64,000 nucleotides of DNA from assembly GCA_006739055.1 (NCBI GenBank), contig AP019702.1, forward strand, positions 1,674,501-1,738,500, written 5' to 3'. The notes beneath the pieces are model-generated. The model was not told the origin of the DNA, ran no database searches, and saw only the letters and a list, made by a program, of their open reading frames with translations. Position numbers and translations under genes: made by a program. Positions 1-64,000 of the stretch are shown here, one piece after another; positions within the stretch are counted from its first letter, which is position 1; every line of letters starts with the position of its first letter. This DNA is from Allostella vacuolata (GTDB lineage: Bacteria; Pseudomonadota; Alphaproteobacteria; ATCC43930; Allostellaceae).

Positions 1-92
1 GTGACGCGGGCGCCGTCGCGGGCGAGATGCCAGGCGATCGCCGCGCCGACGATGCCGGCGCCGACGACCAGGATGTGCGGGCGGTCGTTCAT
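1..92 (-). CDS. FAD-dependent oxidoreductase, N-terminus only (partial)
   Basis: Only the first 30 codons lie in the window; the rest is off the left edge. The visible N-terminus reads HILVVGAGIVGAAIAWHLA, a beta-strand followed by the GxGxxG dinucleotide-binding loop. This form is typical of DAO/GlyD-type flavoproteins, which oxidise amino acids or similar substrates. The ATG is the complement of bases 90-92. The family call rests only on this Rossmann motif, so the substrate is unknown. Confidence 0.6.
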   Translation of the reverse strand, partial: MNDRPHILVVGAGIVGAAIAWHLARDGARV

Positions 93-142
93 GGACCGGC
101 GTCAGATCGCGATGTCCGCGCCGCTTGTCAACCCGCTGCCCC

Positions 143-448
143 TCGGTCGCAGCGTTCCCTGACCTCGCTCGGCACGAGGAGATCTTCCTTTCTCCACGGG
201 CGCCAATGCAGATGGTCCTGGACAGGAACGGGGCGTTGCCCATCGGTCATAGCGTCCCTCGACTTCGCTCGGGATGAGGGGGCTCGGGATGAGGGGGCTC
301 TCCATTGGCGGAAGTGCTGGTGGAATAAAGAAAATCTCCTCACCCCGACAGTAGTCGAGGGGCGCATTGACGGCTGGCCAAGGCTCCTGGTTTCATCCCC
401 GGCGGGTCGGGCCAACCGGTGGGAACTCATCCCGAGCGAACTCGATGG
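143..448. repeat. Cluster of diverged REP-like intergenic repeats
   Basis: The 445-base spacer at 93-537 holds no convincing gene but has four related short units. Copies at 143-179 and 243-280 share a tcggtc..agcgt..ccct..ac.tcgctcgg..gagg pattern. Inverted copies at about 339-362 and 426-448 contain ctcaccccga..gtcgagg and ctcatcccgagcgaactcga. The second unit carries a tandem duplication of a 15-base gctcgggatgagggg unit at 267-300. This resembles the dispersed 'tcatcccgagcgaagtcgag' palindromic repeats common between alphaproteobacterial genes. Function is unknown. Confidence 0.55.
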
Positions 449-502
449 ACGCCGTGGCCGGTGCGCTGGTCGGCAGCTGCGGCCCAGGATGTCGAGCCGA
501 TG

Positions 503-530
503 CCCCGGGGAGGAGGGTCCCTCCCCGGGG
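503..530 (-). terminator. Strong GC hairpin after the efflux operon
   Basis: A perfect 11-bp inverted repeat (CCCCGGGGAGG at 503-513 with CCTCCCCGGGG at 520-530) encloses a 6-base loop. It lies 7 bases past the stop codon of the leftward RND gene. No T-run follows, so termination would rely on the hairpin alone or on Rho. Confidence 0.6.
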
Positions 531-537
531 TATCGGC

Positions 538-3500
538 CTACATCGGGTGCTGCGCCGGGGCCGCGGCCGGAACCGGGCCGTGGCCGTGCGGGGCGGGTGC
601 CGGCTGCGGGGCGTCGTGCCGCTTCAGCGGGCGGTTGCCGGCCAGCGCGCGCAGCAGGACGTAGAAGACCGGGGTCAGGAACAGGCCGAAGAAGGTGACG
701 CCGATCATCCCGGCGAACACCGCGACGCCCATCGCCTGGCGCATCTCCGCGCCGGCCCCGGTCGAGGTGACCAGCGGCACCACGCCCATGACGAAGGCGA
801 GCGAGGTCATCAGGATCGGCCGCAGGCGCAGGCGGCTCGCTTCCACCGCCGCCTCCCTGGGCGTTCGCCCGGCGAATTCCAGCTCGCGGGCGAACTCCAC
901 GATCAGGATCGAGTTCTTCGCCGACAGGCCGACCAGCACGATCAGGCCGATCTGGGTGAAGATGTTGTTGTCGCCGTTCTCGAGCCACACCCCGGTCATG
1001 GCCGCGAGCAGCCCCATGGGCACGATCATGATGATCGAGATCGGCAGGGTCAGGCTCTCGTACTGGGCGGCCAGCACCAGGAAGACCAGCAGGAGCGCCA
1101 GCGGGAAGACCAGCACGCCCGAGTTGCCGGCGATGATCTCCTGGTAGGTGAGCTCGGTCCACTCGAAGCCGATGCCCTTGGGCAGGGTCTCGGCGGCGAT
1201 GCGCTCGACCGCGGCCTGGGCCTCGCCGGACGAGAAGCCGGGTGCCGGCCCGGCGTTGATGTCGGCGGCGAGGAAGCCGTTGTAGCGCATGGCCCGGTCG
1301 GGCCCGGAGGTCTCGCGGATCTTCAGCACCGCCGACAGCGGCACCATGTCGCCGTTGGTTGAGCGGACCTTGAGCTGGCCGATGTCGTCGGCGCGCGCCC
1401 GGAAGGGGGCGTCCGCCTGGACCCGCACCGAGTAGGTGCGGCCGAACAGGTTGAAGTCGTTGACGTAGACCGAGCCCAGATAGACCTGCATCGTCTCGAA
1501 CAGGTCGGCCAGCGGCACCCCCAGCTGGCGGGCCTTGACGCGGTCGATGTCGACGTCGAGCTGCGGCACGTTGAGCTGGAAGCTGGAGAACAGGCCGGCG
1601 ATCTCCGGCGCCTTGGCGGCCGCCGCCATGAACGCCTTGGTCGCCTGGTCGAGCGCCTCGTAGCCGAGGCCGGCGCGGTCCTCGATCTGCAGCTTGAAGC
1701 CGCCGATCGTGCCCAGCCCCTGCACCGGCGGCGGCGGGAACATGGCGATGAAGGCGTCCTCGATGCCGGCGAACTGCTGGTTGAGCTGGCCTGCGATCGC
1801 CATCCCGCTCAGGCCCGGGTCCTTGCGGTCCTTGAAGTCCTTGAGGGTGACGAAGACGACGCCGGCGTTGGAGCTGTTGGTGAAGCCGTTGATCGACAGC
1901 CCGGGGAAGGCCACCGCCCCCTCGACCCCTGGATGGGCCATCGCGATCTCGCTCATCCGGCTGATCACCTTCTCGGTGCGGTCGAGCGTGGCGGCGTTGG
2001 GCAGCTGGGCGAAGCCCACCAGGTACTGCTTGTCCTGGGGCGGCACGAAGCCGCCCGGGACGGCGCGGAAGACGACGAAGGTGAGCGCCACCAGCGCCAG
2101 GTAGATCCCCAGCATCAGCACCCGGCCGTAGATGACGCCGCGCACGCCGGTGCCATAGGCCTGGGTGCCGCGGTTGAACGCCCGGTTGAAGCCGCGGAAG
2201 AACCAGCCGAACAGCCCGTCGAGCACCCGCGTCGGCAGGTCCTTCGGCGCGCCGTGGGCCCGCAGCAGCAGGGCGGCCAGGGCCGGGGACAGGGTCAGCG
2301 AGTTGATCGCCGAGATGACGGTCGAGATGGCGATGGTCAGCGCGAACTGCTTGTAGAACTGCCCGGTCAGGCCGGTGATGAAGGCGAGCGGCACGAACAC
2401 CGCGCACAGCACCAGGGCGATGGCGATGATCGGGCCCGACACCTCGCGCATCGCCCGGTAGGCGGCATCGCGCGGGCTGAGGCCGTTCTCGATGTTGCGT
2501 TCCACGTTCTCGACCACGACGATCGCGTCGTCGACGACGATGCCGATCGCCAGCACCAGGCCGAACAGGGTCAGCGCGTTGATCGAGAAGCCGAAGAGCT
2601 GCATCACCGCGAAGGTGCCGACGATCGAGACCGGCACCGCCAGCAGCGGGATGATCGAGGCCCGCCAGGTCTGCAGGAACAGGATGACGACCAGCACCAC
2701 CAGCAGGATCGCCTCCAGCAGCGTGTAGACGACGGCATCGATCGAGGCGCGCACGAACTGGGTGGTGTCGTAGACGATCGAGTAGTCGACCCCCTCCGGC
2801 ATGTTCTCGCGGATCTCCGTCATCACCCGGCGGACGTCGTCGGCGATGCGGATGGCGTTGGAGCCGGGCGACTGGAAGATCGGGATGGCGGCGGCCGACT
2901 TGTTGTTGAGCAGCGAGCGGAGCGCATAGTCGGCCGCGCCCAGGTCGATGCGGGCGATGTCGCGCAGGCGCACGATCTCGCCCGACTGGCCGGTCTTGAC
3001 GACGATCTCGCCGAACTCCTCGGGGCTCTTCAGGCGGCCCTGGGCGTTGATCGACATCTGCAGGTCGAGCCCGGGCAGGCCGGGCGAGGCGCCGACCACG
3101 CCGGCCGCCGCCTGGACGTTCTGGGCCCGGATCTCGCGCACCACGTCGCCGGCCGACAGGCCGTACTCGGCCACCTTCTGCGGGTCGAGCCAGACCCGCA
3201 TCGAATAGTCGCCGGCGCCGAACAGCTGCACGTCGCCGACGCCGTTGATCCGCGCCAGCCGGTCCTTGACGTTGATCAGGCCATAGTTGCGCAGGTAGGT
3301 CGTGTCGTAGCGCCCGTTGGGCGAGACGAGGTGGACGACCATCATCAGGTCGGGCGAGCTCTTGATGGTGGTGACGCCCAGCGTGCGCACCTCCTGCGGC
3401 AGGCGCGCCTCCGCCTGGGAGACCCGGTTCTGCACGAGCTGCTGCGCCTTGTCGGGGTCGGTGCCGAGGGCGAAGGTGACGGTCAGGGTCATCAGCCCGT

Positions 3501-3759
3501 CGGTCGTCGCCTGGCTGCTCATGTAGAGCATGTCCTCGACGCCGTTGATGGCCTCCTCGATCGGCGTCGCCACCGTCTCGGCGATGACCTTGGGGTTGGC
3601 GCCCGGGTAGTTGGCGCGGACGATGACCGACGGCGGCACGACCTCGGGATACTCCGAGATCGGCATCCCGATCAGCGCGATGGCGCCGCCGAGGAAGATC
3701 AGGAGCGACAGCACCCCCGCGAAGATCGGCCGGTCGATGAAGAAGTTGGAGATGTTCAT
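538..3759 (-). CDS. RND efflux pump, HAE1/AcrB-type inner-membrane transporter
   Basis: This encodes 1073 residues, the usual length for a hydrophobe/amphiphile efflux-1 permease. The N-terminus MNISNFFIDRPIFAGVLSLL is the canonical AcrB-type first transmembrane helix. The proton-relay segment GIVVDDAIVVVENVER with its paired aspartates lies near residue 400. Two large periplasmic porter loops and twelve predicted membrane segments fit the family. The protein would work as a trimer driven by proton influx, exporting drugs or redox-active compounds through the adaptor encoded 32 bases upstream. No outer-membrane channel gene is in the operon, so a TolC-type partner must lie elsewhere. The promoter upstream of the adaptor is SoxR-like, suggesting induction by redox-cycling agents. 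The start was chosen at the conserved MNISNFF. Confidence 0.95.
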   Translation of the reverse strand: MNISNFFIDRPIFAGVLSLLIFLGGAIALIGMPISEYPEVVPPSVIVRANYPGANPKVIAETVATPIEEAINGVEDMLYMSSQATTDGLMTLTVTFALGTDPDKAQQLVQNRVSQAEARLPQEVRTLGVTTIKSSPDLMMVVHLVSPNGRYDTTYLRNYGLINVKDRLARINGVGDVQLFGAGDYSMRVWLDPQKVAEYGLSAGDVVREIRAQNVQAAAGVVGASPGLPGLDLQMSINAQGRLKSPEEFGEIVVKTGQSGEIVRLRDIARIDLGAADYALRSLLNNKSAAAIPIFQSPGSNAIRIADDVRRVMTEIRENMPEGVDYSIVYDTTQFVRASIDAVVYTLLEAILLVVLVVILFLQTWRASIIPLLAVPVSIVGTFAVMQLFGFSINALTLFGLVLAIGIVVDDAIVVVENVERNIENGLSPRDAAYRAMREVSGPIIAIALVLCAVFVPLAFITGLTGQFYKQFALTIAISTVISAINSLTLSPALAALLLRAHGAPKDLPTRVLDGLFGWFFRGFNRAFNRGTQAYGTGVRGVIYGRVLMLGIYLALVALTFVVFRAVPGGFVPPQDKQYLVGFAQLPNAATLDRTEKVISRMSEIAMAHPGVEGAVAFPGLSINGFTNSSNAGVVFVTLKDFKDRKDPGLSGMAIAGQLNQQFAGIEDAFIAMFPPPPVQGLGTIGGFKLQIEDRAGLGYEALDQATKAFMAAAAKAPEIAGLFSSFQLNVPQLDVDIDRVKARQLGVPLADLFETMQVYLGSVYVNDFNLFGRTYSVRVQADAPFRARADDIGQLKVRSTNGDMVPLSAVLKIRETSGPDRAMRYNGFLAADINAGPAPGFSSGEAQAAVERIAAETLPKGIGFEWTELTYQEIIAGNSGVLVFPLALLLVFLVLAAQYESLTLPISIIMIVPMGLLAAMTGVWLENGDNNIFTQIGLIVLVGLSAKNSILIVEFARELEFAGRTPREAAVEASRLRLRPILMTSLAFVMGVVPLVTSTGAGAEMRQAMGVAVFAGMIGVTFFGLFLTPVFYVLLRALAGNRPLKRHDAPQPAPAPHGHGPVPAAAPAQHPM

Positions 3760-3791
3760 GGCTTTGGCCTCGGCGGGAAGTGCTGGCCGGC

Positions 3792-4997
3792 TCAGCGCTG
3801 GGCGACGGAGTCGCCGTCCATCGCCACCGCCTGCGGCTGGACGCGGGCGCCCGGCCGGACGCGATGCAGGCCGTTGACGACGATGCGCTCGTCGGCCTTC
3901 AGGCCGCTGGTCACCACCCGCAGCCCGTCGACGGTGGCGCCGAGCGTCACCTCGCGATAGGCGGCGGTGTCGTCGGCCCCCACGACCATGACGAACTTCC
4001 GGCCCTGGTCGGTGCCGACGGCGCGCTCGGTGACCAGCACCGCGGGGCGGCTGGCCGCCTCGCCCATGCGCAGGCGGGCGAACTGGCCCGGCATCAGCCG
4101 GCCGTTCGGGTTGTCGAAGATCGCCCGCATCCGCACCGTGCCGCTGCGCGGGTCGACCTGGTTGTCGATCAGCTGCAGCCGGCCGCGGACCGGCCGCCCC
4201 TCGTTGGACGTGGTCTCCATCTCGACCGGGATCCGCTCCAGGCCGAGCGTGGTGTCCATCCCTTCGGGCAGGCTGCGCAAGGCCCGGGCGACCACGTCCT
4301 CGTCGGCGTTGAAGGCGGCGTAGATCGGGTCGACCGAGACGATCGTGGTCAGGACGGCGGCGTCGGCGCCGGCCGCGACCAGGTTGCCCACCGTCACCTC
4401 GACCCGGCTGGCCCGGCCCGAGACGGGGGCGCGGATCTGGGTGTAGCCGAGGTTGAGCTGGGCCGCCTGCAGGGCGGCCTCGGCGGTGCGCAGGTTGGCC
4501 TCCGCCTCGCGATAGGCGCTGACGCGCTGGTCCTGGTTGGACTGGGAGATGGCGGCCATGCCCGATTCGATCATCTGGCGGCCGCGGTCCTGCTCGCGGC
4601 GGCTGAGCGCCAGGCGGGCCTGGGCCGCCAGGATCTGCGCCTTCAGCCGCTGGATCTCGGTCTCGTAGGGCAGGGGATCGATGGTGAAGAGCAGGTCGCC
4701 CTGCCTGACCAGCGCGCCCTCGCGGAAATGCACCGCCTGCACCGACCCGGTGACGCGCGGGCGGATGTCGACCCGCTCGATCGCCTCCAGCCGGCCCGAG
4801 AACTCGCTCCATGCGATGACGTCGCGGGCGATGACGGAGGCGACCGAGGCCGGGACCGCGGGGGGCGTGGCCGGGGCGGATGCCGCCGGGGCCGCCTCGT
4901 CGTTCTGCAGGGCCGACAGGACGGCGGTGCTGCCGGCCCCGATGGCCGCGAGCGCACCGGACACGAGAAGCAGGCTGCGGAAGGAAAGGTGGCGCAT
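3792..4997 (-). CDS. RND efflux periplasmic adaptor (membrane fusion protein)
   Basis: This is a 401-residue AcrA/HlyD-family adaptor. It has an N-terminal hydrophobic signal or anchor segment (about residues 8-25), a short Ala/Pro linker, then the barrel-sandwich half-motif SGRLEAIERVDIRPRVTGSV. An alpha-hairpin region and a second lipoyl half containing YTQIRAPVSGRASRVEVTVG follow, then the beta-barrel and membrane-proximal domains. No lipobox cysteine is evident, so anchoring is probably by the N-terminal helix. It is the first gene of a two-gene leftward operon with the RND permease and bridges that pump to an outer-membrane channel. Its likely promoter is at 5367-5397, leaving a long leader of about 360 bases. 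Confidence 0.93.
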   Translation of the reverse strand: MRHLSFRSLLLVSGALAAIGAGSTAVLSALQNDEAAPAASAPATPPAVPASVASVIARDVIAWSEFSGRLEAIERVDIRPRVTGSVQAVHFREGALVRQGDLLFTIDPLPYETEIQRLKAQILAAQARLALSRREQDRGRQMIESGMAAISQSNQDQRVSAYREAEANLRTAEAALQAAQLNLGYTQIRAPVSGRASRVEVTVGNLVAAGADAAVLTTIVSVDPIYAAFNADEDVVARALRSLPEGMDTTLGLERIPVEMETTSNEGRPVRGRLQLIDNQVDPRSGTVRMRAIFDNPNGRLMPGQFARLRMGEAASRPAVLVTERAVGTDQGRKFVMVVGADDTAAYREVTLGATVDGLRVVTSGLKADERIVVNGLHRVRPGARVQPQAVAMDGDSVAQR

Positions 4998-5366
4998 GGT
5001 CTCAACTCCGGTTCCGCTGGTGGTCTCGGCTTCGCGCCCGGGATGCGGTTCCCCTGTCGCGGGCGAGCACCGGGGTGCCGCGCCTGGGCGGTCGGGGTAG
5101 CCTGGGCTTGTGGGTTTCGTCGATTACCTGGGATCTCGGCCCCGCTCCCTTGGCGGAAGGGCAGGCGGGTCCGGCATCCGGTGGCACTCCCCACATCCGG
5201 CCCGTGGGTTGGAACCTGGGCCCACCGGCCGGGTGCGCAACGAACACATACGCTGCACTGCGGAAGATTACATCGGCTTAACCTGTTTCTCGCGAAGGCG
5301 TGATCGACCGTGATGTAACGCCCGGGAACCGGGCCGATCCGGACGCTTGCCGCCTCCGCCGCCCGG
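4998..5366 (-). other. Long untranslated leader of the efflux operon
   Basis: This 369-base stretch separates the SoxR-type promoter from the adaptor ATG. I find no gene in it. An 81-codon open frame at 5002-5247 on the minus strand has no family resemblance and no good ribosome binding site. If the promoter at 5367-5397 is the only one, the transcript has an unusually long leader. A second promoter closer to the gene cannot be excluded; TAATCT-like bases near 5264-5269 on the minus strand are a weak candidate. Confidence 0.35.
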
Positions 5367-5397
5367 GTGATACAACCTCAAGCAAGGTTGAGGTCAA
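5367..5397 (-). promoter_or_regulatory. SoxR-type promoter with sox box, reading into the efflux operon
   Basis: On the minus strand a TTGACC -35 element (5392-5397) and a TATCAC -10 element (5367-5372) are separated by 19 bases. Filling the spacer is the dyad CCTCAAGCAAGGTTGAGG (plus strand 5376-5393). An overlong 19-bp spacer with a CCTCAA/TTGAGG dyad is the architecture of known SoxR-activated promoters, in which MerR-family activators untwist the DNA. The site also lies 9 bases upstream of the soxR ATG, so SoxR may repress its own gene from it. Confidence 0.75.
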
Positions 5398-5402
5398 GGA
5401 AA

Positions 5403-5954
5403 ATGGACGGGCATGATGTTGCGCCGCAGCAAGCGGCCGCAAACACGGAGCTTTCGGTGGGCGAGGTGGCGCAGCGCAGCGGCGTCGCCGTGTCCGCGCT
5501 GCATTTCTACGAGTCGAAGGGGCTGATCCGGAGCCGGCGCAACGCCGGCAACCAGCGCCGCTATCCACGCGAGGTATTGCGCCGGGTCGCCGTCATCAAG
5601 GTGGCACAGTCGCTCGGCATTCCGTTGGCGGCGATCGCCGAGGCGCTCGCCCGGCTGCCGGACGAGGCGCCGACGGTCGAGGATTGGGGGCGCCTGTCCG
5701 CCTGCTGGAAGGCCTATCTCGACTGCCGGATCGAGCGGATGGTGCGCCTGCGCGACAGCCTGACGGGCTGCATCGGCTGCGGCTGCCTGTCGATGAAGGT
5801 GTGCCCCTTGTGGAATCCGGACGACCGGATGTCGTGCGAGGGCTGCGGGCCGCGCGTCATCGAGCGGGGCACGCAGCAGGTCCCGGTGCCGCCGGTGCCG
5901 GATGCGGCGGCCAAGACAAGGAAGGGGCGCCGCGGCAAGCCGGGGCGCCCCTGA
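5403..5954 (+). CDS. soxR: Redox-sensitive transcriptional activator SoxR
   Basis: This 183-residue MerR-family regulator carries an N-terminal winged helix ([20 protein letters not shown], residues 17-36), a dimerisation helix, and the [2Fe-2S] cluster site C123-x2-C126-x-C128-x5-C134 in [14 protein letters not shown]. That cysteine spacing is diagnostic of SoxR. Oxidation of the cluster by superoxide or redox-cycling drugs switches it to an activator. The ATG at 5403 was preferred over one at 5367. It follows AAGGA, and the upstream start would place the sox box inside the coding region. The gene is divergent from the RND pump and probably controls it. Confidence 0.95.
5924..5951 (+). terminator. 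Hairpin at the end of soxR
   Basis: GGGGCGCC at 5924-5931 pairs with GGCGCCCC at 5944-5951 around a 12-base loop. The hairpin sits in the last codons of soxR, just before its TGA. It could terminate rightward transcription before the convergent gene that ends at 5979. There is no T-tract. Confidence 0.4.
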
Positions 5955-5978
5955 TTCGGCTGCCGGTCGGGCCCGGGC

Positions 5979-6743
5979 CTAGTTGCCCGGCTCGGGGCCG
6001 GTCCGGCCGCGGTTGAAGCGCTGCGCGTCACGCTCGGTCTGCCCGCCGCTCAGGCTGCGCGGGCTGCCGTCGCGACGGAACTCCTGGCGTTCGTGACGGC
6101 GCGGCTGGTCGGGCTGGCGGTACACCTCCCGGCGGCGCTGCTGCATCTCGCGCTGCCGGTCGACGTTGTGCCGCTGCTCGATCGCGCGGCGCTGCTGCAT
6201 CTCGCGGCGGCGGTCCTGCTCGAAGCGCGACCGGTCGTGATCGCGGCGGTCGGGACGGTAGACCGGCGGCCGCGGACGATCCACCTGGTAGACCGGCCGC
6301 GGCGGCGGGCGATAGCCGCGCGGCGGCGGCGCGGCGTGGTAGCGCCGGTCCCAGCGGTCGCGGTCGCGATAGAAGGGGCGGCTGCGATAATGGCTGTCCC
6401 AGTAGCTGCCGAGCGCGAACGCAATGACCGGCAGCGCGATCTGCGGCCCGATCTCGACCACCGGGCGGCGCACGTTCTGGTACTCGTACGCGATCAGCCG
6501 GCCGGACACGAAGCCGCGCGCCTCCTCGAAGGCCACGTCGCACCAGCCATAGCCCTCGATGCAGCCGAAGACCGTCAGCGGGGCGCCGGCAGGCACCACG
6601 AGGACCGGCGGATACTCCGTGCCGGGGCCGGATCGCATGTTCACGTTGGTGGTGGCCCAACCTTGCGATTGGGCAGCGGCCGGTGCCGCCGCAGGCAGGC
6701 TCGCGATCAACGCGAGCCCCGCGGCTGCCAGTAAACGCTTCAT
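5979..6743 (-). CDS. Secreted SH3-domain protein with basic Arg/Gln-rich tail
   Basis: This encodes 254 residues. A signal peptide ends near PAAAQ (about residue 24). A bacterial SH3 (SH3_3) domain follows, with the typical VNMRSGPGTEYPPVLVVPAG motif and a downstream GxGWCDV segment. A short hydrophobic stretch comes next, then a long low-complexity tail rich in Arg, Asp, Tyr, Gln and Pro. SH3_3 domains commonly bind peptidoglycan peptides or envelope proteins. The last residues read SGGQTERDAQRFNR, nearly the same as the C-terminus of the lipoprotein at 22891-23277. The ATG at 6743 follows an AAGGAGA ribosome site, so the longer open frame to 6857 is not needed. Confidence 0.8.
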   Translation of the reverse strand: MKRLLAAAGLALIASLPAAAPAAAQSQGWATTNVNMRSGPGTEYPPVLVVPAGAPLTVFGCIEGYGWCDVAFEEARGFVSGRLIAYEYQNVRRPVVEIGPQIALPVIAFALGSYWDSHYRSRPFYRDRDRWDRRYHAAPPPRGYRPPPRPVYQVDRPRPPVYRPDRRDHDRSRFEQDRRREMQQRRAIEQRHNVDRQREMQQRRREVYRQPDQPRRHERQEFRRDGSPRSLSGGQTERDAQRFNRGRTGPEPGN

Positions 6744-6828
6744 CGCCCGTCTCCTTGTTCTCGGCTGTGCCCCGCTCCGTTCGACAACGGGCAGGGCATC
6801 CGAGTTATTCGGGCGAACGCCCCGCCGC

Positions 6829-7974
<1,146 letters not shown>

Positions 7975-7977
7975 CGG

Positions 7978-8802
7978 TCAGGGTCCTCGATTCTGTCCGG
8001 CCAGGCGGTCCCGTGGGGTGGGGCGCCTCGGCCAGCCGATCATGAACAGGAAGATAGCAAGGGCGACGACGACCGCCGAGGGGCCGGCCGGCGTGTCCCA
8101 GGTCAGCGACATGCCGAGGCCGCCGGTGACGGCGGCGATGCCGATCACGGCGGCCAGCACCGCCATCGCCTCCGGCGTGCGGGCGAGGCGCCGGGCGGCG
8201 GCGGCCGGCAGGATCAGGAGCGCGGTGACCAGCAGCACGCCCACCGCCTTCATCGCGACGGCCACGACCAGGGCGAGCAGGGCGGGGAACAGGATGCGGG
8301 TCACGGGCACGGCCATGCCCTCGACCCGGGCCAGGTCCTCGCTGACGGTGGCCGCCACCAGCGGCCGCCACGCCCAGGCCAGTGCCGGCAGGGCGATGGC
8401 GACAGCCCCCGCGATCCACCACAGGTCGCCCATGGAGACGGCCAGCAGGTCGCCGAACAGGTAGGCCATGAGGTCGACCCGTAGCGTCTCGACGAAGGCG
8501 ATCACGACCAGGCCGATGGCCAGCCCGCTATGGGCCAGGATGCCGAGCAGCGTGTCGGTCGACACCAGCTGGCGCCGTTCCACCGCCACCAGGAGCATGG
8601 CGAGCGCCAGCGAGGTGGCGACCACCCCCACCACCAGCTCGATGTCGAGCAGGTAGCCGATGGCGACCCCCAGCAGGGCGGCATGGGCCAGCGTGTCGCC
8701 GAAATAGGCCATCCGCCGCCAGACGACGAAGCAGCCGAGCGGCCCCGCCATCACCGCCACGCCGATGCCGGCCAGCAGCGCCCGCCACAGGAAGTCATCC
8801 AT
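7978..8802 (-). CDS. znuB: Zinc ABC transporter permease ZnuB
   Basis: This 274-residue integral membrane protein of the ABC-3 family has seven to eight hydrophobic segments. The N-terminal MAGPLGCFVVWRRMAYFGDTL and SHxxLLGVAxGYLL-like region are typical of ZnuB/MntB permeases. It forms the transmembrane channel for zinc delivered by ZnuA and powered by ZnuC. The start MDDFLWRALLAG overlaps the end of znuC by 8 bases, so translation is probably coupled. An in-frame ATG five codons upstream is possible. Confidence 0.93.
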   Translation of the reverse strand: MDDFLWRALLAGIGVAVMAGPLGCFVVWRRMAYFGDTLAHAALLGVAIGYLLDIELVVGVVATSLALAMLLVAVERRQLVSTDTLLGILAHSGLAIGLVVIAFVETLRVDLMAYLFGDLLAVSMGDLWWIAGAVAIALPALAWAWRPLVAATVSEDLARVEGMAVPVTRILFPALLALVVAVAMKAVGVLLVTALLILPAAAARRLARTPEAMAVLAAVIGIAAVTGGLGMSLTWDTPAGPSAVVVALAIFLFMIGWPRRPTPRDRLAGQNRGP

Positions 8803-9631
8803 GGTGGGCCTGTCCATGATGATGGTGGTGGTGATGGCCGCCCTGCTGCTGGGGATCATGCCCGTCGACCGGCACCACCGCGCCGGTGGCGTCGTGGACA
8901 TGGTCGTGATGGTGGGCATAGACCGCAAGCGCGGTCGCGGCGTCGCCGAACAGGTCGCGATAGGCCGGGTCGCGCACCACGCGGTCGGGCCGGCCGCTGC
9001 AGCAGACATGGCGGTTGAGGCAGATGACGGCGTCGGTCGCGGCCATCACCAGGTGCAGGTCGTGCGACACCAGCAGCACGCCGCAGCCGCGCCGGTCGCG
9101 CAACTCGCGGATCAGCGCGAACAGCTCCGCCTGGCCGGTCACGTCGACCCCCTGCACCGGCTCGTCCAGGACCAGCAGCGCCGGGTCGCGCAGCAGGGCC
9201 CGGGCGATCAGCACCCGCTGCCATTCGCCGCCCGACAGGTCATGGACCTCGCGCCCGGCGAGATGGGGAACGCCGGTCTCGTCGAGGGCGGCGTCGACCG
9301 CGGACCGGGTCGGCCGGGCGGTCAGGGACAGCAGGCGGCGCACGGTCAGCGGCAGGCTGCGGTCGACCGCCAGGCGCTGCGGGACATAGCCGACGACCAG
9401 ATCCGGCCGGCGCTCGACCCGGCCGGCGGTCGGGCGCAGCAGGCCGAGCGCCAGGCGCACGGTGGTGGTCTTGCCGGCCCCGTTGGGGCCGATCAGGGAC
9501 ACGATCTGGCGCGGCACCACGTCGAGCGAGACCCGCTCGACCAGCACGGCCGCACCGACTGCATAGGTGACGTCGCGGAGCGCGACCAGGGGCGCGACCA
9601 GGGCCGCCCCCGCCGGGGGATCGATTGCCAT
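8795..9631 (-). CDS. znuC: Zinc ABC transporter ATPase ZnuC with His-rich C-terminal tail
   Basis: This 278-residue ABC ATPase has Walker A GPNGAGKTT, an LSGGEWQRVLIARALL signature, Walker B LLVLDEPVQGVD and the switch histidine in LLVSHDLHLV. It energises zinc import with ZnuB and ZnuA. After the ATPase core the protein continues for about 40 residues with a histidine-rich tail that includes seven consecutive His. This tail could sense or buffer zinc on the cytoplasmic side, but that is inference. It lies 14 bases downstream of zur and overlaps znuB. The start MAIDPP was taken as the first ATG consistent with that spacing. Confidence 0.94.
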   Translation of the reverse strand: MAIDPPAGAALVAPLVALRDVTYAVGAAVLVERVSLDVVPRQIVSLIGPNGAGKTTTVRLALGLLRPTAGRVERRPDLVVGYVPQRLAVDRSLPLTVRRLLSLTARPTRSAVDAALDETGVPHLAGREVHDLSGGEWQRVLIARALLRDPALLVLDEPVQGVDVTGQAELFALIRELRDRRGCGVLLVSHDLHLVMAATDAVICLNRHVCCSGRPDRVVRDPAYRDLFGDAATALAVYAHHHDHVHDATGAVVPVDGHDPQQQGGHHHHHHHGQAHHG

Positions 9632-9645
9632 GCCGGGGGGCGGGT

Positions 9646-10146
9646 TCAGGCGGGCGGCCGGCAGCGCGGGCAGAGGCCGGTCACCTCGACCGTGCGGCTC
9701 TCGACCTGGAAGCCCAGGGCCGCCGCGCGCCGGTCGATCGCCCGGGCGATCTCGGGCTCGGTCAGCTCGGCCGCGGTGCCGCAGCTGGTGCAGATCAGGA
9801 ACTGGCCCTGGTGCGGTGCCTCCGGATGGTCGCAGCCGACGAAGGCGTTGAGCCGGGCGATGCGGTGCACCAGCCCCTGGTCCATGAGGAAATCGAGCGC
9901 GCGATAGACGGTCGGCGGCGCCGCACCGGTCCGCAGGCCGCGCAGGCGCTCCAGCAGGTCGTAGGCGCCGATCGGGCCGTGGCTCTGCCACACCAGCTCC
10001 AGCACCTGGCGGCGCAGGCCGGTCAGCCGCGCGCCGCGCAGCTGGCACAGCGCTTCCGCCCGCGCCAGCGCGGTCGCCACGCAATGGCCGTGGTCGTGGT
10101 GCGGGGCGGGAAACGGCGCCTCCGGACTGGTGGGGGTGGTCGTCAT
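9646..10146 (-). CDS. zur: Fur-family zinc uptake regulator Zur
   Basis: This 166-residue Fur-family repressor contains a winged-helix DNA-binding domain (ARLTGLRRQVLELVWQSHGP), the GAAPPTVYRALDFLMDQGLV recognition region and the metal site CDHPEAPHQGQF. It also has two structural CxxC pairs (CTSC and CPRC). With zinc bound it would repress znuA and its own operon. The N-terminus has an extra HHDHGHC stretch. It heads the leftward zur-znuC-znuB-GTPase operon and is divergent from znuA across a 66-base spacer that contains a Zur-box-like sequence. ZnuA-type neighbours favour Zur over Fur. Confidence 0.92.
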   Translation of the reverse strand: MTTTPTSPEAPFPAPHHDHGHCVATALARAEALCQLRGARLTGLRRQVLELVWQSHGPIGAYDLLERLRGLRTGAAPPTVYRALDFLMDQGLVHRIARLNAFVGCDHPEAPHQGQFLICTSCGTAAELTEPEIARAIDRRAAALGFQVESRTVEVTGLCPRCRPPA

Positions 10147-10149
10147 GGA

Positions 10150-10170
10150 TGAAACATTATAACATATGCG
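10150..10170. promoter_or_regulatory. Candidate Zur box between zur and znuA
   Basis: The AT-rich sequence tgaaacattataacatatgcg (10150-10170) is the only AT-rich island in this GC-rich spacer. It contains the ATTATAACAT core seen in alphaproteobacterial Zur sites (consensus around TGTTATAATATAACA). The dyad is imperfect. Its position in the divergent zur/znuA spacer fits simultaneous repression of both transcripts. Confidence 0.6.
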
Positions 10171-10212
10171 CCTGATCAGCCCACACCTTACGAGACTCCG
10201 AGAGGTTCTGGA

Positions 10213-11178
10213 ATGCCTGCACGCTCGCTTCCCCTCCGTACCCTGGGCCGTCTGGCCGGCATGGCTCTGCTGGCCGCCCTGGTCCCGCTGCCGGCCGCCG
10301 CCCTGGATGTGGTGGTGACGGTCAAGCCGATCCACTCCCTGGTCGCCGACGTGATGGCGGGGACGGGCGAGCCCGCCCTGCTGATGGCCGGGGCCGCCTC
10401 GCCCCACACCTATGCCTTGCGCCCGTCCGACGCCCGACGGCTGGAGGCGGCCGACCTGGTCGTCTGGGTCGGTCCGATGCTGGAAACGCCGCTCGCCAAG
10501 CCGATCGGCACGCTCGCCCGAGCCGGCCGGGCCATGGCGCTGGCGCGCACGGACGGCGTGCGGACGCTGGAGGGCCGCGAGGGCGGGCCCTGGGACGATG
10601 ACGGCCACGCCCATGGTCATTCCCACGGTCATGGGAAGGGCGCGGCCGCGGAGGAAGAGGTCGACGGCCATGTATGGCTCGACCCAGCCAACGCCCGGGC
10701 GATCGTCGCCGCGGTCGCGCAGCGCCTCGCGGCGCTGGACCCCGCCAATGCCGGCCGCTACCGGACCAACGCGGAACGGGCGGATGCCGCCCTGTCGGCG
10801 CTCGACCAGCAACTGGCCGCCCGGCTGGCGCCGGTCCGGGGCAAGCCGTTCCTCGTGTTCCATGACGCCTACCAGTACCTGGAGCAGCGCTACGGCCTCA
10901 ACGCGGTCGGCGCCATCGCCATCTCGCCGGAGCGCAAGCCGGGCGCGCGGCGCATCCAGGCGCTGCGCAAGCGCGTGGCCCAGTCGGGTGCCGCCTGCGT
11001 CTTCAGCGAGCCGCAGTTCGATCCCGGCCTGGCGGCGACGGTGACGGAAGGCACCAAGGCAAGGGTGGCCGTGCTCGATCCGCTCGGCGCGTCGCTGAAA
11101 GACGGTCCGGGGCTCTATCCGGCCCTGATGCGCGGCATGGCCGAGGCCCTGGCCGGTTGCTTGTCCTCCCCGTCCTGA
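10213..11178 (+). CDS. znuA: Zinc ABC transporter periplasmic binding protein ZnuA
   Basis: This 321-residue cluster A-I metal-binding protein starts with a signal peptide (cleavage near PAAALD, residue 30). Zinc ligands are visible as the His in ASPHTY (first), in VDGHVWLDP after the loop, in FHDAYQYLEQRYGL, and a C-terminal acidic ligand. Between the first two lies a His/Gly/Asp-rich loop (HAHGHSHGHG, around residue 135) characteristic of ZnuA rather than MntC. It captures periplasmic zinc for ZnuBC. The gene is alone in its transcript, divergent from zur, with a GAGAGG-like ribosome site upstream. Confidence 0.94.
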   Translation: MPARSLPLRTLGRLAGMALLAALVPLPAAALDVVVTVKPIHSLVADVMAGTGEPALLMAGAASPHTYALRPSDARRLEAADLVVWVGPMLETPLAKPIGTLARAGRAMALARTDGVRTLEGREGGPWDDDGHAHGHSHGHGKGAAAEEEVDGHVWLDPANARAIVAAVAQRLAALDPANAGRYRTNAERADAALSALDQQLAARLAPVRGKPFLVFHDAYQYLEQRYGLNAVGAIAISPERKPGARRIQALRKRVAQSGAACVFSEPQFDPGLAATVTEGTKARVAVLDPLGASLKDGPGLYPALMRGMAEALAGCLSSPS

Positions 11179-11199
11179 TACCCGCTTCCTGACTGGGGC

Positions 11200-11514
11200 T
11201 CAGTCGGCTGCCGCGGCGAGAGGGCCCAGCGCGCAGCCGCAGAGCGGGCAGGGTGTCCGCCGCAGCAGGGCGTCCAGGTCGGCCGGCGCCAGCCGCTCGG
11301 CCTCGGGCCGGGCGAGGTTGGCGGCGATCAGCTCCGCCTGCCGCGCGCGGTGATCGTCCGCCGCGGCGGTGCAGGCGGCCGCCAGGGCGCTCGCCGTATC
11401 GGCATCCATCGGCATGGCCCGGAAGGCGGCGGCCTCGCGCGGGCGTCCGAACAGCAGGGCGACGCCGCCGGCGGCGGCGGCCAGGAAGCGGCGGCGGGAG
11501 GCGGTATCGGTCAT
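11200..11514 (-). CDS. Small protein with twin-arginine signal, function unknown
   Basis: This encodes 104 residues beginning MTDTASRRRFLAAAAGGVAL, a clear twin-arginine (Tat) signal with an RRRFL motif. The mature part is about 70 residues, Ala-rich and helical, and ends in a TPCPLCGCALG segment with a CxxCxC-like arrangement. That could bind a metal or form a disulfide. I do not recognise a family. It sits convergent to znuA with only 21 bases between, and divergent from the DUF6134 gene. A folded, possibly metal-bearing, exported protein next to zinc genes is suggestive but unproven. Confidence 0.65.
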   Translation of the reverse strand: MTDTASRRRFLAAAAGGVALLFGRPREAAAFRAMPMDADTASALAAACTAAADDHRARQAELIAANLARPEAERLAPADLDALLRRTPCPLCGCALGPLAAAAD

Positions 11515-11652
11515 GGCACCGAAATCCTTGCTCCGGACACGGACCAGCGTCAACTGGGGGCCGTCATGCCGTTCGGCAAGCGCTGCCGGCATTCCCGGCG
11601 ATGATCCATCCGGCCTTCCGCCCGCGTAGGAACGGCACCGGAGGAACACTCG

Positions 11653-12309
11653 ATGGGATCTCGCCTGCTCTATCTCGCGGCCGCCGCCTTCGCCGGCATG
11701 GCCGGGCCTGCCGCCGCCGAGGTGGTCGACACCCGCTTCACCGTGCTGCGGGACGGGACGGCGATCGGCACGCACCGCATCCAGGTCGAGCGAACGGGCG
11801 ACGAGACCCGGGTCGCGGTCGACATCGACCTGCAGGTCAAGCTCGCCTTCGTCACCCTGTACCGCTACGTCCACCGCAACCGGGAGGTGTGGCGGGATGG
11901 GCGCCTCCTCTCGATCGACAGCCGGACCGACGATGACGGCAAGGCGGAGTTCGTGCGCGGCCGGGCCAGCGGCGGCGCCTTCGAGGTCCGGTCGACCGCC
12001 GGCGACTACACGGTCCCGGCGGACGTGGTGCCGACCAGCTACTGGCGCCGCTCGACGGTGGAACGAAGCCGCCTGCTGGACAGCCAGAAGGGGCGCCTGC
12101 TCGATGTGCGGATAGAACCGGCCGGCACGGAGGCCGGCGGCGCGGTGACCCGCTACCGGATGCGCGGCGATCTCGACCTCGACCTCTGGTACGACGACCG
12201 CGACCGGCTGCGGCGCATCGCGTTCGACTACAAGGGATCGCGCTTTGACTATGTGGAGGGGGGCTCGGGGGTGGAGGCGGGCCCGGGACGCCCGGTCGCC
12301 GTCCGTTGA
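11653..12309 (+). CDS. DUF6134-like exported protein
   Basis: This 218-residue protein has a Sec signal peptide ending at PAAAE (residue 23). The mature domain starts VDTRFTVLRDGTAIGTHRIQ and is beta-rich, with repeated basic/acidic strand patterns through LWYDDRDRLRRIAFDYKGSRF. This matches the DUF6134 family of periplasmic proteins of unknown function. The ATG follows GGAGGAAC. Its stop overlaps the TTG start of the SDR gene by four bases, and that gene overlaps the next, so the three are probably one transcript. Confidence 0.7.
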   Translation: MGSRLLYLAAAAFAGMAGPAAAEVVDTRFTVLRDGTAIGTHRIQVERTGDETRVAVDIDLQVKLAFVTLYRYVHRNREVWRDGRLLSIDSRTDDDGKAEFVRGRASGGAFEVRSTAGDYTVPADVVPTSYWRRSTVERSRLLDSQKGRLLDVRIEPAGTEAGGAVTRYRMRGDLDLDLWYDDRDRLRRIAFDYKGSRFDYVEGGSGVEAGPGRPVAVR

Positions 12310-13085
12310 CGGCGGCAGACGGCGAAGGATCGGGGCGGCTGGTCTGGATCACCGGTGCCAGTTCCGGCATCGGCGCCGCGCTGGCTCAGGCGATGGCGGC
12401 GGCCGGCTGGCGGGTCGCGGCCAGCGCGCGCGGCGCGGATGCCCTGGCCGGGCTGGCGGCGGCGGTGCCGGCGATCCGCCCCTATCCGCTGGACATCGCC
12501 GACGGCGCCGCGTGCGAGGCGGCGGTCGCCCGGATCGAGGCCGAGCTCGGGCCGATCGACGTCGCGGTGCTGAACGCCGGGACCCACCTGCCGATGGGGG
12601 CGGCCGACTTCGATGCCGAGCGCTTCGCCGCCCTGGTCGAGGTGAACCTGCTCGGCACCGCCCGCAGCCTGGCGCCGGTGATGCGGCGGATGATCGCCCG
12701 CGGCCGGGGGCGGATCGCCGTCGTCGCGTCGGTCGCCGGCTATTCCGGCCTGCCGACCGCCGCCGCCTACGGGGCGACCAAGGCGGCTCTCGTCAACATG
12801 GCCGAGGCGCTGCGGCCGGAACTGGCGGCGGCCGGGGTGACGCTGCAACTCGTCTCGCCGGGCTTCGTGCGCACCCCGCTCACCGATCGCAACCCGTTCC
12901 CCATGCCGTTCCTGATGCCGGTCGACGTCGCCGCCCGGCGCCTGCTGCGGGGCCTGGAGGGCGGCCGCTTCGAGATCGTCTTCCCGCGGCGCCTGGCCTG
13001 GGCGCTGAAGCTGCTGCGCATCCTGCCCTATCGGCTGTATTTTCCGCTCGTCCGCATGGCGACCGGGGTGGGGAGGCAGCGATGA
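12306..13085 (+). CDS. SDR-family oxidoreductase
   Basis: This 259-residue classical short-chain dehydrogenase has the cofactor loop TGASSGIGAALA (residues 17-28), NAG in VAVLNAGTH and an active-site serine in VVASVAGYSG. The YGATK motif supplies the catalytic Tyr and Lys. The C-terminus is basic and hydrophobic (about the last 40 residues), suggesting membrane association. It starts with a TTG that overlaps the preceding stop as TTGA, so translation is likely coupled. It is followed by an NTF2-like protein through an ATGA overlap. Related clusters carry this pair beside Cfa-like and DUF1365 genes, which here lie just downstream on the other strand. Confidence 0.88.
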   Translation: MTAADGEGSGRLVWITGASSGIGAALAQAMAAAGWRVAASARGADALAGLAAAVPAIRPYPLDIADGAACEAAVARIEAELGPIDVAVLNAGTHLPMGAADFDAERFAALVEVNLLGTARSLAPVMRRMIARGRGRIAVVASVAGYSGLPTAAAYGATKAALVNMAEALRPELAAAGVTLQLVSPGFVRTPLTDRNPFPMPFLMPVDVAARRLLRGLEGGRFEIVFPRRLAWALKLLRILPYRLYFPLVRMATGVGRQR

Positions 13086-13489
13086 TGGCCGCGGCACGGG
13101 CCTATGCCGGGTTCTTCGAGACGCTGACCCCGGCCGGCCTCGCCGGGCTGGACCGCTTCGTCGTCCCCGATGTGCGCTTCGTCGACCCGTTCAACGACGT
13201 GGTCGGGGTCGAGGGCATGCGGCGGGTGCTGGGCCGCATGTTCGTCGACCTGCCCGACGCCCGCTTTCGGGTGTCGGACGTGGCGGTCGGGCAGGCGGCC
13301 TATCTGCGCTGGAGCTTCGCCGGCGGCCGCTGGACGATCGAGGGAATGAGCGAGGTGCACCTTGCCGGGGATGGCCGCGCCAGCCTGCATGTCGACCATT
13401 GGGATGCCGCCGGCCAGCTCTATGCCCGGGTCCCGGTCCTGGGCTGGGTGTTGCGGGCGGTGCGCCGGCGGATCGGGACCTTTCCCTAG
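13082..13489 (+). CDS. NTF2-like / SnoaL-type small protein
   Basis: This 135-residue protein has the nuclear-transport-factor-2-like cone fold pattern: a first helix (ARAYAGFFETL), then VPDVRFVDPFNDVVG, a middle helix and beta strands with YLRWSFAGGRWTIEGMSEVHL and LHVDHWDAAGQLY. Members act as small isomerases, hydratases or binding proteins. The ATG overlaps the SDR stop (ATGA). Its TAG stop shares the tetramer CTAG (13486-13489) with the stop of the convergent glf gene. A role in fatty-acid or lipid modification with the SDR is inferred from context only. Confidence 0.8.
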   Translation: MMAAARAYAGFFETLTPAGLAGLDRFVVPDVRFVDPFNDVVGVEGMRRVLGRMFVDLPDARFRVSDVAVGQAAYLRWSFAGGRWTIEGMSEVHLAGDGRASLHVDHWDAAGQLYARVPVLGWVLRAVRRRIGTFP

Positions 13490-14610
13490 AAGGTGCGGAC
13501 AGCCCGGGCCGGCGCGCCGCACAACCGCCGGGCGATGTCGCCCGCGGTACGGATGGCCGCGGCCACCACCTGGTCCATGTTGTAGTAGCGGTATTCCGCC
13601 AGGCGGCCGACGAACGAGACGTTCTCCAGCCCGTCGGCCAGGTCGCGGTAGCGCCGGTAGAGCGCCTGGGTGGCGGGGTTCGGCACCGGGTAGAAGGGCG
13701 GGCCCTCGGCGCACGGATATTCCCGCATCAGCGTGGTGCCCGGGCATTGCTGCCCCGTCAAGTGCTTGGATTCGGTCACCCGCGTATAGGCGTGGGCGTT
13801 CGGGTGGTTGATCGTGCCGACCGGCTGGACCAGCGCCTGGTCGGGATGATGCTCGGTCTCGAACCGGACCGAGCGGTAGGGCAGGCGGCCGAAGCGATGG
13901 CCGAAATAGGCGTCGATCGGCCCGGTGAAGACGATGTGCCGCCAGCCCGACGCATCCCGGCCGGGATCGAAGTCGGCGCCGAGGGAAACCTGGATGCGCT
14001 CATGGTCGAGGATGCGGCCGAACATCGCCGCATAGCCGTCGGCCGGCATGGACTGGTGCCGGTCGCTGAAGAAGCGGTCGTCATCGTCGGTGCGCACCGG
14101 GATGCGGCCGGCCACCTGCGCGTCCAGCTCGGCCAGCTCGATGCCCCACTGCTTGCGGCTGTAGCCGCGGAATAGCAGGTCGCACAGCTCCTGGCCGATG
14201 GTCGACAGCAGCTGTTCCTCGCTGTTGGCCGGCCGGGCGATGGGCCGCCGCACCCGCTCCAGGTAGGCGGCGACGCCGGCGGAATCGAGATCGAAGCCGA
14301 ACAGGCGGTTGACGGTCGTGCGATTGATCGGGACCGGCACCAGCAGGCCGCACACGGACGACAGCGCCCGGTGCTCGTAGGGCCGCCAGCGGGTGAAGCG
14401 CGACAGCCACGCGAAGATCCGGTCGCTGTTGGTGTGGAAGATGTGCGGGCCGTAGCGATGGATGATCACGCCATGATCGTCGGGTTCGTCGAAGGCATTG
14501 CCGGCGACATGCTCCCTCCGGTCGACCACCTGTACCCGCCAGCCGGCGTCGGCCAGTTCGCGCGCGCACACCGCTCCGGCGAAGCCCGCCCCGACGACGA
14601 GGATGGTCAT
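13486..14610 (-). CDS. glf: UDP-galactopyranose mutase
   Basis: This 374-residue flavoprotein converts UDP-galactopyranose to UDP-galactofuranose. It has the N-terminal FAD loop VVGAGFAGAVCARELA, then HIAGNAFDE-like EHVAGNAFDE, the signature GVIIHRYGPHIFHTN, and GYSRKQWG with the conserved Arg. Later come the FTGPIDAYF and EYRYYNMDQVV motifs that place substrate-binding residues. The length matches bacterial Glf. It is separated by 200 bases from the next leftward gene upstream (DUF3833) and probably has its own promoter. It suggests galactofuranose in the lipopolysaccharide or capsule. Its position between lipid-modification genes is unusual. Confidence 0.93.
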   Translation of the reverse strand: MTILVVGAGFAGAVCARELADAGWRVQVVDRREHVAGNAFDEPDDHGVIIHRYGPHIFHTNSDRIFAWLSRFTRWRPYEHRALSSVCGLLVPVPINRTTVNRLFGFDLDSAGVAAYLERVRRPIARPANSEEQLLSTIGQELCDLLFRGYSRKQWGIELAELDAQVAGRIPVRTDDDDRFFSDRHQSMPADGYAAMFGRILDHERIQVSLGADFDPGRDASGWRHIVFTGPIDAYFGHRFGRLPYRSVRFETEHHPDQALVQPVGTINHPNAHAYTRVTESKHLTGQQCPGTTLMREYPCAEGPPFYPVPNPATQALYRRYRDLADGLENVSFVGRLAEYRYYNMDQVVAAAIRTAGDIARRLCGAPARAVRTF

Positions 14611-14810
14611 GCCGATATCCCGGCAATCGGCCGGGACCGCTCGTCGTAGAGCAGGCCGGGTTCGTGCTCGCGGCAGGCAGGCGGGGGAACACGCTTCGGT
14701 GCGGGGGGCGCATGGGTGGCCCGGTGCTTTTCCATGCCTCCGACTCGGCCAGGATGAGGTGCTGCGACAGATAGACCACCGATCGGGATCGGCCCAGGGC
14801 TATGCTGCGC

Positions 14811-15407
14811 TCATGCCGCCGACCGCTGCGGATGCGGGGCCGGCTGCCGCCCGGACTGTGTCTCCGATCGATGGCGGGATGCCGGCTCCTTGCTGAAGAA
14901 GATCAGCACTTCGCCGATGGTGATGCCGAACTTGCTGACCGTGGCGCGATTGATGAGCTTGCCGTCCGGCTGCAGGAACATCCAGTCGTCGAAGCGCACC
15001 CGCCAGCGATCCTCGCCGACCTTGAGGCGCAAGGTGTAGGCCCAGTTCAGGGCCGGTCCGTAGGCGGTGCCGACAGCGACCCCCTCGACGTCGTCGGCCA
15101 CGCCTTCGTAGCCATGCGCGCCCGTGCGGGTGATGCGCCAGACCCGGCGCTCCCGCTCGCCGTCGGCATAGCGGAAATCCTCGGTCAGGGTCAGCTGGCT
15201 TCCGTCCCAGACTCCATCGACGTCGACCGCGAACTGCCGCCTGACCGTGCCGAACCGGTCCTGGAAGATCCCCCAGGCGCGGGTCTGGCCCTGGAAGTAT
15301 TCCTCCAGGACGAAGCGGGGCTCCTGGCCGGCGAAGTCCTCAGGCTTCATGGGGCTGCACCCGGCCAGGAGCAGGAAAGGCAGCAGGACGAATGCCGGAA
15401 GGCGCAT
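14811..15407 (-). CDS. DUF3833 family lipoprotein
   Basis: This 198-residue protein has a lipoprotein signal (LLPFLLLAGC, lipobox cysteine at residue 17). The DUF3833 domain follows, recognisable by FAGQEPRFVLEEYFQGQTRAWG, WRITRTGAHGYEG and a terminal FGITIGEVLIFFSKE. Family function is undefined, but it recurs beside Cfa-like methyltransferase, DUF1365 and flavoprotein genes, as here. Its start lies 68 bases inside the 3' end of the MFS gene, so translation is coupled. The C-terminus is extended by a short polar tail. Confidence 0.85.
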   Translation of the reverse strand: MRLPAFVLLPFLLLAGCSPMKPEDFAGQEPRFVLEEYFQGQTRAWGIFQDRFGTVRRQFAVDVDGVWDGSQLTLTEDFRYADGERERRVWRITRTGAHGYEGVADDVEGVAVGTAYGPALNWAYTLRLKVGEDRWRVRFDDWMFLQPDGKLINRATVSKFGITIGEVLIFFSKEPASRHRSETQSGRQPAPHPQRSAA

Positions 15408-16749
15408 CTGGAGGCTCCGTGGTGGAGGCCGCGCCGGCCGCGATGCGGGCGCGGAGGTCCTGCTGCACGGCGCGGGTCAGCGGGAAGCGCCACATCAGGC
15501 CGATGGCGGCCAGCTTGAAGGGGATCGGCGCCAGGCCGTAGAGCAGGGCCAGGGCCGACAGGGCCGCGGCCGGCTGCTGCGGCACCGCGGCGGCAAAGCC
15601 GGCCAGTGCCAGAAGGGGGAAGGCGATCCCGACCGCCGCGGCCAGCGCCAGCTTGGTGGCCATGCCCCAGAGCGCGAAATAGAGGCCGGTGCGCTGCCCG
15701 CCGCCCCGGGCGGTGTCGAGGTCGACGACATCGGCCTGGATGGCGCCGGGCAGGGCGAGGTCGGCCCCCAGCGTCAGCCCGGTCGCGACGCAGACGAGGG
15801 CGAACAGGCCGGCATCGCCCGGCCCGAGCCAGGGCGCGGCCGCGAACACGGCTGAGGCGCCCAGCATGGCGATGCACCAGGCGCGGTGCTTGCCGAGCCG
15901 GCGGCTGGCCCACAGCCAGAACGGCACCCCGGCGATGCCCGCCAGGAAATAGGCCAGCAGCAGTGCGCCGGCGGCCTCCGGGGCGGCCAGCCGGTGGGTC
16001 ACGTAGAGGACGAACAGGGTGGCGGGCAGGCCGTTGGCGAGGCCGTTCAGCAGGTAGGCCGCGAGCAGCCGGCGGAACGGGCGGTTGCCGGCCAGCAGCC
16101 GGGCGGCCATGCGCGGCCCCGCCGCCCGGGCCGCGACGGGACGCGGCTCCGGGACCAGGGCGATGGCGGCGGCGACCGCCAGCGGCAGCAGGATCGCGAC
16201 CCCGATCGCCACGGCCTGCAGGATATCGGCCGGCTCGACCGGACGATCCAGGACCAGCGGCAAGGCCGCGGCCGGCAGCCCGGCGGCGGCAAGCGTGCCC
16301 GCGACCGTCGCCGCCTCGCGCCAGCCGGCGATGCGGGTGCGCTCGTGGTAGTCGCCGGACAGCTCCGCCCCCCATGCCTGGTAGGGCAGGCTGACCATCG
16401 TCCAGCCGAGATAGAGCAGGACGCTCCATGCCAGCAGGAAGGCCGGGCCGGCGCCGGCCGGTGGCTGGAAGAGCTGCCACGCCGCCAGCACCACCAGCGG
16501 CGTTCCGGCCGCCATCCAGACACGCCGGCGGCCGAGCCGGGCCGGGGTCCGGTCGCTGAGCCAGCCGATCAGCGGGTCGCTGGCGACGTCGGTCAGGCGG
16601 GCCGCCAGCAGGATCGTGCCGACCGTCGCCAGCCCCAGCCCCAGCTGGTCGCCATAGTGCGCCGGCAGGTGCACGAAGGCGGGCAGGGTCAGCGCCGCCA
16701 GCGGGAACGCCGGCAGGGCGTAGAGGGCGTGGGTGGCGGTCCGGCCCAT
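15340..16749 (-). CDS. MFS transporter of the GPH (MelB-like) type
   Basis: This 469-residue protein has about twelve hydrophobic segments. The segment LTDVASDPLIGWLSDRT near residue 52 is the glycoside-pentoside-hexuronide:cation symporter signature with its conserved aspartates. A second characteristic motif, LGWTMVSLPYQAWGAELS, follows. Substrate is unknown. In clusters with Cfa-like and DUF1365 genes such transporters may move lipid-derived compounds, but that is speculative. It starts 9 bases after the methyltransferase stop and overlaps the DUF3833 gene, so all belong to one operon. Confidence 0.87.
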   Translation of the reverse strand: MGRTATHALYALPAFPLAALTLPAFVHLPAHYGDQLGLGLATVGTILLAARLTDVASDPLIGWLSDRTPARLGRRRVWMAAGTPLVVLAAWQLFQPPAGAGPAFLLAWSVLLYLGWTMVSLPYQAWGAELSGDYHERTRIAGWREAATVAGTLAAAGLPAAALPLVLDRPVEPADILQAVAIGVAILLPLAVAAAIALVPEPRPVAARAAGPRMAARLLAGNRPFRRLLAAYLLNGLANGLPATLFVLYVTHRLAAPEAAGALLLAYFLAGIAGVPFWLWASRRLGKHRAWCIAMLGASAVFAAAPWLGPGDAGLFALVCVATGLTLGADLALPGAIQADVVDLDTARGGGQRTGLYFALWGMATKLALAAAVGIAFPLLALAGFAAAVPQQPAAALSALALLYGLAPIPFKLAAIGLMWRFPLTRAVQQDLRARIAAGAASTTEPPDAPSGIRPAAFPAPGRVQPHEA

Positions 16750-16758
16750 GGGCGTGGC

Positions 16759-18042
16759 TCAGGCGCGGGCGAGGCGGATCTGCCGCAGGTCGATGGTCCC
16801 TGCCTGGAAGCCGGCCCGGCAGTAGTCGAGATACATGTCCCACAGGCGGCGGAAGCGGTCGTCGAAGCCGCTGGCGGCGATCACGGGCCAGGCGGCATGG
16901 AACCGCGCCTTCCACAGGGCCAGGGTCTGGGCATAGTGCTGGCCGTAGCCGATGTCCGCCTCCTGGACGAGGCCGGCCCGGGCCGTCTCCCGCCGCAGGA
17001 CGGCGCGCGACGGCAGCATCCCGCCCGGGAAGACGTGGCGCTGGATGAAGTCGGCGCTGCGCCGGTAGGAAGCGAAGAGGCGCTCGTCGATGGTGATCGC
17101 CTGCAGCACCGCCACCCCGCCCGGTGCGAGCCGGTCGCGCAGCTGGCCGAAGAAGGTCGGCCAGTAGCGTTCGCCCACCGCCTCGATCATCTCCACCGAG
17201 ACGATCCGGTCGAAGATGCCGGTCACGTCGCGATAGTCGAGCAGGCGGATGTCGACCTGCCCAGCCGGGACCGGGTCGCCCGGGAGCCGCTCCTGCGGCG
17301 TCGGGCGGCCGGCGGTGGCATGGGCGAACTGCGCCGGAGAGACGGTGATGGCGGTGACGTGGCAGCCGTGCGCGGCTGCCATGTAGCGGGCGAACGCCCC
17401 CCAGCCGCAGCCGATCTCCAGCACCCGCATGCCGGGGCGGAGGTCGAGGAGGTCGGCCAGGCGGCGGAACTTCTCCTGCTGGGCTGCTGCCAGGTCCTGT
17501 CCCGGGACTGCGAACACGGCGCTGGAGTAGGTCATGGTCGGGTCGAGCCAGGCGGCATAGAAGGCGTTGCCGAGGTCGTAGTGGCGGCGGATGTTGCGCC
17601 GGCTGCCGGCCCGGGAGTTGGGGCGCAGGACGTGCAGGACGCGGCCGGCCATGCGGTACACGGGATTGCCGTCGAGCATCCGGCCGATCGCGGCCTCGTT
17701 CTCCAGGGCCAGGGTCATCAGGGCTGCCGGGTCCGGGCTGTCCCAGTCGCCGTCGACATAGCTCTCGGCGAACGCGGTGGCCCCGCCCAGGAGCAGGCGC
17801 CGGGCGAGGCGCGGATGCCGAACGTGCAGGATGGCCGAGCGCCCGGGCCGCTCTCCCGCGAGCGTGAAGTCGCGCCCGTCGGGCATGACGATCGTGACCC
17901 GGCCCTGGCGGATGCGCCGGGCCAGCGCCAGCAGCACGCGCAGGCCGCGCGGCAGCCCGCTTGTGTCCGCGGCGCGCGCATGCGGGCGGTCGGCCGCGGT
18001 CGACGAGGGCGAGGCGAGTTCGGCGTCTGCGGTCATGGGCAT
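16759..18042 (-). CDS. Cyclopropane-fatty-acid-synthase-like SAM methyltransferase
   Basis: This 427-residue CmaS/Cfa-family enzyme has an N-terminal lipid-binding domain, the RRHYDLGNAFYAAWLDPTMTYSSAVF signature near residue 150 (shortened here: HYDLGNAFYAAWLDPTMTYS), and the SAM site VLEIGCGWGAFARYMA. The catalytic-region motif SVEMIEAVGERYWPTFF and the carboxylate-binding DFIQRHVFPGG follow. It would methylate the double bond of phospholipid acyl chains, giving cyclopropane or methylated unsaturated/furan fatty acids. It follows DUF1365 by 4 bases. In Rhodobacter such an enzyme belongs to the singlet-oxygen regulon. Confidence 0.92.
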   Translation of the reverse strand: MPMTADAELASPSSTAADRPHARAADTSGLPRGLRVLLALARRIRQGRVTIVMPDGRDFTLAGERPGRSAILHVRHPRLARRLLLGGATAFAESYVDGDWDSPDPAALMTLALENEAAIGRMLDGNPVYRMAGRVLHVLRPNSRAGSRRNIRRHYDLGNAFYAAWLDPTMTYSSAVFAVPGQDLAAAQQEKFRRLADLLDLRPGMRVLEIGCGWGAFARYMAAAHGCHVTAITVSPAQFAHATAGRPTPQERLPGDPVPAGQVDIRLLDYRDVTGIFDRIVSVEMIEAVGERYWPTFFGQLRDRLAPGGVAVLQAITIDERLFASYRRSADFIQRHVFPGGMLPSRAVLRRETARAGLVQEADIGYGQHYAQTLALWKARFHAAWPVIAASGFDDRFRRLWDMYLDYCRAGFQAGTIDLRQIRLARA

Positions 18043-18046
18043 CCCA

Positions 18047-18856
18047 TCAGGCGGGGCTGGACGTCGTGCGGGAGGTGACCTCGCCGGGTGGCGGCGGCGG
18101 TCGGCGGTGCAGGCGGGCGCCCTTCCACCACAGGCGCAGGGCCTGCCAGTGGATCGCGGCCGTGATCTTGAGGGTGAGCAGCGGCAGCCGCAGCGCCATG
18201 CCGGCCAGGGTCGCGTCGTCGAGCGGGCGCCGCTCGCCGGTCAGGATCGCGGCCAATGTCGGCTCGTCGCGGCCGCCCTCGTTGACGCTCTGGCGGATCG
18301 CGATGGCGACCCGCTCGCCGGGCGGCAGGATGCGGAAGCGGTACTGGCAATCCATCGGCAGGAACGGCGAGACGTAGAAGCGCTTCGCCTGCTGCTGGCG
18401 CACCCACGGGTCCGCGGCCCGGTCGTCCACCGGCAGCAGGTAGCCGTGCTGCTGCCCGAAGGTGTTCTTGACCTCGTACAGGATCGCCCGCAGCCGGCCG
18501 TCCTCGTCGTGGCAGAAATAGACCGACAGCGGATTGAAGACGTAGCCGAACAGGCGGGGGAAGCAGAGCAGCTCGATGCGGCCGGGCCGGAAGTCCATTC
18601 CGGCGGCGGCGAGATGGCGTTCCACCCATGGCCGCAGCGGGCTGCCGTCGCGCGGGCCATGGTCGCGGTCGTGGAAGGAGAAGAGCCCGCCACGGTTGTA
18701 GGCGAAGAGCCGCAGGTCGCGGTCGAGTGCTGCCGCCTCGTCGAGGTCGAGCAGCAGCGAACAGACGCGGTAGCGGAAGGCATGGGCGAACGGCCGCAGC
18801 CGCCGGTGCACCACCGACCCGACATAGAGGCGCGAGGCGCGCACCGGGCCGGTCAT
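18047..18856 (-). CDS. DUF1365 family protein
   Basis: This 269-residue protein matches DUF1365: LYVGSVVHRRLRPFAHAFRY at the start, then LCFPRLFGYVFNPLSVYFCH, ILYEVKNTFGQ, and KRFYVSPFLPMDCQYRF. The family's function is unknown, but it is nearly always encoded with a Cfa-like methyltransferase and an amine-oxidase-type flavoprotein, as here. Its ATG overlaps the flavoprotein stop (ATGA). The C-terminal 40 residues are basic. It is probably cytoplasmic and membrane-associated and takes part in modifying unsaturated acyl chains. Confidence 0.9.
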   Translation of the reverse strand: MTGPVRASRLYVGSVVHRRLRPFAHAFRYRVCSLLLDLDEAAALDRDLRLFAYNRGGLFSFHDRDHGPRDGSPLRPWVERHLAAAGMDFRPGRIELLCFPRLFGYVFNPLSVYFCHDEDGRLRAILYEVKNTFGQQHGYLLPVDDRAADPWVRQQQAKRFYVSPFLPMDCQYRFRILPPGERVAIAIRQSVNEGGRDEPTLAAILTGERRPLDDATLAGMALRLPLLTLKITAAIHWQALRLWWKGARLHRRPPPPPGEVTSRTTSSPA

Positions 18857-20157
18857 GCCGCAGCCGCCCGGCAAGCCCCGGTCGAGGCCAGCCAGGGCGG
18901 CGCGGCGCCCAGCAGGGCCGCGACCTGCAGGCCCGCGGTCAGCCCGTCCTCGTGGAAGCCGTGGCCGCAGTAGCTGCCGCAGAACCAGGTCCGGCGGCGG
19001 CCCTGGATGGTGCCGAGCCGACCCTGCGCATCGATCGCCGCCTGGTCGAAGATCGGGTGCTCGTAGCGAAGATCGGCGTGGATCCGCGCCGGGTCCGGCT
19101 CGCGCAAGGGGTTGAGGGAGACGAACAGCGGCACCGCCGCGTCGATGCCCTGCAACCGGTTCATCCAGTAGGTGACGGACACCGCGCGCCGGTCGTCGCT
19201 GCCCGCGGCCAGGTAGTTCCAGCTGGCCCATACCGCCCGCCGGCGCGGCATCAGGACCGGGTCGCCGTGCAGCACGGCGCGGTTGGCGGCGTAGCGGAAC
19301 GCGCCCAGCACGGCCCGCTCGCCCTCGTCGGCATCGCCCAGCATGGCCAGCGCCTGGTCGCCGTGGGCTGCCAGGACCACCTGGTCGAAGCGATCGACCT
19401 GTCCCTGCCCGTCATGGATCTCCACGTCCCACGGCGTGCGGACGACCCGGGCCACTCGGGTGCGCAGGCGGATCCGGCCGGACAGGTCGCCCGCCAGCCG
19501 GCGGACATATTCGCGGCTTCCCCCCTCCACGGTGCGCCAGGCCGGCCGGTCGCGCACCCGCAGCAGGCCGTGGTTGTGGCAGAACCGCACGAAGCTGACG
19601 GCCGGGAAGTCCAGCATGGCCCGCGTCGGACAGGACCAGATGGCGGCCGCCATCGGCAGCAGGTGGTCGTGGACGAAGGCCTGCCCGTAGCGTCCGGCGG
19701 CGAGGTACTCGCCCAGCGTCTGGCGCGTCGGCGGCCCGACGAGCAGCGCCGGCGCGCGGCGATAGAAGCGCAGGATGTCCCCCACCATGCCGAGGAAGCG
19801 CGGGCGGACCAGGTTGGTGCGCTGGGCGAAGAGGCCGCCCAGGCCGGTGCCTGCATATTCGAGCGCGCCGTCGTCGGCGGAGACCGCGAACGACATCTCG
19901 CTCGGTCGGGTCGGGACGCCGAGATGGGCGAAGAGCGCGGTCAGGTTCGGGTAGTTGACGGGGTTGTAGACGATGAAGCCGGTGTCGACCGGGATCGTGC
20001 GGCCGTCTGCCCGAACCTCGACCGTGTTGCTGTGCCCGCCCGGCCGGTCCGCCGCCTCGTAGACGGTGACGTCGTGGCGCTGTGCCAGGGTCCAGGCGGC
20101 GCCCAGACCGGCGATGCCGCTGCCGACCACGGCGATGCGCTGGCCGGGCCGGTTCAT
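18853..20157 (-). CDS. FAD/NAD(P)-binding amine-oxidase-like protein
   Basis: This 434-residue flavoprotein has the FAD loop IAVVGSGIAGLGAAWTLA, then YEAADRPGGHSNTV, and FIVYNPVNYPNLTALF. Later motifs include FCHNHGLLRVRDRPAWRTVEGG and a C-terminal FAD-contact region GSYCGHGFHEDGL. This is the desaturase/oxidase-like protein found beside DUF1365 and Cfa-type enzymes; homologous genes are needed for furan fatty acid formation in Rhodobacter. Start and stop both overlap neighbours by ATGA, so it is translationally coupled to the photolyase upstream and DUF1365 downstream. Confidence 0.9.
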   Translation of the reverse strand: MNRPGQRIAVVGSGIAGLGAAWTLAQRHDVTVYEAADRPGGHSNTVEVRADGRTIPVDTGFIVYNPVNYPNLTALFAHLGVPTRPSEMSFAVSADDGALEYAGTGLGGLFAQRTNLVRPRFLGMVGDILRFYRRAPALLVGPPTRQTLGEYLAAGRYGQAFVHDHLLPMAAAIWSCPTRAMLDFPAVSFVRFCHNHGLLRVRDRPAWRTVEGGSREYVRRLAGDLSGRIRLRTRVARVVRTPWDVEIHDGQGQVDRFDQVVLAAHGDQALAMLGDADEGERAVLGAFRYAANRAVLHGDPVLMPRRRAVWASWNYLAAGSDDRRAVSVTYWMNRLQGIDAAVPLFVSLNPLREPDPARIHADLRYEHPIFDQAAIDAQGRLGTIQGRRRTWFCGSYCGHGFHEDGLTAGLQVAALLGAAPPWLASTGACRAAAA

Positions 20158-21630
20158 GCGGCAACCCTCTTCGCGTGGTCGAGTGCGGCCAGCGCGCGCT
20201 GGCGGGCGGCGGCATGGTCGACGATCGGCCAGGGATAGTCGCGGCCGAGCCGGATGCCGGCCCGGTGCAGCGCCTCGGCCGGCGCCGCCCACGGTTGGTG
20301 GATCCAGCGATCGTCGAGCGGGGCCAGCTCCGGCACGAACTGCCGGACATAGCGGCCGTCCGGATCGAATTTCTCTCCCTGCAGGACCGGGTTGAAGACG
20401 CGGAAGAACGGGGCGGCGTCCGCCCCGCAGCCGGCCACCCATTGCCAGTTGGCGGCATTGTTGGCGAGGTCGGCATCGACCAGCGTATCCCAGAACCACG
20501 CCTCGCCCGCCTGCCATGGCAGCAGCAGGTCCTTGACCAGGAACGAGGCTGCCACCATCCGCACCCGGTTGTGCATCCAGCCGGTCTGCCAGAGCTGGCG
20601 CATCCCGGCATCGACGATCGGGTAGCCGGTCCGGCCCTGCTGCCATGCGGCCAGCTGCTGCGGATCGTCGCGCCAGGGCATGCGGGCGAACTCGGGCCGC
20701 AGCGGTGCGTCTGCCAGGTCGCCATGGTGGAACAGCAGCTGGTGGCAGAACTCCCGCCAGCCGAGCTCGCGCAGGAAGGCCTCGCCGTCGGCATCCGCGG
20801 CCTCGACCGCGTTCCACACCGTGCGCGGGGAAACCTCGCCCATGTGCAGGTGGGGCGACAGCATCGAGGTGCCGTCGCGGTCGGGACGGTCGCGGCCGGT
20901 GCGATAGGCCGGCAGGGCCCGGTCCAGGAACGAGGCCAAGCGTTCGCGTGCCCCCGCCTCGCCCGGGGTCCAGGTGCGGCTGAGCCCGCCGGCCCAGTCG
21001 GGCCGGGTCGGCCGCAACGCCCAGTCGTCGAGGCGGTCGCCGGCCGGCGCCCGGTCGGGGGCCGCCATCCCGGACGGCACCGGCAGCGGCTGCCCGGGCC
21101 CGGGCAGCGATCGAAGGGCCCGCCAGAACGGCGTGAACACCTGATAGGGGCGTCCGCCGCCGGTCGTCACCTCCCACGGTTCGCGCAGGAGGGCGCCGTT
21201 GTGGCTCGAAGCCTCGATGCCGGCGGCGTGAAGGGCCACCTTGATCCCCTCGTCGCGCTGCCGGTTCCAGGGTTCGTAGCGTCGGTTCCACATGACGGCG
21301 GTGGCGCCGCTGTCCTGCACCAGGGCGGCAATCGCGGCCTCCGCGGGGCCGCGCCGCAGCACCAGCGGCAGGCCGAGCCGGGCGAGGTCGGCGGCCAGCG
21401 CCGACAGGCTGTGATGCAGCCACCAGCGCGAGGCGGCACCCCGCCGCCAGCCGCCCGGCGTCGCGTCGTCCAGGACGAACACCGGCAGCACCGGGGCGCC
21501 GCGGGCGGCGGCGGCGGCCAGCGCCGGGTTGTCGGCCGGGCGCAGGTCGCGCTCGAACCAGACGATCGTCGGGGCCGGGGGGCGGTACCGGGGCCGGGGC
21601 TTGCGGGGGCGGTCGGGATGGGGCGGGCAT
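20154..21630 (-). CDS. phr: Class I deoxyribodipyrimidine photolyase, N-terminal frameshift
   Basis: The C-terminal 445 codons encode a cryptochrome/photolyase with an MTHF/antenna domain and the FAD domain (GEVSPRTVW, WREFCHQLLFHHGD, DAGMRQLWQTGWMHNRVRM, NWQWVAGCGAD). It would repair UV cyclobutane dimers. The conserved start strand TIVWFERDLRPADNPAL lies upstream of the first in-frame ATG (21491) but has no start codon: the frame runs back to a TAG near 21640. A suitable ATG at 21630 (MPAPSRPPP) is one frame off. Removing one C from the six-C run at 21577-21582 joins them and gives about 491 residues, a normal length. Either a sequence error or a real frameshift is present. It heads the leftward stress operon. 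Confidence 0.85.
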
Positions 21631-21637
21631 GTACCCC

Positions 21638-21667
21638 GCTATTCGCGGTCCGGGCGACTTTGGATCA
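21638..21667 (-). promoter_or_regulatory. Candidate ECF (RpoE/ChrR-type) promoter before the photolyase operon
   Basis: On the minus strand TGATCC (21662-21667) is followed after 18 bases by AATAGC (21638-21643). TGATCC is the -35 sequence used by the Rhodobacter-type RpoE sigma factor that answers singlet oxygen and drives photolyase and cfa genes. The -10 match is weak. The predicted start falls at or next to the ATG at 21630, so the mRNA would be nearly leaderless. Confidence 0.45.
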
Positions 21668-21688
21668 CCCGGACCGCGCCGGAACGGA

Positions 21689-22372
21689 TCACGCCGCGGC
21701 GCGCAGCAGCTGGTCCCGGGGAAAGGCGAACAGGCGGTCGCGGCCGAGCAGGAAGGCGATGAAGCGCCGGCGCATGAGGCCGGCGATGGCCGGGTCGAGA
21801 ACGTCGAGCCCGCCGGTGAAGGCGCCCAGCGCCGGCAGCACCATCCGCTGGCCGTCGGTGACGAAGCAGCGGCCGGAGATACGCCGGGCGCTGGTCGCGA
21901 CGCTGGCCTTGGGGTGGTAGTGGCCGCTGACCTCGCCCTTCGCATCGGACCGGGCCTCGTGCCGGAAGGTGAGGGGCCCCAGCGTCAGCTCCGCCACCGC
22001 CCGCCCGCCGACGTCGGCGGGGATCTGCGGGTCATGGTTGCCGACCACCCAGATCCAATCGCGCCCCCGCACCAGGGCCGCCAGCCGGCCGCGATCGGCG
22101 GCGCCGAGGCGGCCCGGTCCGCCCGTGTCGTGGAAGCTGTCGCCCAGGCACACCACCATCCGCGGCTGCCAGCGCCGCACCAGCCGGCCCAGTTCGTCGA
22201 GCGTCGCCTGGGTGTCGTAGGGCGGCAGCAGGGTGCCGCGGCGGGCGAAGGACGAGCCCTTCTCCAGGTGGAGATCGGCCACGGCGAGCAGCCCGTGCTG
22301 CCGCCAGAACACCGCGCCGGATGGGTCGAGCAGCAACGGTGCGCCGTTGAGTTCGACCGGTGCTGCGACCAT
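21689..22372 (-). CDS. pdeM: Ligase-associated DNA damage response endonuclease PdeM
   Basis: This 227-residue calcineurin-like metallophosphoesterase carries the metal motifs VADLHLEKG (D-x-H), CLGDSFHD (GDxxHD), VVGNHDP (GNHD) and SGHYHPK (GHxH). This is the PdeM subgroup associated with bacterial DNA ligase, exonuclease and Lhr-type helicase in DNA damage repair. Its usual neighbours are in this window (lhr, exo, lig) but not adjacent. The ATG at 22372 gives MVAAPVELNG. The gene reads leftward and ends 58 bases before the photolyase start; whether both share a transcript is unclear, since a promoter candidate lies between. Confidence 0.9.
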   Translation of the reverse strand: MVAAPVELNGAPLLLDPSGAVFWRQHGLLAVADLHLEKGSSFARRGTLLPPYDTQATLDELGRLVRRWQPRMVVCLGDSFHDTGGPGRLGAADRGRLAALVRGRDWIWVVGNHDPQIPADVGGRAVAELTLGPLTFRHEARSDAKGEVSGHYHPKASVATSARRISGRCFVTDGQRMVLPALGAFTGGLDVLDPAIAGLMRRRFIAFLLGRDRLFAFPRDQLLRAAA

Positions 22373-22501
22373 ATTCGGTGCCTCGAGGTTGGAAGGGCCG
22401 CCGGTGAGTCTAACGGGATTCGGCCGGGCCGGCAGCGGCAGGGAACATTCCCGTTCTCCTGGACGTTGTATGGCAGTTTCCGCCTCCACCGGAGGAGTTT
22501 C

Positions 22502-22855
22502 ATGGTCAAGGTCGCGCTCGTCGCCGGGGTCGCCGCACTGTCGCTCGCGGCCTGTGCCCCCGGCTATTACGGTCCAAACGAAACCGCCGGCACGGCGGTC
22601 GGCGCGGTCGCCGGTGGCCTGATCGGATCGCAGTTCGGGCATGGCGGCGGTCGGGTGGCCGGTGCCGCCGTCGGCACGCTGCTCGGCGCCGCGGTCGGCA
22701 ACACCGTCGGTCGGTCGGCCGACCAGCGCGACTACTACAACAGCTATTATGGCTACGGGCCCTATCCGCCGCCGGGCTACGCGCCGCCGCCGGTCGTCTA
22801 CGCGCCGCCTCCGCCGCCCGGCTACTACTACTATCCGCCGCGCTACGCGTACTGA
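22502..22855 (+). CDS. Glycine-zipper lipoprotein
   Basis: This 117-residue protein has a lipoprotein signal with lipobox LSLAAC (Cys19), then a glycine-zipper helix pair (GTAVGAVAGGLIGSQFG and VAGAAVGTLLGAAVGNTVG). The tail is rich in Tyr, Pro and Gly. The zipper resembles the outer-membrane SlyB/Rick_17kDa-type motif that inserts in or packs against membranes. The gene has a strong GGAGGAG ribosome site. It lies 35 bases before the second small lipoprotein, probably the same transcript. The Tyr/Pro/Gly tail may be disordered. Confidence 0.78.
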   Translation: MVKVALVAGVAALSLAACAPGYYGPNETAGTAVGAVAGGLIGSQFGHGGGRVAGAAVGTLLGAAVGNTVGRSADQRDYYNSYYGYGPYPPPGYAPPPVVYAPPPPPGYYYYPPRYAY

Positions 22856-22890
22856 GCGGCCAACCGCAGCAGACTGAAGGAGGATTCGCC

Positions 22891-23277
22891 ATGCGCTTGC
22901 GCGCTCTGATCGCCATTCCGGCCCTGCTCGGGCTCGGCGCATGCGTCGATCCCTATTATGACGGGTACGGTGGCGGCTACGGGCCGTCGGGCTACGTCTC
23001 CGGCTCGTACTACGGGTCGGCGCCGGTCTACACCGCGCCCGGCTACTATGGCAGCCCCGGCTATTACCCGGACCGGCGCGACCATCGCCCACGCTACGAT
23101 CCGCCGCGCCGCTCCGACCGCGAGAGCGAGTATCGCCCGCGCCCGCCGGAACGGCCGCCCGCCTATCGCCCGCCGCCGCCCTCGTCCGACCGCCCCCTCG
23201 GCTACAGCGGCGGCCAGACCGAGCGCGACGCCGAGCGCTTCAACCGCAACCGCCGCGGCCCCGAGCCGGGCGAGTAG
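22891..23277 (+). CDS. Tyr/Pro-rich lipoprotein with a conserved C-terminal motif
   Basis: This 128-residue protein has a lipoprotein signal ending LGLGAC (Cys18). The body is low-complexity, first Tyr/Gly/Ser-rich, then Arg/Pro-rich. It ends in SGGQTERDAERFNRNRRG. The same ending occurs in the SH3 protein at 5979-6743, although the rest of the two proteins differs. AAGGAGGA precedes the ATG. It is followed by a strong hairpin. Function is unknown; an envelope structural role is plausible. Confidence 0.72.
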   Translation: MRLRALIAIPALLGLGACVDPYYDGYGGGYGPSGYVSGSYYGSAPVYTAPGYYGSPGYYPDRRDHRPRYDPPRRSDRESEYRPRPPERPPAYRPPPPSSDRPLGYSGGQTERDAERFNRNRRGPEPGE

Positions 23278-23313
23278 GTCCGCCCGGCTCTGCCCGGCGA
23301 CCGGGCCCGACCG

Positions 23314-23342
23314 CCCCACCCTCCTCAATCGGGAGGGTGGGG
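23314..23342. terminator. Bidirectional hairpin between lipoprotein gene and lhr
   Basis: CCCCACCCTCC (23314-23324) pairs perfectly with GGAGGGTGGGG (23332-23342) around a 7-base loop. It follows the lipoprotein stop at 23277 and overlaps the last codons and stop of the convergent lhr gene. It can serve both strands. Confidence 0.65.
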
Positions 23343-25772
23343 GTGGTCCGGGCCCGTTTCCATTTCCGCGACCAGGCTCGCGGCCAGTTCCTCCAGCAAG
23401 GCGTCGCGGGCGCCCTCGACGCCCTCCCGGCCGATCTCCAGCAGCACCGGCACCGCCAGCGGCGATATCCGGACGAGCGGCCGGTGCAGGATGCGGCCGC
23501 GGGCGCGGGCCAGCATCTGGCCCAGCCGGCGCACGTCGGTCAGGCCCTCGGCGGCGTCCGCGCGGGTCGCGCGAAGCAGGACGTGGTCGGGCTCGTGCCG
23601 GCGCAGCACGTCGTAGATCAGGTCGGCATTGAAGGTCACCTGGCGGCCGGTCTTCTCCTGGCCCGGATGGCGCCGCTCGATCAGGCCGGCGATCACCGCG
23701 ACGTTGCGGAAGGTGCGCTTCAGCAGCGTGGATTCCGCCATCCACTCCTCGAGGTCGTCGCCCAGCATGTCCTCGTCGAACAGCGGCGCCGGGTCGGCGA
23801 CCGGCTCCAGGCTCCAGGTGCCGACGACGTAGTCGGTGGCGACGAAGCCGAGCGGCTTCAGCCCGGCGCGCTCCATGCGCCGGGTCAGCAGCATGCCCAG
23901 CGTCTGGTGTGCGTTGCGACCCTCGAAGCAGTAGGCGACGAGGTAGTGCAGGCGCCCGCGCGGGAAGGTCTCCACCAGCAGGTCGTCGGGGCCCGGCAGC
24001 ACCGAGCGGCCGCGCTGCAGGTCGAGCCATTCGTGCACCGGCGCCGGCAGGGCGTCCCAGCTTGCCGGGCAGGCCAGCATCGCCCGCACCCGGTCGGCCA
24101 GATGGGTGGTGAGCGGCATGCGCCCGCCCGCATAGGCGGGGATCTTGGGCTGGTCGCCGCCGCCGCGGCTGGCCTCGACGGCCATCTCGCGGATGCGCTC
24201 GAAGCGCAGCATCTGGCCGGCGAAGAGGAAGGTGTCGCCCGGGGTCAGGCCGAGGGCGAAATACTCCTCCACCTCGCCCAGCGCCCGGCCGCGGCCGACC
24301 CGGACCTTCAGCGTCGTCGCCTCGACGATGGTCCCGACATTCATGCGGTAGCGCCGGGCGATCGACGGGTGGACGAGCTGCAGCCGGCCGTCGCCCGCGG
24401 GCTCCAGCCGCCGCCACTGCTCGTAGCCGCCGAGCGCGTAGCCGCCATTCTCGACGAAGCGCACGACGTCGTCGAAGGCGGCGCGCGGCAGGTCGGCATA
24501 GGGCTGGGTCGCCGCCACCTCGGCGAACAGGGCGTCGGGATGGAAGGGCGCGGCGCAGGCGGTGCCCAGCACGTGCTGGGCCAGCACGTCGAGCCCGCCC
24601 GGCCGCGGCGGCTGCCCGTCGAGCGTGCCGGCGGCGACCGCGTCGAGGGCGGCCTGGCATTCCAGCACCTCGAAGCGGTTGGCAGGGACCAGGATGGCGC
24701 GGCTCGGCCGGTCGAGCCGGTGGTTGGAGCGGCCGACCCGCTGCACCAGCCGGCTCGCCCCCTTGGGGGCGCCGACCTGGATGACGAGGTCGACCGCCGC
24801 CCAGTCGATGCCGAGGTCGAGCGAGGAGGTGGCGACCACCGCCCGCAGCCGGCCGGCCGCCATCGCCGCCTCGACCCGGCGGCGCTGCTCGACCGCCAGG
24901 CTGCCATGGTGGAGCGCGATGGCCAGGTTGTCGTCGTTGAGGCGCCACAGCTCCTGGAAGACGATCTCCGCCTGGGCGCGGGTGTTGACGAAGACGATGG
25001 TGGTGCCGGCGGTCGCGATCGCCCGATAGACGGCCGGCATGGCGTGCACCGCCATGTGGCCGGCCCAGGGCAGCCGGTCGGGCGGGATCAGGATCGAGAC
25101 GTCCGCGGCCATCGCGCCGCCGCCGCCCACCTGCCGCACCCGGCCTGTGCCGGCGCCGATCCAGCGGGCCAGCGCGTCCGGGTGGGCGACCGTCGCCGAC
25201 AGGCCGACGCGCCGGCTGCCGGGGGCGAGCCGCGCCAGCCGGGCCAGGCCCAGCGCCAGCAGGTCGCCGCGCTTGGTGCCGGCGAGCGCGTGCAGCTCGT
25301 CGACGATGACGGCCGACAGGCGCCGGAACATCGCCTCGGCATCCGGGTAGGACAGCATGAGCGCCAGGGATTCCGGCGTCGTCATCAGCATGTGCGGCGG
25401 CCGCCGGCGCTGGCGCGCGCGCCTGGCAGCCGGCGTGTCGCCGGTGCGCGTCTCGACCGTGACCGGCAGGCCCAGCTCGTCGATCGGCGCCTGCAGGTTG
25501 CGCTGGATGTCGACCGCCAGCGCCTTCAGCGGCGAGACGTAGAGGGTGTGCAGCCCGTCGGCCGGGGCGGCCGCCAGCGCGATCAGCGACGGCAGGAAGC
25601 CGGCCAGCGTCTTGCCACCGCCGGTGGGAGCGATCAAGAGGGCCGAATCGCCGGCGGCCGCCGCCTCGATCAGGGCCAGCTGGTGCGGGTGGGGCGTCCA
25701 GCCACGGCCGGTGAACCAGGACTGGAAGGCCGGCGGCAGCCCCGTGCCGAGCGCGCGCATCAGCGGCTCCAT
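23325..25772 (-). CDS. lhr: Ligase-associated DNA damage response DEXH-box helicase (Lhr-like)
   Basis: This 815-residue superfamily 2 helicase has motif I APTGGGKTLAGFLP, motif Ia YVSPLKALA, motif Ib TTPESLALML, motif II VDELHALAGTKRG, motif III GLSATVAHP and motifs V-VI TSSLDLGIDWAAVD and QRVGRSNHR. Long winged-helix and DUF4062-like C-terminal regions follow. It is the shorter Lhr-core form that accompanies the exonuclease, ligase and PdeM in bacterial DNA damage repair. GGAGG precedes the ATG at 25772. It faces away from the exo-lig pair, with HIT and HNH genes between. Confidence 0.93.
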   Translation of the reverse strand: MEPLMRALGTGLPPAFQSWFTGRGWTPHPHQLALIEAAAAGDSALLIAPTGGGKTLAGFLPSLIALAAAPADGLHTLYVSPLKALAVDIQRNLQAPIDELGLPVTVETRTGDTPAARRARQRRRPPHMLMTTPESLALMLSYPDAEAMFRRLSAVIVDELHALAGTKRGDLLALGLARLARLAPGSRRVGLSATVAHPDALARWIGAGTGRVRQVGGGGAMAADVSILIPPDRLPWAGHMAVHAMPAVYRAIATAGTTIVFVNTRAQAEIVFQELWRLNDDNLAIALHHGSLAVEQRRRVEAAMAAGRLRAVVATSSLDLGIDWAAVDLVIQVGAPKGASRLVQRVGRSNHRLDRPSRAILVPANRFEVLECQAALDAVAAGTLDGQPPRPGGLDVLAQHVLGTACAAPFHPDALFAEVAATQPYADLPRAAFDDVVRFVENGGYALGGYEQWRRLEPAGDGRLQLVHPSIARRYRMNVGTIVEATTLKVRVGRGRALGEVEEYFALGLTPGDTFLFAGQMLRFERIREMAVEASRGGGDQPKIPAYAGGRMPLTTHLADRVRAMLACPASWDALPAPVHEWLDLQRGRSVLPGPDDLLVETFPRGRLHYLVAYCFEGRNAHQTLGMLLTRRMERAGLKPLGFVATDYVVGTWSLEPVADPAPLFDEDMLGDDLEEWMAESTLLKRTFRNVAVIAGLIERRHPGQEKTGRQVTFNADLIYDVLRRHEPDHVLLRATRADAAEGLTDVRRLGQMLARARGRILHRPLVRISPLAVPVLLEIGREGVEGARDALLEELAASLVAEMETGPDHPHPPD

Positions 25773-25791
25773 CGTGCCTCCAGGGCGAGCG

Positions 25792-25809
25792 TCGCGCGCC
25801 GGCGCGCGA
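25792..25809. repeat. Perfect 18-bp palindrome between HIT gene and lhr
   Basis: TCGCGCGCCGGCGCGCGA is fully self-complementary with no loop. It lies 19 bases downstream of the HIT stop and 20 bases upstream of the lhr ATG. It could be an operator for a dimeric regulator or a cruciform or terminator-like structure. Chance palindromes are more likely in GC-rich DNA, so the meaning is uncertain. Confidence 0.4.
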
Positions 25810-25828
25810 ATGGGGGCGGCCGGCGCCC

Positions 25829-26269
25829 TCAGGCACAGCCCCGGTCGGGCGCGCCGTCGGCGGCAAGGTCGGCGAATGCCGCCCGCAGCCGCGCGACCTC
25901 GGCCGCAGCGGCCGGCGGATCGTAGAGGGACCGCTCGACGGCGCCCCACACCGGCCGCGGCCAGGCCGGGTCGCCGGTCCGCCGGGCGATCACGTGCACA
26001 TGCAGCTGCGGCACCATGTTGCCGAGCGCGCCCACGTTCAGCTTGTCCGGCCGGTGCAGCCGCTGCAGCACCCGCTCGGCCAGCGCGATCTCCTCCACCA
26101 GCCGGTGCCGGTCGCCGGGGCCGAGGTCGATCAGCTCGCGGACCCCGTCCTGCGCCGGCACCAGGATGAGCCACGGCCAGGCCGGCTCGTTCATCAGCCG
26201 CACCTCGCAGAGGGCAAGGCGGACGACCGGGAAGGTGTCCTCGGCGAGGCGGGAATCGAGTGCGAACAT
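25829..26269 (-). CDS. HIT-family hydrolase
   Basis: This 146-residue protein has the histidine-triad motif QLHVHVIARRTGD, with HxHxH-like spacing near residue 98, and the preceding NVGALGNMVPQLH segment typical of the Fhit/HIT nucleotide hydrolases. Such enzymes remove AMP or similar groups from nucleotide adducts. The start MFALDSRLAEDT was chosen because homologues begin at this strand; the open frame reaches 26326. It reads leftward ahead of lhr with 56 bases between. A link to DNA ligation (cleaving adenylylated ends, as aprataxin does) is tempting but unsupported. Confidence 0.85.
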   Translation of the reverse strand: MFALDSRLAEDTFPVVRLALCEVRLMNEPAWPWLILVPAQDGVRELIDLGPGDRHRLVEEIALAERVLQRLHRPDKLNVGALGNMVPQLHVHVIARRTGDPAWPRPVWGAVERSLYDPPAAAAEVARLRAAFADLAADGAPDRGCA

Positions 26270-26402
26270 GGGGGCGATCCGTCTGGGGGCGCCGGCACCA
26301 TATGGGGCCGCGGCGGTGCGGCGCAACGGAGGGCAGGGGAGACCTTGAACCGCAGGGTGGATGCCGAATGCGCCGGCCGCCGAAGCGCGCTAAACAGAGC
26401 GT

Positions 26403-27302
26403 ATGAGCTTCGGGGTCTTCATTCACCGGTCGGACTCGATCTACGACGACAGTCCGGCGGAGCGGTACCAGTTTCCCCGCCAGTATCTCGGCCGCGTCGA
26501 AGCCTGCGTCGGCGACTGGATCGTCTACTACGAGCCGCGAAAAGTCGCGGAGACGCGCGGCTACTTCGCCCTGGCCAAGGTCGAGCGCGTCGTTCCGGAC
26601 CCGAGCGCGCCCGGCATGTACGTCGCGCTGATCGAGCCCGGCAGCTATCTGGACTTCGCGGCCCCGGTTCCCTTCAGCGACGCCGCCGGCCTGATCGAGC
26701 GCGGCCTGCTGAACGACAGCGGCCGGGTTTCGGGACGCGCGCAGGCCGCCGTGCGCCCGCTCGCGGCGAGCGACTTCAGCCGCATCGTCGCGCTAGGGCT
26801 GAACGGCGACGATCTCCCTATGCCCCGCATCGGCGAATTCGCACCGCCTGCCGGACTGCAGGACGTTCGAGCCCCGTTCGCATTCGAGCAGGCCCGGGAG
26901 CGTGTCCAGTACCTGTCGTCGCGCATCGTCCGGGACCGCATCTTCCGGCGCGTCGTGCTGCGGGCCTATGACGAGCGCTGTGCCATCAGCGGGTTGAAGC
27001 TGATCAATGGGGGAGGGCGGGCGGAGGTCGCCGCCGCCCACATCCGCCCCGTCGAGGCCAGCGGCCCCGACATCGTGAGCAACGGGATTGCGCTGTCGGG
27101 CACGGCGCACTGGATGTTCGATCGCGGCCTGATCAGCCTGTCCGACAATCTGGAGATCCTCATCTCGCGCCGCGTCAACGACCCCGAGGGCGTGCGGGCG
27201 TTCATCAACAAGGATGGCCGGGCCATCCCGCCGAGAAGGGGGAGCGATCGGCCGCACCCCCACTTCCTCGGATGGCATCGAGAACACTGCCTCAAGGATT
27301 GA
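26403..27302 (+). CDS. HNH endonuclease, putative restriction type (COG3440-like)
   Basis: This 299-residue protein has a C-terminal HNH_2 domain: AYDERCAISGLKL, AAAHIRPV (first His), DIVSNGIALSGTAHWMFDRG (Asn and second His), and a last strand near LEILISR. The first 90 residues (SFGVFIHRSDSIYDDSPAER onward) form a separate beta-rich domain with a VGDWIVYYEP motif, reminiscent of PUA/SRA-like base-reading domains. That is a resemblance, not an identification. It sits divergent from HIT and 65 bases before the exonuclease gene. Modified-DNA cleavage or a repair role are both possible. Confidence 0.75.
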   Translation: MSFGVFIHRSDSIYDDSPAERYQFPRQYLGRVEACVGDWIVYYEPRKVAETRGYFALAKVERVVPDPSAPGMYVALIEPGSYLDFAAPVPFSDAAGLIERGLLNDSGRVSGRAQAAVRPLAASDFSRIVALGLNGDDLPMPRIGEFAPPAGLQDVRAPFAFEQARERVQYLSSRIVRDRIFRRVVLRAYDERCAISGLKLINGGGRAEVAAAHIRPVEASGPDIVSNGIALSGTAHWMFDRGLISLSDNLEILISRRVNDPEGVRAFINKDGRAIPPRRGSDRPHPHFLGWHREHCLKD

Positions 27303-27367
27303 AGCATCGCCTGCCGAGCGCGGCAGGCTTCCTTTCGCGGCCGCCAGTCGCGCCCCATATTTGCCCC

Positions 27368-28387
27368 ATGCACATCGCATCCCCCCGGCCGGAGGACTGG
27401 CTGGTCGTCCGGCCCGAGGGCCTCCATTGCGTGCCGGGCGACTTCTTCGTCGACCCGACGCGCCCGGTCGAGCGGGCGCTGGTCACCCATGGCCATGCCG
27501 ACCATGCGCGGGCCGGGCACGGCCGGGTGCTGGCGACGGCGGAGACGCTGGCGATCATGGCGAGCCGCTACGGCCCAGCCTTCGCCGGCGCGACGCAGGC
27601 GCTGGCCTATGGCGAGGTGCTGACGATCGGCGGGGCGCGGGTCCACCTGGCGCCGGCCGGGCACATCCTGGGGTCGGCCCAGGCGGCGATCGAGCATGCG
27701 GGCACCCGCGTCGTCGTCTCCGGCGACTACAAGCGCCGGCGCGACCCGACCTGCGCCGCCTTCGAGCCGGTGCCGTGCGACGTCTTCGTGACCGAGGCGA
27801 CCTTCGGCCTGCCGGTCTTCCGCCATCCCGACGACCGCCACGAGGTGGCGCGCCTGCTGGATGCGCACCGGCGCAACCCGGACCGGACGCTGGTGGTCGG
27901 CGTTTATGCGCTCGGCAAATGCCAGCGGCTGCTGTGCCTGCTGCGCGAGGCCGGCTACGACCGGCCGGTGCATATCCATGGCGCGCTGGAAGGCCTGTGC
28001 GGCCTCTATCGCGACCATGGCATCGACCTCGGGCCGCTGCTGCCGGCGACGGTCGCCGAGCGCGCGGCGCTGGCGGGCTCGATCGTGCTGGCCCCGCCCG
28101 GCGCCATCGCCGACCGCTGGGCCCGGCGCCTGGCCGACCCGATCGTCGCCATGGCGTCCGGCTGGATGGGGGTGCGGCAGCGGGCGCGCCAGCGCGGGGT
28201 GGAGCTGCCGCTCGTCATTTCCGACCATGCCGACTGGGACGAGCTGCTGGCGACGCTGGGCGATGTCGGCGCGCCGCGGGTGTGGGTGACGCACGGGCGG
28301 GAGGAGGCGCTGGTCCACGCCGCGCGCGCCATGGGCATCGATGCCCGCGCCCTGGCGCTGGTCGGCTTCGAGGACGAGGATTCGTGA
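27368..28387 (+). CDS. Ligase-associated DNA exonuclease (metallo-beta-lactamase fold)
   Basis: This 339-residue protein of the beta-CASP/metallo-beta-lactamase class has the metal motif VTHGHADHARAGHG (HxHxDH), GHILGSAQ, VVSGDYKRRRDPT and the C-terminal SDHADWDELL and VWVTHGREEA motifs. It is the exonuclease partner of the ATP-dependent ligase in bacterial DNA damage response. The ATG at 27368 was chosen because MHIASPRPEDWLVVRPEGL matches the family start. Its TGA overlaps the ligase GTG (GTGA). Confidence 0.92.
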   Translation: MHIASPRPEDWLVVRPEGLHCVPGDFFVDPTRPVERALVTHGHADHARAGHGRVLATAETLAIMASRYGPAFAGATQALAYGEVLTIGGARVHLAPAGHILGSAQAAIEHAGTRVVVSGDYKRRRDPTCAAFEPVPCDVFVTEATFGLPVFRHPDDRHEVARLLDAHRRNPDRTLVVGVYALGKCQRLLCLLREAGYDRPVHIHGALEGLCGLYRDHGIDLGPLLPATVAERAALAGSIVLAPPGAIADRWARRLADPIVAMASGWMGVRQRARQRGVELPLVISDHADWDELLATLGDVGAPRVWVTHGREEALVHAARAMGIDARALALVGFEDEDS

Positions 28388-29985
28388 ACCGCTTCGCAGC
28401 CCTGCTCGACGCCCTGGTCTTCACCCCGCAGCGCAACGGCAAGCTGCGCCTGCTGCGCGACCATTTCGCCGAGACGGCCGACCCCGAGCGCGGCTGGGCG
28501 CTGGCCGCGCTGACCGGCGCGCTCGACCTGCCGACGGCCAAGCCGGCGATGATCCGGGCCCTGGTCGCCGACCGGGTCGACCCGGTGCTGTTCGCCTGGT
28601 CCTACGACTTCGTGGGCGATCTGGCGGAGACGACGGCCTTGATCTGGCCGGGGCCGCGCGACGGCGCCCGGCTGCGCAACGCGCCACCGCCGACCTTGTC
28701 CGAAGTGGTCGAGGAGCTGCGGGCGGCCACGCGTGCCGAGGTGCCGGCGCTGGTCGCGGGCTGGCTCGACATGCTGGACGCGACCGGCCGCTGGGCGCTC
28801 CTGAAGCTGGTGACCGGCGGGATGCGGGTCGGCGTCTCCGAGCGGCTGGCCAAGACCGCGGTCGCCGGCATCGGCGCGGTGGCGCTGGAGGCGGTGGAGG
28901 AGGCGTGGCACGCCCTGCGGCCCCCCTACGAGGCGCTCTTCGCCTGGGTCGAGGGGCGGGAAGGCCGGCCGGACATCGAGGCCGCAGCCCGCTTCCGGCC
29001 GATGATGCTGTCGCACCCGCTGGAGGATGCCGACCTGGCCGCCATGCTGCCGCCGGACTTCGCGGCGGAATGGAAATGGGACGGCATCCGGGTCCAGATC
29101 GCCGCCACCGCGGGCGAGCGCCGGCTCTTCTCGCGCACCGGGGAGGATATCGGCGACGCCTTCCCGGACGTCATGGCGGCGGTCGATTTCACGGGCGTGC
29201 TGGACGGCGAGCTGCTGGTGGTGCGCGACGGCGCCGTCGCCCCCTTCGCCGATCTGCAGCAGCGCCTCAACCGCAAGACGGTCGGACCGAAGCTGCTGGC
29301 GAGCCACCCGGCCTGGGTCCGCCTCTACGACATCCTGCTCGACGGCGAGGAGGATGTGCGCGAACTGCCGTTCGATGCCCGCCGGGCGCGGCTGGAGGCA
29401 TGGCACGCCGCCCACCGCCCGGCCCGCATGGACCTGTCACCGCTGATCGGGTTTGCCGAATGGCCGGAGCTGGTGGAGATCCGCACCGGCGCGCGGGCGG
29501 CCGCCATCGAGGGGCTGATGCTGAAGCGCCGCGCCAGCCCCTACCTCGCCGGCCGGCCGAAGGGCCACTGGTACAAGTGGAAGCGCGAGCCGCTGGCGGC
29601 CGACTGCGTGCTGATGTACGCCCAGCGCGGCCACGGCAAGCGCTCGTCCTTCTATTCGGATTATACCTTCGGCCTGTGGAGCGACGGCGCGCTGGTGCCC
29701 GTCGGCAAGGCCTATTTCGGCTTCACCGACGAGGAGCTGCAGCAGCTCGACCGCTGGATCCGCAACCACACCATCCAGCGCTTCGGCCCGGTCCGCGAGG
29801 TCGAGCCGGGGCTGGTCCTGGAGATCGTCTTCGACGGCGTCCAGCGCTCCACCCGGCACAAGTCGGGCCTCGCCATGCGCTTCCCCCGCGTCTCCCGCAT
29901 CCGTTGGGACAAGCCGGCGGCCGAAGCCGACCGGCTGGAGACGCTGGCGGCGATGCTGGCAGATACGGCGACGCCGGCCGGCTAG
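28384..29985 (+). CDS. ATP-dependent DNA ligase, cisplatin-damage-response type
   Basis: This 533-residue ligase has an N-terminal DNA-binding domain (residues 1-190) and a nucleotidyltransferase core with the adenylated lysine in AEWKWDGIRVQI (KxDG variant K-W-D-G). Motif III is LFSRTGEDIGDAFPD, motif IV GVLDGELLV, motif V IEGLMLKRRASPYLAGRPKG and WYKWKRE. A C-terminal OB fold follows. It seals nicks during repair of crosslink and alkylation damage. The GTG start overlaps the exonuclease stop. Its TAG stop shares CTAG (29982-29985) with the convergent gene. Confidence 0.94.
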   Translation: MNRFAALLDALVFTPQRNGKLRLLRDHFAETADPERGWALAALTGALDLPTAKPAMIRALVADRVDPVLFAWSYDFVGDLAETTALIWPGPRDGARLRNAPPPTLSEVVEELRAATRAEVPALVAGWLDMLDATGRWALLKLVTGGMRVGVSERLAKTAVAGIGAVALEAVEEAWHALRPPYEALFAWVEGREGRPDIEAAARFRPMMLSHPLEDADLAAMLPPDFAAEWKWDGIRVQIAATAGERRLFSRTGEDIGDAFPDVMAAVDFTGVLDGELLVVRDGAVAPFADLQQRLNRKTVGPKLLASHPAWVRLYDILLDGEEDVRELPFDARRARLEAWHAAHRPARMDLSPLIGFAEWPELVEIRTGARAAAIEGLMLKRRASPYLAGRPKGHWYKWKREPLAADCVLMYAQRGHGKRSSFYSDYTFGLWSDGALVPVGKAYFGFTDEELQQLDRWIRNHTIQRFGPVREVEPGLVLEIVFDGVQRSTRHKSGLAMRFPRVSRIRWDKPAAEADRLETLAAMLADTATPAG

Positions 29986-30401
29986 TCGCGAGGCGCGAGG
30001 AGAATCATCACCTTGCACTGTCGGGTGCCGAGGCCCGACAGCGCCACCGTGCAGGTGGCCGGGACGTCGTGCCCGCCCGGCGCCTCGATCCAGGTGCAGG
30101 ACGATCCCCCGCCGGGCAGCGCGGCATAGACCGCGGAGCCCTTGCAGATCTCGTACTGGCCACTCTGGATCGCCTCGATGCCGCTGACGCTGACCTCGAC
30201 CACGCGCGTGTCCGTGAAGGGCCCGGCGCTGTACGCGCCGCCGGGCGTGACGTGATAAGTGAAGCCGGTCCCGGAGATCGCCATCCCGATCTGCACCCGC
30301 GACTGGTTGTTGACCTCGATCAGCATGTCGGCCGATGCCGGACCGCCGGTCAGGGCCAGGGCGATCGCGGCCAGGGGCAGGAACAGGGCGCAGCGGTGCA
30401 T
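29982..30401 (-). CDS. Small secreted protein, function unknown
   Basis: This 139-residue protein has a Sec signal (MHRCALFLPLAAIALALTGG, cleavage near ASAD). The mature domain is beta-rich, beginning MLIEVNNQSRVQIGMAISGTG, with three cysteines (CKG, CTW, CTV) and a final CKVMILL. The pattern suggests a disulfide-stabilised beta-sandwich. I recognise no family. The ATG at 30401 follows CGGAGAAG. It converges on the ligase gene with the two TAG stops sharing one CTAG. Confidence 0.65.
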   Translation of the reverse strand: MHRCALFLPLAAIALALTGGPASADMLIEVNNQSRVQIGMAISGTGFTYHVTPGGAYSAGPFTDTRVVEVSVSGIEAIQSGQYEICKGSAVYAALPGGGSSCTWIEAPGGHDVPATCTVALSGLGTRQCKVMILLAPRD

Positions 30402-30495
30402 GGCTTCTCCGACGAAGGGAAGACGACAGGATGCCACCGGACTCGCAGCGGGGCCATGAGTGTATCGTCCGGCCGCTGCCCCCGGGCGGGCGGGC

Positions 30496-31914
30496 TCACG
30501 CGCCGGGCCAGCGCTCCGCCCATGGGTGGAGCCGCTCGAAGGCCGCGGCCAGGTCGATCAACGCCTGCTCGCCGAACCAGGGTGCCACGGCATGGAAGCC
30601 GGCCGGCAGCCCGTCCGGGGAGAAGCCCATCGGGATGCTGATCGCCGGATGGCCGGTGACGTTGTGCGGGCTGGTGTAGCAGTACCAGTTGCCGCGCAGC
30701 GTGCCCTGCTTGCCGTTGACGAAGAAGGGGTCGTCGATACCCTGGTCGAAGCTGGGCGGCGGGGCGGCGACGGTCGGCGTCACCACCAGGTCGGCCCGCT
30801 CGAAGAGGGCCTGGACCCGGTGGAAGACCTCGCTGCGCAGCATCGGTGCGGACTGCACTTCGGCCAGGTCCATCTGCCGGCTCTCCTCGAGCGCGGAGAC
30901 CATGGACGGGTCCATGCGCTCGCGGTCGGTGTCGAGCAGGTGGGCGAGGCGGGCTCGCTGGTAGGCACGCATCATCACGTAGGCGGTGCGCTTCGACCAG
31001 TCGAACGGCTCGTCGAACACCGTCACCACCGCGCCCGCGTCGCGCATCCGGGCCAGCTGGTCGTCCATCAGCCGGGCGACGTCGTCGTCGACCTCCGGGT
31101 TGCCCATGGTCGGGATGTGCAGCACCCGCAGGCCGGAGAGGCCGGCGACCGGGTCGGCGGCAACGGTGTAGCGGCGTTTCGGCTGCCCGATCGACCACGG
31201 GTCCTTGGCGCTTTCGCCGTTCATCACCGACAGCATCAGGGCGACGTCCCCGGCCGTGCGCGCGGCGATGCCGAGATAGATGAAGTTGGAGAAGAGCTCG
31301 GTCGCCTGGTCGTAGGGGATGAGCCCCAGCGTCGGCTTCAGGCCGACGATGCCGCAGGCCGATGCCGGGATGCGGGCGGAGCCGGCGCCGTCGGTGCTGA
31401 CGGCGACCGGACCCATGCCGGTCGCCACCGCCACCGCCGCGCCGCCGCTGGATCCGCCGGGCGAGCGCGTCCGGTCCCAGGGGTTGCGGGTCCAGCCGTG
31501 GCGCGGGCTGTTGGTCAGTGCCTTGTGTCCGAACTCGGGCGTCGTCGTCTTGCCGATCAGGATGGCATCCGCATCCTTCAGCCGGGCGATGGCGGCATTG
31601 TCCCAGTCGGGGATGTTGCCGGCCATGGTGTGGGACCCGAAGGCGGTCTCCATCCCCTTGGTGATGACCAGGTCCTTGGCCGAGAACGGCACGCCGTGCA
31701 GCGGGCCTGGCGTCCGGCCGGCCTGCCGCTCCCGGTCGAGCTCGGCTGCCCGGGCGAGCGCACCCGCCCCGTCCACCAGGGCGAAGGCCCGCAGGTCGTC
31801 GTCGAGCGCCGCGATGCGCGCCAGCGCCGCCTCGACGGCCTGGGTCGCGGTGATCCGGCCGTCGGCGATGGCGCGCGCCAGCGCGCCGGCGGATAGGCGA
31901 TGGATGTCCTGCAA
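30496..31914 (-). CDS. Amidase-signature-family hydrolase
   Basis: This 472-residue amidase has the catalytic triad in GVPFSAKDL (Lys), SPGGSSGGAAVAVATGM (cis-Ser) and VSTDGAGSARIPASACG (nucleophilic Ser). It hydrolyses carboxamides; the substrate could be an aryl or short-chain amide. GatA is unlikely because gatB and gatC are not nearby. It is divergent from a LysR-type gene, which probably regulates it through the dyad at 32013-32027. The start MQDIHRLSAG is the family-like N-terminus. Confidence 0.9.
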   Translation of the reverse strand: MQDIHRLSAGALARAIADGRITATQAVEAALARIAALDDDLRAFALVDGAGALARAAELDRERQAGRTPGPLHGVPFSAKDLVITKGMETAFGSHTMAGNIPDWDNAAIARLKDADAILIGKTTTPEFGHKALTNSPRHGWTRNPWDRTRSPGGSSGGAAVAVATGMGPVAVSTDGAGSARIPASACGIVGLKPTLGLIPYDQATELFSNFIYLGIAARTAGDVALMLSVMNGESAKDPWSIGQPKRRYTVAADPVAGLSGLRVLHIPTMGNPEVDDDVARLMDDQLARMRDAGAVVTVFDEPFDWSKRTAYVMMRAYQRARLAHLLDTDRERMDPSMVSALEESRQMDLAEVQSAPMLRSEVFHRVQALFERADLVVTPTVAAPPPSFDQGIDDPFFVNGKQGTLRGNWYCYTSPHNVTGHPAISIPMGFSPDGLPAGFHAVAPWFGEQALIDLAAAFERLHPWAERWPGA

Positions 31915-32012
31915 GCTTTCCCCCGGGGCTGCGCTGTTCGTCCGCCGCGGTCCCTGCGAGGACCGCTTTGCGGCAGCAGAGCACCCGGCGGACTTCCATT
32001 CAAAGACGAAAT

Positions 32013-32027
32013 AATGCGGATATCATT
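32013..32027. promoter_or_regulatory. LysR-type operator between amidase and its regulator
   Basis: AATGCGGATATCATT is an inverted repeat (AATG/CATT arms, GATATC inside) in the 154-base divergent spacer. It has the 15-bp interrupted-dyad form of LysR-family boxes. It lies 41 bases upstream of the regulator ATG and is AT-rich compared with the surroundings. Confidence 0.45.
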
Positions 32028-32068
32028 CCGTTCTTGCATGACGCCCGCACCGGGCCGCGAGGGGATCC

Positions 32069-33049
32069 ATGGTCAGCATGCGCCAGCTCGAAGCGTTCTG
32101 CGCCGTCATCGACCACCAGACGGTGACCGGTGCGGCGCGCTTCATGCGCCTGTCACAACCGGCCGTCAGCAAGCTGGTCGCGGGCCTGGAGGTGGAAACC
32201 AAGCTCAACCTGTTCCGGCGCGAGCGGCGCCGGCTGGTGCCGACGGAGGAGGGGCTGATCCTGCACCAGCAGGCCCAGGCGATCTTCGCCCGGCTGCGCG
32301 ACATCGGCCGGCTTTCGGAAGAGCTGCGGAACCTGGAATGCGGGCGGCTCAACGTCGTGACCATGACCGCGCTGGGCCGCACCTTCCTGCCGGATGCCAT
32401 GTCGTCCTTCCTGCGCGACCGGCCGGGGGCCGCCGCCAGCCTGCAGGTGCGCAGCTCGCGCACGGTCGTCGACCAGATCGTCGACCAGCAGGCCGACCTC
32501 GGCTTCACCATGCTGCCGGCCGACCATCCGGCGGTGAGCCATCGCACGATCTGCCGCCTCAAGGCGGTCTGCGCCCTGCCGCCCGGCCACCGGCTCGCCC
32601 GGTTGGCCGAGATCCACGCCCGGGACCTGGAGGGGGAGCGCTTCATCTCTTTCTGCATGGACAGCGTCATCCGCCGGCAGGTCGACGCCGTCTTCGAGGC
32701 GCACGGCGTCCGGCGGCAGATGAAGGTCGATGCCTATGTCTCGGCCGCGGCCTGCAGCTTCGTCGCGAGCGGGCTCGGCGTGGCGGTGGTGGAGCCCTTC
32801 ACCGCCTGGGACTTCGCCCGCCAGGGGCTGATCGTGGCCCGGCCGTTCCGTCCCGAAGTGGTGTTCGAGTTCCGCATGCTGCGCCCGGCCAACCGCCCGC
32901 CCTCGCTGCTGGTCGATGCCTTCGCGGGCCATGTGGAGCGGGCGCTGGCCGAGCATATCCGCCAGACCGGGGCCGAGACGGCCGGCGATCCGGCCCATGC
33001 CGACAGCCGGCCGGCCGGTCGCGGATTGGCGCGGACCGGCGCCGGATAG
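32069..33049 (+). CDS. LysR-family transcriptional regulator
   Basis: This 326-residue protein has an N-terminal helix-turn-helix (RQLEAFCAVIDHQTVTGAAR, then LSQPAVSKLVAGLE) and the type 2 periplasmic-binding-fold effector domain from about residue 90. Motifs include LNVVTMTALGRTFLPDAM and YVSAAACSFVASGLGVAVV. It is divergent from the amidase, the usual arrangement for a LysR activator of a catabolic gene. The last 30 residues are polar and likely disordered. ATGs at codons 1 and 4 are both possible. Confidence 0.92.
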   Translation: MVSMRQLEAFCAVIDHQTVTGAARFMRLSQPAVSKLVAGLEVETKLNLFRRERRRLVPTEEGLILHQQAQAIFARLRDIGRLSEELRNLECGRLNVVTMTALGRTFLPDAMSSFLRDRPGAAASLQVRSSRTVVDQIVDQQADLGFTMLPADHPAVSHRTICRLKAVCALPPGHRLARLAEIHARDLEGERFISFCMDSVIRRQVDAVFEAHGVRRQMKVDAYVSAAACSFVASGLGVAVVEPFTAWDFARQGLIVARPFRPEVVFEFRMLRPANRPPSLLVDAFAGHVERALAEHIRQTGAETAGDPAHADSRPAGRGLARTGAG

Positions 33050-33070
33050 CGCCGGAACGGCGCGGTATTC

Positions 33071-33100
33071 TTGCCGCCTTTCGCAGGTGCGTGCTAATCA
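33071..33100 (+). promoter_or_regulatory. Candidate promoter of the rhamnose operon
   Basis: TTGCCG (33071-33076) and TAATCA (33095-33100) are separated by 18 bases in the 66-base gap before rfbC. A start near 33107 would leave a leader of about nine bases. No clear ribosome site precedes the rfbC ATG, consistent with a very short leader. Confidence 0.4.
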
Positions 33101-33115
33101 CCCGGGCAGATATTC

Positions 33116-33688
33116 ATGAAGATCGTCGAAACCGAAATCCCCGAAGTGAAGCTGGTTCTCCCCGACCGCCGGGGTGACGACCGCGGCTTCTTCTCGGAGG
33201 TGTTCCGCAAGGATGCGCTGGCGGCTGCCGGCATCGACGCGGACTTCGTCCAGGACAATCATTCCTTCTCGGCGACCATGGGCACGGTCCGCGGGCTGCA
33301 CTTCCAGACCGACCCGCATGCCCAGGGCAAGCTCCTGCGGGTCACCCGCGGCGCGATCCTCGACGTCGCGGTCGACATCCGCCGCGGCTCGCCGACCTAT
33401 GGCCGCCACGTCGCGGTGCGCCTCAGCGCGCGGGAGTGGAACCAGCTGTGGATCCCGCCCGGCTTCGCGCACGGCTTCTGCACGGTCGAGCCGGACACCG
33501 AGGTGCTCTACAAGGTCACCGCCTACTACGCGCCGGCGCATGATTTCGGGCTGCGCTGGGACGATCCGGCGATCGGCATCGACTGGCCGGTGGATGCGGA
33601 CAGCGCCATGCTGTCGGAAAAGGACCGGCGCCACCCGACGCTGGCCGACCTGCCTGCCCATTTCACCTATCCGGCGAAGGCTGCCTGA
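33116..33688 (+). CDS. rfbC: dTDP-4-dehydrorhamnose 3,5-epimerase
   Basis: This 190-residue cupin-fold enzyme epimerises C3 and C5 of dTDP-4-keto-6-deoxyglucose, the third step of dTDP-L-rhamnose synthesis. Visible motifs are [29 protein letters not shown] with its catalytic His, and [10 protein letters not shown] and YKVTAYYAP with the catalytic Tyr region. It is the first gene of rfbC-B-D-A. The order is compact: rfbB follows after 4 bases. Confidence 0.95.
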
Positions 33689-33692
33689 CCCC

Positions 33693-34760
33693 ATGCGGAT
33701 CATCGTCACCGGCGGCGCCGGCTTCATCGGCTCGGCGGTCATCCGCCATCTCGTGGGCGAGGCGGGGTGGGAGGTGGTCAACGTCGACAAGCTGACCTAC
33801 GCCGCCAACCTGGCATCGCTCGGCGATGCCGCGCGGAGCCCGCTCTACCGCTTCGAGAAGGCGGACATCGGCGACCGCGCGGCGATGGCCCGGATCTTCG
33901 CCGCCCACCGGCCGGACGGGGTGATGCACCTGGCGGCCGAAACCCATGTCGACCGCTCGATCGACGGGCCGGCGGCCTTCATCGAGACCAACATCGTCGG
34001 CACCTTCGCGCTCCTGCAGGAGGCGCTGGTCTACTGGCGCCAGCTGGACGCGGACGGCCAGGCCCGATTCCGCTTCCATCACGTCTCGACCGACGAGGTC
34101 TTCGGCGCGCTGGGCGCCACCGGGGTCTTCACCGAGGAGACGCCCTACGCGCCGAACTCCCCCTACTCGGCCAGCAAGGCGGCGTCGGACCATCTCGCGC
34201 GCGCGTGGCTGCACACCTACAAGCTGCCGGTCGTCCTCAGCAACTGCTCGAACAACTACGGGCCCTACCAGTTTCCCGAGAAGCTGATCCCGCTGATGAT
34301 CATCAAGGCGCTCGCGGGCGAGCGGCTGCCGGTCTACGGCAAGGGCGAGAATGTCCGCGACTGGCTGCATGTCGAGGACCATGCCCGGGCGCTGCACCGG
34401 GTGTTCGAGGCGGGCCGCATCGGCGAGAGCTACAATATCGGCGGCAACTGCGAGCGCACCAACATCGCCGTCGTGCGCACCATCTGCCGCCTGCTCGACG
34501 AGCTCGTGCCCGACTCGCCCCATCGCCCGCACGAGAACCTGATCGGCTTCGTCTCCGACCGGCCGGGCCACGACCTGCGTTATGCGATCGATGCCACCAA
34601 GATGGAGCGCGAGCTCGGCTGGATCCCGGCCGAGACCTTCGAGAGCGGCCTCCGCGGCACCGTCGAATGGTACCTCGCCAACCGCGGCTGGTGGCAGGCG
34701 ATCCAGAGCGGCCAGTACCAGGGCGAACGGCTCGGCCTCGGCGCGGGTGCGGCGGCGTGA
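33693..34760 (+). CDS. rfbB: dTDP-glucose 4,6-dehydratase
   Basis: This 355-residue extended SDR enzyme has the NAD loop [49 protein letters not shown] (YxxxK) and [18 protein letters not shown]. These together identify RfbB. It converts dTDP-glucose to dTDP-4-keto-6-deoxyglucose. Its stop overlaps the GTG start of rfbD (GTGA). Confidence 0.96.
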
Positions 34761-35668
34761 AGCTGCTCGTCCTCGGGGCCGGCGGACAGGTCGGCCGCGA
34801 GCTGTTGCGGGCCGCCTGGCCCACGGGCTGGCAGGTCGAGGGCCGGACGCGGGCTGAGGTCGACCTGGCCGACGCCGTGGCTCTGCGCCAGGCGATCATC
34901 GACCTGCGCCCCGACCTGGTGGTCAATGCCGGCGCCTATACCGCGGTCGACCGGGCGGAAGGCGACCGGGACGCGGCCTTCGCCGTCAACGGGGTGGCGC
35001 CCGGCGTGATCGGCCGGGCGGCGGCGGCGGTCGGCGCGGCCGTCATCCACTATTCGACCGACTATGTGTTCGACGGCGCGGGCGGCGGCGGCCGGATCGA
35101 GGACGATCCGGTGGCGCCGCTCGGCGTCTACGGCGCCTCGAAGGAGGCCGGCGAGCGCGCCCTGCGCGAGGCCACGGCGCGCCACGTCATCCTCCGCACG
35201 AGCTGGGTGTTCGCGGCCCACGGCACCAACTTCGTGCGCACCATGTGGCGGCTGGGCAGCGAGCGGCCCGACCTGCGCGTCGTCGCCGACCAGCGGGGGT
35301 GCCCGACCGCGGCGGCGGCGATCGCGGCCGCAACCGTGCGCATCGCCCGCCGCATCGCCCAGGGCGATGCCGCCTGGGGCACGTTCCATTTCGCCGGGGC
35401 GCCGGCCACCAGCTGGGCCGGCCTGGCCGAGGCGGTGTTCGTGGAGATGGAGCGCCGCACCGGCCGGCGGCCCCAGCTGGCCCCGATCACGACGGCCGAA
35501 TATCCCACCCCGGCCCGGCGGCCGGCCAACTCCGTCCTCGATTGCGGGCGGATTTTCCGTACCTACGGCATCGAGGCGCCGGACTGGCGGGCCGACCTGT
35601 CCGTTGTCCTGGACGAAGCAACCGCCGGGGCCGCCACGGCCGCGGCAGGCGGAGAGCGAAGGGCATGA
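34757..35668 (+). CDS. rfbD: dTDP-4-dehydrorhamnose reductase
   Basis: This 303-residue RmlD-family SDR shows [42 protein letters not shown] (YxxxK) and [15 protein letters not shown]. It carries out the final reduction to dTDP-L-rhamnose. It starts with GTG overlapping the rfbB stop and its stop overlaps the rfbA ATG (ATGA). A short Ala-rich extension ends the protein. Confidence 0.95.
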
Positions 35669-36555
35669 AGGGCATCATTCTCGCGGGCGGCTCGGGCACG
35701 CGCCTCTATCCGATCACCCGCGTCGTCAGCAAGCAGCTGCTGCCGGTCTACGACAAGCCGATGATCTTCTACCCGCTGACCACGCTGATGCTGGCCGGCA
35801 TCCGGGAGATCCTGATCATCACCACCCCGCAGGACCAGGCGCTGTTCCAGGCCCTGCTGGGCGACGGCAGCCAGTGGGGCATCCGGCTCGAATACCGGGT
35901 GCAGCCCAGGCCGGAAGGGCTGGCGCAGGCCTTCATCATCGGCCGTACCTTCGTCGGCGGCGACCGCTCGGCGCTGGTGCTGGGCGACAACATCTACTAC
36001 GGCCACGGCCTGACCCAGCTGCTGCGCCGGGCGGCCGACCAGCCGACTGGGGCCAGCGTCTTCGGCTACTGGGTCCGCGATCCGGAGCGCTATGGCGTCG
36101 TCGCCTTCGACGAGGAGGGACGGGCGACCAGCATCGAGGAGAAGCCGGCCCGGCCCAAGTCCAACTGGGCGGTGACCGGGCTCTATTTCTACGACGCCGA
36201 TGTCTGCGACATCGCGGCCGAAGTGAAGCCCTCGCCGCGCGGCGAGCTGGAGATCACCGACATCAACAACCGCTACCTGGAGCGCGGCGACCTTCGCGTC
36301 GAGCGGCTGGGCCGCGGCTATGCCTGGCTCGACACCGGGACCCACCAGTCGCTCCTGGAAGCGTCGGAATATGTCCGCACGGTGGAGGCGCGCCAGGGCC
36401 TGAAGATCGCCTGCGTGGAGGAAGTGGCCTACCGCATGGGCTTCATCGAGGCCGCGCAGCTGGAGCGGCTGGCGGCGGGCATGAAGGCCAACGAGTACGG
36501 CCAGTACCTGCAGCGCCTGGTGGCCGACGGCGGCCCGCCGATCGAAGGGTTCTGA
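35665..36555 (+). CDS. rfbA: Glucose-1-phosphate thymidylyltransferase
   Basis: This 296-residue nucleotidyltransferase has the N-terminal signature [48 protein letters not shown] and [11 protein letters not shown]. It forms dTDP-glucose from glucose-1-phosphate and dTTP, the entry to the pathway. It overlaps rfbD, completing an uninterrupted four-gene dTDP-L-rhamnose set. Confidence 0.96.
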
Positions 36556-36589
36556 CGGCGGCGGCGCCCCGGCCTTGAAGATGGCACCG

Positions 36590-37462
36590 ATGGCCCGTCA
36601 CACCCTGGCGATCGGCGCCATCTTCAAGGACGAGGCGCCCTATCTGGCGGAATGGATCGCCTTCCATGCCCGGATGGGGGTGGAGCGCTTCTTCCTCTAC
36701 GACAACGAATCCCGGGACGACTGGCGGGCGGCGATCGATGCCAGCGGGCAGGCGGGCCGGGTGACGGCGCTGTCCTGCCCGGGGTCGGCCGGGCAGGTGC
36801 GCGCCTATCGCGACTGCATCGTCCGCTTCCGCGGCGAGGCCGACTGGATCGCCTTCATCGACTGCGACGAGTTCCTGTTCGCGCCGGACGGCACCAGCCT
36901 GCCGGCGGTACTGGAGGAGTATCGCGACCATCCCGCCGTCGGCGTGAACTGGGTCGTGTTCGGCACCGGGGGACACGAGCAGCGCCCGGCCGGGCTCGTC
37001 ACCCGCAACTACTGGCGGCGCGGCCGCACCGACGTGGTGGTGCCCTATCCGGCCTATCTGCGCCGGCCGGGGCTCGACCCCGCGCGGCTCGACAGCTACC
37101 GGCCGATGAACAGCCATGTGAAGTCGATCGTCCGGCCGGCCCTGACCCTTCACCCGCTGACGCCGCACCATTTCGCCTATGCCGGCGGCGCCCGGGCGGT
37201 GGACGAGGAAGGCCGGCCCTTCGATGGGCCGTGGTCGCCCGGCATCGGCCTGACGCGCCTGCGCCTCAACCATTACTGGAGCAAGTCCTTCGCGGAGCTG
37301 GCGGCGAAGACGGCGCGCGGGCGGGCCTGGATCGGCCCCCCGGCCTCGCTCGAATCCAACCGGGCGGTCGAACGCCTGATGAATGCCGAGAGCGACACCA
37401 CGATCTTTCCCTTCGCCCGCCACCTGCCGGGCTGGCGGCCGCTGTTCCCCGAGGCCGCGTGA
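36590..37462 (+). CDS. Glycosyltransferase family 92 (DUF23-type) protein
   Basis: This 290-residue protein begins LAIGAIFKDEAPYLAEWIAF, the hallmark of GT92 and related GT2-like enzymes. VERFFLYDNESRDD follows, then the metal/nucleotide-binding IDCDEFLF (Asp91-x-Asp93), WVVFGTGGH and KSIVRP. It likely adds a sugar, perhaps rhamnose, to a surface glycan. The ATG at 36590 is preceded by GAAG at a 9-base spacing; ATG 36581 and TTG 36575 are alternatives. It follows rfbA closely and its stop overlaps the next start. Confidence 0.82.
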   Translation: MARHTLAIGAIFKDEAPYLAEWIAFHARMGVERFFLYDNESRDDWRAAIDASGQAGRVTALSCPGSAGQVRAYRDCIVRFRGEADWIAFIDCDEFLFAPDGTSLPAVLEEYRDHPAVGVNWVVFGTGGHEQRPAGLVTRNYWRRGRTDVVVPYPAYLRRPGLDPARLDSYRPMNSHVKSIVRPALTLHPLTPHHFAYAGGARAVDEEGRPFDGPWSPGIGLTRLRLNHYWSKSFAELAAKTARGRAWIGPPASLESNRAVERLMNAESDTTIFPFARHLPGWRPLFPEAA

Positions 37463-38253
37463 TGCTGGCGCTGGCCGCGGCGGCGGTGGTCCGGGCCGGT
37501 GACCCGCGGCTCGACCCATGGCTGGGTTTCCATCGCCGGGTCGGGGTCGAGCGGTTCTTCCTCTATGCCACCGGCGGAGGCGCGGTGCCGGAGGCGGCCG
37601 ACATCACCGCCGTCGCCTGGCCGTTCGAGCGGCCGCACCGGCCGGCCTGGGACCATTGCCTGTTCCATCATGGCGCCGGCGCGGCATGGCTCGCCTTCCT
37701 CGCCACCGACGAGTTCCTGTTCGCGACCGACGGCGAGGATCTGCGCATGGCGCTGGCGGCCTTCGGGCGCACGCCCGCGGTGGGCGTGGGGCGGCTCCTC
37801 TATGGGCCCCAGGGCCGGCCCGGGCCGCTGCTGCGCCATGCCGTCCGCCGGGCCTCGTCGGATATCGTGCTCGCCCTGCCGGCGATGCTGCGGTCGCCCG
37901 GGCTCGATGCCGAGCGCCACGAGAGCTATCGCCCGCTCGCCACCCGCGTCGCCTTCGTCGTGCAGCCGGCCCGCACCCACGCCTGCCGCGGCCGCTACGA
38001 CTTCGCCTTTCGCGACGAGGAGCTGGCGATGACGGAAGAGGGGCGGCCGGTCGTGGCCGGGTGGTCGGAGCGGGCCGGCTTCGAGCGGCTGCGCGTCAAC
38101 CAGTACCTGGGCGGCGGGGCGGAGAGCCTGCGCACCCGCTTCGCCGATGCGGTCCCGGCGCACGACCCGGCCCCGTCCGACGATTGGGCTCCGTTCCAGT
38201 CCGAGATCGATACCGCCGTCTGGCCGGTCGCGGGGGTGCGCGCGGCGCCCTGA
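37462..38253 (+). CDS. GT92-like paralogue with altered DXD motif
   Basis: This 263-residue protein aligns along its length with the preceding gene product (VGVERFFLYATGG, WLAFLATDEFLF, YRPLATRVAFVV, RLRVNQYLGGG), so the two arose by tandem duplication. The N-terminal acceptor/donor segment is shorter, lacking the KDE motif. The first Asp of the DXD site is replaced (ATDEF, position 81, instead of DCDEF). It may be inactive, use another mode of metal binding, or act as a partner of the first enzyme. Its ATG overlaps the previous TGA (TGATG). Confidence 0.75.
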   Translation: MLALAAAAVVRAGDPRLDPWLGFHRRVGVERFFLYATGGGAVPEAADITAVAWPFERPHRPAWDHCLFHHGAGAAWLAFLATDEFLFATDGEDLRMALAAFGRTPAVGVGRLLYGPQGRPGPLLRHAVRRASSDIVLALPAMLRSPGLDAERHESYRPLATRVAFVVQPARTHACRGRYDFAFRDEELAMTEEGRPVVAGWSERAGFERLRVNQYLGGGAESLRTRFADAVPAHDPAPSDDWAPFQSEIDTAVWPVAGVRAAP

Positions 38254-38268
38254 CCACGGCATCGTTCC

Positions 38269-38298
38269 TTGCTTGATGAAAGTCGATCGGCCTAGGAT
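38269..38298 (+). promoter_or_regulatory. Candidate promoter and dyad before the hxlR-type gene
   Basis: TTGCTT (38269-38274) and TAGGAT (38293-38298) are 18 bases apart. An inverted repeat CGATC-7-GATCG (38284-38300) covers the -10 region and could be an autoregulatory operator. Transcription would begin almost on the ATG at 38304, giving a leaderless message; no ribosome site is present. Confidence 0.4.
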
Positions 38299-38303
38299 CG
38301 GGC

Positions 38304-38810
38304 ATGCAGCGCAAGAGCTTTTCCGGGATGCAGTGCCCGATCGCCCGCGGTCTCGACCGGGTCGGGGAGTGGTGGAGCATCCTGATCCTGCGCGACGCCT
38401 TCCACGGACTGACGCGCTTCGACCAGTTCCAGAAGAGCCTGCCGATCGCCACCAACATGCTGGCCCGGCGGCTCAACGCGCTGGTCGAGGCGGGCCTCCT
38501 GGAGCGTCGCCCCTACAGCGAGCGGCCGCCGCGCGACGAGTACCTGCTGACCCAGCGCGGGCGCGAGTTCCGCCCGGTGCTGATCGCGCTGATGGCCTGG
38601 GGCAACCGCCACTTCGCCGAGGAGGGCGTGGCGAGCCAGCTGGTGGATATCGAGACCGGCGCGCCGGCCGACCCGGTGATGGTCGACCGGCACAGCGGCA
38701 AGCCGATCGACGACCGGCACTTCCGGTTCGCGGCCGGGCCGGCGGCCGGCGAGGGCGTGTTGCGGCGACTGGCGTTCGCCGAACGGATGCGGGAGAAGCG
38801 CAATGGATAA
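38304..38810 (+). CDS. HxlR-family transcriptional regulator
   Basis: This 168-residue winged-helix regulator has the family signature QCPIARGLDRVGEWWSILIL, then GLTRFDQFQKSLPIATNMLA and RLNALVEAGLLERR. Cys11 is the conserved N-terminal cysteine that senses aldehydes or quinones in several HxlR proteins. A C-terminal extension of about 60 residues is unusual for the basic family but common in the longer subgroup. It overlaps the downstream SDR by 8 bases and probably controls it. Confidence 0.9.
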   Translation: MQRKSFSGMQCPIARGLDRVGEWWSILILRDAFHGLTRFDQFQKSLPIATNMLARRLNALVEAGLLERRPYSERPPRDEYLLTQRGREFRPVLIALMAWGNRHFAEEGVASQLVDIETGAPADPVMVDRHSGKPIDDRHFRFAAGPAAGEGVLRRLAFAERMREKRNG

Positions 38811-39543
38811 GCCGGTGGCGGTGGTGGTCGGGGTGGGGGCGGAGCGTGGCCTGGGCGCGGCGGTGTGCCGGCGTTTCGCCGCGGGTGGCCATCACGTGCT
38901 GGTGGCGGGCCGGACCGAGGCGAAGATCGCCCAGGTCGCGCGCACGATCGAGGCCGCCGGCGGTACCGCCGAGCCGATCGTGACCGACGCCACCCGCGAG
39001 GCCGACGTGGTGGCCCTGTTCGACCGCGCCGCGGCCCCCGGCGCCGGCCTGGCGCCCGTCGATGCCGTCATCTCCAACGCCGCCAACAACCGCCATGTCC
39101 CGTTCCGGGAACTCGAGGCGGCGCTGTTCGAGGATTTCTGGCGGGTCGGGTGCTTCGCGGGCTTCCTGGTCGGGCGCGAGGCGGCCCGGCGCATGGTGCC
39201 GCTCGGCCGCGGTACCGTCATCTTCACCGGCGCATCCGCCAGCCTGCGCGGCAAGGCGGGCTACGCCCAGTTCGCCGCCGCCAAGGCGGGGCTGCGCATG
39301 GTCGCCCAGAGCATGGCGCGGGAGTTCGGGCCGGCTGGCCTGCATGTCGCCCATGTCGTGGTCGACGGCGGCATCGACGGCGACCGCCTGCTGAGCCGCA
39401 ACCCCGGCCGCGCCGAGCAGGCGGGCGCCGACGGGCTGCTCGGCATCGAGCCGATCGCCGAGACCTACTGGCAGCTCCACCTGCAGCACCGCTCCGCCTG
39501 GACCCAGGAGATCGACCTCCGGCCGTACAAGGAGACGTTCTGA
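38803..39543 (+). CDS. SDR-family protein with Phe in place of catalytic Tyr
   Basis: This 246-residue SDR has a modified cofactor loop VVVGVGAERGLGAAVC, SNAANN for the NAG motif, and the serine region IFTGASASLRG. At the catalytic position the sequence is GYAQFAAAKAGLR: the residue four before Lys is Phe, and the nearby Tyr is three residues earlier. It may bind NAD(P) without normal dehydrogenase chemistry. This variant recurs in one SDR subgroup. It is co-transcribed with the HxlR regulator. Confidence 0.82.
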   Translation: MDKPVAVVVGVGAERGLGAAVCRRFAAGGHHVLVAGRTEAKIAQVARTIEAAGGTAEPIVTDATREADVVALFDRAAAPGAGLAPVDAVISNAANNRHVPFRELEAALFEDFWRVGCFAGFLVGREAARRMVPLGRGTVIFTGASASLRGKAGYAQFAAAKAGLRMVAQSMAREFGPAGLHVAHVVVDGGIDGDRLLSRNPGRAEQAGADGLLGIEPIAETYWQLHLQHRSAWTQEIDLRPYKETF

Positions 39544-39616
39544 AGCCGGGAATCGATCTGCCGACCGTGCCGTTCGACGGCACCAACACGTCTCCGCAAG
39601 AACCGAGGAAACCGCC

Positions 39617-40435
39617 ATGCGCGACAGCCAGGCCCTGGCCGATGCCTTCCATGCCCTCCATGCCGAGGGCCAGTTCCTCATCCTCGCCAACGCCTGGGAT
39701 GCCGGCAGCGCGCGGCTGATCGAGAGCCTGGGGGCGCCGGCGATCGCCACCACCAGCTCCGGCGTGTCGTGGGCCAGGGGCTATGCCGACGGCCATGCCC
39801 TGCCGGTCCCGACCCTGCTCGCGACCATCGCGGACATCGCCCGGGCCATCGCCGTGCCGATGACCACCGACATCGAGGGTGGCTTCTCCGACGACCCGGC
39901 GGCGGTCGGCCGGCTGGTCGGCGAGGTGATCGCGGCGGGTGCGGTCGGCGTCAACCTGGAGGACGGCACCACATCGCCGGATGCCTTCGCCGCCAAGATC
40001 CGCGCCGCCAAGGAAGCCGGCCACCATGCCGGCGTCAACGTCTTCGTCAACGCCCGCACCGACGTCTTCCTGCGCGGGCTGGCGCCCGAGGGCGTGCGGG
40101 TGGACGAGGTGCTGCGCCGCGCCCGGCTCTACAGGGAGGCCGGGGCGGACGGGCTGTTCGTCCCCGGCGCCAAGGCCGATGCCGACGTGGCCGCGCTGGC
40201 GGCCGGCGCGGGGCTGCCGCTCAACATCATGTCGCAGCCGGGGGTGCCGCCGGCGGCACGCCTGCGGGCGCTGGGCGCCCGCAGGCTCAGCGCCGGCGGC
40301 GCCATCGCCCAGAGCGTCTGGACCGAGGCCGCGAGCCTCGCCCGCGGCTTCCTGGCCGAAGGCGACTCCGACGCGATCACCCGCCGCGCCATGCCCTACG
40401 CCGAACTCAACCTGCTCAACAGCAGGCGGGGCTAG
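39617..40435 (+). CDS. Isocitrate lyase/PEP mutase family protein
   Basis: This 272-residue alpha/beta-barrel protein contains LANAWDAGSARLIESLGAPA, IATTSSGVSWARGYADG, MTTDIEGGFSDDP and VGVNLEDG, then VNARTDVFL. These are the metal and carboxylate-binding motifs of the 2-methylisocitrate lyase/phosphonomutase superfamily. The KKCGH-type loop cysteine of true isocitrate lyase is absent. It probably cleaves or forms a C-C or C-P bond in a small acid, but the substrate is unknown. A GAGGAAA ribosome site precedes the ATG. Confidence 0.85.
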   Translation: MRDSQALADAFHALHAEGQFLILANAWDAGSARLIESLGAPAIATTSSGVSWARGYADGHALPVPTLLATIADIARAIAVPMTTDIEGGFSDDPAAVGRLVGEVIAAGAVGVNLEDGTTSPDAFAAKIRAAKEAGHHAGVNVFVNARTDVFLRGLAPEGVRVDEVLRRARLYREAGADGLFVPGAKADADVAALAAGAGLPLNIMSQPGVPPAARLRALGARRLSAGGAIAQSVWTEAASLARGFLAEGDSDAITRRAMPYAELNLLNSRRG

Positions 40436-40504
40436 CACGGGCGGGGCTGGCTGGAACGGCTTCCTCGTGGCACGATAGCGGTCCCGACCGACAGGGATCC
40501 GCCC

Positions 40505-41077
40505 ATGAGGAGGCCGAAGCCGGAACGGCGCCCACCCCCGTCGCCCGGCCCGTCTGCGAAGGGCCGGCGGCGCTGGCAGGGCACTGGCCCGAGCCTGCTG
40601 ATGCTGCTGGCGCTGGCCGCCGCGGCCGCGGTGGTGTTCGGGCTGTCGGGGTCGATGCTGCCGGACCCGCTGGGCGGCCCGGTGATCGGCAGCGCCACCT
40701 TCGAGAAGGGCGCCTACGGCCAGACCATCGGCCAGGTGCTGACCAGCTTCGTCGATACCCACATCAACATCTGCCTGGCGCTGTTCGTCGTCGTCGGTTT
40801 CGCGCTCAATGCCGACCGCGACGGTCGCCGCGCCTCGGCGATGGCCAAGGCCGTGCCGGCGGCCGTCTTCCTGGCGGCGGCGGTGCTGTCGGTTTTCTTC
40901 GGCGGCAAGGCGAAGCTCGCCCTGATGGTGCAGCTGCAATTCGATCGGATCAGCATCGAGCTGATCGAGCCGTCGCTGAACTGGCAGTCCGGCCTGCTGC
41001 TGGTGGCGGTGCTCGCGGCCTTCTGCCTGGCCTATCTGGCGCTGCGGCCGGTCGAGGCTGGCGAGGGGCCGCCGTGA
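40505..41077 (+). CDS. Membrane protein of unknown function
   Basis: This 190-residue protein has a basic proline-rich N-terminus and about four hydrophobic segments: LLMLLALAAAAAVVFGLSG, ICLALFVVVGFAL, VPAAVFLAAAVLSVFF and GLLLVAVLAAFCLAYLAL. The loop between the first two, around FEKGAYGQTIGQVLTSF, is likely periplasmic. I recognise no family. Its stop overlaps the GTG start of the next gene, so the pair is probably functionally linked. Confidence 0.6.
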   Translation: MRRPKPERRPPPSPGPSAKGRRRWQGTGPSLLMLLALAAAAAVVFGLSGSMLPDPLGGPVIGSATFEKGAYGQTIGQVLTSFVDTHINICLALFVVVGFALNADRDGRRASAMAKAVPAAVFLAAAVLSVFFGGKAKLALMVQLQFDRISIELIEPSLNWQSGLLLVAVLAAFCLAYLALRPVEAGEGPP

Positions 41078-42006
41078 CGAGGTGGCGGCCACGCCCAGCC
41101 TGGGCTGCCCGCGCCGTCGCGGCCCTGCTCGGGCTCGTGACGGACGCCGCCGGGCCGGCGGCGGCCGACGATACGATCTGGCTGCGCCTGTCGATCGTCG
41201 CTTCCGCGCCGGGCGAGGCGGCGGAGACCGGAGCCCTGCAGCAGGGACTGCGCCTCGGCCCCGTCGCCCGCGGCGGCGGCGACCGGGCCTATCCGCTGCC
41301 CGGCTACGTCCCGGTGTCGGCCGCGACGTTGCGCGAGCCGGGGGTTGCGATCGCATCCGGACGCGGCCATGCGGCGAAGCTGCGGCTGCGGTGGAGCGAG
41401 CCCGACGGCTTCCTGCTCTCCGATCCCGACGCGACCCTGCTCGCGGTCCTGCCGGCCGAGGGCGCGGCGCCGCTGGTCGGCACCGCGCTGCCGCTCTATC
41501 TGCTGCGTCCGGCCCTGCCGCCGGACCCGGGCGGCGCGGACAAGGTGGCGGATGCGCGGGCGTCCGGCCTGGCGCCGCCGCTGCGGATCGCATCGGCCGG
41601 GGGCAATCTCGGCGTCGCCATGCGCTCCCACCAGGCGGGCATCCGCAAGCGGCGCCAGGAGCCGCTGCGCCACCCCGTCCTTGCCTATCGCCCGGGCGGC
41701 CGGCTGGAGCCGGAGGCCGCGCCCGCGGGCGGCTCGCCCGTCAGCCTCGGCGCCAACCTGCAGGACCGCTGGCTGTTCACCAGCGTTCCCGCCGGCGCCA
41801 CGGTGGCGTTCGCCGGCATCTCCGAGCAGGCGGCCACCGAGGTCGCGATCCGCAACCTGCCGGCCGCGGCCGCGCGCTCGATGGTGATGCGCAAGGACGG
41901 CTACCGCGACTGCACCCACGCCGACGCCCGCAAGGAGGTCGTGGCGCGCGGCGGCCTGGAGTGGAACGCGGTGCGCTGCATGCTGGAGCCGCTGGCCGGG
42001 AAATAG
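41074..42006 (+). CDS. Exported protein of unknown function
   Basis: This 310-residue protein begins with GTG overlapping the preceding stop and has a signal-like segment (AVAALLGLVTDAAGPAAAD). The mature part is beta-rich and Gly/Pro/Arg-rich, containing LWLRLSIVASAPGEAAE-like strands and WLFTSVPAGATVAFAG. Two cysteines near the C-terminus (DCTHADARKE and VRCML) may form a disulfide. No known family is evident. It is paired with the membrane protein upstream and convergent with another unknown secreted protein four bases away. Confidence 0.6.
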   Translation: MTRWRPRPAWAARAVAALLGLVTDAAGPAAADDTIWLRLSIVASAPGEAAETGALQQGLRLGPVARGGGDRAYPLPGYVPVSAATLREPGVAIASGRGHAAKLRLRWSEPDGFLLSDPDATLLAVLPAEGAAPLVGTALPLYLLRPALPPDPGGADKVADARASGLAPPLRIASAGGNLGVAMRSHQAGIRKRRQEPLRHPVLAYRPGGRLEPEAAPAGGSPVSLGANLQDRWLFTSVPAGATVAFAGISEQAATEVAIRNLPAAAARSMVMRKDGYRDCTHADARKEVVARGGLEWNAVRCMLEPLAGK

Positions 42007-42009
42007 CTG

Positions 42010-42792
42010 TCAGCGCCAGCCATAGCCCGCCGCCAGCAGGTCGACCAGGGCGCGGTGGCGGGCCGCCGCGCGGTCGAGTTGCGGCAGGGCGGCCGGGCCG
42101 ATCCGGCTGCGGTAGGTGCCGCCCGAGGGGTCCTTCCGCCAGTCGTGCTCGATCGCGACCACGCGGGCGTGGCCCGCCCGCCGGAACGTCGCCCGCGGGT
42201 CGTCGAAGCGGGCGGCCGCGCGGCGCAGGGCGGCCGCGAACCGCGCCTCGGACCGTCCGCCGTCGATATCGAGGAACAGCATGCCCTGGTCGATCATGCT
42301 GTAGCCGCCGCCCAGCCCCCGGTCGGCCACCGCCGCATGCAGGTAGAAGCGCTGCGTCAGGACCGGGTCGGCGGGCAGCGCCACGATGCCGTAGGCGGCC
42401 TCGCCGTCGGCGGCATCGAGGTCGGCCGCCAGGACGTCCGATTGCCGGAAGACCAGCCCCAGCGCCGCCGCCAGCCGGCGTGCGGCAGCCTCGTCGGCGT
42501 CGGCCGCCAGGACGGCGCGCAGCGAGGCCTGGGTCGCCAGCCGCCAGCCGCCCGGCCCGATCGCGACCTCCGTCACCGCGCCGGACAGTCCGAGGGCGCC
42601 GGTCACGGCCGGAACGATCTCGTCCGCCGCCAGGCGGGTCAGCTCCTCGCGTTCGCCATAGGGCGCGTCGGCCAGGCCCGGCAATGCCGGCCCGGTCGCC
42701 GGCAGTGCCTCGAAATGGATCGTCCAGGGGGCCGCTGCCGCCGGGGGCGCCAGGACGGCCAGCAGGGTCACGGCGAAGGCGAGAAGGCGCAC
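42010..42792 (-). CDS. Secreted protein of unknown function
   Basis: This 260-residue protein starts at GTG (42792), preceded by AAGGGA eight bases upstream; the open frame continues to a TTG at 42810. A signal peptide [21 protein letters not shown] is clear. The mature domain has [29 protein letters not shown] and [23 protein letters not shown]-type motifs, acidic and mixed alpha/beta. I do not recognise a family. It is divergent from fumC and converges on the preceding unknown gene. Confidence 0.65.
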
Positions 42793-42877
42793 GGGCGGAT
42801 TCCCTTGCAATCGGGTCGCAGCCGGCCCGCCGCCATCCTATATCTCTGGCAAGCCCCTGCCGGGAAGAGGAGGTGCC

Positions 42878-44281
42878 ATGCCACCCGATAGCAGCAACGC
42901 CACCCGCGTCGAAACCGACAGCTTCGGCCCGATCGAGGTGCCGGCCGACCGGCTCTGGGGAGCCCAGACCCAGCGCTCGCTGGAGAATTTCCGCATCGGC
43001 GTCGAACGCATGCCGATCGATATCATCCACGCCTTCGGCCTGCAGAAGCAGGCGGCCGCGCGCGCCAACATGGCGCTGGGGGTGCTCGACCCGGCGATCG
43101 GCGCCGCCATCGACCAGGCCGCGGGCGAGGTGGCGGCGGGGCTGCTCGACGATCATTTCCCGCTCGTCGTCTGGCAGACCGGCTCCGGCACCCAGACCAA
43201 CATGAACGCCAACGAGGTGGTGGCCAACCGCGCGGCCGAGATCCTGGGCGACCGCCGCGGCGGCAAGCGCGTCCACCCCAACGATCACGTCAACCGCAGC
43301 CAGTCGTCCAACGACAGCTTCCCGACCGCGATGCATGTGGCCGCGGTGCGGGCGCTCGAGGGGCGTCTGTTGCCGGCGCTCGACCATCTGGCGGCGACCC
43401 TGCGCGGCCGCGCCGAGGCGTTCGCCGACGTGGTCAAGCTGGGCCGTACCCATCTCCAGGACGCGGTGCCGATGACGCTGGGGCAGGAGATCGGGGCCTG
43501 GGCCTACCAGGTGGAGGCCGCCGCCACCGGCGTCCGGGCGGCGGTGCCGGCCTTGCGCGCGGTGCCCCAGGGCGGCACCGCCGTGGGAACCGGGCTGAAC
43601 GCACCCGCGGGCTTCGCCGTCCGCTTCGCCGACGAGCTGTCGGCCCTGGCCGGGACCGGCTTCACCCCGGCCGCCGACCGCTTCGCCTACATGGCCGCGC
43701 ACGATGCCTTCGTGGCGGCGTCGGGCGCCCTCAACACGGCCGCGGTCGCGCTGACCAAGGTCGCCAACGACGTCCGCCTGCTGGCGTCCGGCCCGCGCGC
43801 CGGCTTCGGCGAGCTGATCCTGCCGGAGAACGAGCCCGGCTCGTCGATCATGCCGGGCAAGGTCAACCCGACCCAGGCCGAGGCGCTGACCATGGTGGCG
43901 GCCCAGGTGATGGGCAACCATGTCGCCGTCACCATCGCCGGGGCCCAGGGCCACCTGCAGCTCAACGTCTTCAAGCCGGTCATCATCCATGCGCTGCTGC
44001 AGTCGGTCCGGCTGCTGGCGGACGGTGCCGCCAGCTTCGCCGACAACTGCGCCGCCGGGATCGAGCCGGACCGCGCGCACATCCGCCGGCATCTGGAGGA
44101 ATCCCTGATGCTGGTGACCGCGCTGACCCCGGCCATCGGCTACGACAAGGCGGCCGAGATCGCCAAGAAGGCCCACCACGAGGGCACCACGCTGCGCGCG
44201 GCCGCGATGGCGCTGGGCTATCTCGATGCCGAGCGGTTCGATGCGACGGTCCGGCCGGAGACGATGATCTCCGGCGGGTAG
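42878..44281 (+). CDS. fumC: Class II fumarate hydratase
   Basis: This 467-residue enzyme interconverts fumarate and malate in the citric acid cycle. It shows [20 protein letters not shown], the substrate motifs [12 protein letters not shown]-type [13 protein letters not shown] and [31 protein letters not shown] and the signature [13 protein letters not shown] with the catalytic Ser loop. It is the oxygen-stable homotetrameric type. GAGGAGG lies upstream of the ATG at 42878. Together with aceB nearby it concerns C4-acid metabolism. Confidence 0.97.
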
Positions 44282-44291
44282 GGAAGGGGCG

Positions 44292-44627
44292 TCAGGCGAC
44301 CGTGTCCCCCAGGGCGTAGCGGCCGTGGGGGTCCTCGATCTCCAGCACCCACAGGTCCGGATCGCGGTCGCGCTGGCGCTCGATATAGGCGTCGGCAGCG
44401 GCCTCCGGCACCGGCTCGGGCCCGGTGCCGGCGATCCAGACGCGCTCGCCGTCCCGCCCGTAGCTGCCGCCATGCACCGTGCAGCCGGCGGCGAAGCGGT
44501 TGACCTTCAGGAGGATGGCGCCGGCATCGGGGTCGCCGCGGCGGGCGACCACGGCGACGATGTCCCGGGCGGCGCAACGGCGGATTTCGGCCGCGACCCA
44601 CAGGCGGCTCTTCAGGCGGGGTTCCAT
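44292..44627 (-). CDS. DUF1491 family protein
   Basis: This 111-residue protein matches DUF1491, an alphaproteobacterial family of unknown function: MEPRLKSRLWVAAEIRRCA at the start, VVARRGDPDAGAILLKVNRF, then YIERQRDRDPDLWVLEIED. It is small, soluble and lacks a signal. The start at 44627 was preferred over longer frames because family members begin with this ARLKS-like motif. It converges on fumC with an 11-base gap and is divergent from aceB. Confidence 0.85.
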   Translation of the reverse strand: MEPRLKSRLWVAAEIRRCAARDIVAVVARRGDPDAGAILLKVNRFAAGCTVHGGSYGRDGERVWIAGTGPEPVPEAAADAYIERQRDRDPDLWVLEIEDPHGRYALGDTVA

Positions 44628-44730
44628 CGGGCGATTGTTAACATGATCGGCCGTCGCGGCCTTGACGATCCGGCCGGTGGCGGTCAAAACGCCCCGGTTT
44701 CCCGACAATCAGAATCAGAGGAGCTTGGGG

Positions 44731-46329
44731 ATGGGCAGCTACGCAGGCGTTTCCGGCGTCACGATCACGGGCGACATGAAGCCCGGATTCGAGACCGTGC
44801 TGACTGCCGAGGCCGTGGCGTTCATCGCCGACCTGGAGCGCCGCTTCGGTGCCCGCCGCCGCGAGCTGCTGGCGAAGCGCCAGGAGGTGCAGGCCAGGCT
44901 CGACGCCGGCTGGAAGCCCGATTTCTTGCCCGAGACCAAGGCGATCCGCGATGCCGACTGGACGGTGGCGCCCCTGCCGGCCGACATCCTCGACCGCCGG
45001 GTGGAGATCACCGGGCCGGTCGATCGCAAGATGATCATCAATGCGCTCAACTGCGGCGCCAGCGTGTTCATGGCGGACTTCGAGGATGCCAGCACCCCCA
45101 CCTGGGCCAACATGCTGGAGGGGCAGCTCAACCTGCGCGACGCCAATGCCGGCACCATCACCTATGACGACCCGGCCAACGGCCGGCACTACAAGCTGAA
45201 CGACAAGCGCGCCGTCCTGTTCGTGCGCGCCCGCGGCTGGCACCTGGTCGAGAAGCACGTGCTGGTCGACGGCGAGACGATGTCGGGCTCGCTGTTCGAT
45301 TTCGGCCTCTACTTCTTCCACAACGCCCGGCAGCTGATGGCCAAGGGCAGCGGGCCCTACTTCTATCTGCCGAAGATGGAATCGCACCTGGAAGCCCGGC
45401 TGTGGAACGACGTCTTCGTCCACGCGCAGGCCGTCCTCGGCATCCCCAAGGGCACCATCAAGGCGACCGTGCTGGTCGAGACGATCCTCGCCACCTTCGA
45501 GGTCGACGAGATCCTCTACGAGCTGCGCGACCATTCGGCCGGCCTCAACTGCGGACGTTGGGACTACATCTTCAGCTTCATCAAGAAGTTCCGCAACGAC
45601 CCGGCGGCGATCCTGCCGGACCGCGGGCTGGTCACCATGACCACCCACTTCCTGCGCTCCTACAGCCTGCTGGTGATCAAGACCTGCCATCGCCGCAAGG
45701 TCCATGCGATGGGCGGCATGGCGGCCCAGATCCCGATCCGCAACGACGAGGCCGCCAACGAGGCGGCGATGGCCAAGGTCCGCGCCGACAAGGAGCGCGA
45801 GGCGGGCGACGGCCATGACGGCACCTGGGTCGCCCATCCGGGCCTGGTGCCGATCGCCAAGGACATCTTCGACCGCATCATGACCGAGGCGAACCAGATC
45901 GCCCGCCAGCGCCAGGACGTGCATGTGACTGCGGCCGACCTGCTGGCGGTGCCGGAGGGCCCGATCACCGAGGCCGGCCTGCGCCAGAACATCAATGTCG
46001 GCATCGGCTATATCGAGGCGTGGCTGCGCGGCATCGGCTGCGTGCCGCTCTACAACCTGATGGAGGACGCGGCCACCGCCGAGATCAGCCGGGCCCAGGT
46101 CTGGCAGCAGATCCACCATGGCTGCAAGCTCGACGACGGCCGCCTGATCGACGCCCAGCTCTGCCGCATCATCGTCGAGCAGGAACTGGTGAAGACCGCC
46201 CAGCAGATCGGCGTCGAACGGTTCGGCAGCGGCCGCTACGACGATGCCGCGGCCCTGTTCACCCGGCTGGTCGAGTCCGAGCGGTTCGAGGAGTTCCTGA
46301 CCCTGCCCGCCTACGACATGGTGGATTGA
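44731..46329 (+). CDS. aceB: Malate synthase A
   Basis: This 532-residue enzyme condenses acetyl-CoA and glyoxylate to malate in the glyoxylate shunt. Visible motifs are VFMADFEDASTPTWANMLEG, LVRARGWHLVEKHVLVDGE-like FVRARGWHLVEKHV, YFYLPKMESHLEARLWNDVF, and KATVLVETILATFEVDEILYEL with the catalytic and Mg residues. The GCVPLYNLMEDAATAEISR region near the end carries the catalytic Asp. It has an AGGAG ribosome site. Isocitrate lyase is not in the window (the gene at 39617 is a different subfamily). A strong hairpin follows. Confidence 0.96.
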   Translation: MGSYAGVSGVTITGDMKPGFETVLTAEAVAFIADLERRFGARRRELLAKRQEVQARLDAGWKPDFLPETKAIRDADWTVAPLPADILDRRVEITGPVDRKMIINALNCGASVFMADFEDASTPTWANMLEGQLNLRDANAGTITYDDPANGRHYKLNDKRAVLFVRARGWHLVEKHVLVDGETMSGSLFDFGLYFFHNARQLMAKGSGPYFYLPKMESHLEARLWNDVFVHAQAVLGIPKGTIKATVLVETILATFEVDEILYELRDHSAGLNCGRWDYIFSFIKKFRNDPAAILPDRGLVTMTTHFLRSYSLLVIKTCHRRKVHAMGGMAAQIPIRNDEAANEAAMAKVRADKEREAGDGHDGTWVAHPGLVPIAKDIFDRIMTEANQIARQRQDVHVTAADLLAVPEGPITEAGLRQNINVGIGYIEAWLRGIGCVPLYNLMEDAATAEISRAQVWQQIHHGCKLDDGRLIDAQLCRIIVEQELVKTAQQIGVERFGSGRYDDAAALFTRLVESERFEEFLTLPAYDMVD

Positions 46330-46373
46330 GGGCCTCGCCGCAGGGGCTCACGGTCTACGGCTGGTGCGCGGCC

Positions 46374-46425
46374 GAGCCGGCATCGGCCCTGATCGAGGCG
46401 ATCGATCAGGGCCAGATACCGGCTC
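46374..46425. terminator. Long bidirectional hairpin after aceB
   Basis: A perfect 12-bp inner stem (GGCCCTGATCGA at 46385-46396 with TCGATCAGGGCC at 46402-46413) is extended by outer arms GAGCCGG (46374-46380) and CCGGCTC (46419-46425). It lies between the convergent aceB and flavin reductase genes and could end both transcripts. Confidence 0.75.
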
Positions 46426-46434
46426 GGGCGCCCC

Positions 46435-46995
46435 TCACAGCATCCCGGGCCGGAACAGCGACCGTCGGCTGAGGATCCTGCCGGACACCATGAAGACGCC
46501 GTCGCCGGTATAGTGCAGCGTCTCGGGATGTCTCGGCGACGCCGCGACGTGCGCCTTCACCACCTCGAAGATGAAGAAGCTGTACGTCTCGACCAGCGCA
46601 TCGTCGTGTAGGCGGCATTCGAAGCTCGCATGGCATTCGCCGATCAGCGGCGCGTCGACCGTGTCTGCATCCTCCGCCGTCAGATCGAACTCGGCGAACT
46701 TGTCGATGTCTCTCCCCGACGTGTTCCCGATCCCGACCACCGTGTCGGTCAAGGCCGTCGTCGGCAGGTTGATGACGCACTCCCGGCTTTCGCGGATCAT
46801 CCGGTGGCTATGATTGCCGTCGGAGATCATCAGGCCGACCAGCGACGGCGAGAACTCCAGGATCGTGTGCCAGCCAAGCGTCATGATGTTGGCCGCACCT
46901 TGCCACCGCGACGACACCAGCACGATCGGGCCGGGCTCCAGGTAGCGCCGCACCTGGCTCACGGGAAAATCGGTCTTCTCTGGAAGCTTCGCCAC
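46435..46995 (-). CDS. Flavin reductase-like / FMN-binding split-barrel protein
   Basis: This 186-residue protein has the flavin-reductase-like fold: VRRYLEPGPIVLVSSRWQGA, MTLGWHTILEFSPSLVGLMI and HSHRMIRESRECVINLP, which form the FMN pocket. It may reduce flavins with NAD(P)H or oxidise small substrates. The start is GTG at 46995, chosen because GAGGAGG lies six bases upstream; no ATG is suitably placed. It is convergent with aceB. Confidence 0.87.
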   Translation of the reverse strand: MAKLPEKTDFPVSQVRRYLEPGPIVLVSSRWQGAANIMTLGWHTILEFSPSLVGLMISDGNHSHRMIRESRECVINLPTTALTDTVVGIGNTSGRDIDKFAEFDLTAEDADTVDAPLIGECHASFECRLHDDALVETYSFFIFEVVKAHVAASPRHPETLHYTGDGVFMVSGRILSRRSLFRPGML

Positions 46996-47203
46996 GGGTG
47001 TCCTCCTCGGCTGTTGCGCCGCGTGACGGCCATGCTCGCCCATGGCGGCGGTGTCGCCGCCCGCGGGGTGACGGCGACTCCTGCTGCACGGGCCGACAGC
47101 GCCGCTCGCCGTCGTTGCCGCGCCGCTCCCGGACGAGTATCGTCCCCGGCCGCGGACGTGTCTCCTTTCCATGCGCGCCCGCCGAAAATCGAAGGAGCTA
47201 GCC

Positions 47204-48082
47204 ATGTTCAAGGGATCCCTGGTCGCCCTCATCACGCCTTTCCGCGACGGCAAGGTGGATGAGAAAGCGTTCCAGGAATTCGTGGCCTGGCAGATCGCCG
47301 AGGGCACGCATGGGCTGGTGCCGTGCGGCACGACCGGCGAATCCCCGACGCTGAGCCACGAGGAGCACGACCGGGTCATCGAGCTGTGCATCGAGGTGGC
47401 GCGGCCGACCAAGGTGCCGGTGATGGCCGGGACCGGGTCCAACTCCACCGAGGAGGCGATCCGGCTGACGCGCCATGCCAAGAAGGCCGGTGCCGACGCG
47501 GCCCTGATCGTCACGCCCTACTACAACCGGCCAACGCAGGAGGGGCTCTACCTGCACTACAAGGCGATCCACGACGCGGTCGAGCTGCCGATCTACATCT
47601 ACAACATCCCCGGCCGCAGCGCGGTCAACATGACCGTCGAGACGATGGCGCGGCTGGCCAAGCTGCCCCATATCGTCGGGGTCAAGTGCGCGACCGGCGA
47701 CATCCAGCGGCCGATGCTGGAGCGCATCGCCATCGGCGACGACTGGACCCAGCTGTCGGGCGACGACGGCATGGCGCTGCCGTACCTGGCCCAGGGCGGC
47801 CAGGGCTGCATCTCGGTCACCGGCAACGTCGCGCCGCGCGCCCTGTCGGAAATGCATGTCGCCTGGCAGAAGGGCGACATCGCCACGGCGATGACGATCA
47901 ACCGCCGCATGATGCCGCTGCACGAGGCGCTGTTCGTCGAGACCAGCCCCGGGCCGGTCAAGTATGCGGCGAGCCTGATCGGCAAGTCGCTGGCCGACTG
48001 CCGCCTGCCGCTGGCACCGACCATGGAGCCCACCCGGGCCCGGGTGAAGACGGCAATGACCAACGCCGGCCTCCTCAACTGA
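47204..48082 (+). CDS. dapA: 4-hydroxy-tetrahydrodipicolinate synthase
   Basis: This 292-residue aldolase condenses pyruvate and aspartate semialdehyde in lysine and meso-diaminopimelate synthesis. It begins [16 protein letters not shown] and contains [16 protein letters not shown], the Tyr in [29 protein letters not shown] and the Schiff-base lysine in [17 protein letters not shown] site precedes the ATG. The feedback site residues look normal. smpB follows after 58 bases, an order common in alphaproteobacteria. Confidence 0.97.
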
Positions 48083-48140
48083 GGCAGGGCGCCGCGCCGC
48101 CCCGCGCGACCCGCGGGGCGGCCGGCAGGAAGTGGTGACG

Positions 48141-48614
48141 ATGGCAGCCGAGAAGGAACCGCAGCGGCAGGTGGCGCAGAACCGCCGCGCGCGCTTCGAC
48201 TACCACATCGACGAGACGCTCGAGGCCGGCATGGTGCTGTTCGGCAGCGAGGTGAAGTCGCTGCGCAAGGGCGCGGCCAGCATCGGCGAGGCCCATGCGG
48301 GCGAGCGCGACGGCGAACTCTACCTGTTCAACGCCTACATCCCGGAATATCCGGGCGCCAACCGCTTCAACCACGAGCCGCGGCGCGCCCGCAAGCTGCT
48401 GGTCCATCGCAAGGAGCTGAGCAAGCTGCTGGGCCAGGTGAAGCGCGAGGGCGTGACGCTGGTGCCGATGGCCTTCTATTTCAACGATCGCGGCATCGCC
48501 AAGGTGCAGATCGGGCTGGCTCGTGGCAAGAAGATGGCCGACAAGCGCAATGCCATCAAGGAACGCGAGTGGAACCGGGACAAGGCCCGTCTGATGCGGG
48601 CCAAGACGCTGTAG
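48141..48614 (+). CDS. smpB: SsrA-binding protein SmpB
   Basis: This 157-residue RNA-binding protein works with tmRNA to rescue stalled ribosomes. It has [55 protein letters not shown] and the basic C-terminal tail [20 protein letters not shown]. The ATG at 48141 follows AGGAAG; GTGs at 48132 and 48135 are alternatives. The tmRNA gene itself is not in this window. Confidence 0.96.
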
Positions 48615-48669
48615 ACCGCTCGGGGGCGGATCGGGAACGGCGGAAGATCGGACGGGGGACGAGGGGGCG

Positions 48670-49356
48670 ATGAAGCGAATCTGCAGCCCGGGCCGCAGCG
48701 GGGGCTGGGCCGGCCTGGCGGTCGGGGCGATGCTCCTGGCGGCCTGCGAGCCGGAGCCGCCGCCGGCGCTGCCGGTCCAGGTCCTGTCGACCCTGGAGCA
48801 GGGGCAGGCGGCCCTGCGGCTCGGCGATTTCGAGAACGCCGCCCGGCTGTGCCGGGAAGCCTCGCAGATGTCCAACCCCTCGCCCTGGGCTTTCGCCTGC
48901 CTGAGCGATGCCGAGCGCGGGCTCGGCCGCAAGCCGGAGGCCGAGCGGGCGCTCGAGGGCTATGTGGAGCGGGTGCCGAGCGATGTCGTGCGGCGGCACG
49001 CGCTGGCCCGGCTCTACATCGACGACGGCCGCTTTCCGCAGGCGCAGATCCAGCTCGACCGGGTGTCGCAGCTGGGCCTCGCGACCGCGGACACCTTCTT
49101 CCTGGTGGCGGAGATCTTCCGGCTGCAGGGCAATTGCCAGGCGGCGCTCGGCAACTACCGGCAGTCGCTGCGCATCGATCCCAACTACTCGCCGACCCAC
49201 GACGGCCTGGCCCGGGCGCGGCGGGAGATCTGTCCGCTCCGCCCGGTGGTCCGCCGGCCGCCGCCGAAGCCGGCCGAGCCGCCCCCCGCCGCTGCGCCGG
49301 CGCCGGCAGCGCCCGCCGCTGCGCCGGCGCCGGTACCGCCGAAGCCCGCATCGTAG
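48670..49356 (+). CDS. TPR lipoprotein, first of two paralogues
   Basis: This 228-residue protein has a lipoprotein signal with lipobox MLLAAC (Cys26). Helical repeats of tetratricopeptide type run from about residue 40 (LEQGQAALRLGDFENAARLC, then AFACLSDAERGLGRKPEAER, LARLYIDDGRFPQAQIQLDR and CQAALGNYRQSLRIDPNY). The tail is Pro/Ala-rich. It is closely related to the lipoprotein at 52556-53209, including RVSQLGLAT. It probably scaffolds other envelope proteins. It is the first of seven consecutive exported products. Confidence 0.8.
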   Translation: MKRICSPGRSGGWAGLAVGAMLLAACEPEPPPALPVQVLSTLEQGQAALRLGDFENAARLCREASQMSNPSPWAFACLSDAERGLGRKPEAERALEGYVERVPSDVVRRHALARLYIDDGRFPQAQIQLDRVSQLGLATADTFFLVAEIFRLQGNCQAALGNYRQSLRIDPNYSPTHDGLARARREICPLRPVVRRPPPKPAEPPPAAAPAPAAPAAAPAPVPPKPAS

Positions 49357-49408
49357 CGACCGCGGACCCGGCCGGTGCGGCCGGATCGCTTGGAATGGAG
49401 GGTTCCGC

Positions 49409-50077
49409 ATGCGCCTTGCCTGGTTGTCGGTCGCAGCGACGCTGCTCGCGGCCATGCCGTTCGATTCGGCCCTGTCCCCCGCTTCCGTCCAGGCCCAGGG
49501 CCTGGACCTGTCGGATCGGGGCAACCGCCCCCAGGCGGCCCCGCAGCGGGCGCCCGCCGGTGCCCTGATCGACCCCGCCTGCCGGCGCCGGCTCGCCAAC
49601 CGCAAGATCGCCATCGTCTTCACCGAGGTGCGCGAGGATGGCGGGCGCCTGATCCAGCAGCGCCGCTATGCGGGCGTGTTCCCGCTGGTCGCCGACGCCC
49701 TGCGCCGGGCCGGGATGACCGTCTATACCCAGGAGGAGATCAACCGCCAGGTGGCCCAGGAGGAGTTGCGCCGCTTCCTCAACAACGAGGCGGACGCCGC
49801 CCTGACAGCCTTCCAGCGACTTGGCGCGGCCTATGTGCTGCGGGCGACGATCGAAAGCCGCGCCATGATGAATCCGATGATCCGGGTCAAGCAGGTTTCC
49901 GTCAGCGTAAGTTTCGCGCTTTCCGCATCTTCTGGTGGTATCCTGGGGCAAGCGGAGATGTCGGAAGCCTCGTTCACCGGTGCCGACCCGCTGCCGATCG
50001 TGCGCGACATCTTGCGCGAGCAGATCGACGGCGTTGTCGCCGACCTCTACGCTAGCGTCTGCGCGCGGGGCCGCTGA
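49409..50077 (+). CDS. Periplasmic CsgG/TolB-N-like protein
   Basis: This 222-residue protein has a signal peptide (cleavage near VQAQG, residue 30). The mature domain begins RRLANRKIAIVFTEVREDGG and alternates alpha and beta, with a middle AQEELRRFLNNEADAALTAF and a C-terminal SFTGADPLPIVRDILREQI. The layout resembles the nucleotide-free CsgG/LpoB-like domains of envelope assembly proteins and the middle domain of FlgT, but similarity is only structural in impression. A GGAGGGTTCC-type ribosome site precedes the ATG. A run of ten G lies just after the stop. Confidence 0.65.
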   Translation: MRLAWLSVAATLLAAMPFDSALSPASVQAQGLDLSDRGNRPQAAPQRAPAGALIDPACRRRLANRKIAIVFTEVREDGGRLIQQRRYAGVFPLVADALRRAGMTVYTQEEINRQVAQEELRRFLNNEADAALTAFQRLGAAYVLRATIESRAMMNPMIRVKQVSVSVSFALSASSGGILGQAEMSEASFTGADPLPIVRDILREQIDGVVADLYASVCARGR

Positions 50078-50080
50078 ACT

Positions 50081-50090
50081 GGGGGGGGGG
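50081..50090. repeat. Ten-G homopolymer in an intergenic spacer
   Basis: An uninterrupted run of ten G sits three bases after the stop of the 49409-50077 gene. The 144-base spacer to the next gene contains no promoter that I can name. Such a tract is prone to slippage during replication. Confidence 0.6.
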
Positions 50091-50221
50091 CAGTACCCGC
50101 GGGGGGAGCCCGTCCGCGAAAATGTCCCTCGGGGATCGAACCTCGGGCACGGCGTCCGCGACATAGCGGTGGCGTGCCCCGGCCGGCGTGGGCGCGCGAC
50201 CGTTCGAGGGGGGACCGCAGG

Positions 50222-51685
50222 ATGCGCCGCAAGATCATCGCCGCCATGTCGATCATCGGCCTGCTGGCCGCGGCCGGACCGGCCGCCGCCCAGGGGCCAT
50301 CCGTTGCCCAGAGGACGGCTGCGCCGCCGGCAGCGGCGGCGCAGCAGACCATCATCGTATCGGCCGAGGGGCTGGCCGACCCCAAGGCGCCGCAATATGC
50401 GCGTGACCGCGGCATCCTGATCGACGACCTGCGCCGCGACGCGCGCCGCCAGGCGGTCGAGAAGGCGGTCGGCGTCTATGTCGACAGCCAGACCCTGATA
50501 CAGAACTACACCATGATCAGCGACCGGGTGCTGACCCGCGCCGACGGGCTGATCAAGCAGGTCATCAAGGAAAGCGATCCCTGGCTCGGCGACGACGGCT
50601 TCATGCACATGCTGCTGAAGGCCGAGGTCTACGTCGCGGGCGTCGAGGAGGCACTGAAGGCGATGTCGCGCGAACAGCGGGTGGCGCTGATCCGCGAGCG
50701 CGGCGACCCGCGCATCTCGGTCGCGATCTTCGCGGCCGATGCCGACCGCGCCTCGACCGTGGCCCCGCGCCGCTCGCAGATTGCCGAGAACATCCTGAAG
50801 GAGCGTATCCAGACCTTCGGCTACCGCGTCTGGTCCGAGGAGCATGCCGAGAAGCTCCGGGTCGAGCTGATGGCGCGCAGCCAGCTGGAAGGGCAGGCCG
50901 ACGTCACCCTGTCCGTTTCGCAGCAGCGTGCCTCGGACTTCTCGATCCTGGGCGAGGCCAAGTTCAAGACCCTGAGCGCGCGCCTGCCGTCGTCCGGCAT
51001 CACCATCAGCAAGTATGTCCTGACCTCGTGGACCGTCGCCTGCGTCGACAACGCCACCGGCCAGGAGATCTACTTCAACAACAAGGTGCCGACCGGCCGC
51101 AGCTGGAACGACGAGGACGTCGCGACCCGCGACATCGGCCAGCTGATCGGCCAGGAGTTCAGCCGCGACCTGTTCGAGAAGCACCTGTCGGCGCCGTCCC
51201 GCATCTTCCAGCTCCAGGTCATGGGCCTGCCCGACTACGACGCGGGCGAGCTGATGCGCAAGGAACTGATGGGCCTGCGCCCGGTGCTGAACGTCGACTT
51301 CCGCAACTTCGACGCCCAGGGCATGTCGCTGTTCGAGGTCGATTTCACCGGCGGCCGCAACGGCTTCGCCCGGATCATCAACGACACCATGGTCCGGCCG
51401 CTCAACGCCAAGCTCGGCGATCGCTCGTTCCGGGTCGTGTCGGCCCGCGGCGACCTGGTCCGGGTCACCTATTCTGCGCCCGACGGCAGCGACCTGGCCG
51501 ACCGGCTGCTGAAGCTGCCGCCGGCCTCGCTCGCCCAGGCTTCGCCCGAGCGCATCCGCGCGCTGGTCCAGTCCGAGGAGGCGATGGAGGCGGTGAAGAA
51601 GGTCAACCCCGAGGGCGTCGCCGCGGCGTCCGGCAAGCCGGCGACGCCGGCCAGCGACACCGTCCGGGCGATCAAGAACTTTTGA
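50222..51685 (+). CDS. Large periplasmic protein with FlgT-N/LPP20-like domain
   Basis: This 487-residue protein has a signal peptide (GLLAAAGPAAAQ, residue 24). Residues 40-150 resemble FlgT N-terminal/LPP20-type domains: IIVSAEGLADPKAPQYARDR, DDLRRDARRQAVEKAVGVYV and ISDRVLTRADGLIKQVIKES. The remainder has two further alpha/beta domains with LSVSQQRASDFSILGEAKFK and FEVDFTGGRNGFARIINDTM. Vibrio FlgT builds a flagellar ring, but no flagellar genes are here. It is probably a soluble or ring-forming envelope component working with the CsgG-type lipoprotein 87 bases downstream. Start by signal peptide and GGGGGGACC context. Confidence 0.7.
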   Translation: MRRKIIAAMSIIGLLAAAGPAAAQGPSVAQRTAAPPAAAAQQTIIVSAEGLADPKAPQYARDRGILIDDLRRDARRQAVEKAVGVYVDSQTLIQNYTMISDRVLTRADGLIKQVIKESDPWLGDDGFMHMLLKAEVYVAGVEEALKAMSREQRVALIRERGDPRISVAIFAADADRASTVAPRRSQIAENILKERIQTFGYRVWSEEHAEKLRVELMARSQLEGQADVTLSVSQQRASDFSILGEAKFKTLSARLPSSGITISKYVLTSWTVACVDNATGQEIYFNNKVPTGRSWNDEDVATRDIGQLIGQEFSRDLFEKHLSAPSRIFQLQVMGLPDYDAGELMRKELMGLRPVLNVDFRNFDAQGMSLFEVDFTGGRNGFARIINDTMVRPLNAKLGDRSFRVVSARGDLVRVTYSAPDGSDLADRLLKLPPASLAQASPERIRALVQSEEAMEAVKKVNPEGVAAASGKPATPASDTVRAIKNF

Positions 51686-51772
51686 ACCGGCCGTGAACCG
51701 GGCGCCGGCTTCCGGCGACCCAGGAATGTAGGCGGACTTCAAGCAATCCCGTTCGAAGCAGAGAGACCAGCG

Positions 51773-52552
51773 ATGAAGAAGATCGGTGTTTCAGTCCTGA
51801 CCGCGGCCGCCCTCCTGGCCAGCGGTTGCCAGCAGACCACCGGCGGCGGCAGCTCGGCCGCGGTCGCCCAGCAGTCGGCGCAGCAACAGATGTACCAGCC
51901 GGTCGGCTATGCCAACCAGAATGTCCGCGGCGTCGCGGTCCTGGTCCTGCCGGGCGACGTGCGCACCAGCCACGCCACCTTCAGCCAGCGCTTCGGACCC
52001 AACAACATCGCCGACTATGCCGAGCTCGAGCTCGGCCGCGCCAACTTCCCGGTGCTGGAGCGCCGCGAGCTCGGCCCGGTGATGCAGGAGATCGAGATCG
52101 CCTACAACCTGGGCGATCCGCGGGCCGCGCGCCGGCTCTTCCAGCTCGGCAAGTTCAAGACCACCAAGTACGTCCTGAAGTTCGACGTGCTGCGCGCCGA
52201 GCCGGTCGCCCAGGCCTCGTCGGGCTTCGACGGCCGCGCCATGGGCAACCTGCTGGGGGCGGCGATCGGCGGCCGCGGCGGCTATGCGGCCGGCACCGTC
52301 GCCGGCTCGGCCCAGACCAGCGAGGGGGCCCAGGTCTGGATCGTCGGCCTGCGCTACCGGATCATCGACGCCAGCACCACCGAGCAGGTGGCGACCGGCT
52401 ACTTCGAGCAGACCATGCAGCAGGGTGGGCAGAGCACGTCCTTCCTGGGGGTGAGCCAGGCCTCGGCCGGCGGCCAGACCCTCGACCAGCTCGTCCAGCG
52501 TCTCGTCCAACAGTCGGTCCAGGAGATCGACGCGCGTTACAAGGGGGTCTGA
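51773..52552 (+). CDS. CsgG/HfaB-family outer-membrane lipoprotein
   Basis: This 259-residue protein has a lipoprotein signal with lipobox LLASGC (Cys19). A CsgG-type domain follows: VAVLVLPGDVRTSHATFSQR, ELGRANFPVLERRELGPVMQ, TKYVLKFDVLRAEPVAQASS, a glycine-rich possible transmembrane hairpin (LLGAAIGGRGGYAAGTVAG) and YRIIDASTTEQVATGYFEQT. CsgG-family proteins form oligomeric outer-membrane pores for secretion of curli or holdfast attachment proteins. No CsgA, CsgE, CsgF, HfaA or HfaD genes are nearby. It is four bases upstream of the second TPR lipoprotein. Confidence 0.82.
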   Translation: MKKIGVSVLTAAALLASGCQQTTGGGSSAAVAQQSAQQQMYQPVGYANQNVRGVAVLVLPGDVRTSHATFSQRFGPNNIADYAELELGRANFPVLERRELGPVMQEIEIAYNLGDPRAARRLFQLGKFKTTKYVLKFDVLRAEPVAQASSGFDGRAMGNLLGAAIGGRGGYAAGTVAGSAQTSEGAQVWIVGLRYRIIDASTTEQVATGYFEQTMQQGGQSTSFLGVSQASAGGQTLDQLVQRLVQQSVQEIDARYKGV

Positions 52553-52555
52553 TCC

Positions 52556-53209
52556 ATGTCCCGCTTCACTCTCCGCTCGGTCGGCGTTTCGGCCGTCCTC
52601 GCCAGCGCGCTCCTCGTCTCCGCCTGCCAGCAGGAGACCACCTCCGGCCCGGTGATGGTCGTCCAGGGCCCGTCCGCCCTGGAGCAGGGCCTGTCGGCGC
52701 TGCGCATGGGCGATTTCGGCCGCGCCGCCGCCTGGTGCCGCCAGGCGACCGGCGACTACAACGCCGCTCCGCAGGCGTTTGCCTGCCTGGGCGACGCCGA
52801 GCACGGGCTGGGCAACCGGCCCGGCGCCGAGGCCGCCTGGCTCGCCTATCTCGACCGGGTGCCGAACGACGTCGTCCGCCGCCATGGGCTGGCCCGCTTC
52901 TACATGGAGGACGGTCGCCTGCCGCAGGCGCAGATGCAGCTCGACCGGGTGTCGCAGCTGGGCCTGGCGACCGCCGAGACCTTCTTCCTGGTGGGCGAGA
53001 TCTATCGCATCCAGGGCCAGTGCCAGGCCGCGCTCGGCAGCTACCAGCAGTCGCTGCGGCTCGACCCCGGCTACGGTCCGTCGCTGGACGGCCAGGATCG
53101 CGCCCGCCGCGAGATCTGCCCGCGCCAGCCGGCCCCCGTGCGCCGTGCGCCCCAGGTCCAGGACCGCATGACCGGCGGCGGTGCGGTGCTGCGTCCGGGC
53201 CAGTGGTGA
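52556..53209 (+). CDS. TPR lipoprotein, second paralogue
   Basis: This 217-residue protein has lipobox LLVSAC (Cys22) and TPR-like repeats (LEQGLSALRMGDFGRAAAWC, AFACLGDAEHGLGNRPGAEA, LARFYMEDGRLPQAQMQLDR, CQAALGSYQQSLRLDPGY). The core is the same as in the 48670-49356 product, including DRVSQLGLATA and FFLVGEIYRIQGQCQAALG. The tail differs: it is short and ends GGGAVLRPGQW. It is coupled to the CsgG gene and may be its accessory factor. Confidence 0.8.
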   Translation: MSRFTLRSVGVSAVLASALLVSACQQETTSGPVMVVQGPSALEQGLSALRMGDFGRAAAWCRQATGDYNAAPQAFACLGDAEHGLGNRPGAEAAWLAYLDRVPNDVVRRHGLARFYMEDGRLPQAQMQLDRVSQLGLATAETFFLVGEIYRIQGQCQAALGSYQQSLRLDPGYGPSLDGQDRARREICPRQPAPVRRAPQVQDRMTGGGAVLRPGQW

Positions 53210-53214
53210 TCGCG

Positions 53215-53553
53215 ATGAAGGCCGCCCTCTTCGCCCTTCTCGGGATCGTCGCCGTCATGCCGGCGCTGGCCGGCAGCAACGAGGCGCTGATGGAAGAGCG
53301 CCGGCGGGCGGCCTTCTCGCTGAACGAGAAGATCCTGGAGCGGCTCCGGCTCGCTCCGGAGGGGTCGCAGGTGATCCTTTCGGTCCGGGTCGGTCCCGGG
53401 TCGGGGGCGGATCGCGACTTCCGGATCGACGATCTGGTGGTGGTGGATGACCGGGCCCGGGCCGAGCGCGGCGAGGTGCTGCGCCGGCTCGGCCTCGGCG
53501 ATGACGGGATCGACCGGGTGCCCGCACCCGTGCCGGCCCCCAAGGTGCGTTGA
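53215..53553 (+). CDS. Small periplasmic protein of unknown function
   Basis: This 112-residue protein has a signal peptide (MKAALFALLGIVAVMPALAG). The mature part starts SNEALMEERRRAAFSLNEKI, a charged helix, then a beta region VILSVRVGPGSGADRDFRID and a terminal helix LRRLGLGDDGID. The ATG at 53215 has GGTGA upstream; a GTG at 53206 overlapping the previous stop is possible. I recognise no family. It lies between two envelope genes of the same direction, so it probably belongs to the same complex. Confidence 0.6.
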   Translation: MKAALFALLGIVAVMPALAGSNEALMEERRRAAFSLNEKILERLRLAPEGSQVILSVRVGPGSGADRDFRIDDLVVVDDRARAERGEVLRRLGLGDDGIDRVPAPVPAPKVR

Positions 53554-53578
53554 GAAGTCCATGAACGGGAGAATTTCG

Positions 53579-54421
53579 ATGCTGTCAGTGCGCAAGTCCG
53601 CTTGGATGTTGGCCGGCGCCGTCGCGCTGGCCGCCGTTGCCGGCCCCGCGGCCGCCCAGGGCAACAAGGAGCTCATGAGCATCCGCATGGCCCAGGCCAT
53701 GGCCACCCGCGGGATCACCGAATCGATCGTCGGCCTGAAGATCCGCAGCCAGGAGGTCTTCTTCTCCGACCGCTCCGGCGAGACCTCCGTCGACACCAAG
53801 ATCCAGGCGGCGGTCAAGGGCGTGAAGCATGGCCGGCCGAAGTACGACGCCGCCCGCGACATCGCCATCTCCGAGGCGACGATCACGCTCGGCGACGTGC
53901 GCAACGTCATCGGCAAGCGCGTCTCGTACAACAACGTGACGGTGCGCCGCATCGGCCTCGGCACCAACACCGAATCCTCGCGGCCCTTCCTGCAGGCCCT
54001 GCGCGCGGCCGAGATCGATGCCTACGACCAGCTCGCCCGGGCCATCGTCGGCCAGCAGGTGGACAGCCGCAGCCGCACCGAGAACATGGTCCTGGTCAGC
54101 GACGAGGTCCGCACCTCGGTCATGGCCGCGATCTGGGGCGCGGAGGTGAAGGATTACGGCTGGACCGAGGACGGCAACGCCTTCGTCAAGATGACGCTGG
54201 ACGTCCGCTACGCGAAGGACATCTTCGGCAACCACATCAAGTACACCGGCCCCAACGTGATCGAGGTGACGGGCCAGGGCGCCCAGCGCGACGACAGCCG
54301 CGCCACGATGGGCCAGCCGGGCCAGCCGGGCCGGCTCTACGACCCGGTCGACCTGAAGCTGCCGACCGGCGCCCCGGTCGCGCCCGAGCAACCGCAGACC
54401 GGCGGCTCGGTCATCCGCTGA
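53579..54421 (+). CDS. LPP20-like periplasmic protein
   Basis: This 280-residue protein has a signal peptide ending PAAAQ (residue 26). Its core contains FLQALRAAEIDAYDQLARAI followed by VGQQVDSRSRTENMVLVSDE and DGNAFVKMTLDVRYAKDIFG, the pattern of LPP20/FlgP-type domains. The Pro/Gln-rich C-terminus is disordered. No lipobox is seen. GGGAGA six bases before ATG 53579 supports that start; ATG 53561 also exists. It is the last gene of the seven-gene exported set and is followed by a strong hairpin. Confidence 0.7.
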   Translation: MLSVRKSAWMLAGAVALAAVAGPAAAQGNKELMSIRMAQAMATRGITESIVGLKIRSQEVFFSDRSGETSVDTKIQAAVKGVKHGRPKYDAARDIAISEATITLGDVRNVIGKRVSYNNVTVRRIGLGTNTESSRPFLQALRAAEIDAYDQLARAIVGQQVDSRSRTENMVLVSDEVRTSVMAAIWGAEVKDYGWTEDGNAFVKMTLDVRYAKDIFGNHIKYTGPNVIEVTGQGAQRDDSRATMGQPGQPGRLYDPVDLKLPTGAPVAPEQPQTGGSVIR

Positions 54422-54428
54422 TCGGCGA

Positions 54429-54462
54429 AGGCCGGCCTTCCCCGATGGGGGAGGGCCGGCCT
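54429..54462. terminator. Bidirectional hairpin ending the exported-protein cluster
   Basis: AGGCCGGCC (54429-54437) plus TTCCCC pairs with GGGGGA plus GGGCCGGCCT (54447-54462), allowing G-U pairs, around a 3-base loop. It lies between the stops of the LPP20-like gene and the convergent phosphatase gene. Confidence 0.65.
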
Positions 54463-54959
54463 CAGCCCGCCAGCGCCAGGACGTAGCGCTCCTGGTCGTC
54501 GGTCTCGATCGATCCCGGCCGCACATGGCGCACCAGCGCGATGGCGGCCGCCGGCTCGACGCCGCGCAGCACCAGCAGGCGCGCCGCCACCGTGCCGGTC
54601 CGCCCGAAGCCGCCGCGGCAATGCACCATCACCCGTTCGCCGCGGTCGAGCCGCGACAGGATCACCGACGCCGTCGCCTCCCACGACTGCTCGAACACCG
54701 CGTCGGGCGCCCGCAGGTCGAGGATCGGCAGATGGTGCCAATCCAGCCCCGCATCGCGCATCGCCTGGCCCAGATGGCCGATCCCCATCCATTCCAGTTC
54801 GTCCTGGGGCTGCAGCGTCACCACCGAGGCCGCTCCCCAGCTGCGGATCGCCGCCAGGTCGGCGGCCAGGTCGACGCGGCCCGGCACGGGTGCGAGGCCG
54901 ATGATCCCCGGCCGTTCCGGCAGGGCGAGGGAGGTGATGCTGTACGGGGCCAATGCCAT
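54462..54959 (-). CDS. Dual-specificity-type protein phosphatase
   Basis: This 165-residue cysteine phosphatase has the P-loop MVHCRGGFGRTGTVAARLL (C-x5-R) near residue 116, and the general-acid region near LPILDLRAPD (Asp). It resembles the CDKN3/dual-specificity or swiss-army-knife-type single-domain phosphatases of bacteria. The substrate could be a phosphoprotein or inositol phosphate; none is indicated. The start MALAPYSITSLALPERPG is the first plausible ATG. It is divergent from the VWA gene. Confidence 0.85.
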   Translation of the reverse strand: MALAPYSITSLALPERPGIIGLAPVPGRVDLAADLAAIRSWGAASVVTLQPQDELEWMGIGHLGQAMRDAGLDWHHLPILDLRAPDAVFEQSWEATASVILSRLDRGERVMVHCRGGFGRTGTVAARLLVLRGVEPAAAIALVRHVRPGSIETDDQERYVLALAG

Positions 54960-55034
54960 GTCGGGACCGGAAATCGAGGGAGGGAGCAGTCCATGGGCTC
55001 TCACGAGACGCCCATCCGTCCCATATAATAGGGC

Positions 55035-55754
55035 ATGTCGAGCGACCAGAAAAAAGCAGCGCCGGGCCAGGTGCCCGCGCGCTCGAGCCGGGCGGATGTC
55101 GATGCCTTCCTCACCCGCCTGAAGACGGTGCCGCCGGCTGCCGGCGGCAGGCTCATCTTCGCGATGGACGCCACGGCCAGCCGCGAGCCGAGCTGGGACC
55201 GCGCCTGCCGCATCCAGGGCGAGATGTTCCAGGCCGCCGACAAGGTCGGTCGGCTGGCCGTCCAGCTGTGCTGGTATCGGGGCTTCGACGAGTTCACGGC
55301 CGAGCCCTGGGTGACCGACACGGCCGACCTGCTGGCCCGGATGACCCGCGTCGCCTGCCGCGGCGGCCAGACCCAGATCGTGCGGGTGCTGCGCCATGCG
55401 GCGGCCGAGACGCGGCGGGAACGGGTGGCGGCGCTGGTCTTCGTCGGCGACTGCATGGAAGAGGACATCGACCGGCTGTGCCATGCGGCGGGCGAGCTGG
55501 GCCTGCTCGGGGTGCCGGCGTTCCTGTTCCACGAGGGCGGCGACCCGGTGGCGCGGCGCGCGTTCGAAGAGGTGGCGCGGCTGACCAAGGGGGCCTGCTG
55601 CGCGTTCGACGCCGCCTCGGCCGACCAGTTGCGCGACCTGCTCGCGGCGGTTGCCGCCTATGCCGCGGGCGGCCGGCGTGCGCTGGAGGATTTCGGCCGC
55701 CGCCGCGGCGGTGCGGCCCTGCAGCTCACCCATCGCTTCGCCGGGCGGTCGTGA
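55035..55754 (+). CDS. VWA-domain protein
   Basis: This 239-residue protein carries a von Willebrand A-like fold: LIFAMDATASREPSWDRACR (a DATAS variant of the DxSxS metal site), LAVQLCWYRGFDEFTAEPWV, CRGGQTQIVRVLRHA (Thr of the metal site) and LVFVGDCMEEDIDRLC. It is soluble, without a signal. The fold usually mediates metal-dependent protein binding. A perfect TATAAT (55024-55029) ends five bases before the ATG and no ribosome site is visible, so the transcript may be leaderless. Confidence 0.85.
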   Translation: MSSDQKKAAPGQVPARSSRADVDAFLTRLKTVPPAAGGRLIFAMDATASREPSWDRACRIQGEMFQAADKVGRLAVQLCWYRGFDEFTAEPWVTDTADLLARMTRVACRGGQTQIVRVLRHAAAETRRERVAALVFVGDCMEEDIDRLCHAAGELGLLGVPAFLFHEGGDPVARRAFEEVARLTKGACCAFDAASADQLRDLLAAVAAYAAGGRRALEDFGRRRGGAALQLTHRFAGRS

Positions 55755-55792
55755 TGGCGCCGCACGCGCGCCGGGCCGGGTAGGGGCCGGGC

Positions 55793-56506
55793 ATGGTCGC
55801 CTGGTTCGCGCTCGGTTCCCTCGGCCTGGTTGGCGTCTGGCTGCTGCTCCGCGCGCTGGCCGCGGCCGATCCGGCACTGCTGGCCCGCTGGCTGCGGATC
55901 GGCGGCGGCGTGGCGATCGCGGCCGTCGCCATCCTGCTGATCTGGTCGGGCCGGATCGGGCCGGCGATGATGCTGGCGTCGGTCCTGCTGCCGCTGTTCG
56001 TGCGCTGGCGCGGCCTCGCCCGGCGGGTGCGGGCCGCCTCCGGCCCCAGCCAGGGGCAGACCAGCGCGGTCGATACGCGCTTCGTCGCCATGGTGCTGGA
56101 CCATGACACCGGCGCCCTGTCCGGGCAGGTGAAGGAGGGGCCCTATGCCGGGCGCAGCCTCGACCAGCTGAGCTTCGACGAGGCGATCGCCCTGTGGCGC
56201 CATGCGACCGCGGAGGACGGCGATTCCGCCAGCGTCCTCGAAGGCTGGCTCGATCGCGCCCATGGCGAGGACTGGCGCGAACGTGCCGGCGGCGGCGGTC
56301 CGGACGGGGAACGGGCGGGGGCCGGCCGGATGGGCGAGGCCGAGGCGCTCGAGATCCTGGGCCTGGCGCCGGGCGCGACGCCGGAGGAGATCCGTGCCGC
56401 CCACCGCCGCCTGATGATGGCCAACCATCCCGACCGCGGCGGCTCGACCTGGGTCGCGGCGAAGATCAACGAGGCCAAGGACCTGCTGCTGGGCGACGCC
56501 AAATGA
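55793..56506 (+). CDS. Membrane-anchored J-domain protein
   Basis: This 237-residue protein begins with two hydrophobic segments ([19 protein letters not shown] and [20 protein letters not shown]), a cytoplasmic linker, then a C-terminal J domain: [40 protein letters not shown], with the HPD triad near residue 216. It would stimulate DnaK at the membrane, similar to Pam18/TIM14-like proteins widespread in alphaproteobacteria. It lies 38 bases after the VWA gene. Confidence 0.88.
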
Positions 56507-56548
56507 TATGAGCCGGATGACGATGGGTCGGCAGGTGGAGCGGGAAGC

Positions 56549-57115
56549 ATGGACGAGGCAGTGCGGCATCTGGCCGAGCGGTTGCTGAAGAGCGGATTCG
56601 ACGAACTGCCGGAGCGCGAGCGGCGGGTGATCCAGCGGATCGCCCGGCGGTCGCTGATCAGCCGGGACCTCAGCATGGCCGCCGAGGCTTCGGGATTCGG
56701 CGCGCGTCTTGCCGACCATGTGGCGCGCTTCGGCGGATCCTGGACCTTCATCATCGCCTTCGGGGTCGTGCTGGTGCTGTGGACGGCGGCCAACTCCATC
56801 CTCCTGCCGCTGTTCGTCCAGCCGTTCGACCCCTACCCGTACATCTTCCTCAACCTCATGCTGTCGATGCTGGCCGCCCTCCAGGCGCCGGTCATCATGA
56901 TGTCGCAGAACCGCCAGGCCATGAAGGACCGCGAGGCGGCCGCCCACGACTACGAGGTCAACCTCAAGGCCGAGATCGAGATCATGGGCCTGCACGAGAA
57001 GCTGGACGGCCTGCGGCAGGAGCAGCTGACCCGCCTGCTGGCCCAGCAGGAGGCGCAGATCGCGCTGCTGACCCGGCTGGTGGCCGGGTATGACGGCGCG
57101 AAGGTCGGTCCCTAG
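56549..57115 (+). CDS. DUF1003 family membrane protein
   Basis: This 188-residue protein matches DUF1003: FGARLADHVARFGGSWTFII, then the helix-rich membrane segments around VVLVLWTAANSILLPLF and PYIFLNLMLSMLAALQAPVI and the signature MMSQNRQAMKDREAAAHDYEV. The C-terminal helix is amphipathic and coiled-coil-like. Function is unknown. Its TAG shares CTAG (57112-57115) with the convergent AraC-type gene. Confidence 0.9.
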   Translation: MDEAVRHLAERLLKSGFDELPERERRVIQRIARRSLISRDLSMAAEASGFGARLADHVARFGGSWTFIIAFGVVLVLWTAANSILLPLFVQPFDPYPYIFLNLMLSMLAALQAPVIMMSQNRQAMKDREAAAHDYEVNLKAEIEIMGLHEKLDGLRQEQLTRLLAQQEAQIALLTRLVAGYDGAKVGP

Positions 57116-58026
57116 CCGCCGGCCGAGCTTCGCCGCCGACGCGCGAACGCGCCGGGTGAGCATCCCAGGCGCCGGCGGAACGCGGTGCTGAAGGCGCTGG
57201 CGGACTCGTAGCCGATTTCGTCGGCGAGGCGGTCGAGGGTCGTCCCCCCGCGACCGAGGGCATCCTGCGCCAGGGCCATCCGCCAGCGCGCCAGGTACTC
57301 GATCGGTGCGCAGCCGACCGTTGCCTCGAATCGCGCCGCGAAGGCCGATCGGGACATGCCGGCGAGCTTCGCCAGGCCCGCCACGGTCCACCGGGCGCGG
57401 ACGTCGCCGTGCATCGCGCGCAGGGCCGCCGCCAGGGCCGGGTCGCGCAGGCCGTCCAGCAACCCCGCCGATGCGGGCGCGCCGATGGGCCGGTGGCGGA
57501 GGGCTTCCACGAGCATGACCTCGAGGAGGCGGGCGAGGATCATGTCGCGGCCCGGGCTCTGGGATGCGCATTCCTCCATGATCAGGTCGACGATGCGGCC
57601 GAGCCGTCCGCTCTGTCCCCCGGATGACGGCACATGGATCACGTCCGGCAGCAGCTCCAGGAGGATCGGCGCGTTGACCGCCTCCACCTGGAAGGTCCCG
57701 CCGAGCATCTGGAAATCCGGCTCGCCGTCGGGCTCGCCGTGCCGGACGCTCGCGCTCGAAGGCTCGCCCGGGACGCAGGCGGCGCCGAGCCGGCTGAACA
57801 TGGCGAACGCCGGCGAGGCCGGCAGCAGCACGAAGGCGCCCCGATCGAGCCTGGCGGGCGGCTTGCCGTCGACCGCGAGCCAGCAGTGCCCGGCCAGCAC
57901 GATCGCAAATCCCGGCACCCCGTGGGCCGGATAGCGCACGCCCCATTCCCCGCGGCCGGTGATCGGCTTGGAGACGGCCGTGTGCGGCCGGAGGAGGGAG
58001 ATCACGTCGCTGAGCGGATCCGTCAT
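57112..58026 (-). CDS. AraC-family regulator with cupin-type sensor
   Basis: This 304-residue protein has an N-terminal cupin-like (Cupin_6) sensor domain (GRGEWGVRYPAHGVPGFAIV, HCWLAVDG, GAFVLLPASPAFAMFSRLG) and a C-terminal pair of AraC helix-turn-helix motifs (WTVAGLAKLAGMSRSAFAAR and DRLADEIGYESASAFSTAFR). It is divergent from an SDR gene and probably controls it through the dyad at 58036-58056. The start MTDPLSDVISLLRP is typical for the subgroup. Confidence 0.9.
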   Translation of the reverse strand: MTDPLSDVISLLRPHTAVSKPITGRGEWGVRYPAHGVPGFAIVLAGHCWLAVDGKPPARLDRGAFVLLPASPAFAMFSRLGAACVPGEPSSASVRHGEPDGEPDFQMLGGTFQVEAVNAPILLELLPDVIHVPSSGGQSGRLGRIVDLIMEECASQSPGRDMILARLLEVMLVEALRHRPIGAPASAGLLDGLRDPALAAALRAMHGDVRARWTVAGLAKLAGMSRSAFAARFEATVGCAPIEYLARWRMALAQDALGRGGTTLDRLADEIGYESASAFSTAFRRRLGCSPGAFARRRRSSAGG

Positions 58027-58035
58027 TGGACGATC

Positions 58036-58056
58036 TGGAATGAATTATGGATTCCA
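58036..58056. promoter_or_regulatory. Inverted repeat operator between the AraC gene and the SDR
   Basis: TGGAAT (58036-58041) and ATTCCA (58051-58056) form a perfect 6-bp dyad with a 9-base spacer. It lies 10 bases before the AraC-type start and 62 bases before the SDR, in the only AT-rich part of the divergent spacer. Confidence 0.5.
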
Positions 58057-58117
58057 AATTATAGAACGTCCCACCGATGCGTCTATCCTGGCTGGCGAAG
58101 AAACGAGCGGAGCCGAC

Positions 58118-58948
58118 ATGACCAGGACCGTCCTCATCACCGGCACGTCGTCGGGCTATGGCAAGGCGGCGGCCGAGCTGTTCCTCGCGCGGGGCTGGAA
58201 CGTGCTCGCGACCATGCGCCGGCCCGATCCGGCCGCATTCGGGACGACCGACCCGCGACTGAAGCTGCTGCCGCTCGACGTCACCGATTCCGGCAGCATC
58301 GCGCGAGCGGTCGCCGACGGCCTCGCGACGTTCGGGGCCATCGACGTCGTGGTGAACAATGCCGGCATCGGCCTCGCCGGCGCGGTCGAGGCCACCCCGG
58401 ACGCCGTCGTCCGGGAGATATTCGAGACGAACACGTTCGGGGTCTTCGCGACCTGCCGGGCGATCATCCCGCAGATGCGCCGGCAGGGCCGCGGCGTGAT
58501 CGTCAACGTGACGTCCAGCGCGGCCATCGCGCCCATGCCGCTGGTCGCCGTCTACACCGCCAGCAAGTGTGCGGTCGAAGGCTTCACCGAATCGCTTTCC
58601 CACGAGCTGGAGCCGTTCGGCATCAGCGCGCGGCTGGTCGAGCCCGGCTACGCGCCCACCACCAACTTCAGCGCCGCGACCGGCCCGCGCATCCAGGCGT
58701 TGATCCCGCCGGACTATGCCGGTTTCGCCCGGGACTACTTCGCGCGCATGGCCGACTACCCGACGCCCTACTGCACCGAGGCGGAGGTGGCAGACGCCGT
58801 GCTCGCGGCCGCGACCGACGAGGGCCGTCGCATCCGCTACCCGGCCGGCCCCGACACGCGGCTCGTCTCGGAACTGCGCTGGAGCACCTCGGAGGATCGC
58901 TACCTGGAAGAGATGCGGAGGATGTTCAGCCCGCGGCTGGCGTCGTAG
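58118..58948 (+). CDS. SDR-family oxidoreductase
   Basis: This 276-residue short-chain dehydrogenase has TGTSSGYGKAAAELFL, VVNNAGIGLAGAV, NVTSSAAIAPMP and YTASKCAVEGFTESL (catalytic Ser, Tyr, Lys). It is of the classical type found as an AraC-regulated reductase. The ATG at 58118 follows CGGAG. Its 3' end overlaps the convergent GNAT gene by 23 bases. The substrate is not evident. Confidence 0.9.
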   Translation: MTRTVLITGTSSGYGKAAAELFLARGWNVLATMRRPDPAAFGTTDPRLKLLPLDVTDSGSIARAVADGLATFGAIDVVVNNAGIGLAGAVEATPDAVVREIFETNTFGVFATCRAIIPQMRRQGRGVIVNVTSSAAIAPMPLVAVYTASKCAVEGFTESLSHELEPFGISARLVEPGYAPTTNFSAATGPRIQALIPPDYAGFARDYFARMADYPTPYCTEAEVADAVLAAATDEGRRIRYPAGPDTRLVSELRWSTSEDRYLEEMRRMFSPRLAS

Positions 58949-59426
58949 CGCCGGCGCCGTCCAGCTCCATGTGGATGATCTCGATCGGGTCGCCGCCCAG
59001 CCCGTGCGAGAACTGGCCGCGGCCGACCTCGCGGAAGCCGTGGCGCCGGTAGAAGCCGGCAGCATTGATGGTCGCTTCCAGCCGGATCGGCCCGGCGTGG
59101 CCGTCGCGGGCGGCGGCGACGCCGAGGGCCAGGAGGCGGCCGCCCAGGCCATGCCCGGCGGCATGCGGCAGGATGAAGAGCCGGGTGACCTCGCCCGGCT
59201 CGGCATCGACGAAGCCGACGACTTCGCCGCCCAGCTCGGCCACCACCATGCGCCCGCGCGCGATCAGGTCCTCGTAGAACGCCGGCGTGCGTTGTCCCAT
59301 CCAGCCGGCGATCTGCTCGGGCGTGTAGTGTCCGGTGGCCAGTCCGGCCACCGACCGGTGGGTCACGTCGAACAATGCCTGGCCGTCGCCGGCTCGGGCC
59401 GGTCGCAGGGAAGCCTCTTGCTGCAT
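58926..59426 (-). CDS. GNAT-family acetyltransferase
   Basis: This 166-residue protein has the GNAT fold: LRPARAGDGQALFDVTHRSV, VAELGGEVVGFVDAEPGEVT, the CoA-binding LFILPHAAGHGLGGRLLALG (Q/RxxGxG-like) and LEATINAAGFYRRHGFREVG. The acceptor is unknown. It converges on the SDR gene with an overlap of 23 bases. Confidence 0.87.
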   Translation of the reverse strand: MQQEASLRPARAGDGQALFDVTHRSVAGLATGHYTPEQIAGWMGQRTPAFYEDLIARGRMVVAELGGEVVGFVDAEPGEVTRLFILPHAAGHGLGGRLLALGVAAARDGHAGPIRLEATINAAGFYRRHGFREVGRGQFSHGLGGDPIEIIHMELDGAGATTPAAG

Positions 59427-59736
59427 CGTCGGGGGACCTTCAGCTGTGCTGCCGGGCGGATTGGTGCGGCCGGCCGGCCTTGCGCCTCAATCTGGTGCCG
59501 TCGATGCTGGCGGCGGCCGCCGGGATCGTCAAGATGGCCGCCGATGACCGGATCGGATGCAGCCCATGGCGGCTTGCCGCGGTTGCCCGCCGGTCGGGGG
59601 GTATGGCAAAACGCACCGTACCACCGCGCCCGCGTGGAACAGGAAGGGCGGCAAGAGCGTTCAGGTGGTGCCTCATAGGCGCGGCCTATAGGTTCCTGCC
59701 GCGAGAGCCCGACCGAATCCAGCCTGAGAGTCGTTC
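59427..59736. other. 310-base spacer upstream of galU
   Basis: No gene is seen here; a forward open frame runs through it but has no family resemblance. The inverted repeat ATAGGC-GCG-GCCTAT at 59675-59689, 47 bases before the galU ATG, is a possible operator or overlaps a promoter. Two short runs (cggggggt and caaaac near 59596-59611) show no further structure. Confidence 0.35.
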
Positions 59737-60606
59737 ATGTCCCGACGCGTCCGCACCGCCGTATTCCCCGTCGCCGGCCTCGGCACCCGCTTCCTGCCCG
59801 CCACCAAGTCGATGCCGAAGGAAATGCTGACGGTGGTCGACAAGCCGCTCATCCAGTACGCGGTGGAAGAGGCGCGCGAGGCGGGGATCGAGCGGCTGGT
59901 GATGGTGACGGGCCGTGGCAAGTCCGCGCTGGAGGACCATTTCGACGAGAGCTTCGAGTTGAACGCCACCCTGCGGGAGCGCGGCAAGGCCGAGGCTCTG
60001 GACCTGCTGGACGACATGCTGCCGCGCGCGGGCGAGGTGCTCTACACCCGCCAGCAGCGTCCGCTCGGCCTTGGCCATGCGGTGTGGTGCGCGCGCGAGA
60101 TCGTCGGCGACGAGCCGTTCGCGGTGCTCCTGGCCGACGACCTGATCCTGGGCAGGCCTGGCTGCCTGGCCCAGATGGTCGACGCCCACCAGAAGGTCGG
60201 CGGCAACATGCTGGCGGTGATGGAGGTGGCCCGCGAGCACACCAGCCGCTACGGCATCCTCTCGCCCGGCGCCGACGACGGGCGGCTGGTCGAGGTCGAG
60301 GGGCTGGTCGAGAAGCCGAAGCCCGAGGCGGCGCCCTCGCGCCTGGCGGTCATCGGCCGCTACATCCTGGAGCCCGAGGTGTTCGACCATCTGGGCCTGA
60401 TGGAGCGCGGCGCCGGCAACGAGATCCAGCTGACCGACGCCATGGCCAAGATGATCGGCGAGGTGCCCTTCCACGGGCTGCGCTTCGACGGCCGCCGGTT
60501 CGACTGCGGCGACAAGGCGGGCTTCCTGGAAGCCAACATCGCCTTCGCGCTCGACCGCGAGGACATGGCCGGCGCCGTCCGCGAGTTCCTGCCCCGCTAC
60601 CGCTGA
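59737..60606 (+). CDS. galU: UTP-glucose-1-phosphate uridylyltransferase
   Basis: This 289-residue enzyme makes UDP-glucose. It shows AVFPVAGLGTRFLPATKSMP (nucleotide-binding loop), KEMLTVVDKPLIQYAVEEAR, QQRPLGLGHAVWCAREIVGD, VLLADDLILG and NEIQLTDAM. The product feeds Ugd, encoded 99 bases downstream, and polysaccharide synthesis. Confidence 0.96.
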   Translation: MSRRVRTAVFPVAGLGTRFLPATKSMPKEMLTVVDKPLIQYAVEEAREAGIERLVMVTGRGKSALEDHFDESFELNATLRERGKAEALDLLDDMLPRAGEVLYTRQQRPLGLGHAVWCAREIVGDEPFAVLLADDLILGRPGCLAQMVDAHQKVGGNMLAVMEVAREHTSRYGILSPGADDGRLVEVEGLVEKPKPEAAPSRLAVIGRYILEPEVFDHLGLMERGAGNEIQLTDAMAKMIGEVPFHGLRFDGRRFDCGDKAGFLEANIAFALDREDMAGAVREFLPRYR

Positions 60607-60705
60607 CGGGCCGGCGGCGATGGCGGGCACACGGCAATCCGGCCGCCGCACCGAGCGGCCGCCTCCCACCATCGCCATCCCCCCTCACGCTCCAAGGAAC
60701 CCCTG

Positions 60706-62043
60706 ATGCGCATCGCCATGATCGGGACGGGCTATGTCGGCCTCGTCTCCGGCGCGTGCTTCTCCGAATTCGGCACCGACGTCGTCTGCGTCGACAAGGA
60801 CGCGACCAAGATCGCGAAGGTCCAGGCGGGCGAGATGCCCATCTTCGAGCCCGGGCTGGACGAGCTGGTCGCCAACAACGTGAAGGCGGGCCGCCTGTCC
60901 TTCACCACCGACCTGCGCCAGGCCGTCGCCGGCGCGGACGCGGTCTTCATCTGCGTCGGCACGCCCAGCCGGCGCGGCGACGGCCATGCCGACCTGTCCT
61001 TCGTCTACGCCGCGGCCGAGGAGATCGCCCACGCCATCGACGGCTATACCGTCGTCGTCACCAAGTCGACGGTGCCGGTCGGCACCGGCCGCGAGGTCGA
61101 GGCGATCATCCGCAAGGCGCGGCCGGACGCCGAGTTCGACGTGGTGTCCAACCCGGAATTCCTGCGCGAAGGGGCGGCGATCAGCGACTTCATGCGGCCC
61201 GACCGGGTGGTCATCGGCACCGAATCGCCGCGCGCCGATGCGGTGATGCGCCAGCTCTACCGCCCGCTCTACCTGATCGAGACGCCGATCGTGATGACCC
61301 GGCGCGAGACGGCCGAGCTCATCAAGTATGCCGGCAACAGCTTCCTGGCGGTGAAGATCACCTTCATCAACGAGATCGCCGACCTGTGCGAGAAGGTCGG
61401 CGCCGACGTCCACGACGTCGCCCGCGGCATCGGGCTGGACGGGCGGATCGGGCGCAAGTTCCTGCATCCCGGCCCGGGCTATGGCGGCTCCTGCTTTCCC
61501 AAGGACACGCTGGCGGTGGTCAAGACCGCGCGCGACGCCGGCGCCCCCTTGCGCATCGTCGAGACGGTGGTCGACGTCAACCAGCGCCGCAAGCAGGCGA
61601 TGGCCGAGCGGGTGATCGCGGCCTGCGGCGGGTCGGTCCGGGGCAAGACGATCGCCATCCTCGGCCTCACCTTCAAGGCCAACACCGACGACATGCGCGA
61701 CAGCCCGGCGCTCGACATCGTGCCGGCGCTGCAGGCGGCCGGTGCCGCCATCCGCGCCTACGACCCCGAGGGCATGCACGAGGCGGCCAAGCTGCTGGAG
61801 GGCATCCAGTTCGCGGACGGTGCCTATGACGCGATGCAGGGGGCGGATGCCGTCGTCCTGATCACCGAGTGGAACCAGTTCCGCGCCCTCGACCCCGAGC
61901 GCATGCGCCGGACGCTGAAGACGCCGGTCGTCGTCGACCTGCGCAACGTCTATGACCCGCAGCACATGGCCGAGGCCGGGCTCGACTACACGTCCATCGG
62001 GCGGCCGCCGATCCCGGCGCGCCCGGCCAGGGAGACCCAGTGA
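60706..62043 (+). CDS. UDP-glucose 6-dehydrogenase
   Basis: This 445-residue enzyme oxidises UDP-glucose to UDP-glucuronate. It has the NAD loop IAMIGTGYVGLVSGACFSEF, FICVGTP, TKSTVPVGTG, the catalytic Cys in GYGGSCFPKDTLAVV and AILGLTFKANTDDMRDSPAL. A ribosome site CAAGGA lies upstream. Its TGA overlaps the next ATG as TGATG. Glucuronate would serve an acidic surface polysaccharide. Confidence 0.96.
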   Translation: MRIAMIGTGYVGLVSGACFSEFGTDVVCVDKDATKIAKVQAGEMPIFEPGLDELVANNVKAGRLSFTTDLRQAVAGADAVFICVGTPSRRGDGHADLSFVYAAAEEIAHAIDGYTVVVTKSTVPVGTGREVEAIIRKARPDAEFDVVSNPEFLREGAAISDFMRPDRVVIGTESPRADAVMRQLYRPLYLIETPIVMTRRETAELIKYAGNSFLAVKITFINEIADLCEKVGADVHDVARGIGLDGRIGRKFLHPGPGYGGSCFPKDTLAVVKTARDAGAPLRIVETVVDVNQRRKQAMAERVIAACGGSVRGKTIAILGLTFKANTDDMRDSPALDIVPALQAAGAAIRAYDPEGMHEAAKLLEGIQFADGAYDAMQGADAVVLITEWNQFRALDPERMRRTLKTPVVVDLRNVYDPQHMAEAGLDYTSIGRPPIPARPARETQ

Positions 62044-63416
62044 TGAGCGACGCCTACCGTTTCGACCCGACCATCCTGCGCGAGTACGATATCCGGGGGG
62101 TGATCGGCAAGACGCTCTCGGCCGACGATGCGCGGGCGATCGGCCGGGCCTTCGGGACCATCGCGGGCGAGGGCGCGATCGCGGTCGGCCGCGACGGCCG
62201 TCTGTCCTCGCCGATGCTGGAAGAGGCGCTGATCGAGGGGCTGACCGCCAGCGGCCGCGACGTGATTTCGGTCGGGCTCGGGCCGACGCCGATGCTCTAC
62301 TACGCCTGCTATGCGCTGGACGTGGTGGGCGGGATCATGATCACCGGCTCGCACAACCCGCCCGACTACAACGGCTTCAAGATGATGCTGCGGAAGAAGC
62401 CGTTCTTCGCCGCCGACATCCAGAAGCTGGGCGAGATCTCGGCCGAGGGCCGGGTGGCGACCGGGCAGGGCAAGGCGACCCGGGTCGACATGCTGGACCG
62501 CTATGTCGAGCGGCTGGCCCAGGACTTCACCGGCGGCCGGCCGCTCAAGGTCGCCTGGGATGCCGGCAACGGCGCCGGCGGCGAGGCGATGAAGCGCCTG
62601 GTCGCGCGCCTGCCCGGCCGGCACACGACGCTCTTCGATGACATCGACGGCACCTTCCCCAACCACCATCCCGACCCGACGGTCGCCAAGAACCTGGTCG
62701 ACCTGCAGAAGGCGGTGGCGGACGGCGGCTGCGACCTGGGCGTGGCCTTCGACGGCGACGGCGACCGCATCGGCGTGGTCGACGGGCAGGGGCGCATCCT
62801 GTGGGGCGACCAGCTGATGCAGATCTGGGCCGAGGCGGTGCTGAAGGACCGGCCGGGCCAGGTGGTGATCAGCGACGTCAAGGCGAGCCAGACCCTGTTC
62901 GACCGCATCGCCGCACTCGGCGGGAAGCCGCTGATGTGGAAGACCGGCCATTCCCACATCAAGAACAAGATGGCCGAGACCAAGTCGCCGCTGGCCGGCG
63001 AGATGAGCGGCCACATCTTCTTCGCCGACCGCTATTACGGCTATGACGACGCGCTCTACGCCGCCATCCGCCTGCTCAACGTCGTCGCCGGCAGCGACGA
63101 GACGCTGGCCCAGATGCGCGACCGCATGGCCGAGACGATCAACACGCCGGAACTGCGCTTCCCCTGCGCGGAGGAGGACAAGCGGCCGGTCATGGCCGCC
63201 GTGGTCGAGCGGCTGAAGGCGGCGGGCGCCACCTATTCCGACGTCGACGGGGTGCGCGTGAACACCGCCGGCGGCTGGTGGCTCCTGCGCGCCTCCAACA
63301 CCCAGGACGTGCTGGTCGCCCGCGCGGAATCGACCAGCGAGGAAGGGTTGGGCCGTCTCAAGGTCGCCCTCGCCGACGCCCTGCGCGCGGCCGGAATCGA
63401 GCCGCCGGAGCTGTAG
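62043..63416 (+). CDS. Phosphomannomutase/phosphoglucomutase
   Basis: This 457-residue alpha-D-phosphohexomutase begins FDPTILREYDIRGVIGKTLS. It has the phosphoserine loop MITGSHNPPDYNGFKMML, the Mg site VAFDGDGDRIGVVD, and GEMSGHIFFADRYYGYDDAL for sugar binding; these fit AlgC/ManB-type enzymes. It interconverts sugar 1- and 6-phosphates for GalU and for GDP-mannose synthesis. The ATG at 62043 follows GGGAGA; a GTG at 62040 is possible. Confidence 0.94.
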   Translation: MSDAYRFDPTILREYDIRGVIGKTLSADDARAIGRAFGTIAGEGAIAVGRDGRLSSPMLEEALIEGLTASGRDVISVGLGPTPMLYYACYALDVVGGIMITGSHNPPDYNGFKMMLRKKPFFAADIQKLGEISAEGRVATGQGKATRVDMLDRYVERLAQDFTGGRPLKVAWDAGNGAGGEAMKRLVARLPGRHTTLFDDIDGTFPNHHPDPTVAKNLVDLQKAVADGGCDLGVAFDGDGDRIGVVDGQGRILWGDQLMQIWAEAVLKDRPGQVVISDVKASQTLFDRIAALGGKPLMWKTGHSHIKNKMAETKSPLAGEMSGHIFFADRYYGYDDALYAAIRLLNVVAGSDETLAQMRDRMAETINTPELRFPCAEEDKRPVMAAVVERLKAAGATYSDVDGVRVNTAGGWWLLRASNTQDVLVARAESTSEEGLGRLKVALADALRAAGIEPPEL

Positions 63417-63485
63417 GATCGGCGGGCCCGTGTCGGGCTTGCGCTCGACACGCAGGGCCGTTCGACCGCGACATCGGGTATCGCT

Positions 63486-63552
63486 GCCTGAGGCATCGCT
63501 GGTACCGAGGCCGCTCTCCTTGCGTCCTCGGCACCAGCGATAGCGCCTCGGG

Positions 63553-63553
<1 letters not shown>
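63486..63553. terminator. Long imperfect hairpin between the mutase and mmsA
   Basis: A stem of about 25 bp with few mismatches joins 63486-63510 (contains ATCGCTGGT..CCGAGG) to 63526-63553 (contains CCTCGG..ACCAGCGAT) around a 15-base loop. It lies between the convergent mutase and mmsA genes; its right end touches the mmsA stop. It has no T-run. Confidence 0.55.

Positions 63554-64000
<447 letters not shown>

Follow-up and report, generated by a model that had tools for sequence, protein, structure and literature searches.

Related systems and the gene cluster

FlgP and FlgT are known as accessory proteins of the flagellar motor. Together with FlgO they belong to the flagellar H-ring of Vibrio and Shewanella, and FlgP is found again, with FlgQ, in the basal disk of Campylobacter. 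CsgG-type outer-membrane lipoproteins belong to the secretion systems for curli (CsgG) and holdfast (HfaB). Campylobacter FlgQ is described, in a passage of one published account, as being like a two-FlgP repeat (PMC12222027).

The window considered here, a stretch of 64,000 nucleotides from the genome of Stella (Allostella) vacuolata, holds a cluster that was originally predicted to combine parts of the FlgP/FlgT and CsgG kinds; this holds well for the FlgP/FlgT-type proteins and more weakly for the CsgG-type one. Stella vacuolata (ATCC 43931) is a star-shaped alphaproteobacterium. The cluster consists of seven consecutive + strand open reading frames, g1 to g7, at 48670..54421, 3' of smpB (48132-48614) (Table 1). 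The intergenic spacings from g1 to g7 are 52, 144, 87, 3, 5 and 7 bases, so that tight packing is limited to g4-g7. All seven products begin with a hydrophobic stretch, with a best 12-residue mean hydropathy of 2.0-2.8 as against 0.8-1.2 for three comparison proteins (those of dapA, smpB and the next gene); the export call is thus a crude N-terminal hydropathy test rather than the output of a signal-peptide predictor. A lipobox is present in g1, g4 and g5. The hairpin that follows g7 has a folding energy of -51.1 kcal/mol (66-base stretch) and a z score of -5.0, and none of 200 shuffles was as stable; it has no T-run, and a consensus scan scored no terminator there. At the same position S. humosa has a different palindrome, and none is obvious by eye in Stella sp. 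ATCC 35155. Seven exported products encoded in one direction and ending at a strong hairpin are what had been predicted, as were two paralogous TPR lipoproteins: g1 and g5 are 57% identical and match TPR families above the Pfam cut-off.

Table 1. Features of the cluster, with positions in the window
Feature	Position	Strand	Description	Basis
g1	48670..49356	+	TPR lipoprotein, g5 paralogue	TPR families over Pfam cut-off; lipobox LAAC
g2	49409..50077	+	Predicted exported protein, 222 aa	No Pfam family; conserved in three Stella (fetched loci)
g3	50222..51685	+	Predicted exported protein, 487 aa, distant FlgT relative	Profile links via FlgT-like intermediates
g4	51773..52552	+	Putative divergent CsgG-fold lipoprotein with glycine zipper	CsgG HMMs, hhalign, zipper
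g5	52556..53209	+	TPR lipoprotein, end motif TGGG..LxPGxW	TPR families over Pfam cut-off; lipobox VSAC
g6	53215..53553	+	Small predicted exported protein	Position; weak similarity to longer Chromatiaceae proteins
g7	53561..54421	+	Predicted exported FlgP-type protein, two SHS2-like domains	Flagellar FlgP HMM, hhalign, PDB chains
Hairpin	54429..54462	+	Probable bidirectional terminator	15 pairs, between g7 and convergent phosphatase gene

The FlgP- and FlgT-type proteins

The relation of g7 to the FlgP family is firm at the level of sequence profiles. Against an HMM of 13 FlgP domains from flagellar loci g7 gives an E value of 9e-18 among the 509 open reading frames of the window (0.0046 and 1.2e-13 for its single domains), hhalign to flagellar FlgP reaches 97.7% (E 2e-12; reversed control 0.2%), and PDB chains named FlgP are matched at 2.8e-6 and 1.1e-5. 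The protein had been called LPP20-like, and this assignment is rejected in favour of FlgP: hhalign to an Lpp20-type profile (15 places) gives 0.9%, g7 is not among the six best window reading frames listed for that profile, and its match to Pfam LPP20 lies below the cut-off (20.4 vs 25.9 bits, E 7e-4). For the putative ring-forming beta-hairpin insert between the helix and the second strand, length was the one property compared: the region spans 42 residues in g7 and in seven of the 13 FlgP domains (the pattern left five unmatched and mis-matched one), but it also spans 36-44 residues in five Lpp20-type proteins of that alignment, so its length does not discriminate between the two types. No lipobox is found in g7.

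The relation of g3 to FlgT is a distant one, made in two firm steps of profile comparison. The protein comprises an SHS2-like N domain, a TolB/CsgG-like middle domain and a C-terminal alpha/beta region. It aligns with five non-flagellar FlgT-like proteins, themselves originally found using a g3 profile, at 98.8% in hhalign (E 6.4e-17 over 382 columns; reversed control 0.2%), and an HMM built from these five, which come from four loci, finds g3 at E 2.6e-20, the next window reading frame standing at 0.71. The five in turn align with flagellar FlgT at 98.1% (E 1.2e-13, 240 columns). The prediction that g3 resembles the N-terminal part of FlgT thus stands by way of these intermediates, but not against flagellar FlgT itself, where hhalign gives 17.8% and HMMs give E values of 0.72 and 7.9; a set of six FlgT falling in the flagellar group gives 9.8%. 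In the midpoint-rooted tree the g3 clade (100/100) lies apart from the group holding 12 flagellar FlgT (90/99).

All four loci of the five FlgT-like proteins, the group closest to flagellar FlgT, also encode a CsgG-type protein. Outside Stella and Chromatiaceae, nine distinct loci carry an FlgT-like or g3-type protein of this kind that is close to full length, and a CsgG-type reading frame accompanies it in 4 of them, a count over fetched stretches only, several of which are under 4 kb. At E<=1e-3 it occurs in none of 13 flagellar FlgP/FlgT loci, one of which (L073) has a match at E 0.0014.

The CsgG-like lipoprotein and the remaining products

The assignment of g4 as a CsgG-fold lipoprotein is of moderate strength. 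It ranks first of the 509 window reading frames in four rounds of CsgG HMMs made without Stella cluster sequences (E 5.5e-6, 1.2e-5, 6.7e-4 and 3.8e-4), the seeds being three Pfam-verified CsgG proteins, one of them from the same genome as g4. With hhalign the match to CsgG is 77.5% (reversed control 0.2%), confined to about the first 75 columns, the membrane-spanning half being uncovered. The original reading of g4 as a CsgG-family lipoprotein thus has hhalign and the lipobox on its side and lacks a match to Pfam CsgG (PF03783); Pfam LpoB is not matched either. Residues 154-178 carry a zipper of seven glycines at a spacing of four, present in all three Stella, which perhaps replaces the membrane hairpins of CsgG.

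The profile names first given to the products were partly right. At E<=1 Pfam offers no family for g3 or g4, and g2 and g6 match only unrelated families, at E 0.2 (DNA_meth_N, the best for g2) and 0.02, respectively. For g2, taken earlier to be CsgG/TolB-N-like, hhalign to CsgG gives 5.2% with a reversed control of 2.0%, and that name is dropped. The small protein g6 is probably related to longer Chromatiaceae proteins encoded between a TPR gene and an FlgP-like gene, with which it shares 32-33% identity and the pattern N..ALME...N...LE.L. The tblastn matches (E 5.9e-5 for the window, 1.5e-4 to 2.8e-4 for other Stella) are comparable to a chance-looking one elsewhere in locus L009 (6.1e-5), so that the relation rests largely on position. 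Structure models were poor, with mean pLDDT of 45 and 37 (the latter for g4); the predictions failed because homologues were lacking, and fold searches returned nothing significant.

Conservation of the cluster

The conserved unit is the six genes g2-g7. Their order is identical in three of the four genus genomes, namely the three complete genomes of star-shaped strains, and the cluster was not found in the fourth. The gene g1 is an additional copy of g5 in two of the genus genomes: S. humosa has it as a separate copy; in the 17 kb examined of Stella sp. ATCC 35155 the match is confined to the g5 locus. Conservation of gene order in relatives, on which the original prediction had been staked, is therefore seen within the genus but not across the order, where a search of the 39 other genomes did not detect the unit (3 of 43 overall, all Stella).

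Beyond the order, four genes (g5-g6-g7-g3), which encode a TPR lipoprotein, a small protein, an FlgP-like and an FlgT-like protein, recur as a core in two Chromatiaceae (Gammaproteobacteria), with 55-57% identity in the g3 counterparts and a similar C-terminal motif in those of g5. Counterparts of g2 and g4 do not adjoin this core, and a CsgG-type gene next to it is therefore not obligatory. In Thiohalocapsa the g3 counterpart has a CsgG-DUF4384 gene at a distance of about 8.5 kb. A blastp search of the Chromatiaceae stretches, 21 and 3.5 kb long, turned up no flg gene.

The original prediction saw no curli, holdfast or flagellar gene nearby, and the two markers searched genome-wide agree for curli and the flagellar L-ring: the L-ring protein FlgH, the sole flagellar marker, was found in none of the four genus genomes (control: found in 3 of 14), and the curlin repeat PF07012 in none of the same four (control: found in E. 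coli). An additional FlgO/CsgG-like protein is encoded elsewhere in the genome.

Proposed assembly and alternatives

On balance we favour, by a modest degree of confidence, a reading of g2-g7 as a periplasmic, outer-membrane-associated assembly that employs the FlgP/FlgT ring toolkit without a flagellum and joins it to a CsgG-like lipoprotein. The tandem FlgP-type domains of g7 would polymerise side by side with g3 to give a collar or disk beneath the outer membrane, on the model of FlgP and FlgT around the flagellar L-ring. As a lipoprotein that would be anchored in the outer membrane and has a glycine-zipper insertion, g4 may form or line the membrane-embedded centre; the TPR lipoprotein g5 (and g1) could gather subunits at the membrane, with g6 and g2 as accessories. 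Ring formation, any pore, the contacts between the parts and the role in the envelope, where the outer membrane might be stabilised or opened at a fixed site, are inferred.

The same genes could instead form a CsgG-type export channel, with g4 as the outer-membrane pore through which a substrate leaves, gated and piloted in the periplasm by the FlgP/FlgT-like and TPR proteins. The CsgG ranking, lipobox and conserved zipper of g4 would fit, as would the CsgG-type neighbour at all four non-flagellar loci closest to flagellar FlgT, but the g4 match stops short of the membrane-spanning half, curlin repeats are missing from the four genus genomes, no gene of the cluster obviously encodes a substrate on our reading, and the Chromatiaceae core goes without g4, the distant Thiohalocapsa gene notwithstanding; we hold such a channel to be unlikely. 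Distinctly unlikely, too, is a set of Lpo-like regulators, in which CsgG/TolB-fold and TPR lipoproteins cross the wall to control peptidoglycan synthases and perhaps shape prosthecae. One FlgT-like relative touches Pfam LpoB (19.9 bits vs a cut-off of 22.3) and the cluster occurs in the three complete genomes of star-shaped strains and was not found in the fourth genus genome, yet g4 has no LpoB match, FlgP-type ring proteins are not known to belong to the Lpo system, and the Chromatiaceae with core relatives are not known to form stars.

That H-ring genes merely linger, now without a role, after loss of a flagellum is very improbable: the missing FlgH and the additional FlgO/CsgG-like protein would suit a relic, but all seven genes have a Ka/Ks of 0.13-0.36 between Stella species (Ks 0.27-0.80), which places them under purifying selection, the g3 clade is separate from flagellar FlgT, and the Chromatiaceae stretches hold no detected flg gene. 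Least probable of all are unrelated exported proteins side by side by chance, for although the gaps around g1-g3 are wider (52-144 bases) and the ATCC 35155 locus lacks g1, the six-gene order is kept in three species despite a changed upstream neighbourhood in one, and four of the genes recur together in another class.

The preferred assembly suggests that a ring-building toolkit serves another envelope structure in a bacterium of star shape whose genome yielded no flagellar marker. With a conserved, selected FlgP/FlgT-type set in a genus where FlgH was not found, one can test whether a general outer-membrane role was later borrowed by flagella, or the reverse. The cluster also provides a concrete gene set for Stella, for whose star shape no mechanism is known; the mechanisms behind complex bacterial shape in general remain unknown (PMC6687932). 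More tentatively, and with considerable doubt, the cluster may encode a free-standing envelope organelle, a g7/g3-type ring or disk in the outer membrane with a CsgG-like lipoprotein and its glycine zipper at the centre, which would have evolved separately from flagella and been shared by horizontal transfer between star-shaped Alphaproteobacteria and purple sulfur bacteria. In that case the ring toolkit would be older and general: the flagellar H-ring and basal disk would count as one application of it, and outside flagella it would go together with CsgG-type lipoproteins.

Comparison with known systems

With the flagellar H-ring the Stella cluster shares FlgP-type and FlgT-like exported proteins encoded together and, elsewhere in the genome, an FlgO/CsgG-like protein. 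It differs in the missing FlgH, in the position of g3 outside flagellar FlgT, in the two FlgP-type domains and absent lipobox of g7, and in the added TPR lipoproteins, g4, g6 and g2. The double FlgP-type domain of g7 is reminiscent of FlgQ, as that protein is portrayed in the passage cited above, and so of the Campylobacter basal disk, from which Stella differs in that no flagellar L-ring marker was found. By profile, g4 would be a CsgG-fold outer-membrane lipoprotein like those of curli and holdfast secretion, but the curlin repeat is missing and the match is limited to the N-terminal part of the fold, with the zipper after it. The remaining comparison is with the four Pseudomonadota loci of the FlgT-like intermediates (L040 and L041 of G490, L026 of G521, L042 of G642), in whose stretches (2.7-18 kb) blastp found no flg gene. 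They differ from Stella in that the sequence similarity is only remote, and L040 has other partners, an SLH-domain lipoprotein and, on our own reading, an AsmA-like protein; in all four, an FlgT-like protein that matches g3 nearly end to end is encoded beside a CsgG-type reading frame.

Gene set and its conservation

The seven genes g1 to g7 lie on the plus strand between smpB and a hairpin, in a genome of 5,834,761 bases on a single contig. By a crude hydropathy and motif test all seven products have export-type N-termini and three of the seven a lipobox, which agrees with the original prediction of seven exported proteins encoded in one direction. The hairpin is shared with a convergent phosphatase-like gene (see the table).

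The order g2 to g7 is kept in Stella vacuolata, Stella sp. ATCC 35155 and S. humosa ATCC 43930; a separate copy of g1 is found in S. vacuolata and S. humosa only, and smpB and dapA are absent from the 17-kb stretch of ATCC 35155. Comparisons within Stella give Ka/Ks of 0.13-0.36 at Ks of 0.27-0.80 for g1-g7, which are a real, conserved and selected gene set. The expected conservation of gene order thus holds within these three genomes but not in the order's other genomes: order-wide protein searches with g3, g4 and g7 matched these three alone among 43 genomes (the g3 and g4 searches covered 61 genomes each, the order included; that with g7, 43). The fourth genome of the genus (570 contigs) gave no g3, g4 or g7 match by protein search. 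One weak g3 match in G006, of the same order (E 9.5e-4), covers residues 3-43, the signal-peptide end, and is taken as chance. Across the class, a g4 profile matched two genomes among 385, both of them Stella.

Features discussed in the text, with their locations
Location	Strand	Feature
Window 48670-54421	+	g1-g7
Window 52556-53209	+	g5, TPR lipoprotein; C-terminus TGGG..LxPxxW
Window 54462-54989	-	Dual-specificity phosphatase-like gene (PTP-SAK, 59.7 bits), convergent with g7
Window 21296-22852	+	Candidate ORF (open frame); eleven glycines at four-residue spacing in register
G000:C1 ~958.2-959.3 kb (L039:7701-8831)	-	Second CsgG-domain protein of S. vacuolata, 376 aa, exported-looking
L015:1-549 (Chromatiaceae MAG)		TPR lipoprotein; MGGG in place of TGGG
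L016:129-7586 (Thiohalocapsa marina)		WD40, peptidoglycan-binding, PDZ and caspase protein; opposite strand: CsgG-DUF4384, caspase-like and OmpA-like genes
L016:7645-8277 (Thiohalocapsa marina)		TPR lipoprotein; C-terminus TGGG..LxPxxW
L016:8271-8945 (Thiohalocapsa marina)		g6-like protein; Chromatiaceae C-terminus GGGAALLFW/YW
L038:10735-11436 (G525)		Partial contig-end protein adjoining g3 relative; CsgG/TolB-N-like by eye, hhalign against CsgG only 24%
L040:4857-14390 (G490)		Run of exported-looking genes: two FlgT-like, CsgG-domain TPR-like lipoprotein, SLH-domain lipoprotein, SHS2-domain protein

Relation of g7 and g3 to flagellar ring proteins

The product of g7, originally called LPP20-like, is by its sequence a FlgP-type protein instead. 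It falls under the cut-off of Pfam LPP20, and hhalign gives 97.7% against FlgP, 0.9% against Lpp20-type proteins and 0.2% against a reversed profile. An HMM of 13 FlgP domains, all from flagellar loci, finds g7 among 509 window ORFs at E 9e-18, in two domains (0.0046 and 1.2e-13), and searching with a g7-homologue profile brings up five PDB sequences, annotated as FlgP or Lipoprotein (E 1.5e-6 to 1.1e-5). PMC12222027 describes an SHS2-like fold common to FlgP, Lpp20 and FlgT, in which ring formation accompanies an insert between the helix and the second strand. In g7 and in seven of the 13 FlgP domains (five were unmatched by the pattern and one mis-matched) this stretch measures 42 residues. 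Since five Lpp20-type proteins aligned with them have 36-44, its length points neither way.

The FlgT-N-like assignment of g3 stands only by way of intermediates, g3 being placed as a remote FlgT by a two-step match. A direct comparison with flagellar FlgT is weak (HMM E 0.72 and 7.9; hhalign 17.8%), but g3 reaches 97.0% against 15 FlgT-like ORFs of mixed type. A closer check divides the 15: six fall with flagellar FlgT and fail to match g3 (9.8%), three belong to other SHS2 proteins (79.6%), and L046 shows no match to either side. The remaining five, from four loci in Pseudomonadota (L021, L026, L042 and two in L040), carry the link. Against them g3 gives 98.8% (E 6.4e-17, 382 columns; reversed 0.2%), and their HMM finds it at E 2.6e-20, the next window ORF being at 0.71. 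The five in turn match flagellar FlgT at 98.1% (E 1.2e-13, 240 columns). Two biases bear on this link: the five were originally found via a g3 profile, and the domain profile used for sorting was iterated over a set with Stella sequences, although there are none among the five themselves. Pfam FlgT_N appears in four of six scanned ORFs of the linking type, at E 2e-6 to 2e-3, under its cut-off. In a tree with some long branches, midpoint-rooted for drawing only, a single clade (100/100) unites the six g3 proteins and lies outside the group with the 12 flagellar FlgT (90/99).

CsgG-like proteins

The original CsgG-family call for g4 is missed by Pfam but favored by other profiles, and the protein probably has a CsgG fold. 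CsgG HMMs put g4 at the top of the 509 window ORFs in all four rounds (E 5.5e-6, 1.2e-5, 6.7e-4 and 3.8e-4); the seeds were three Pfam-verified CsgG proteins, one from elsewhere in the same genome, and the further rounds held no Stella cluster sequences. By hhalign g4 gives 77.5% against CsgG (reversed 0.2%) over about the first 75 columns. Downstream, all three Stella proteins have seven glycines at four-residue spacing; six or more occurred in 59 of 100,000 shuffles, and three of the window's 309 other ORFs with at least 100 aa, a set with many non-genes, also reach that number. A longer run of this kind is listed in the table. For g2, predicted to be CsgG/TolB-N-like, hhalign gave no supported relative, which leaves that assignment unsupported.

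Each of the four loci that encode the linking proteins (three genomes) has a CsgG-type ORF, by Pfam in L021 and L026 and by the three-seed HMM, of which L026 is itself a seed, in L026, L041/L021, L042 and L040 (E 2e-64 to 5e-4). The L040 stretch has no flg gene by blastp. Near full-length FlgT-like ORFs of the linking type have a CsgG-type ORF at four of nine distinct loci (L021/L041, L026, L040, L042, L020/L038, L024, L027, L029 and L033), several of the five CsgG-less ones being under 4 kb.

A broader survey started from 46 LPP20 places in 398 genomes; with a near-copy (G573) and the window itself excluded, and four places sharing another's stretch, it covered 40 stretches. Thirteen have flg genes (blastp, 14 E. 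coli flg proteins), and 11 of the other 27 an SHS2 ORF of 330+ residues. In three (L076, L079, L081) this is the LPP20 match itself, leaving a separate FlgT-like ORF in eight; six of these group with flagellar FlgT, and there flg genes may lie beyond the stretch end. One of the 40 stretches (L042) has a CsgG-type ORF, and at E<=1e-3 there is none at the flagellar loci, L073 having one at E 0.0014. The survey counts therefore do not show FlgP/FlgT pairs away from flagella to be common.

Relatives outside Stella

A named genome-wide scan with g3 found three loci, one in Stella sp. ATCC 35155 and two beyond the genus, in a Chromatiaceae MAG and in Thiohalocapsa marina. The two g3 relatives outside Stella are 55-57% identical to g3, and both loci have the order TPR lipoprotein, g6-like, g7-like, g3-like, with no match to g2 or g4 (the MAG contig is just 3.5 kb). 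Directly upstream of this core in T. marina is the multidomain caspase protein of the table; on the opposite strand are CsgG-DUF4384, caspase-like and OmpA-like genes, the last two named by reading. The C-terminal tails shared by the TPR and g6-like proteins are possible docking tails.

In the phylum, 13 of 398 genomes have any g3 match, with one further full-length relative (G525) and the rest including weak matches to FlgT-like ORFs. Within G525's order a full-length relative occurs in one of 48 genomes at E<=1e-20, and the sole addition from the class search over the same 48 (E<=1e-8) is a partial match in G490. This sporadic spread suggests that horizontal transfer may have occurred.

A proposed assembly without a flagellum

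Of the flagellar and curli markers checked genome-wide, neither FlgH (control positive in 3 of 14) nor curlin repeats (control positive in E. coli) were found in any of the four genus genomes. The second CsgG-domain protein of S. vacuolata is above the Pfam CsgG and FlgO cut-offs and adjoins a 225-aa exported-looking protein; FlgO-, FlgP- and FlgT-like proteins therefore co-occur in a genome where FlgH was not found. No such cluster is described in the literature consulted, mainly open-access and mostly titles and abstract openings, with PMC6687932, PMC12222027, PMC6375700 and PMC11756786 further.

The family relations of the cluster proteins are tool results; ring, pore and purpose we infer. 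H-ring-like proteins with a CsgG-like lipoprotein would build an outer-membrane assembly independent of the flagellum, and the best reading of the cluster is an assembly like the H-ring, without a flagellum and with a CsgG-like lipoprotein added.
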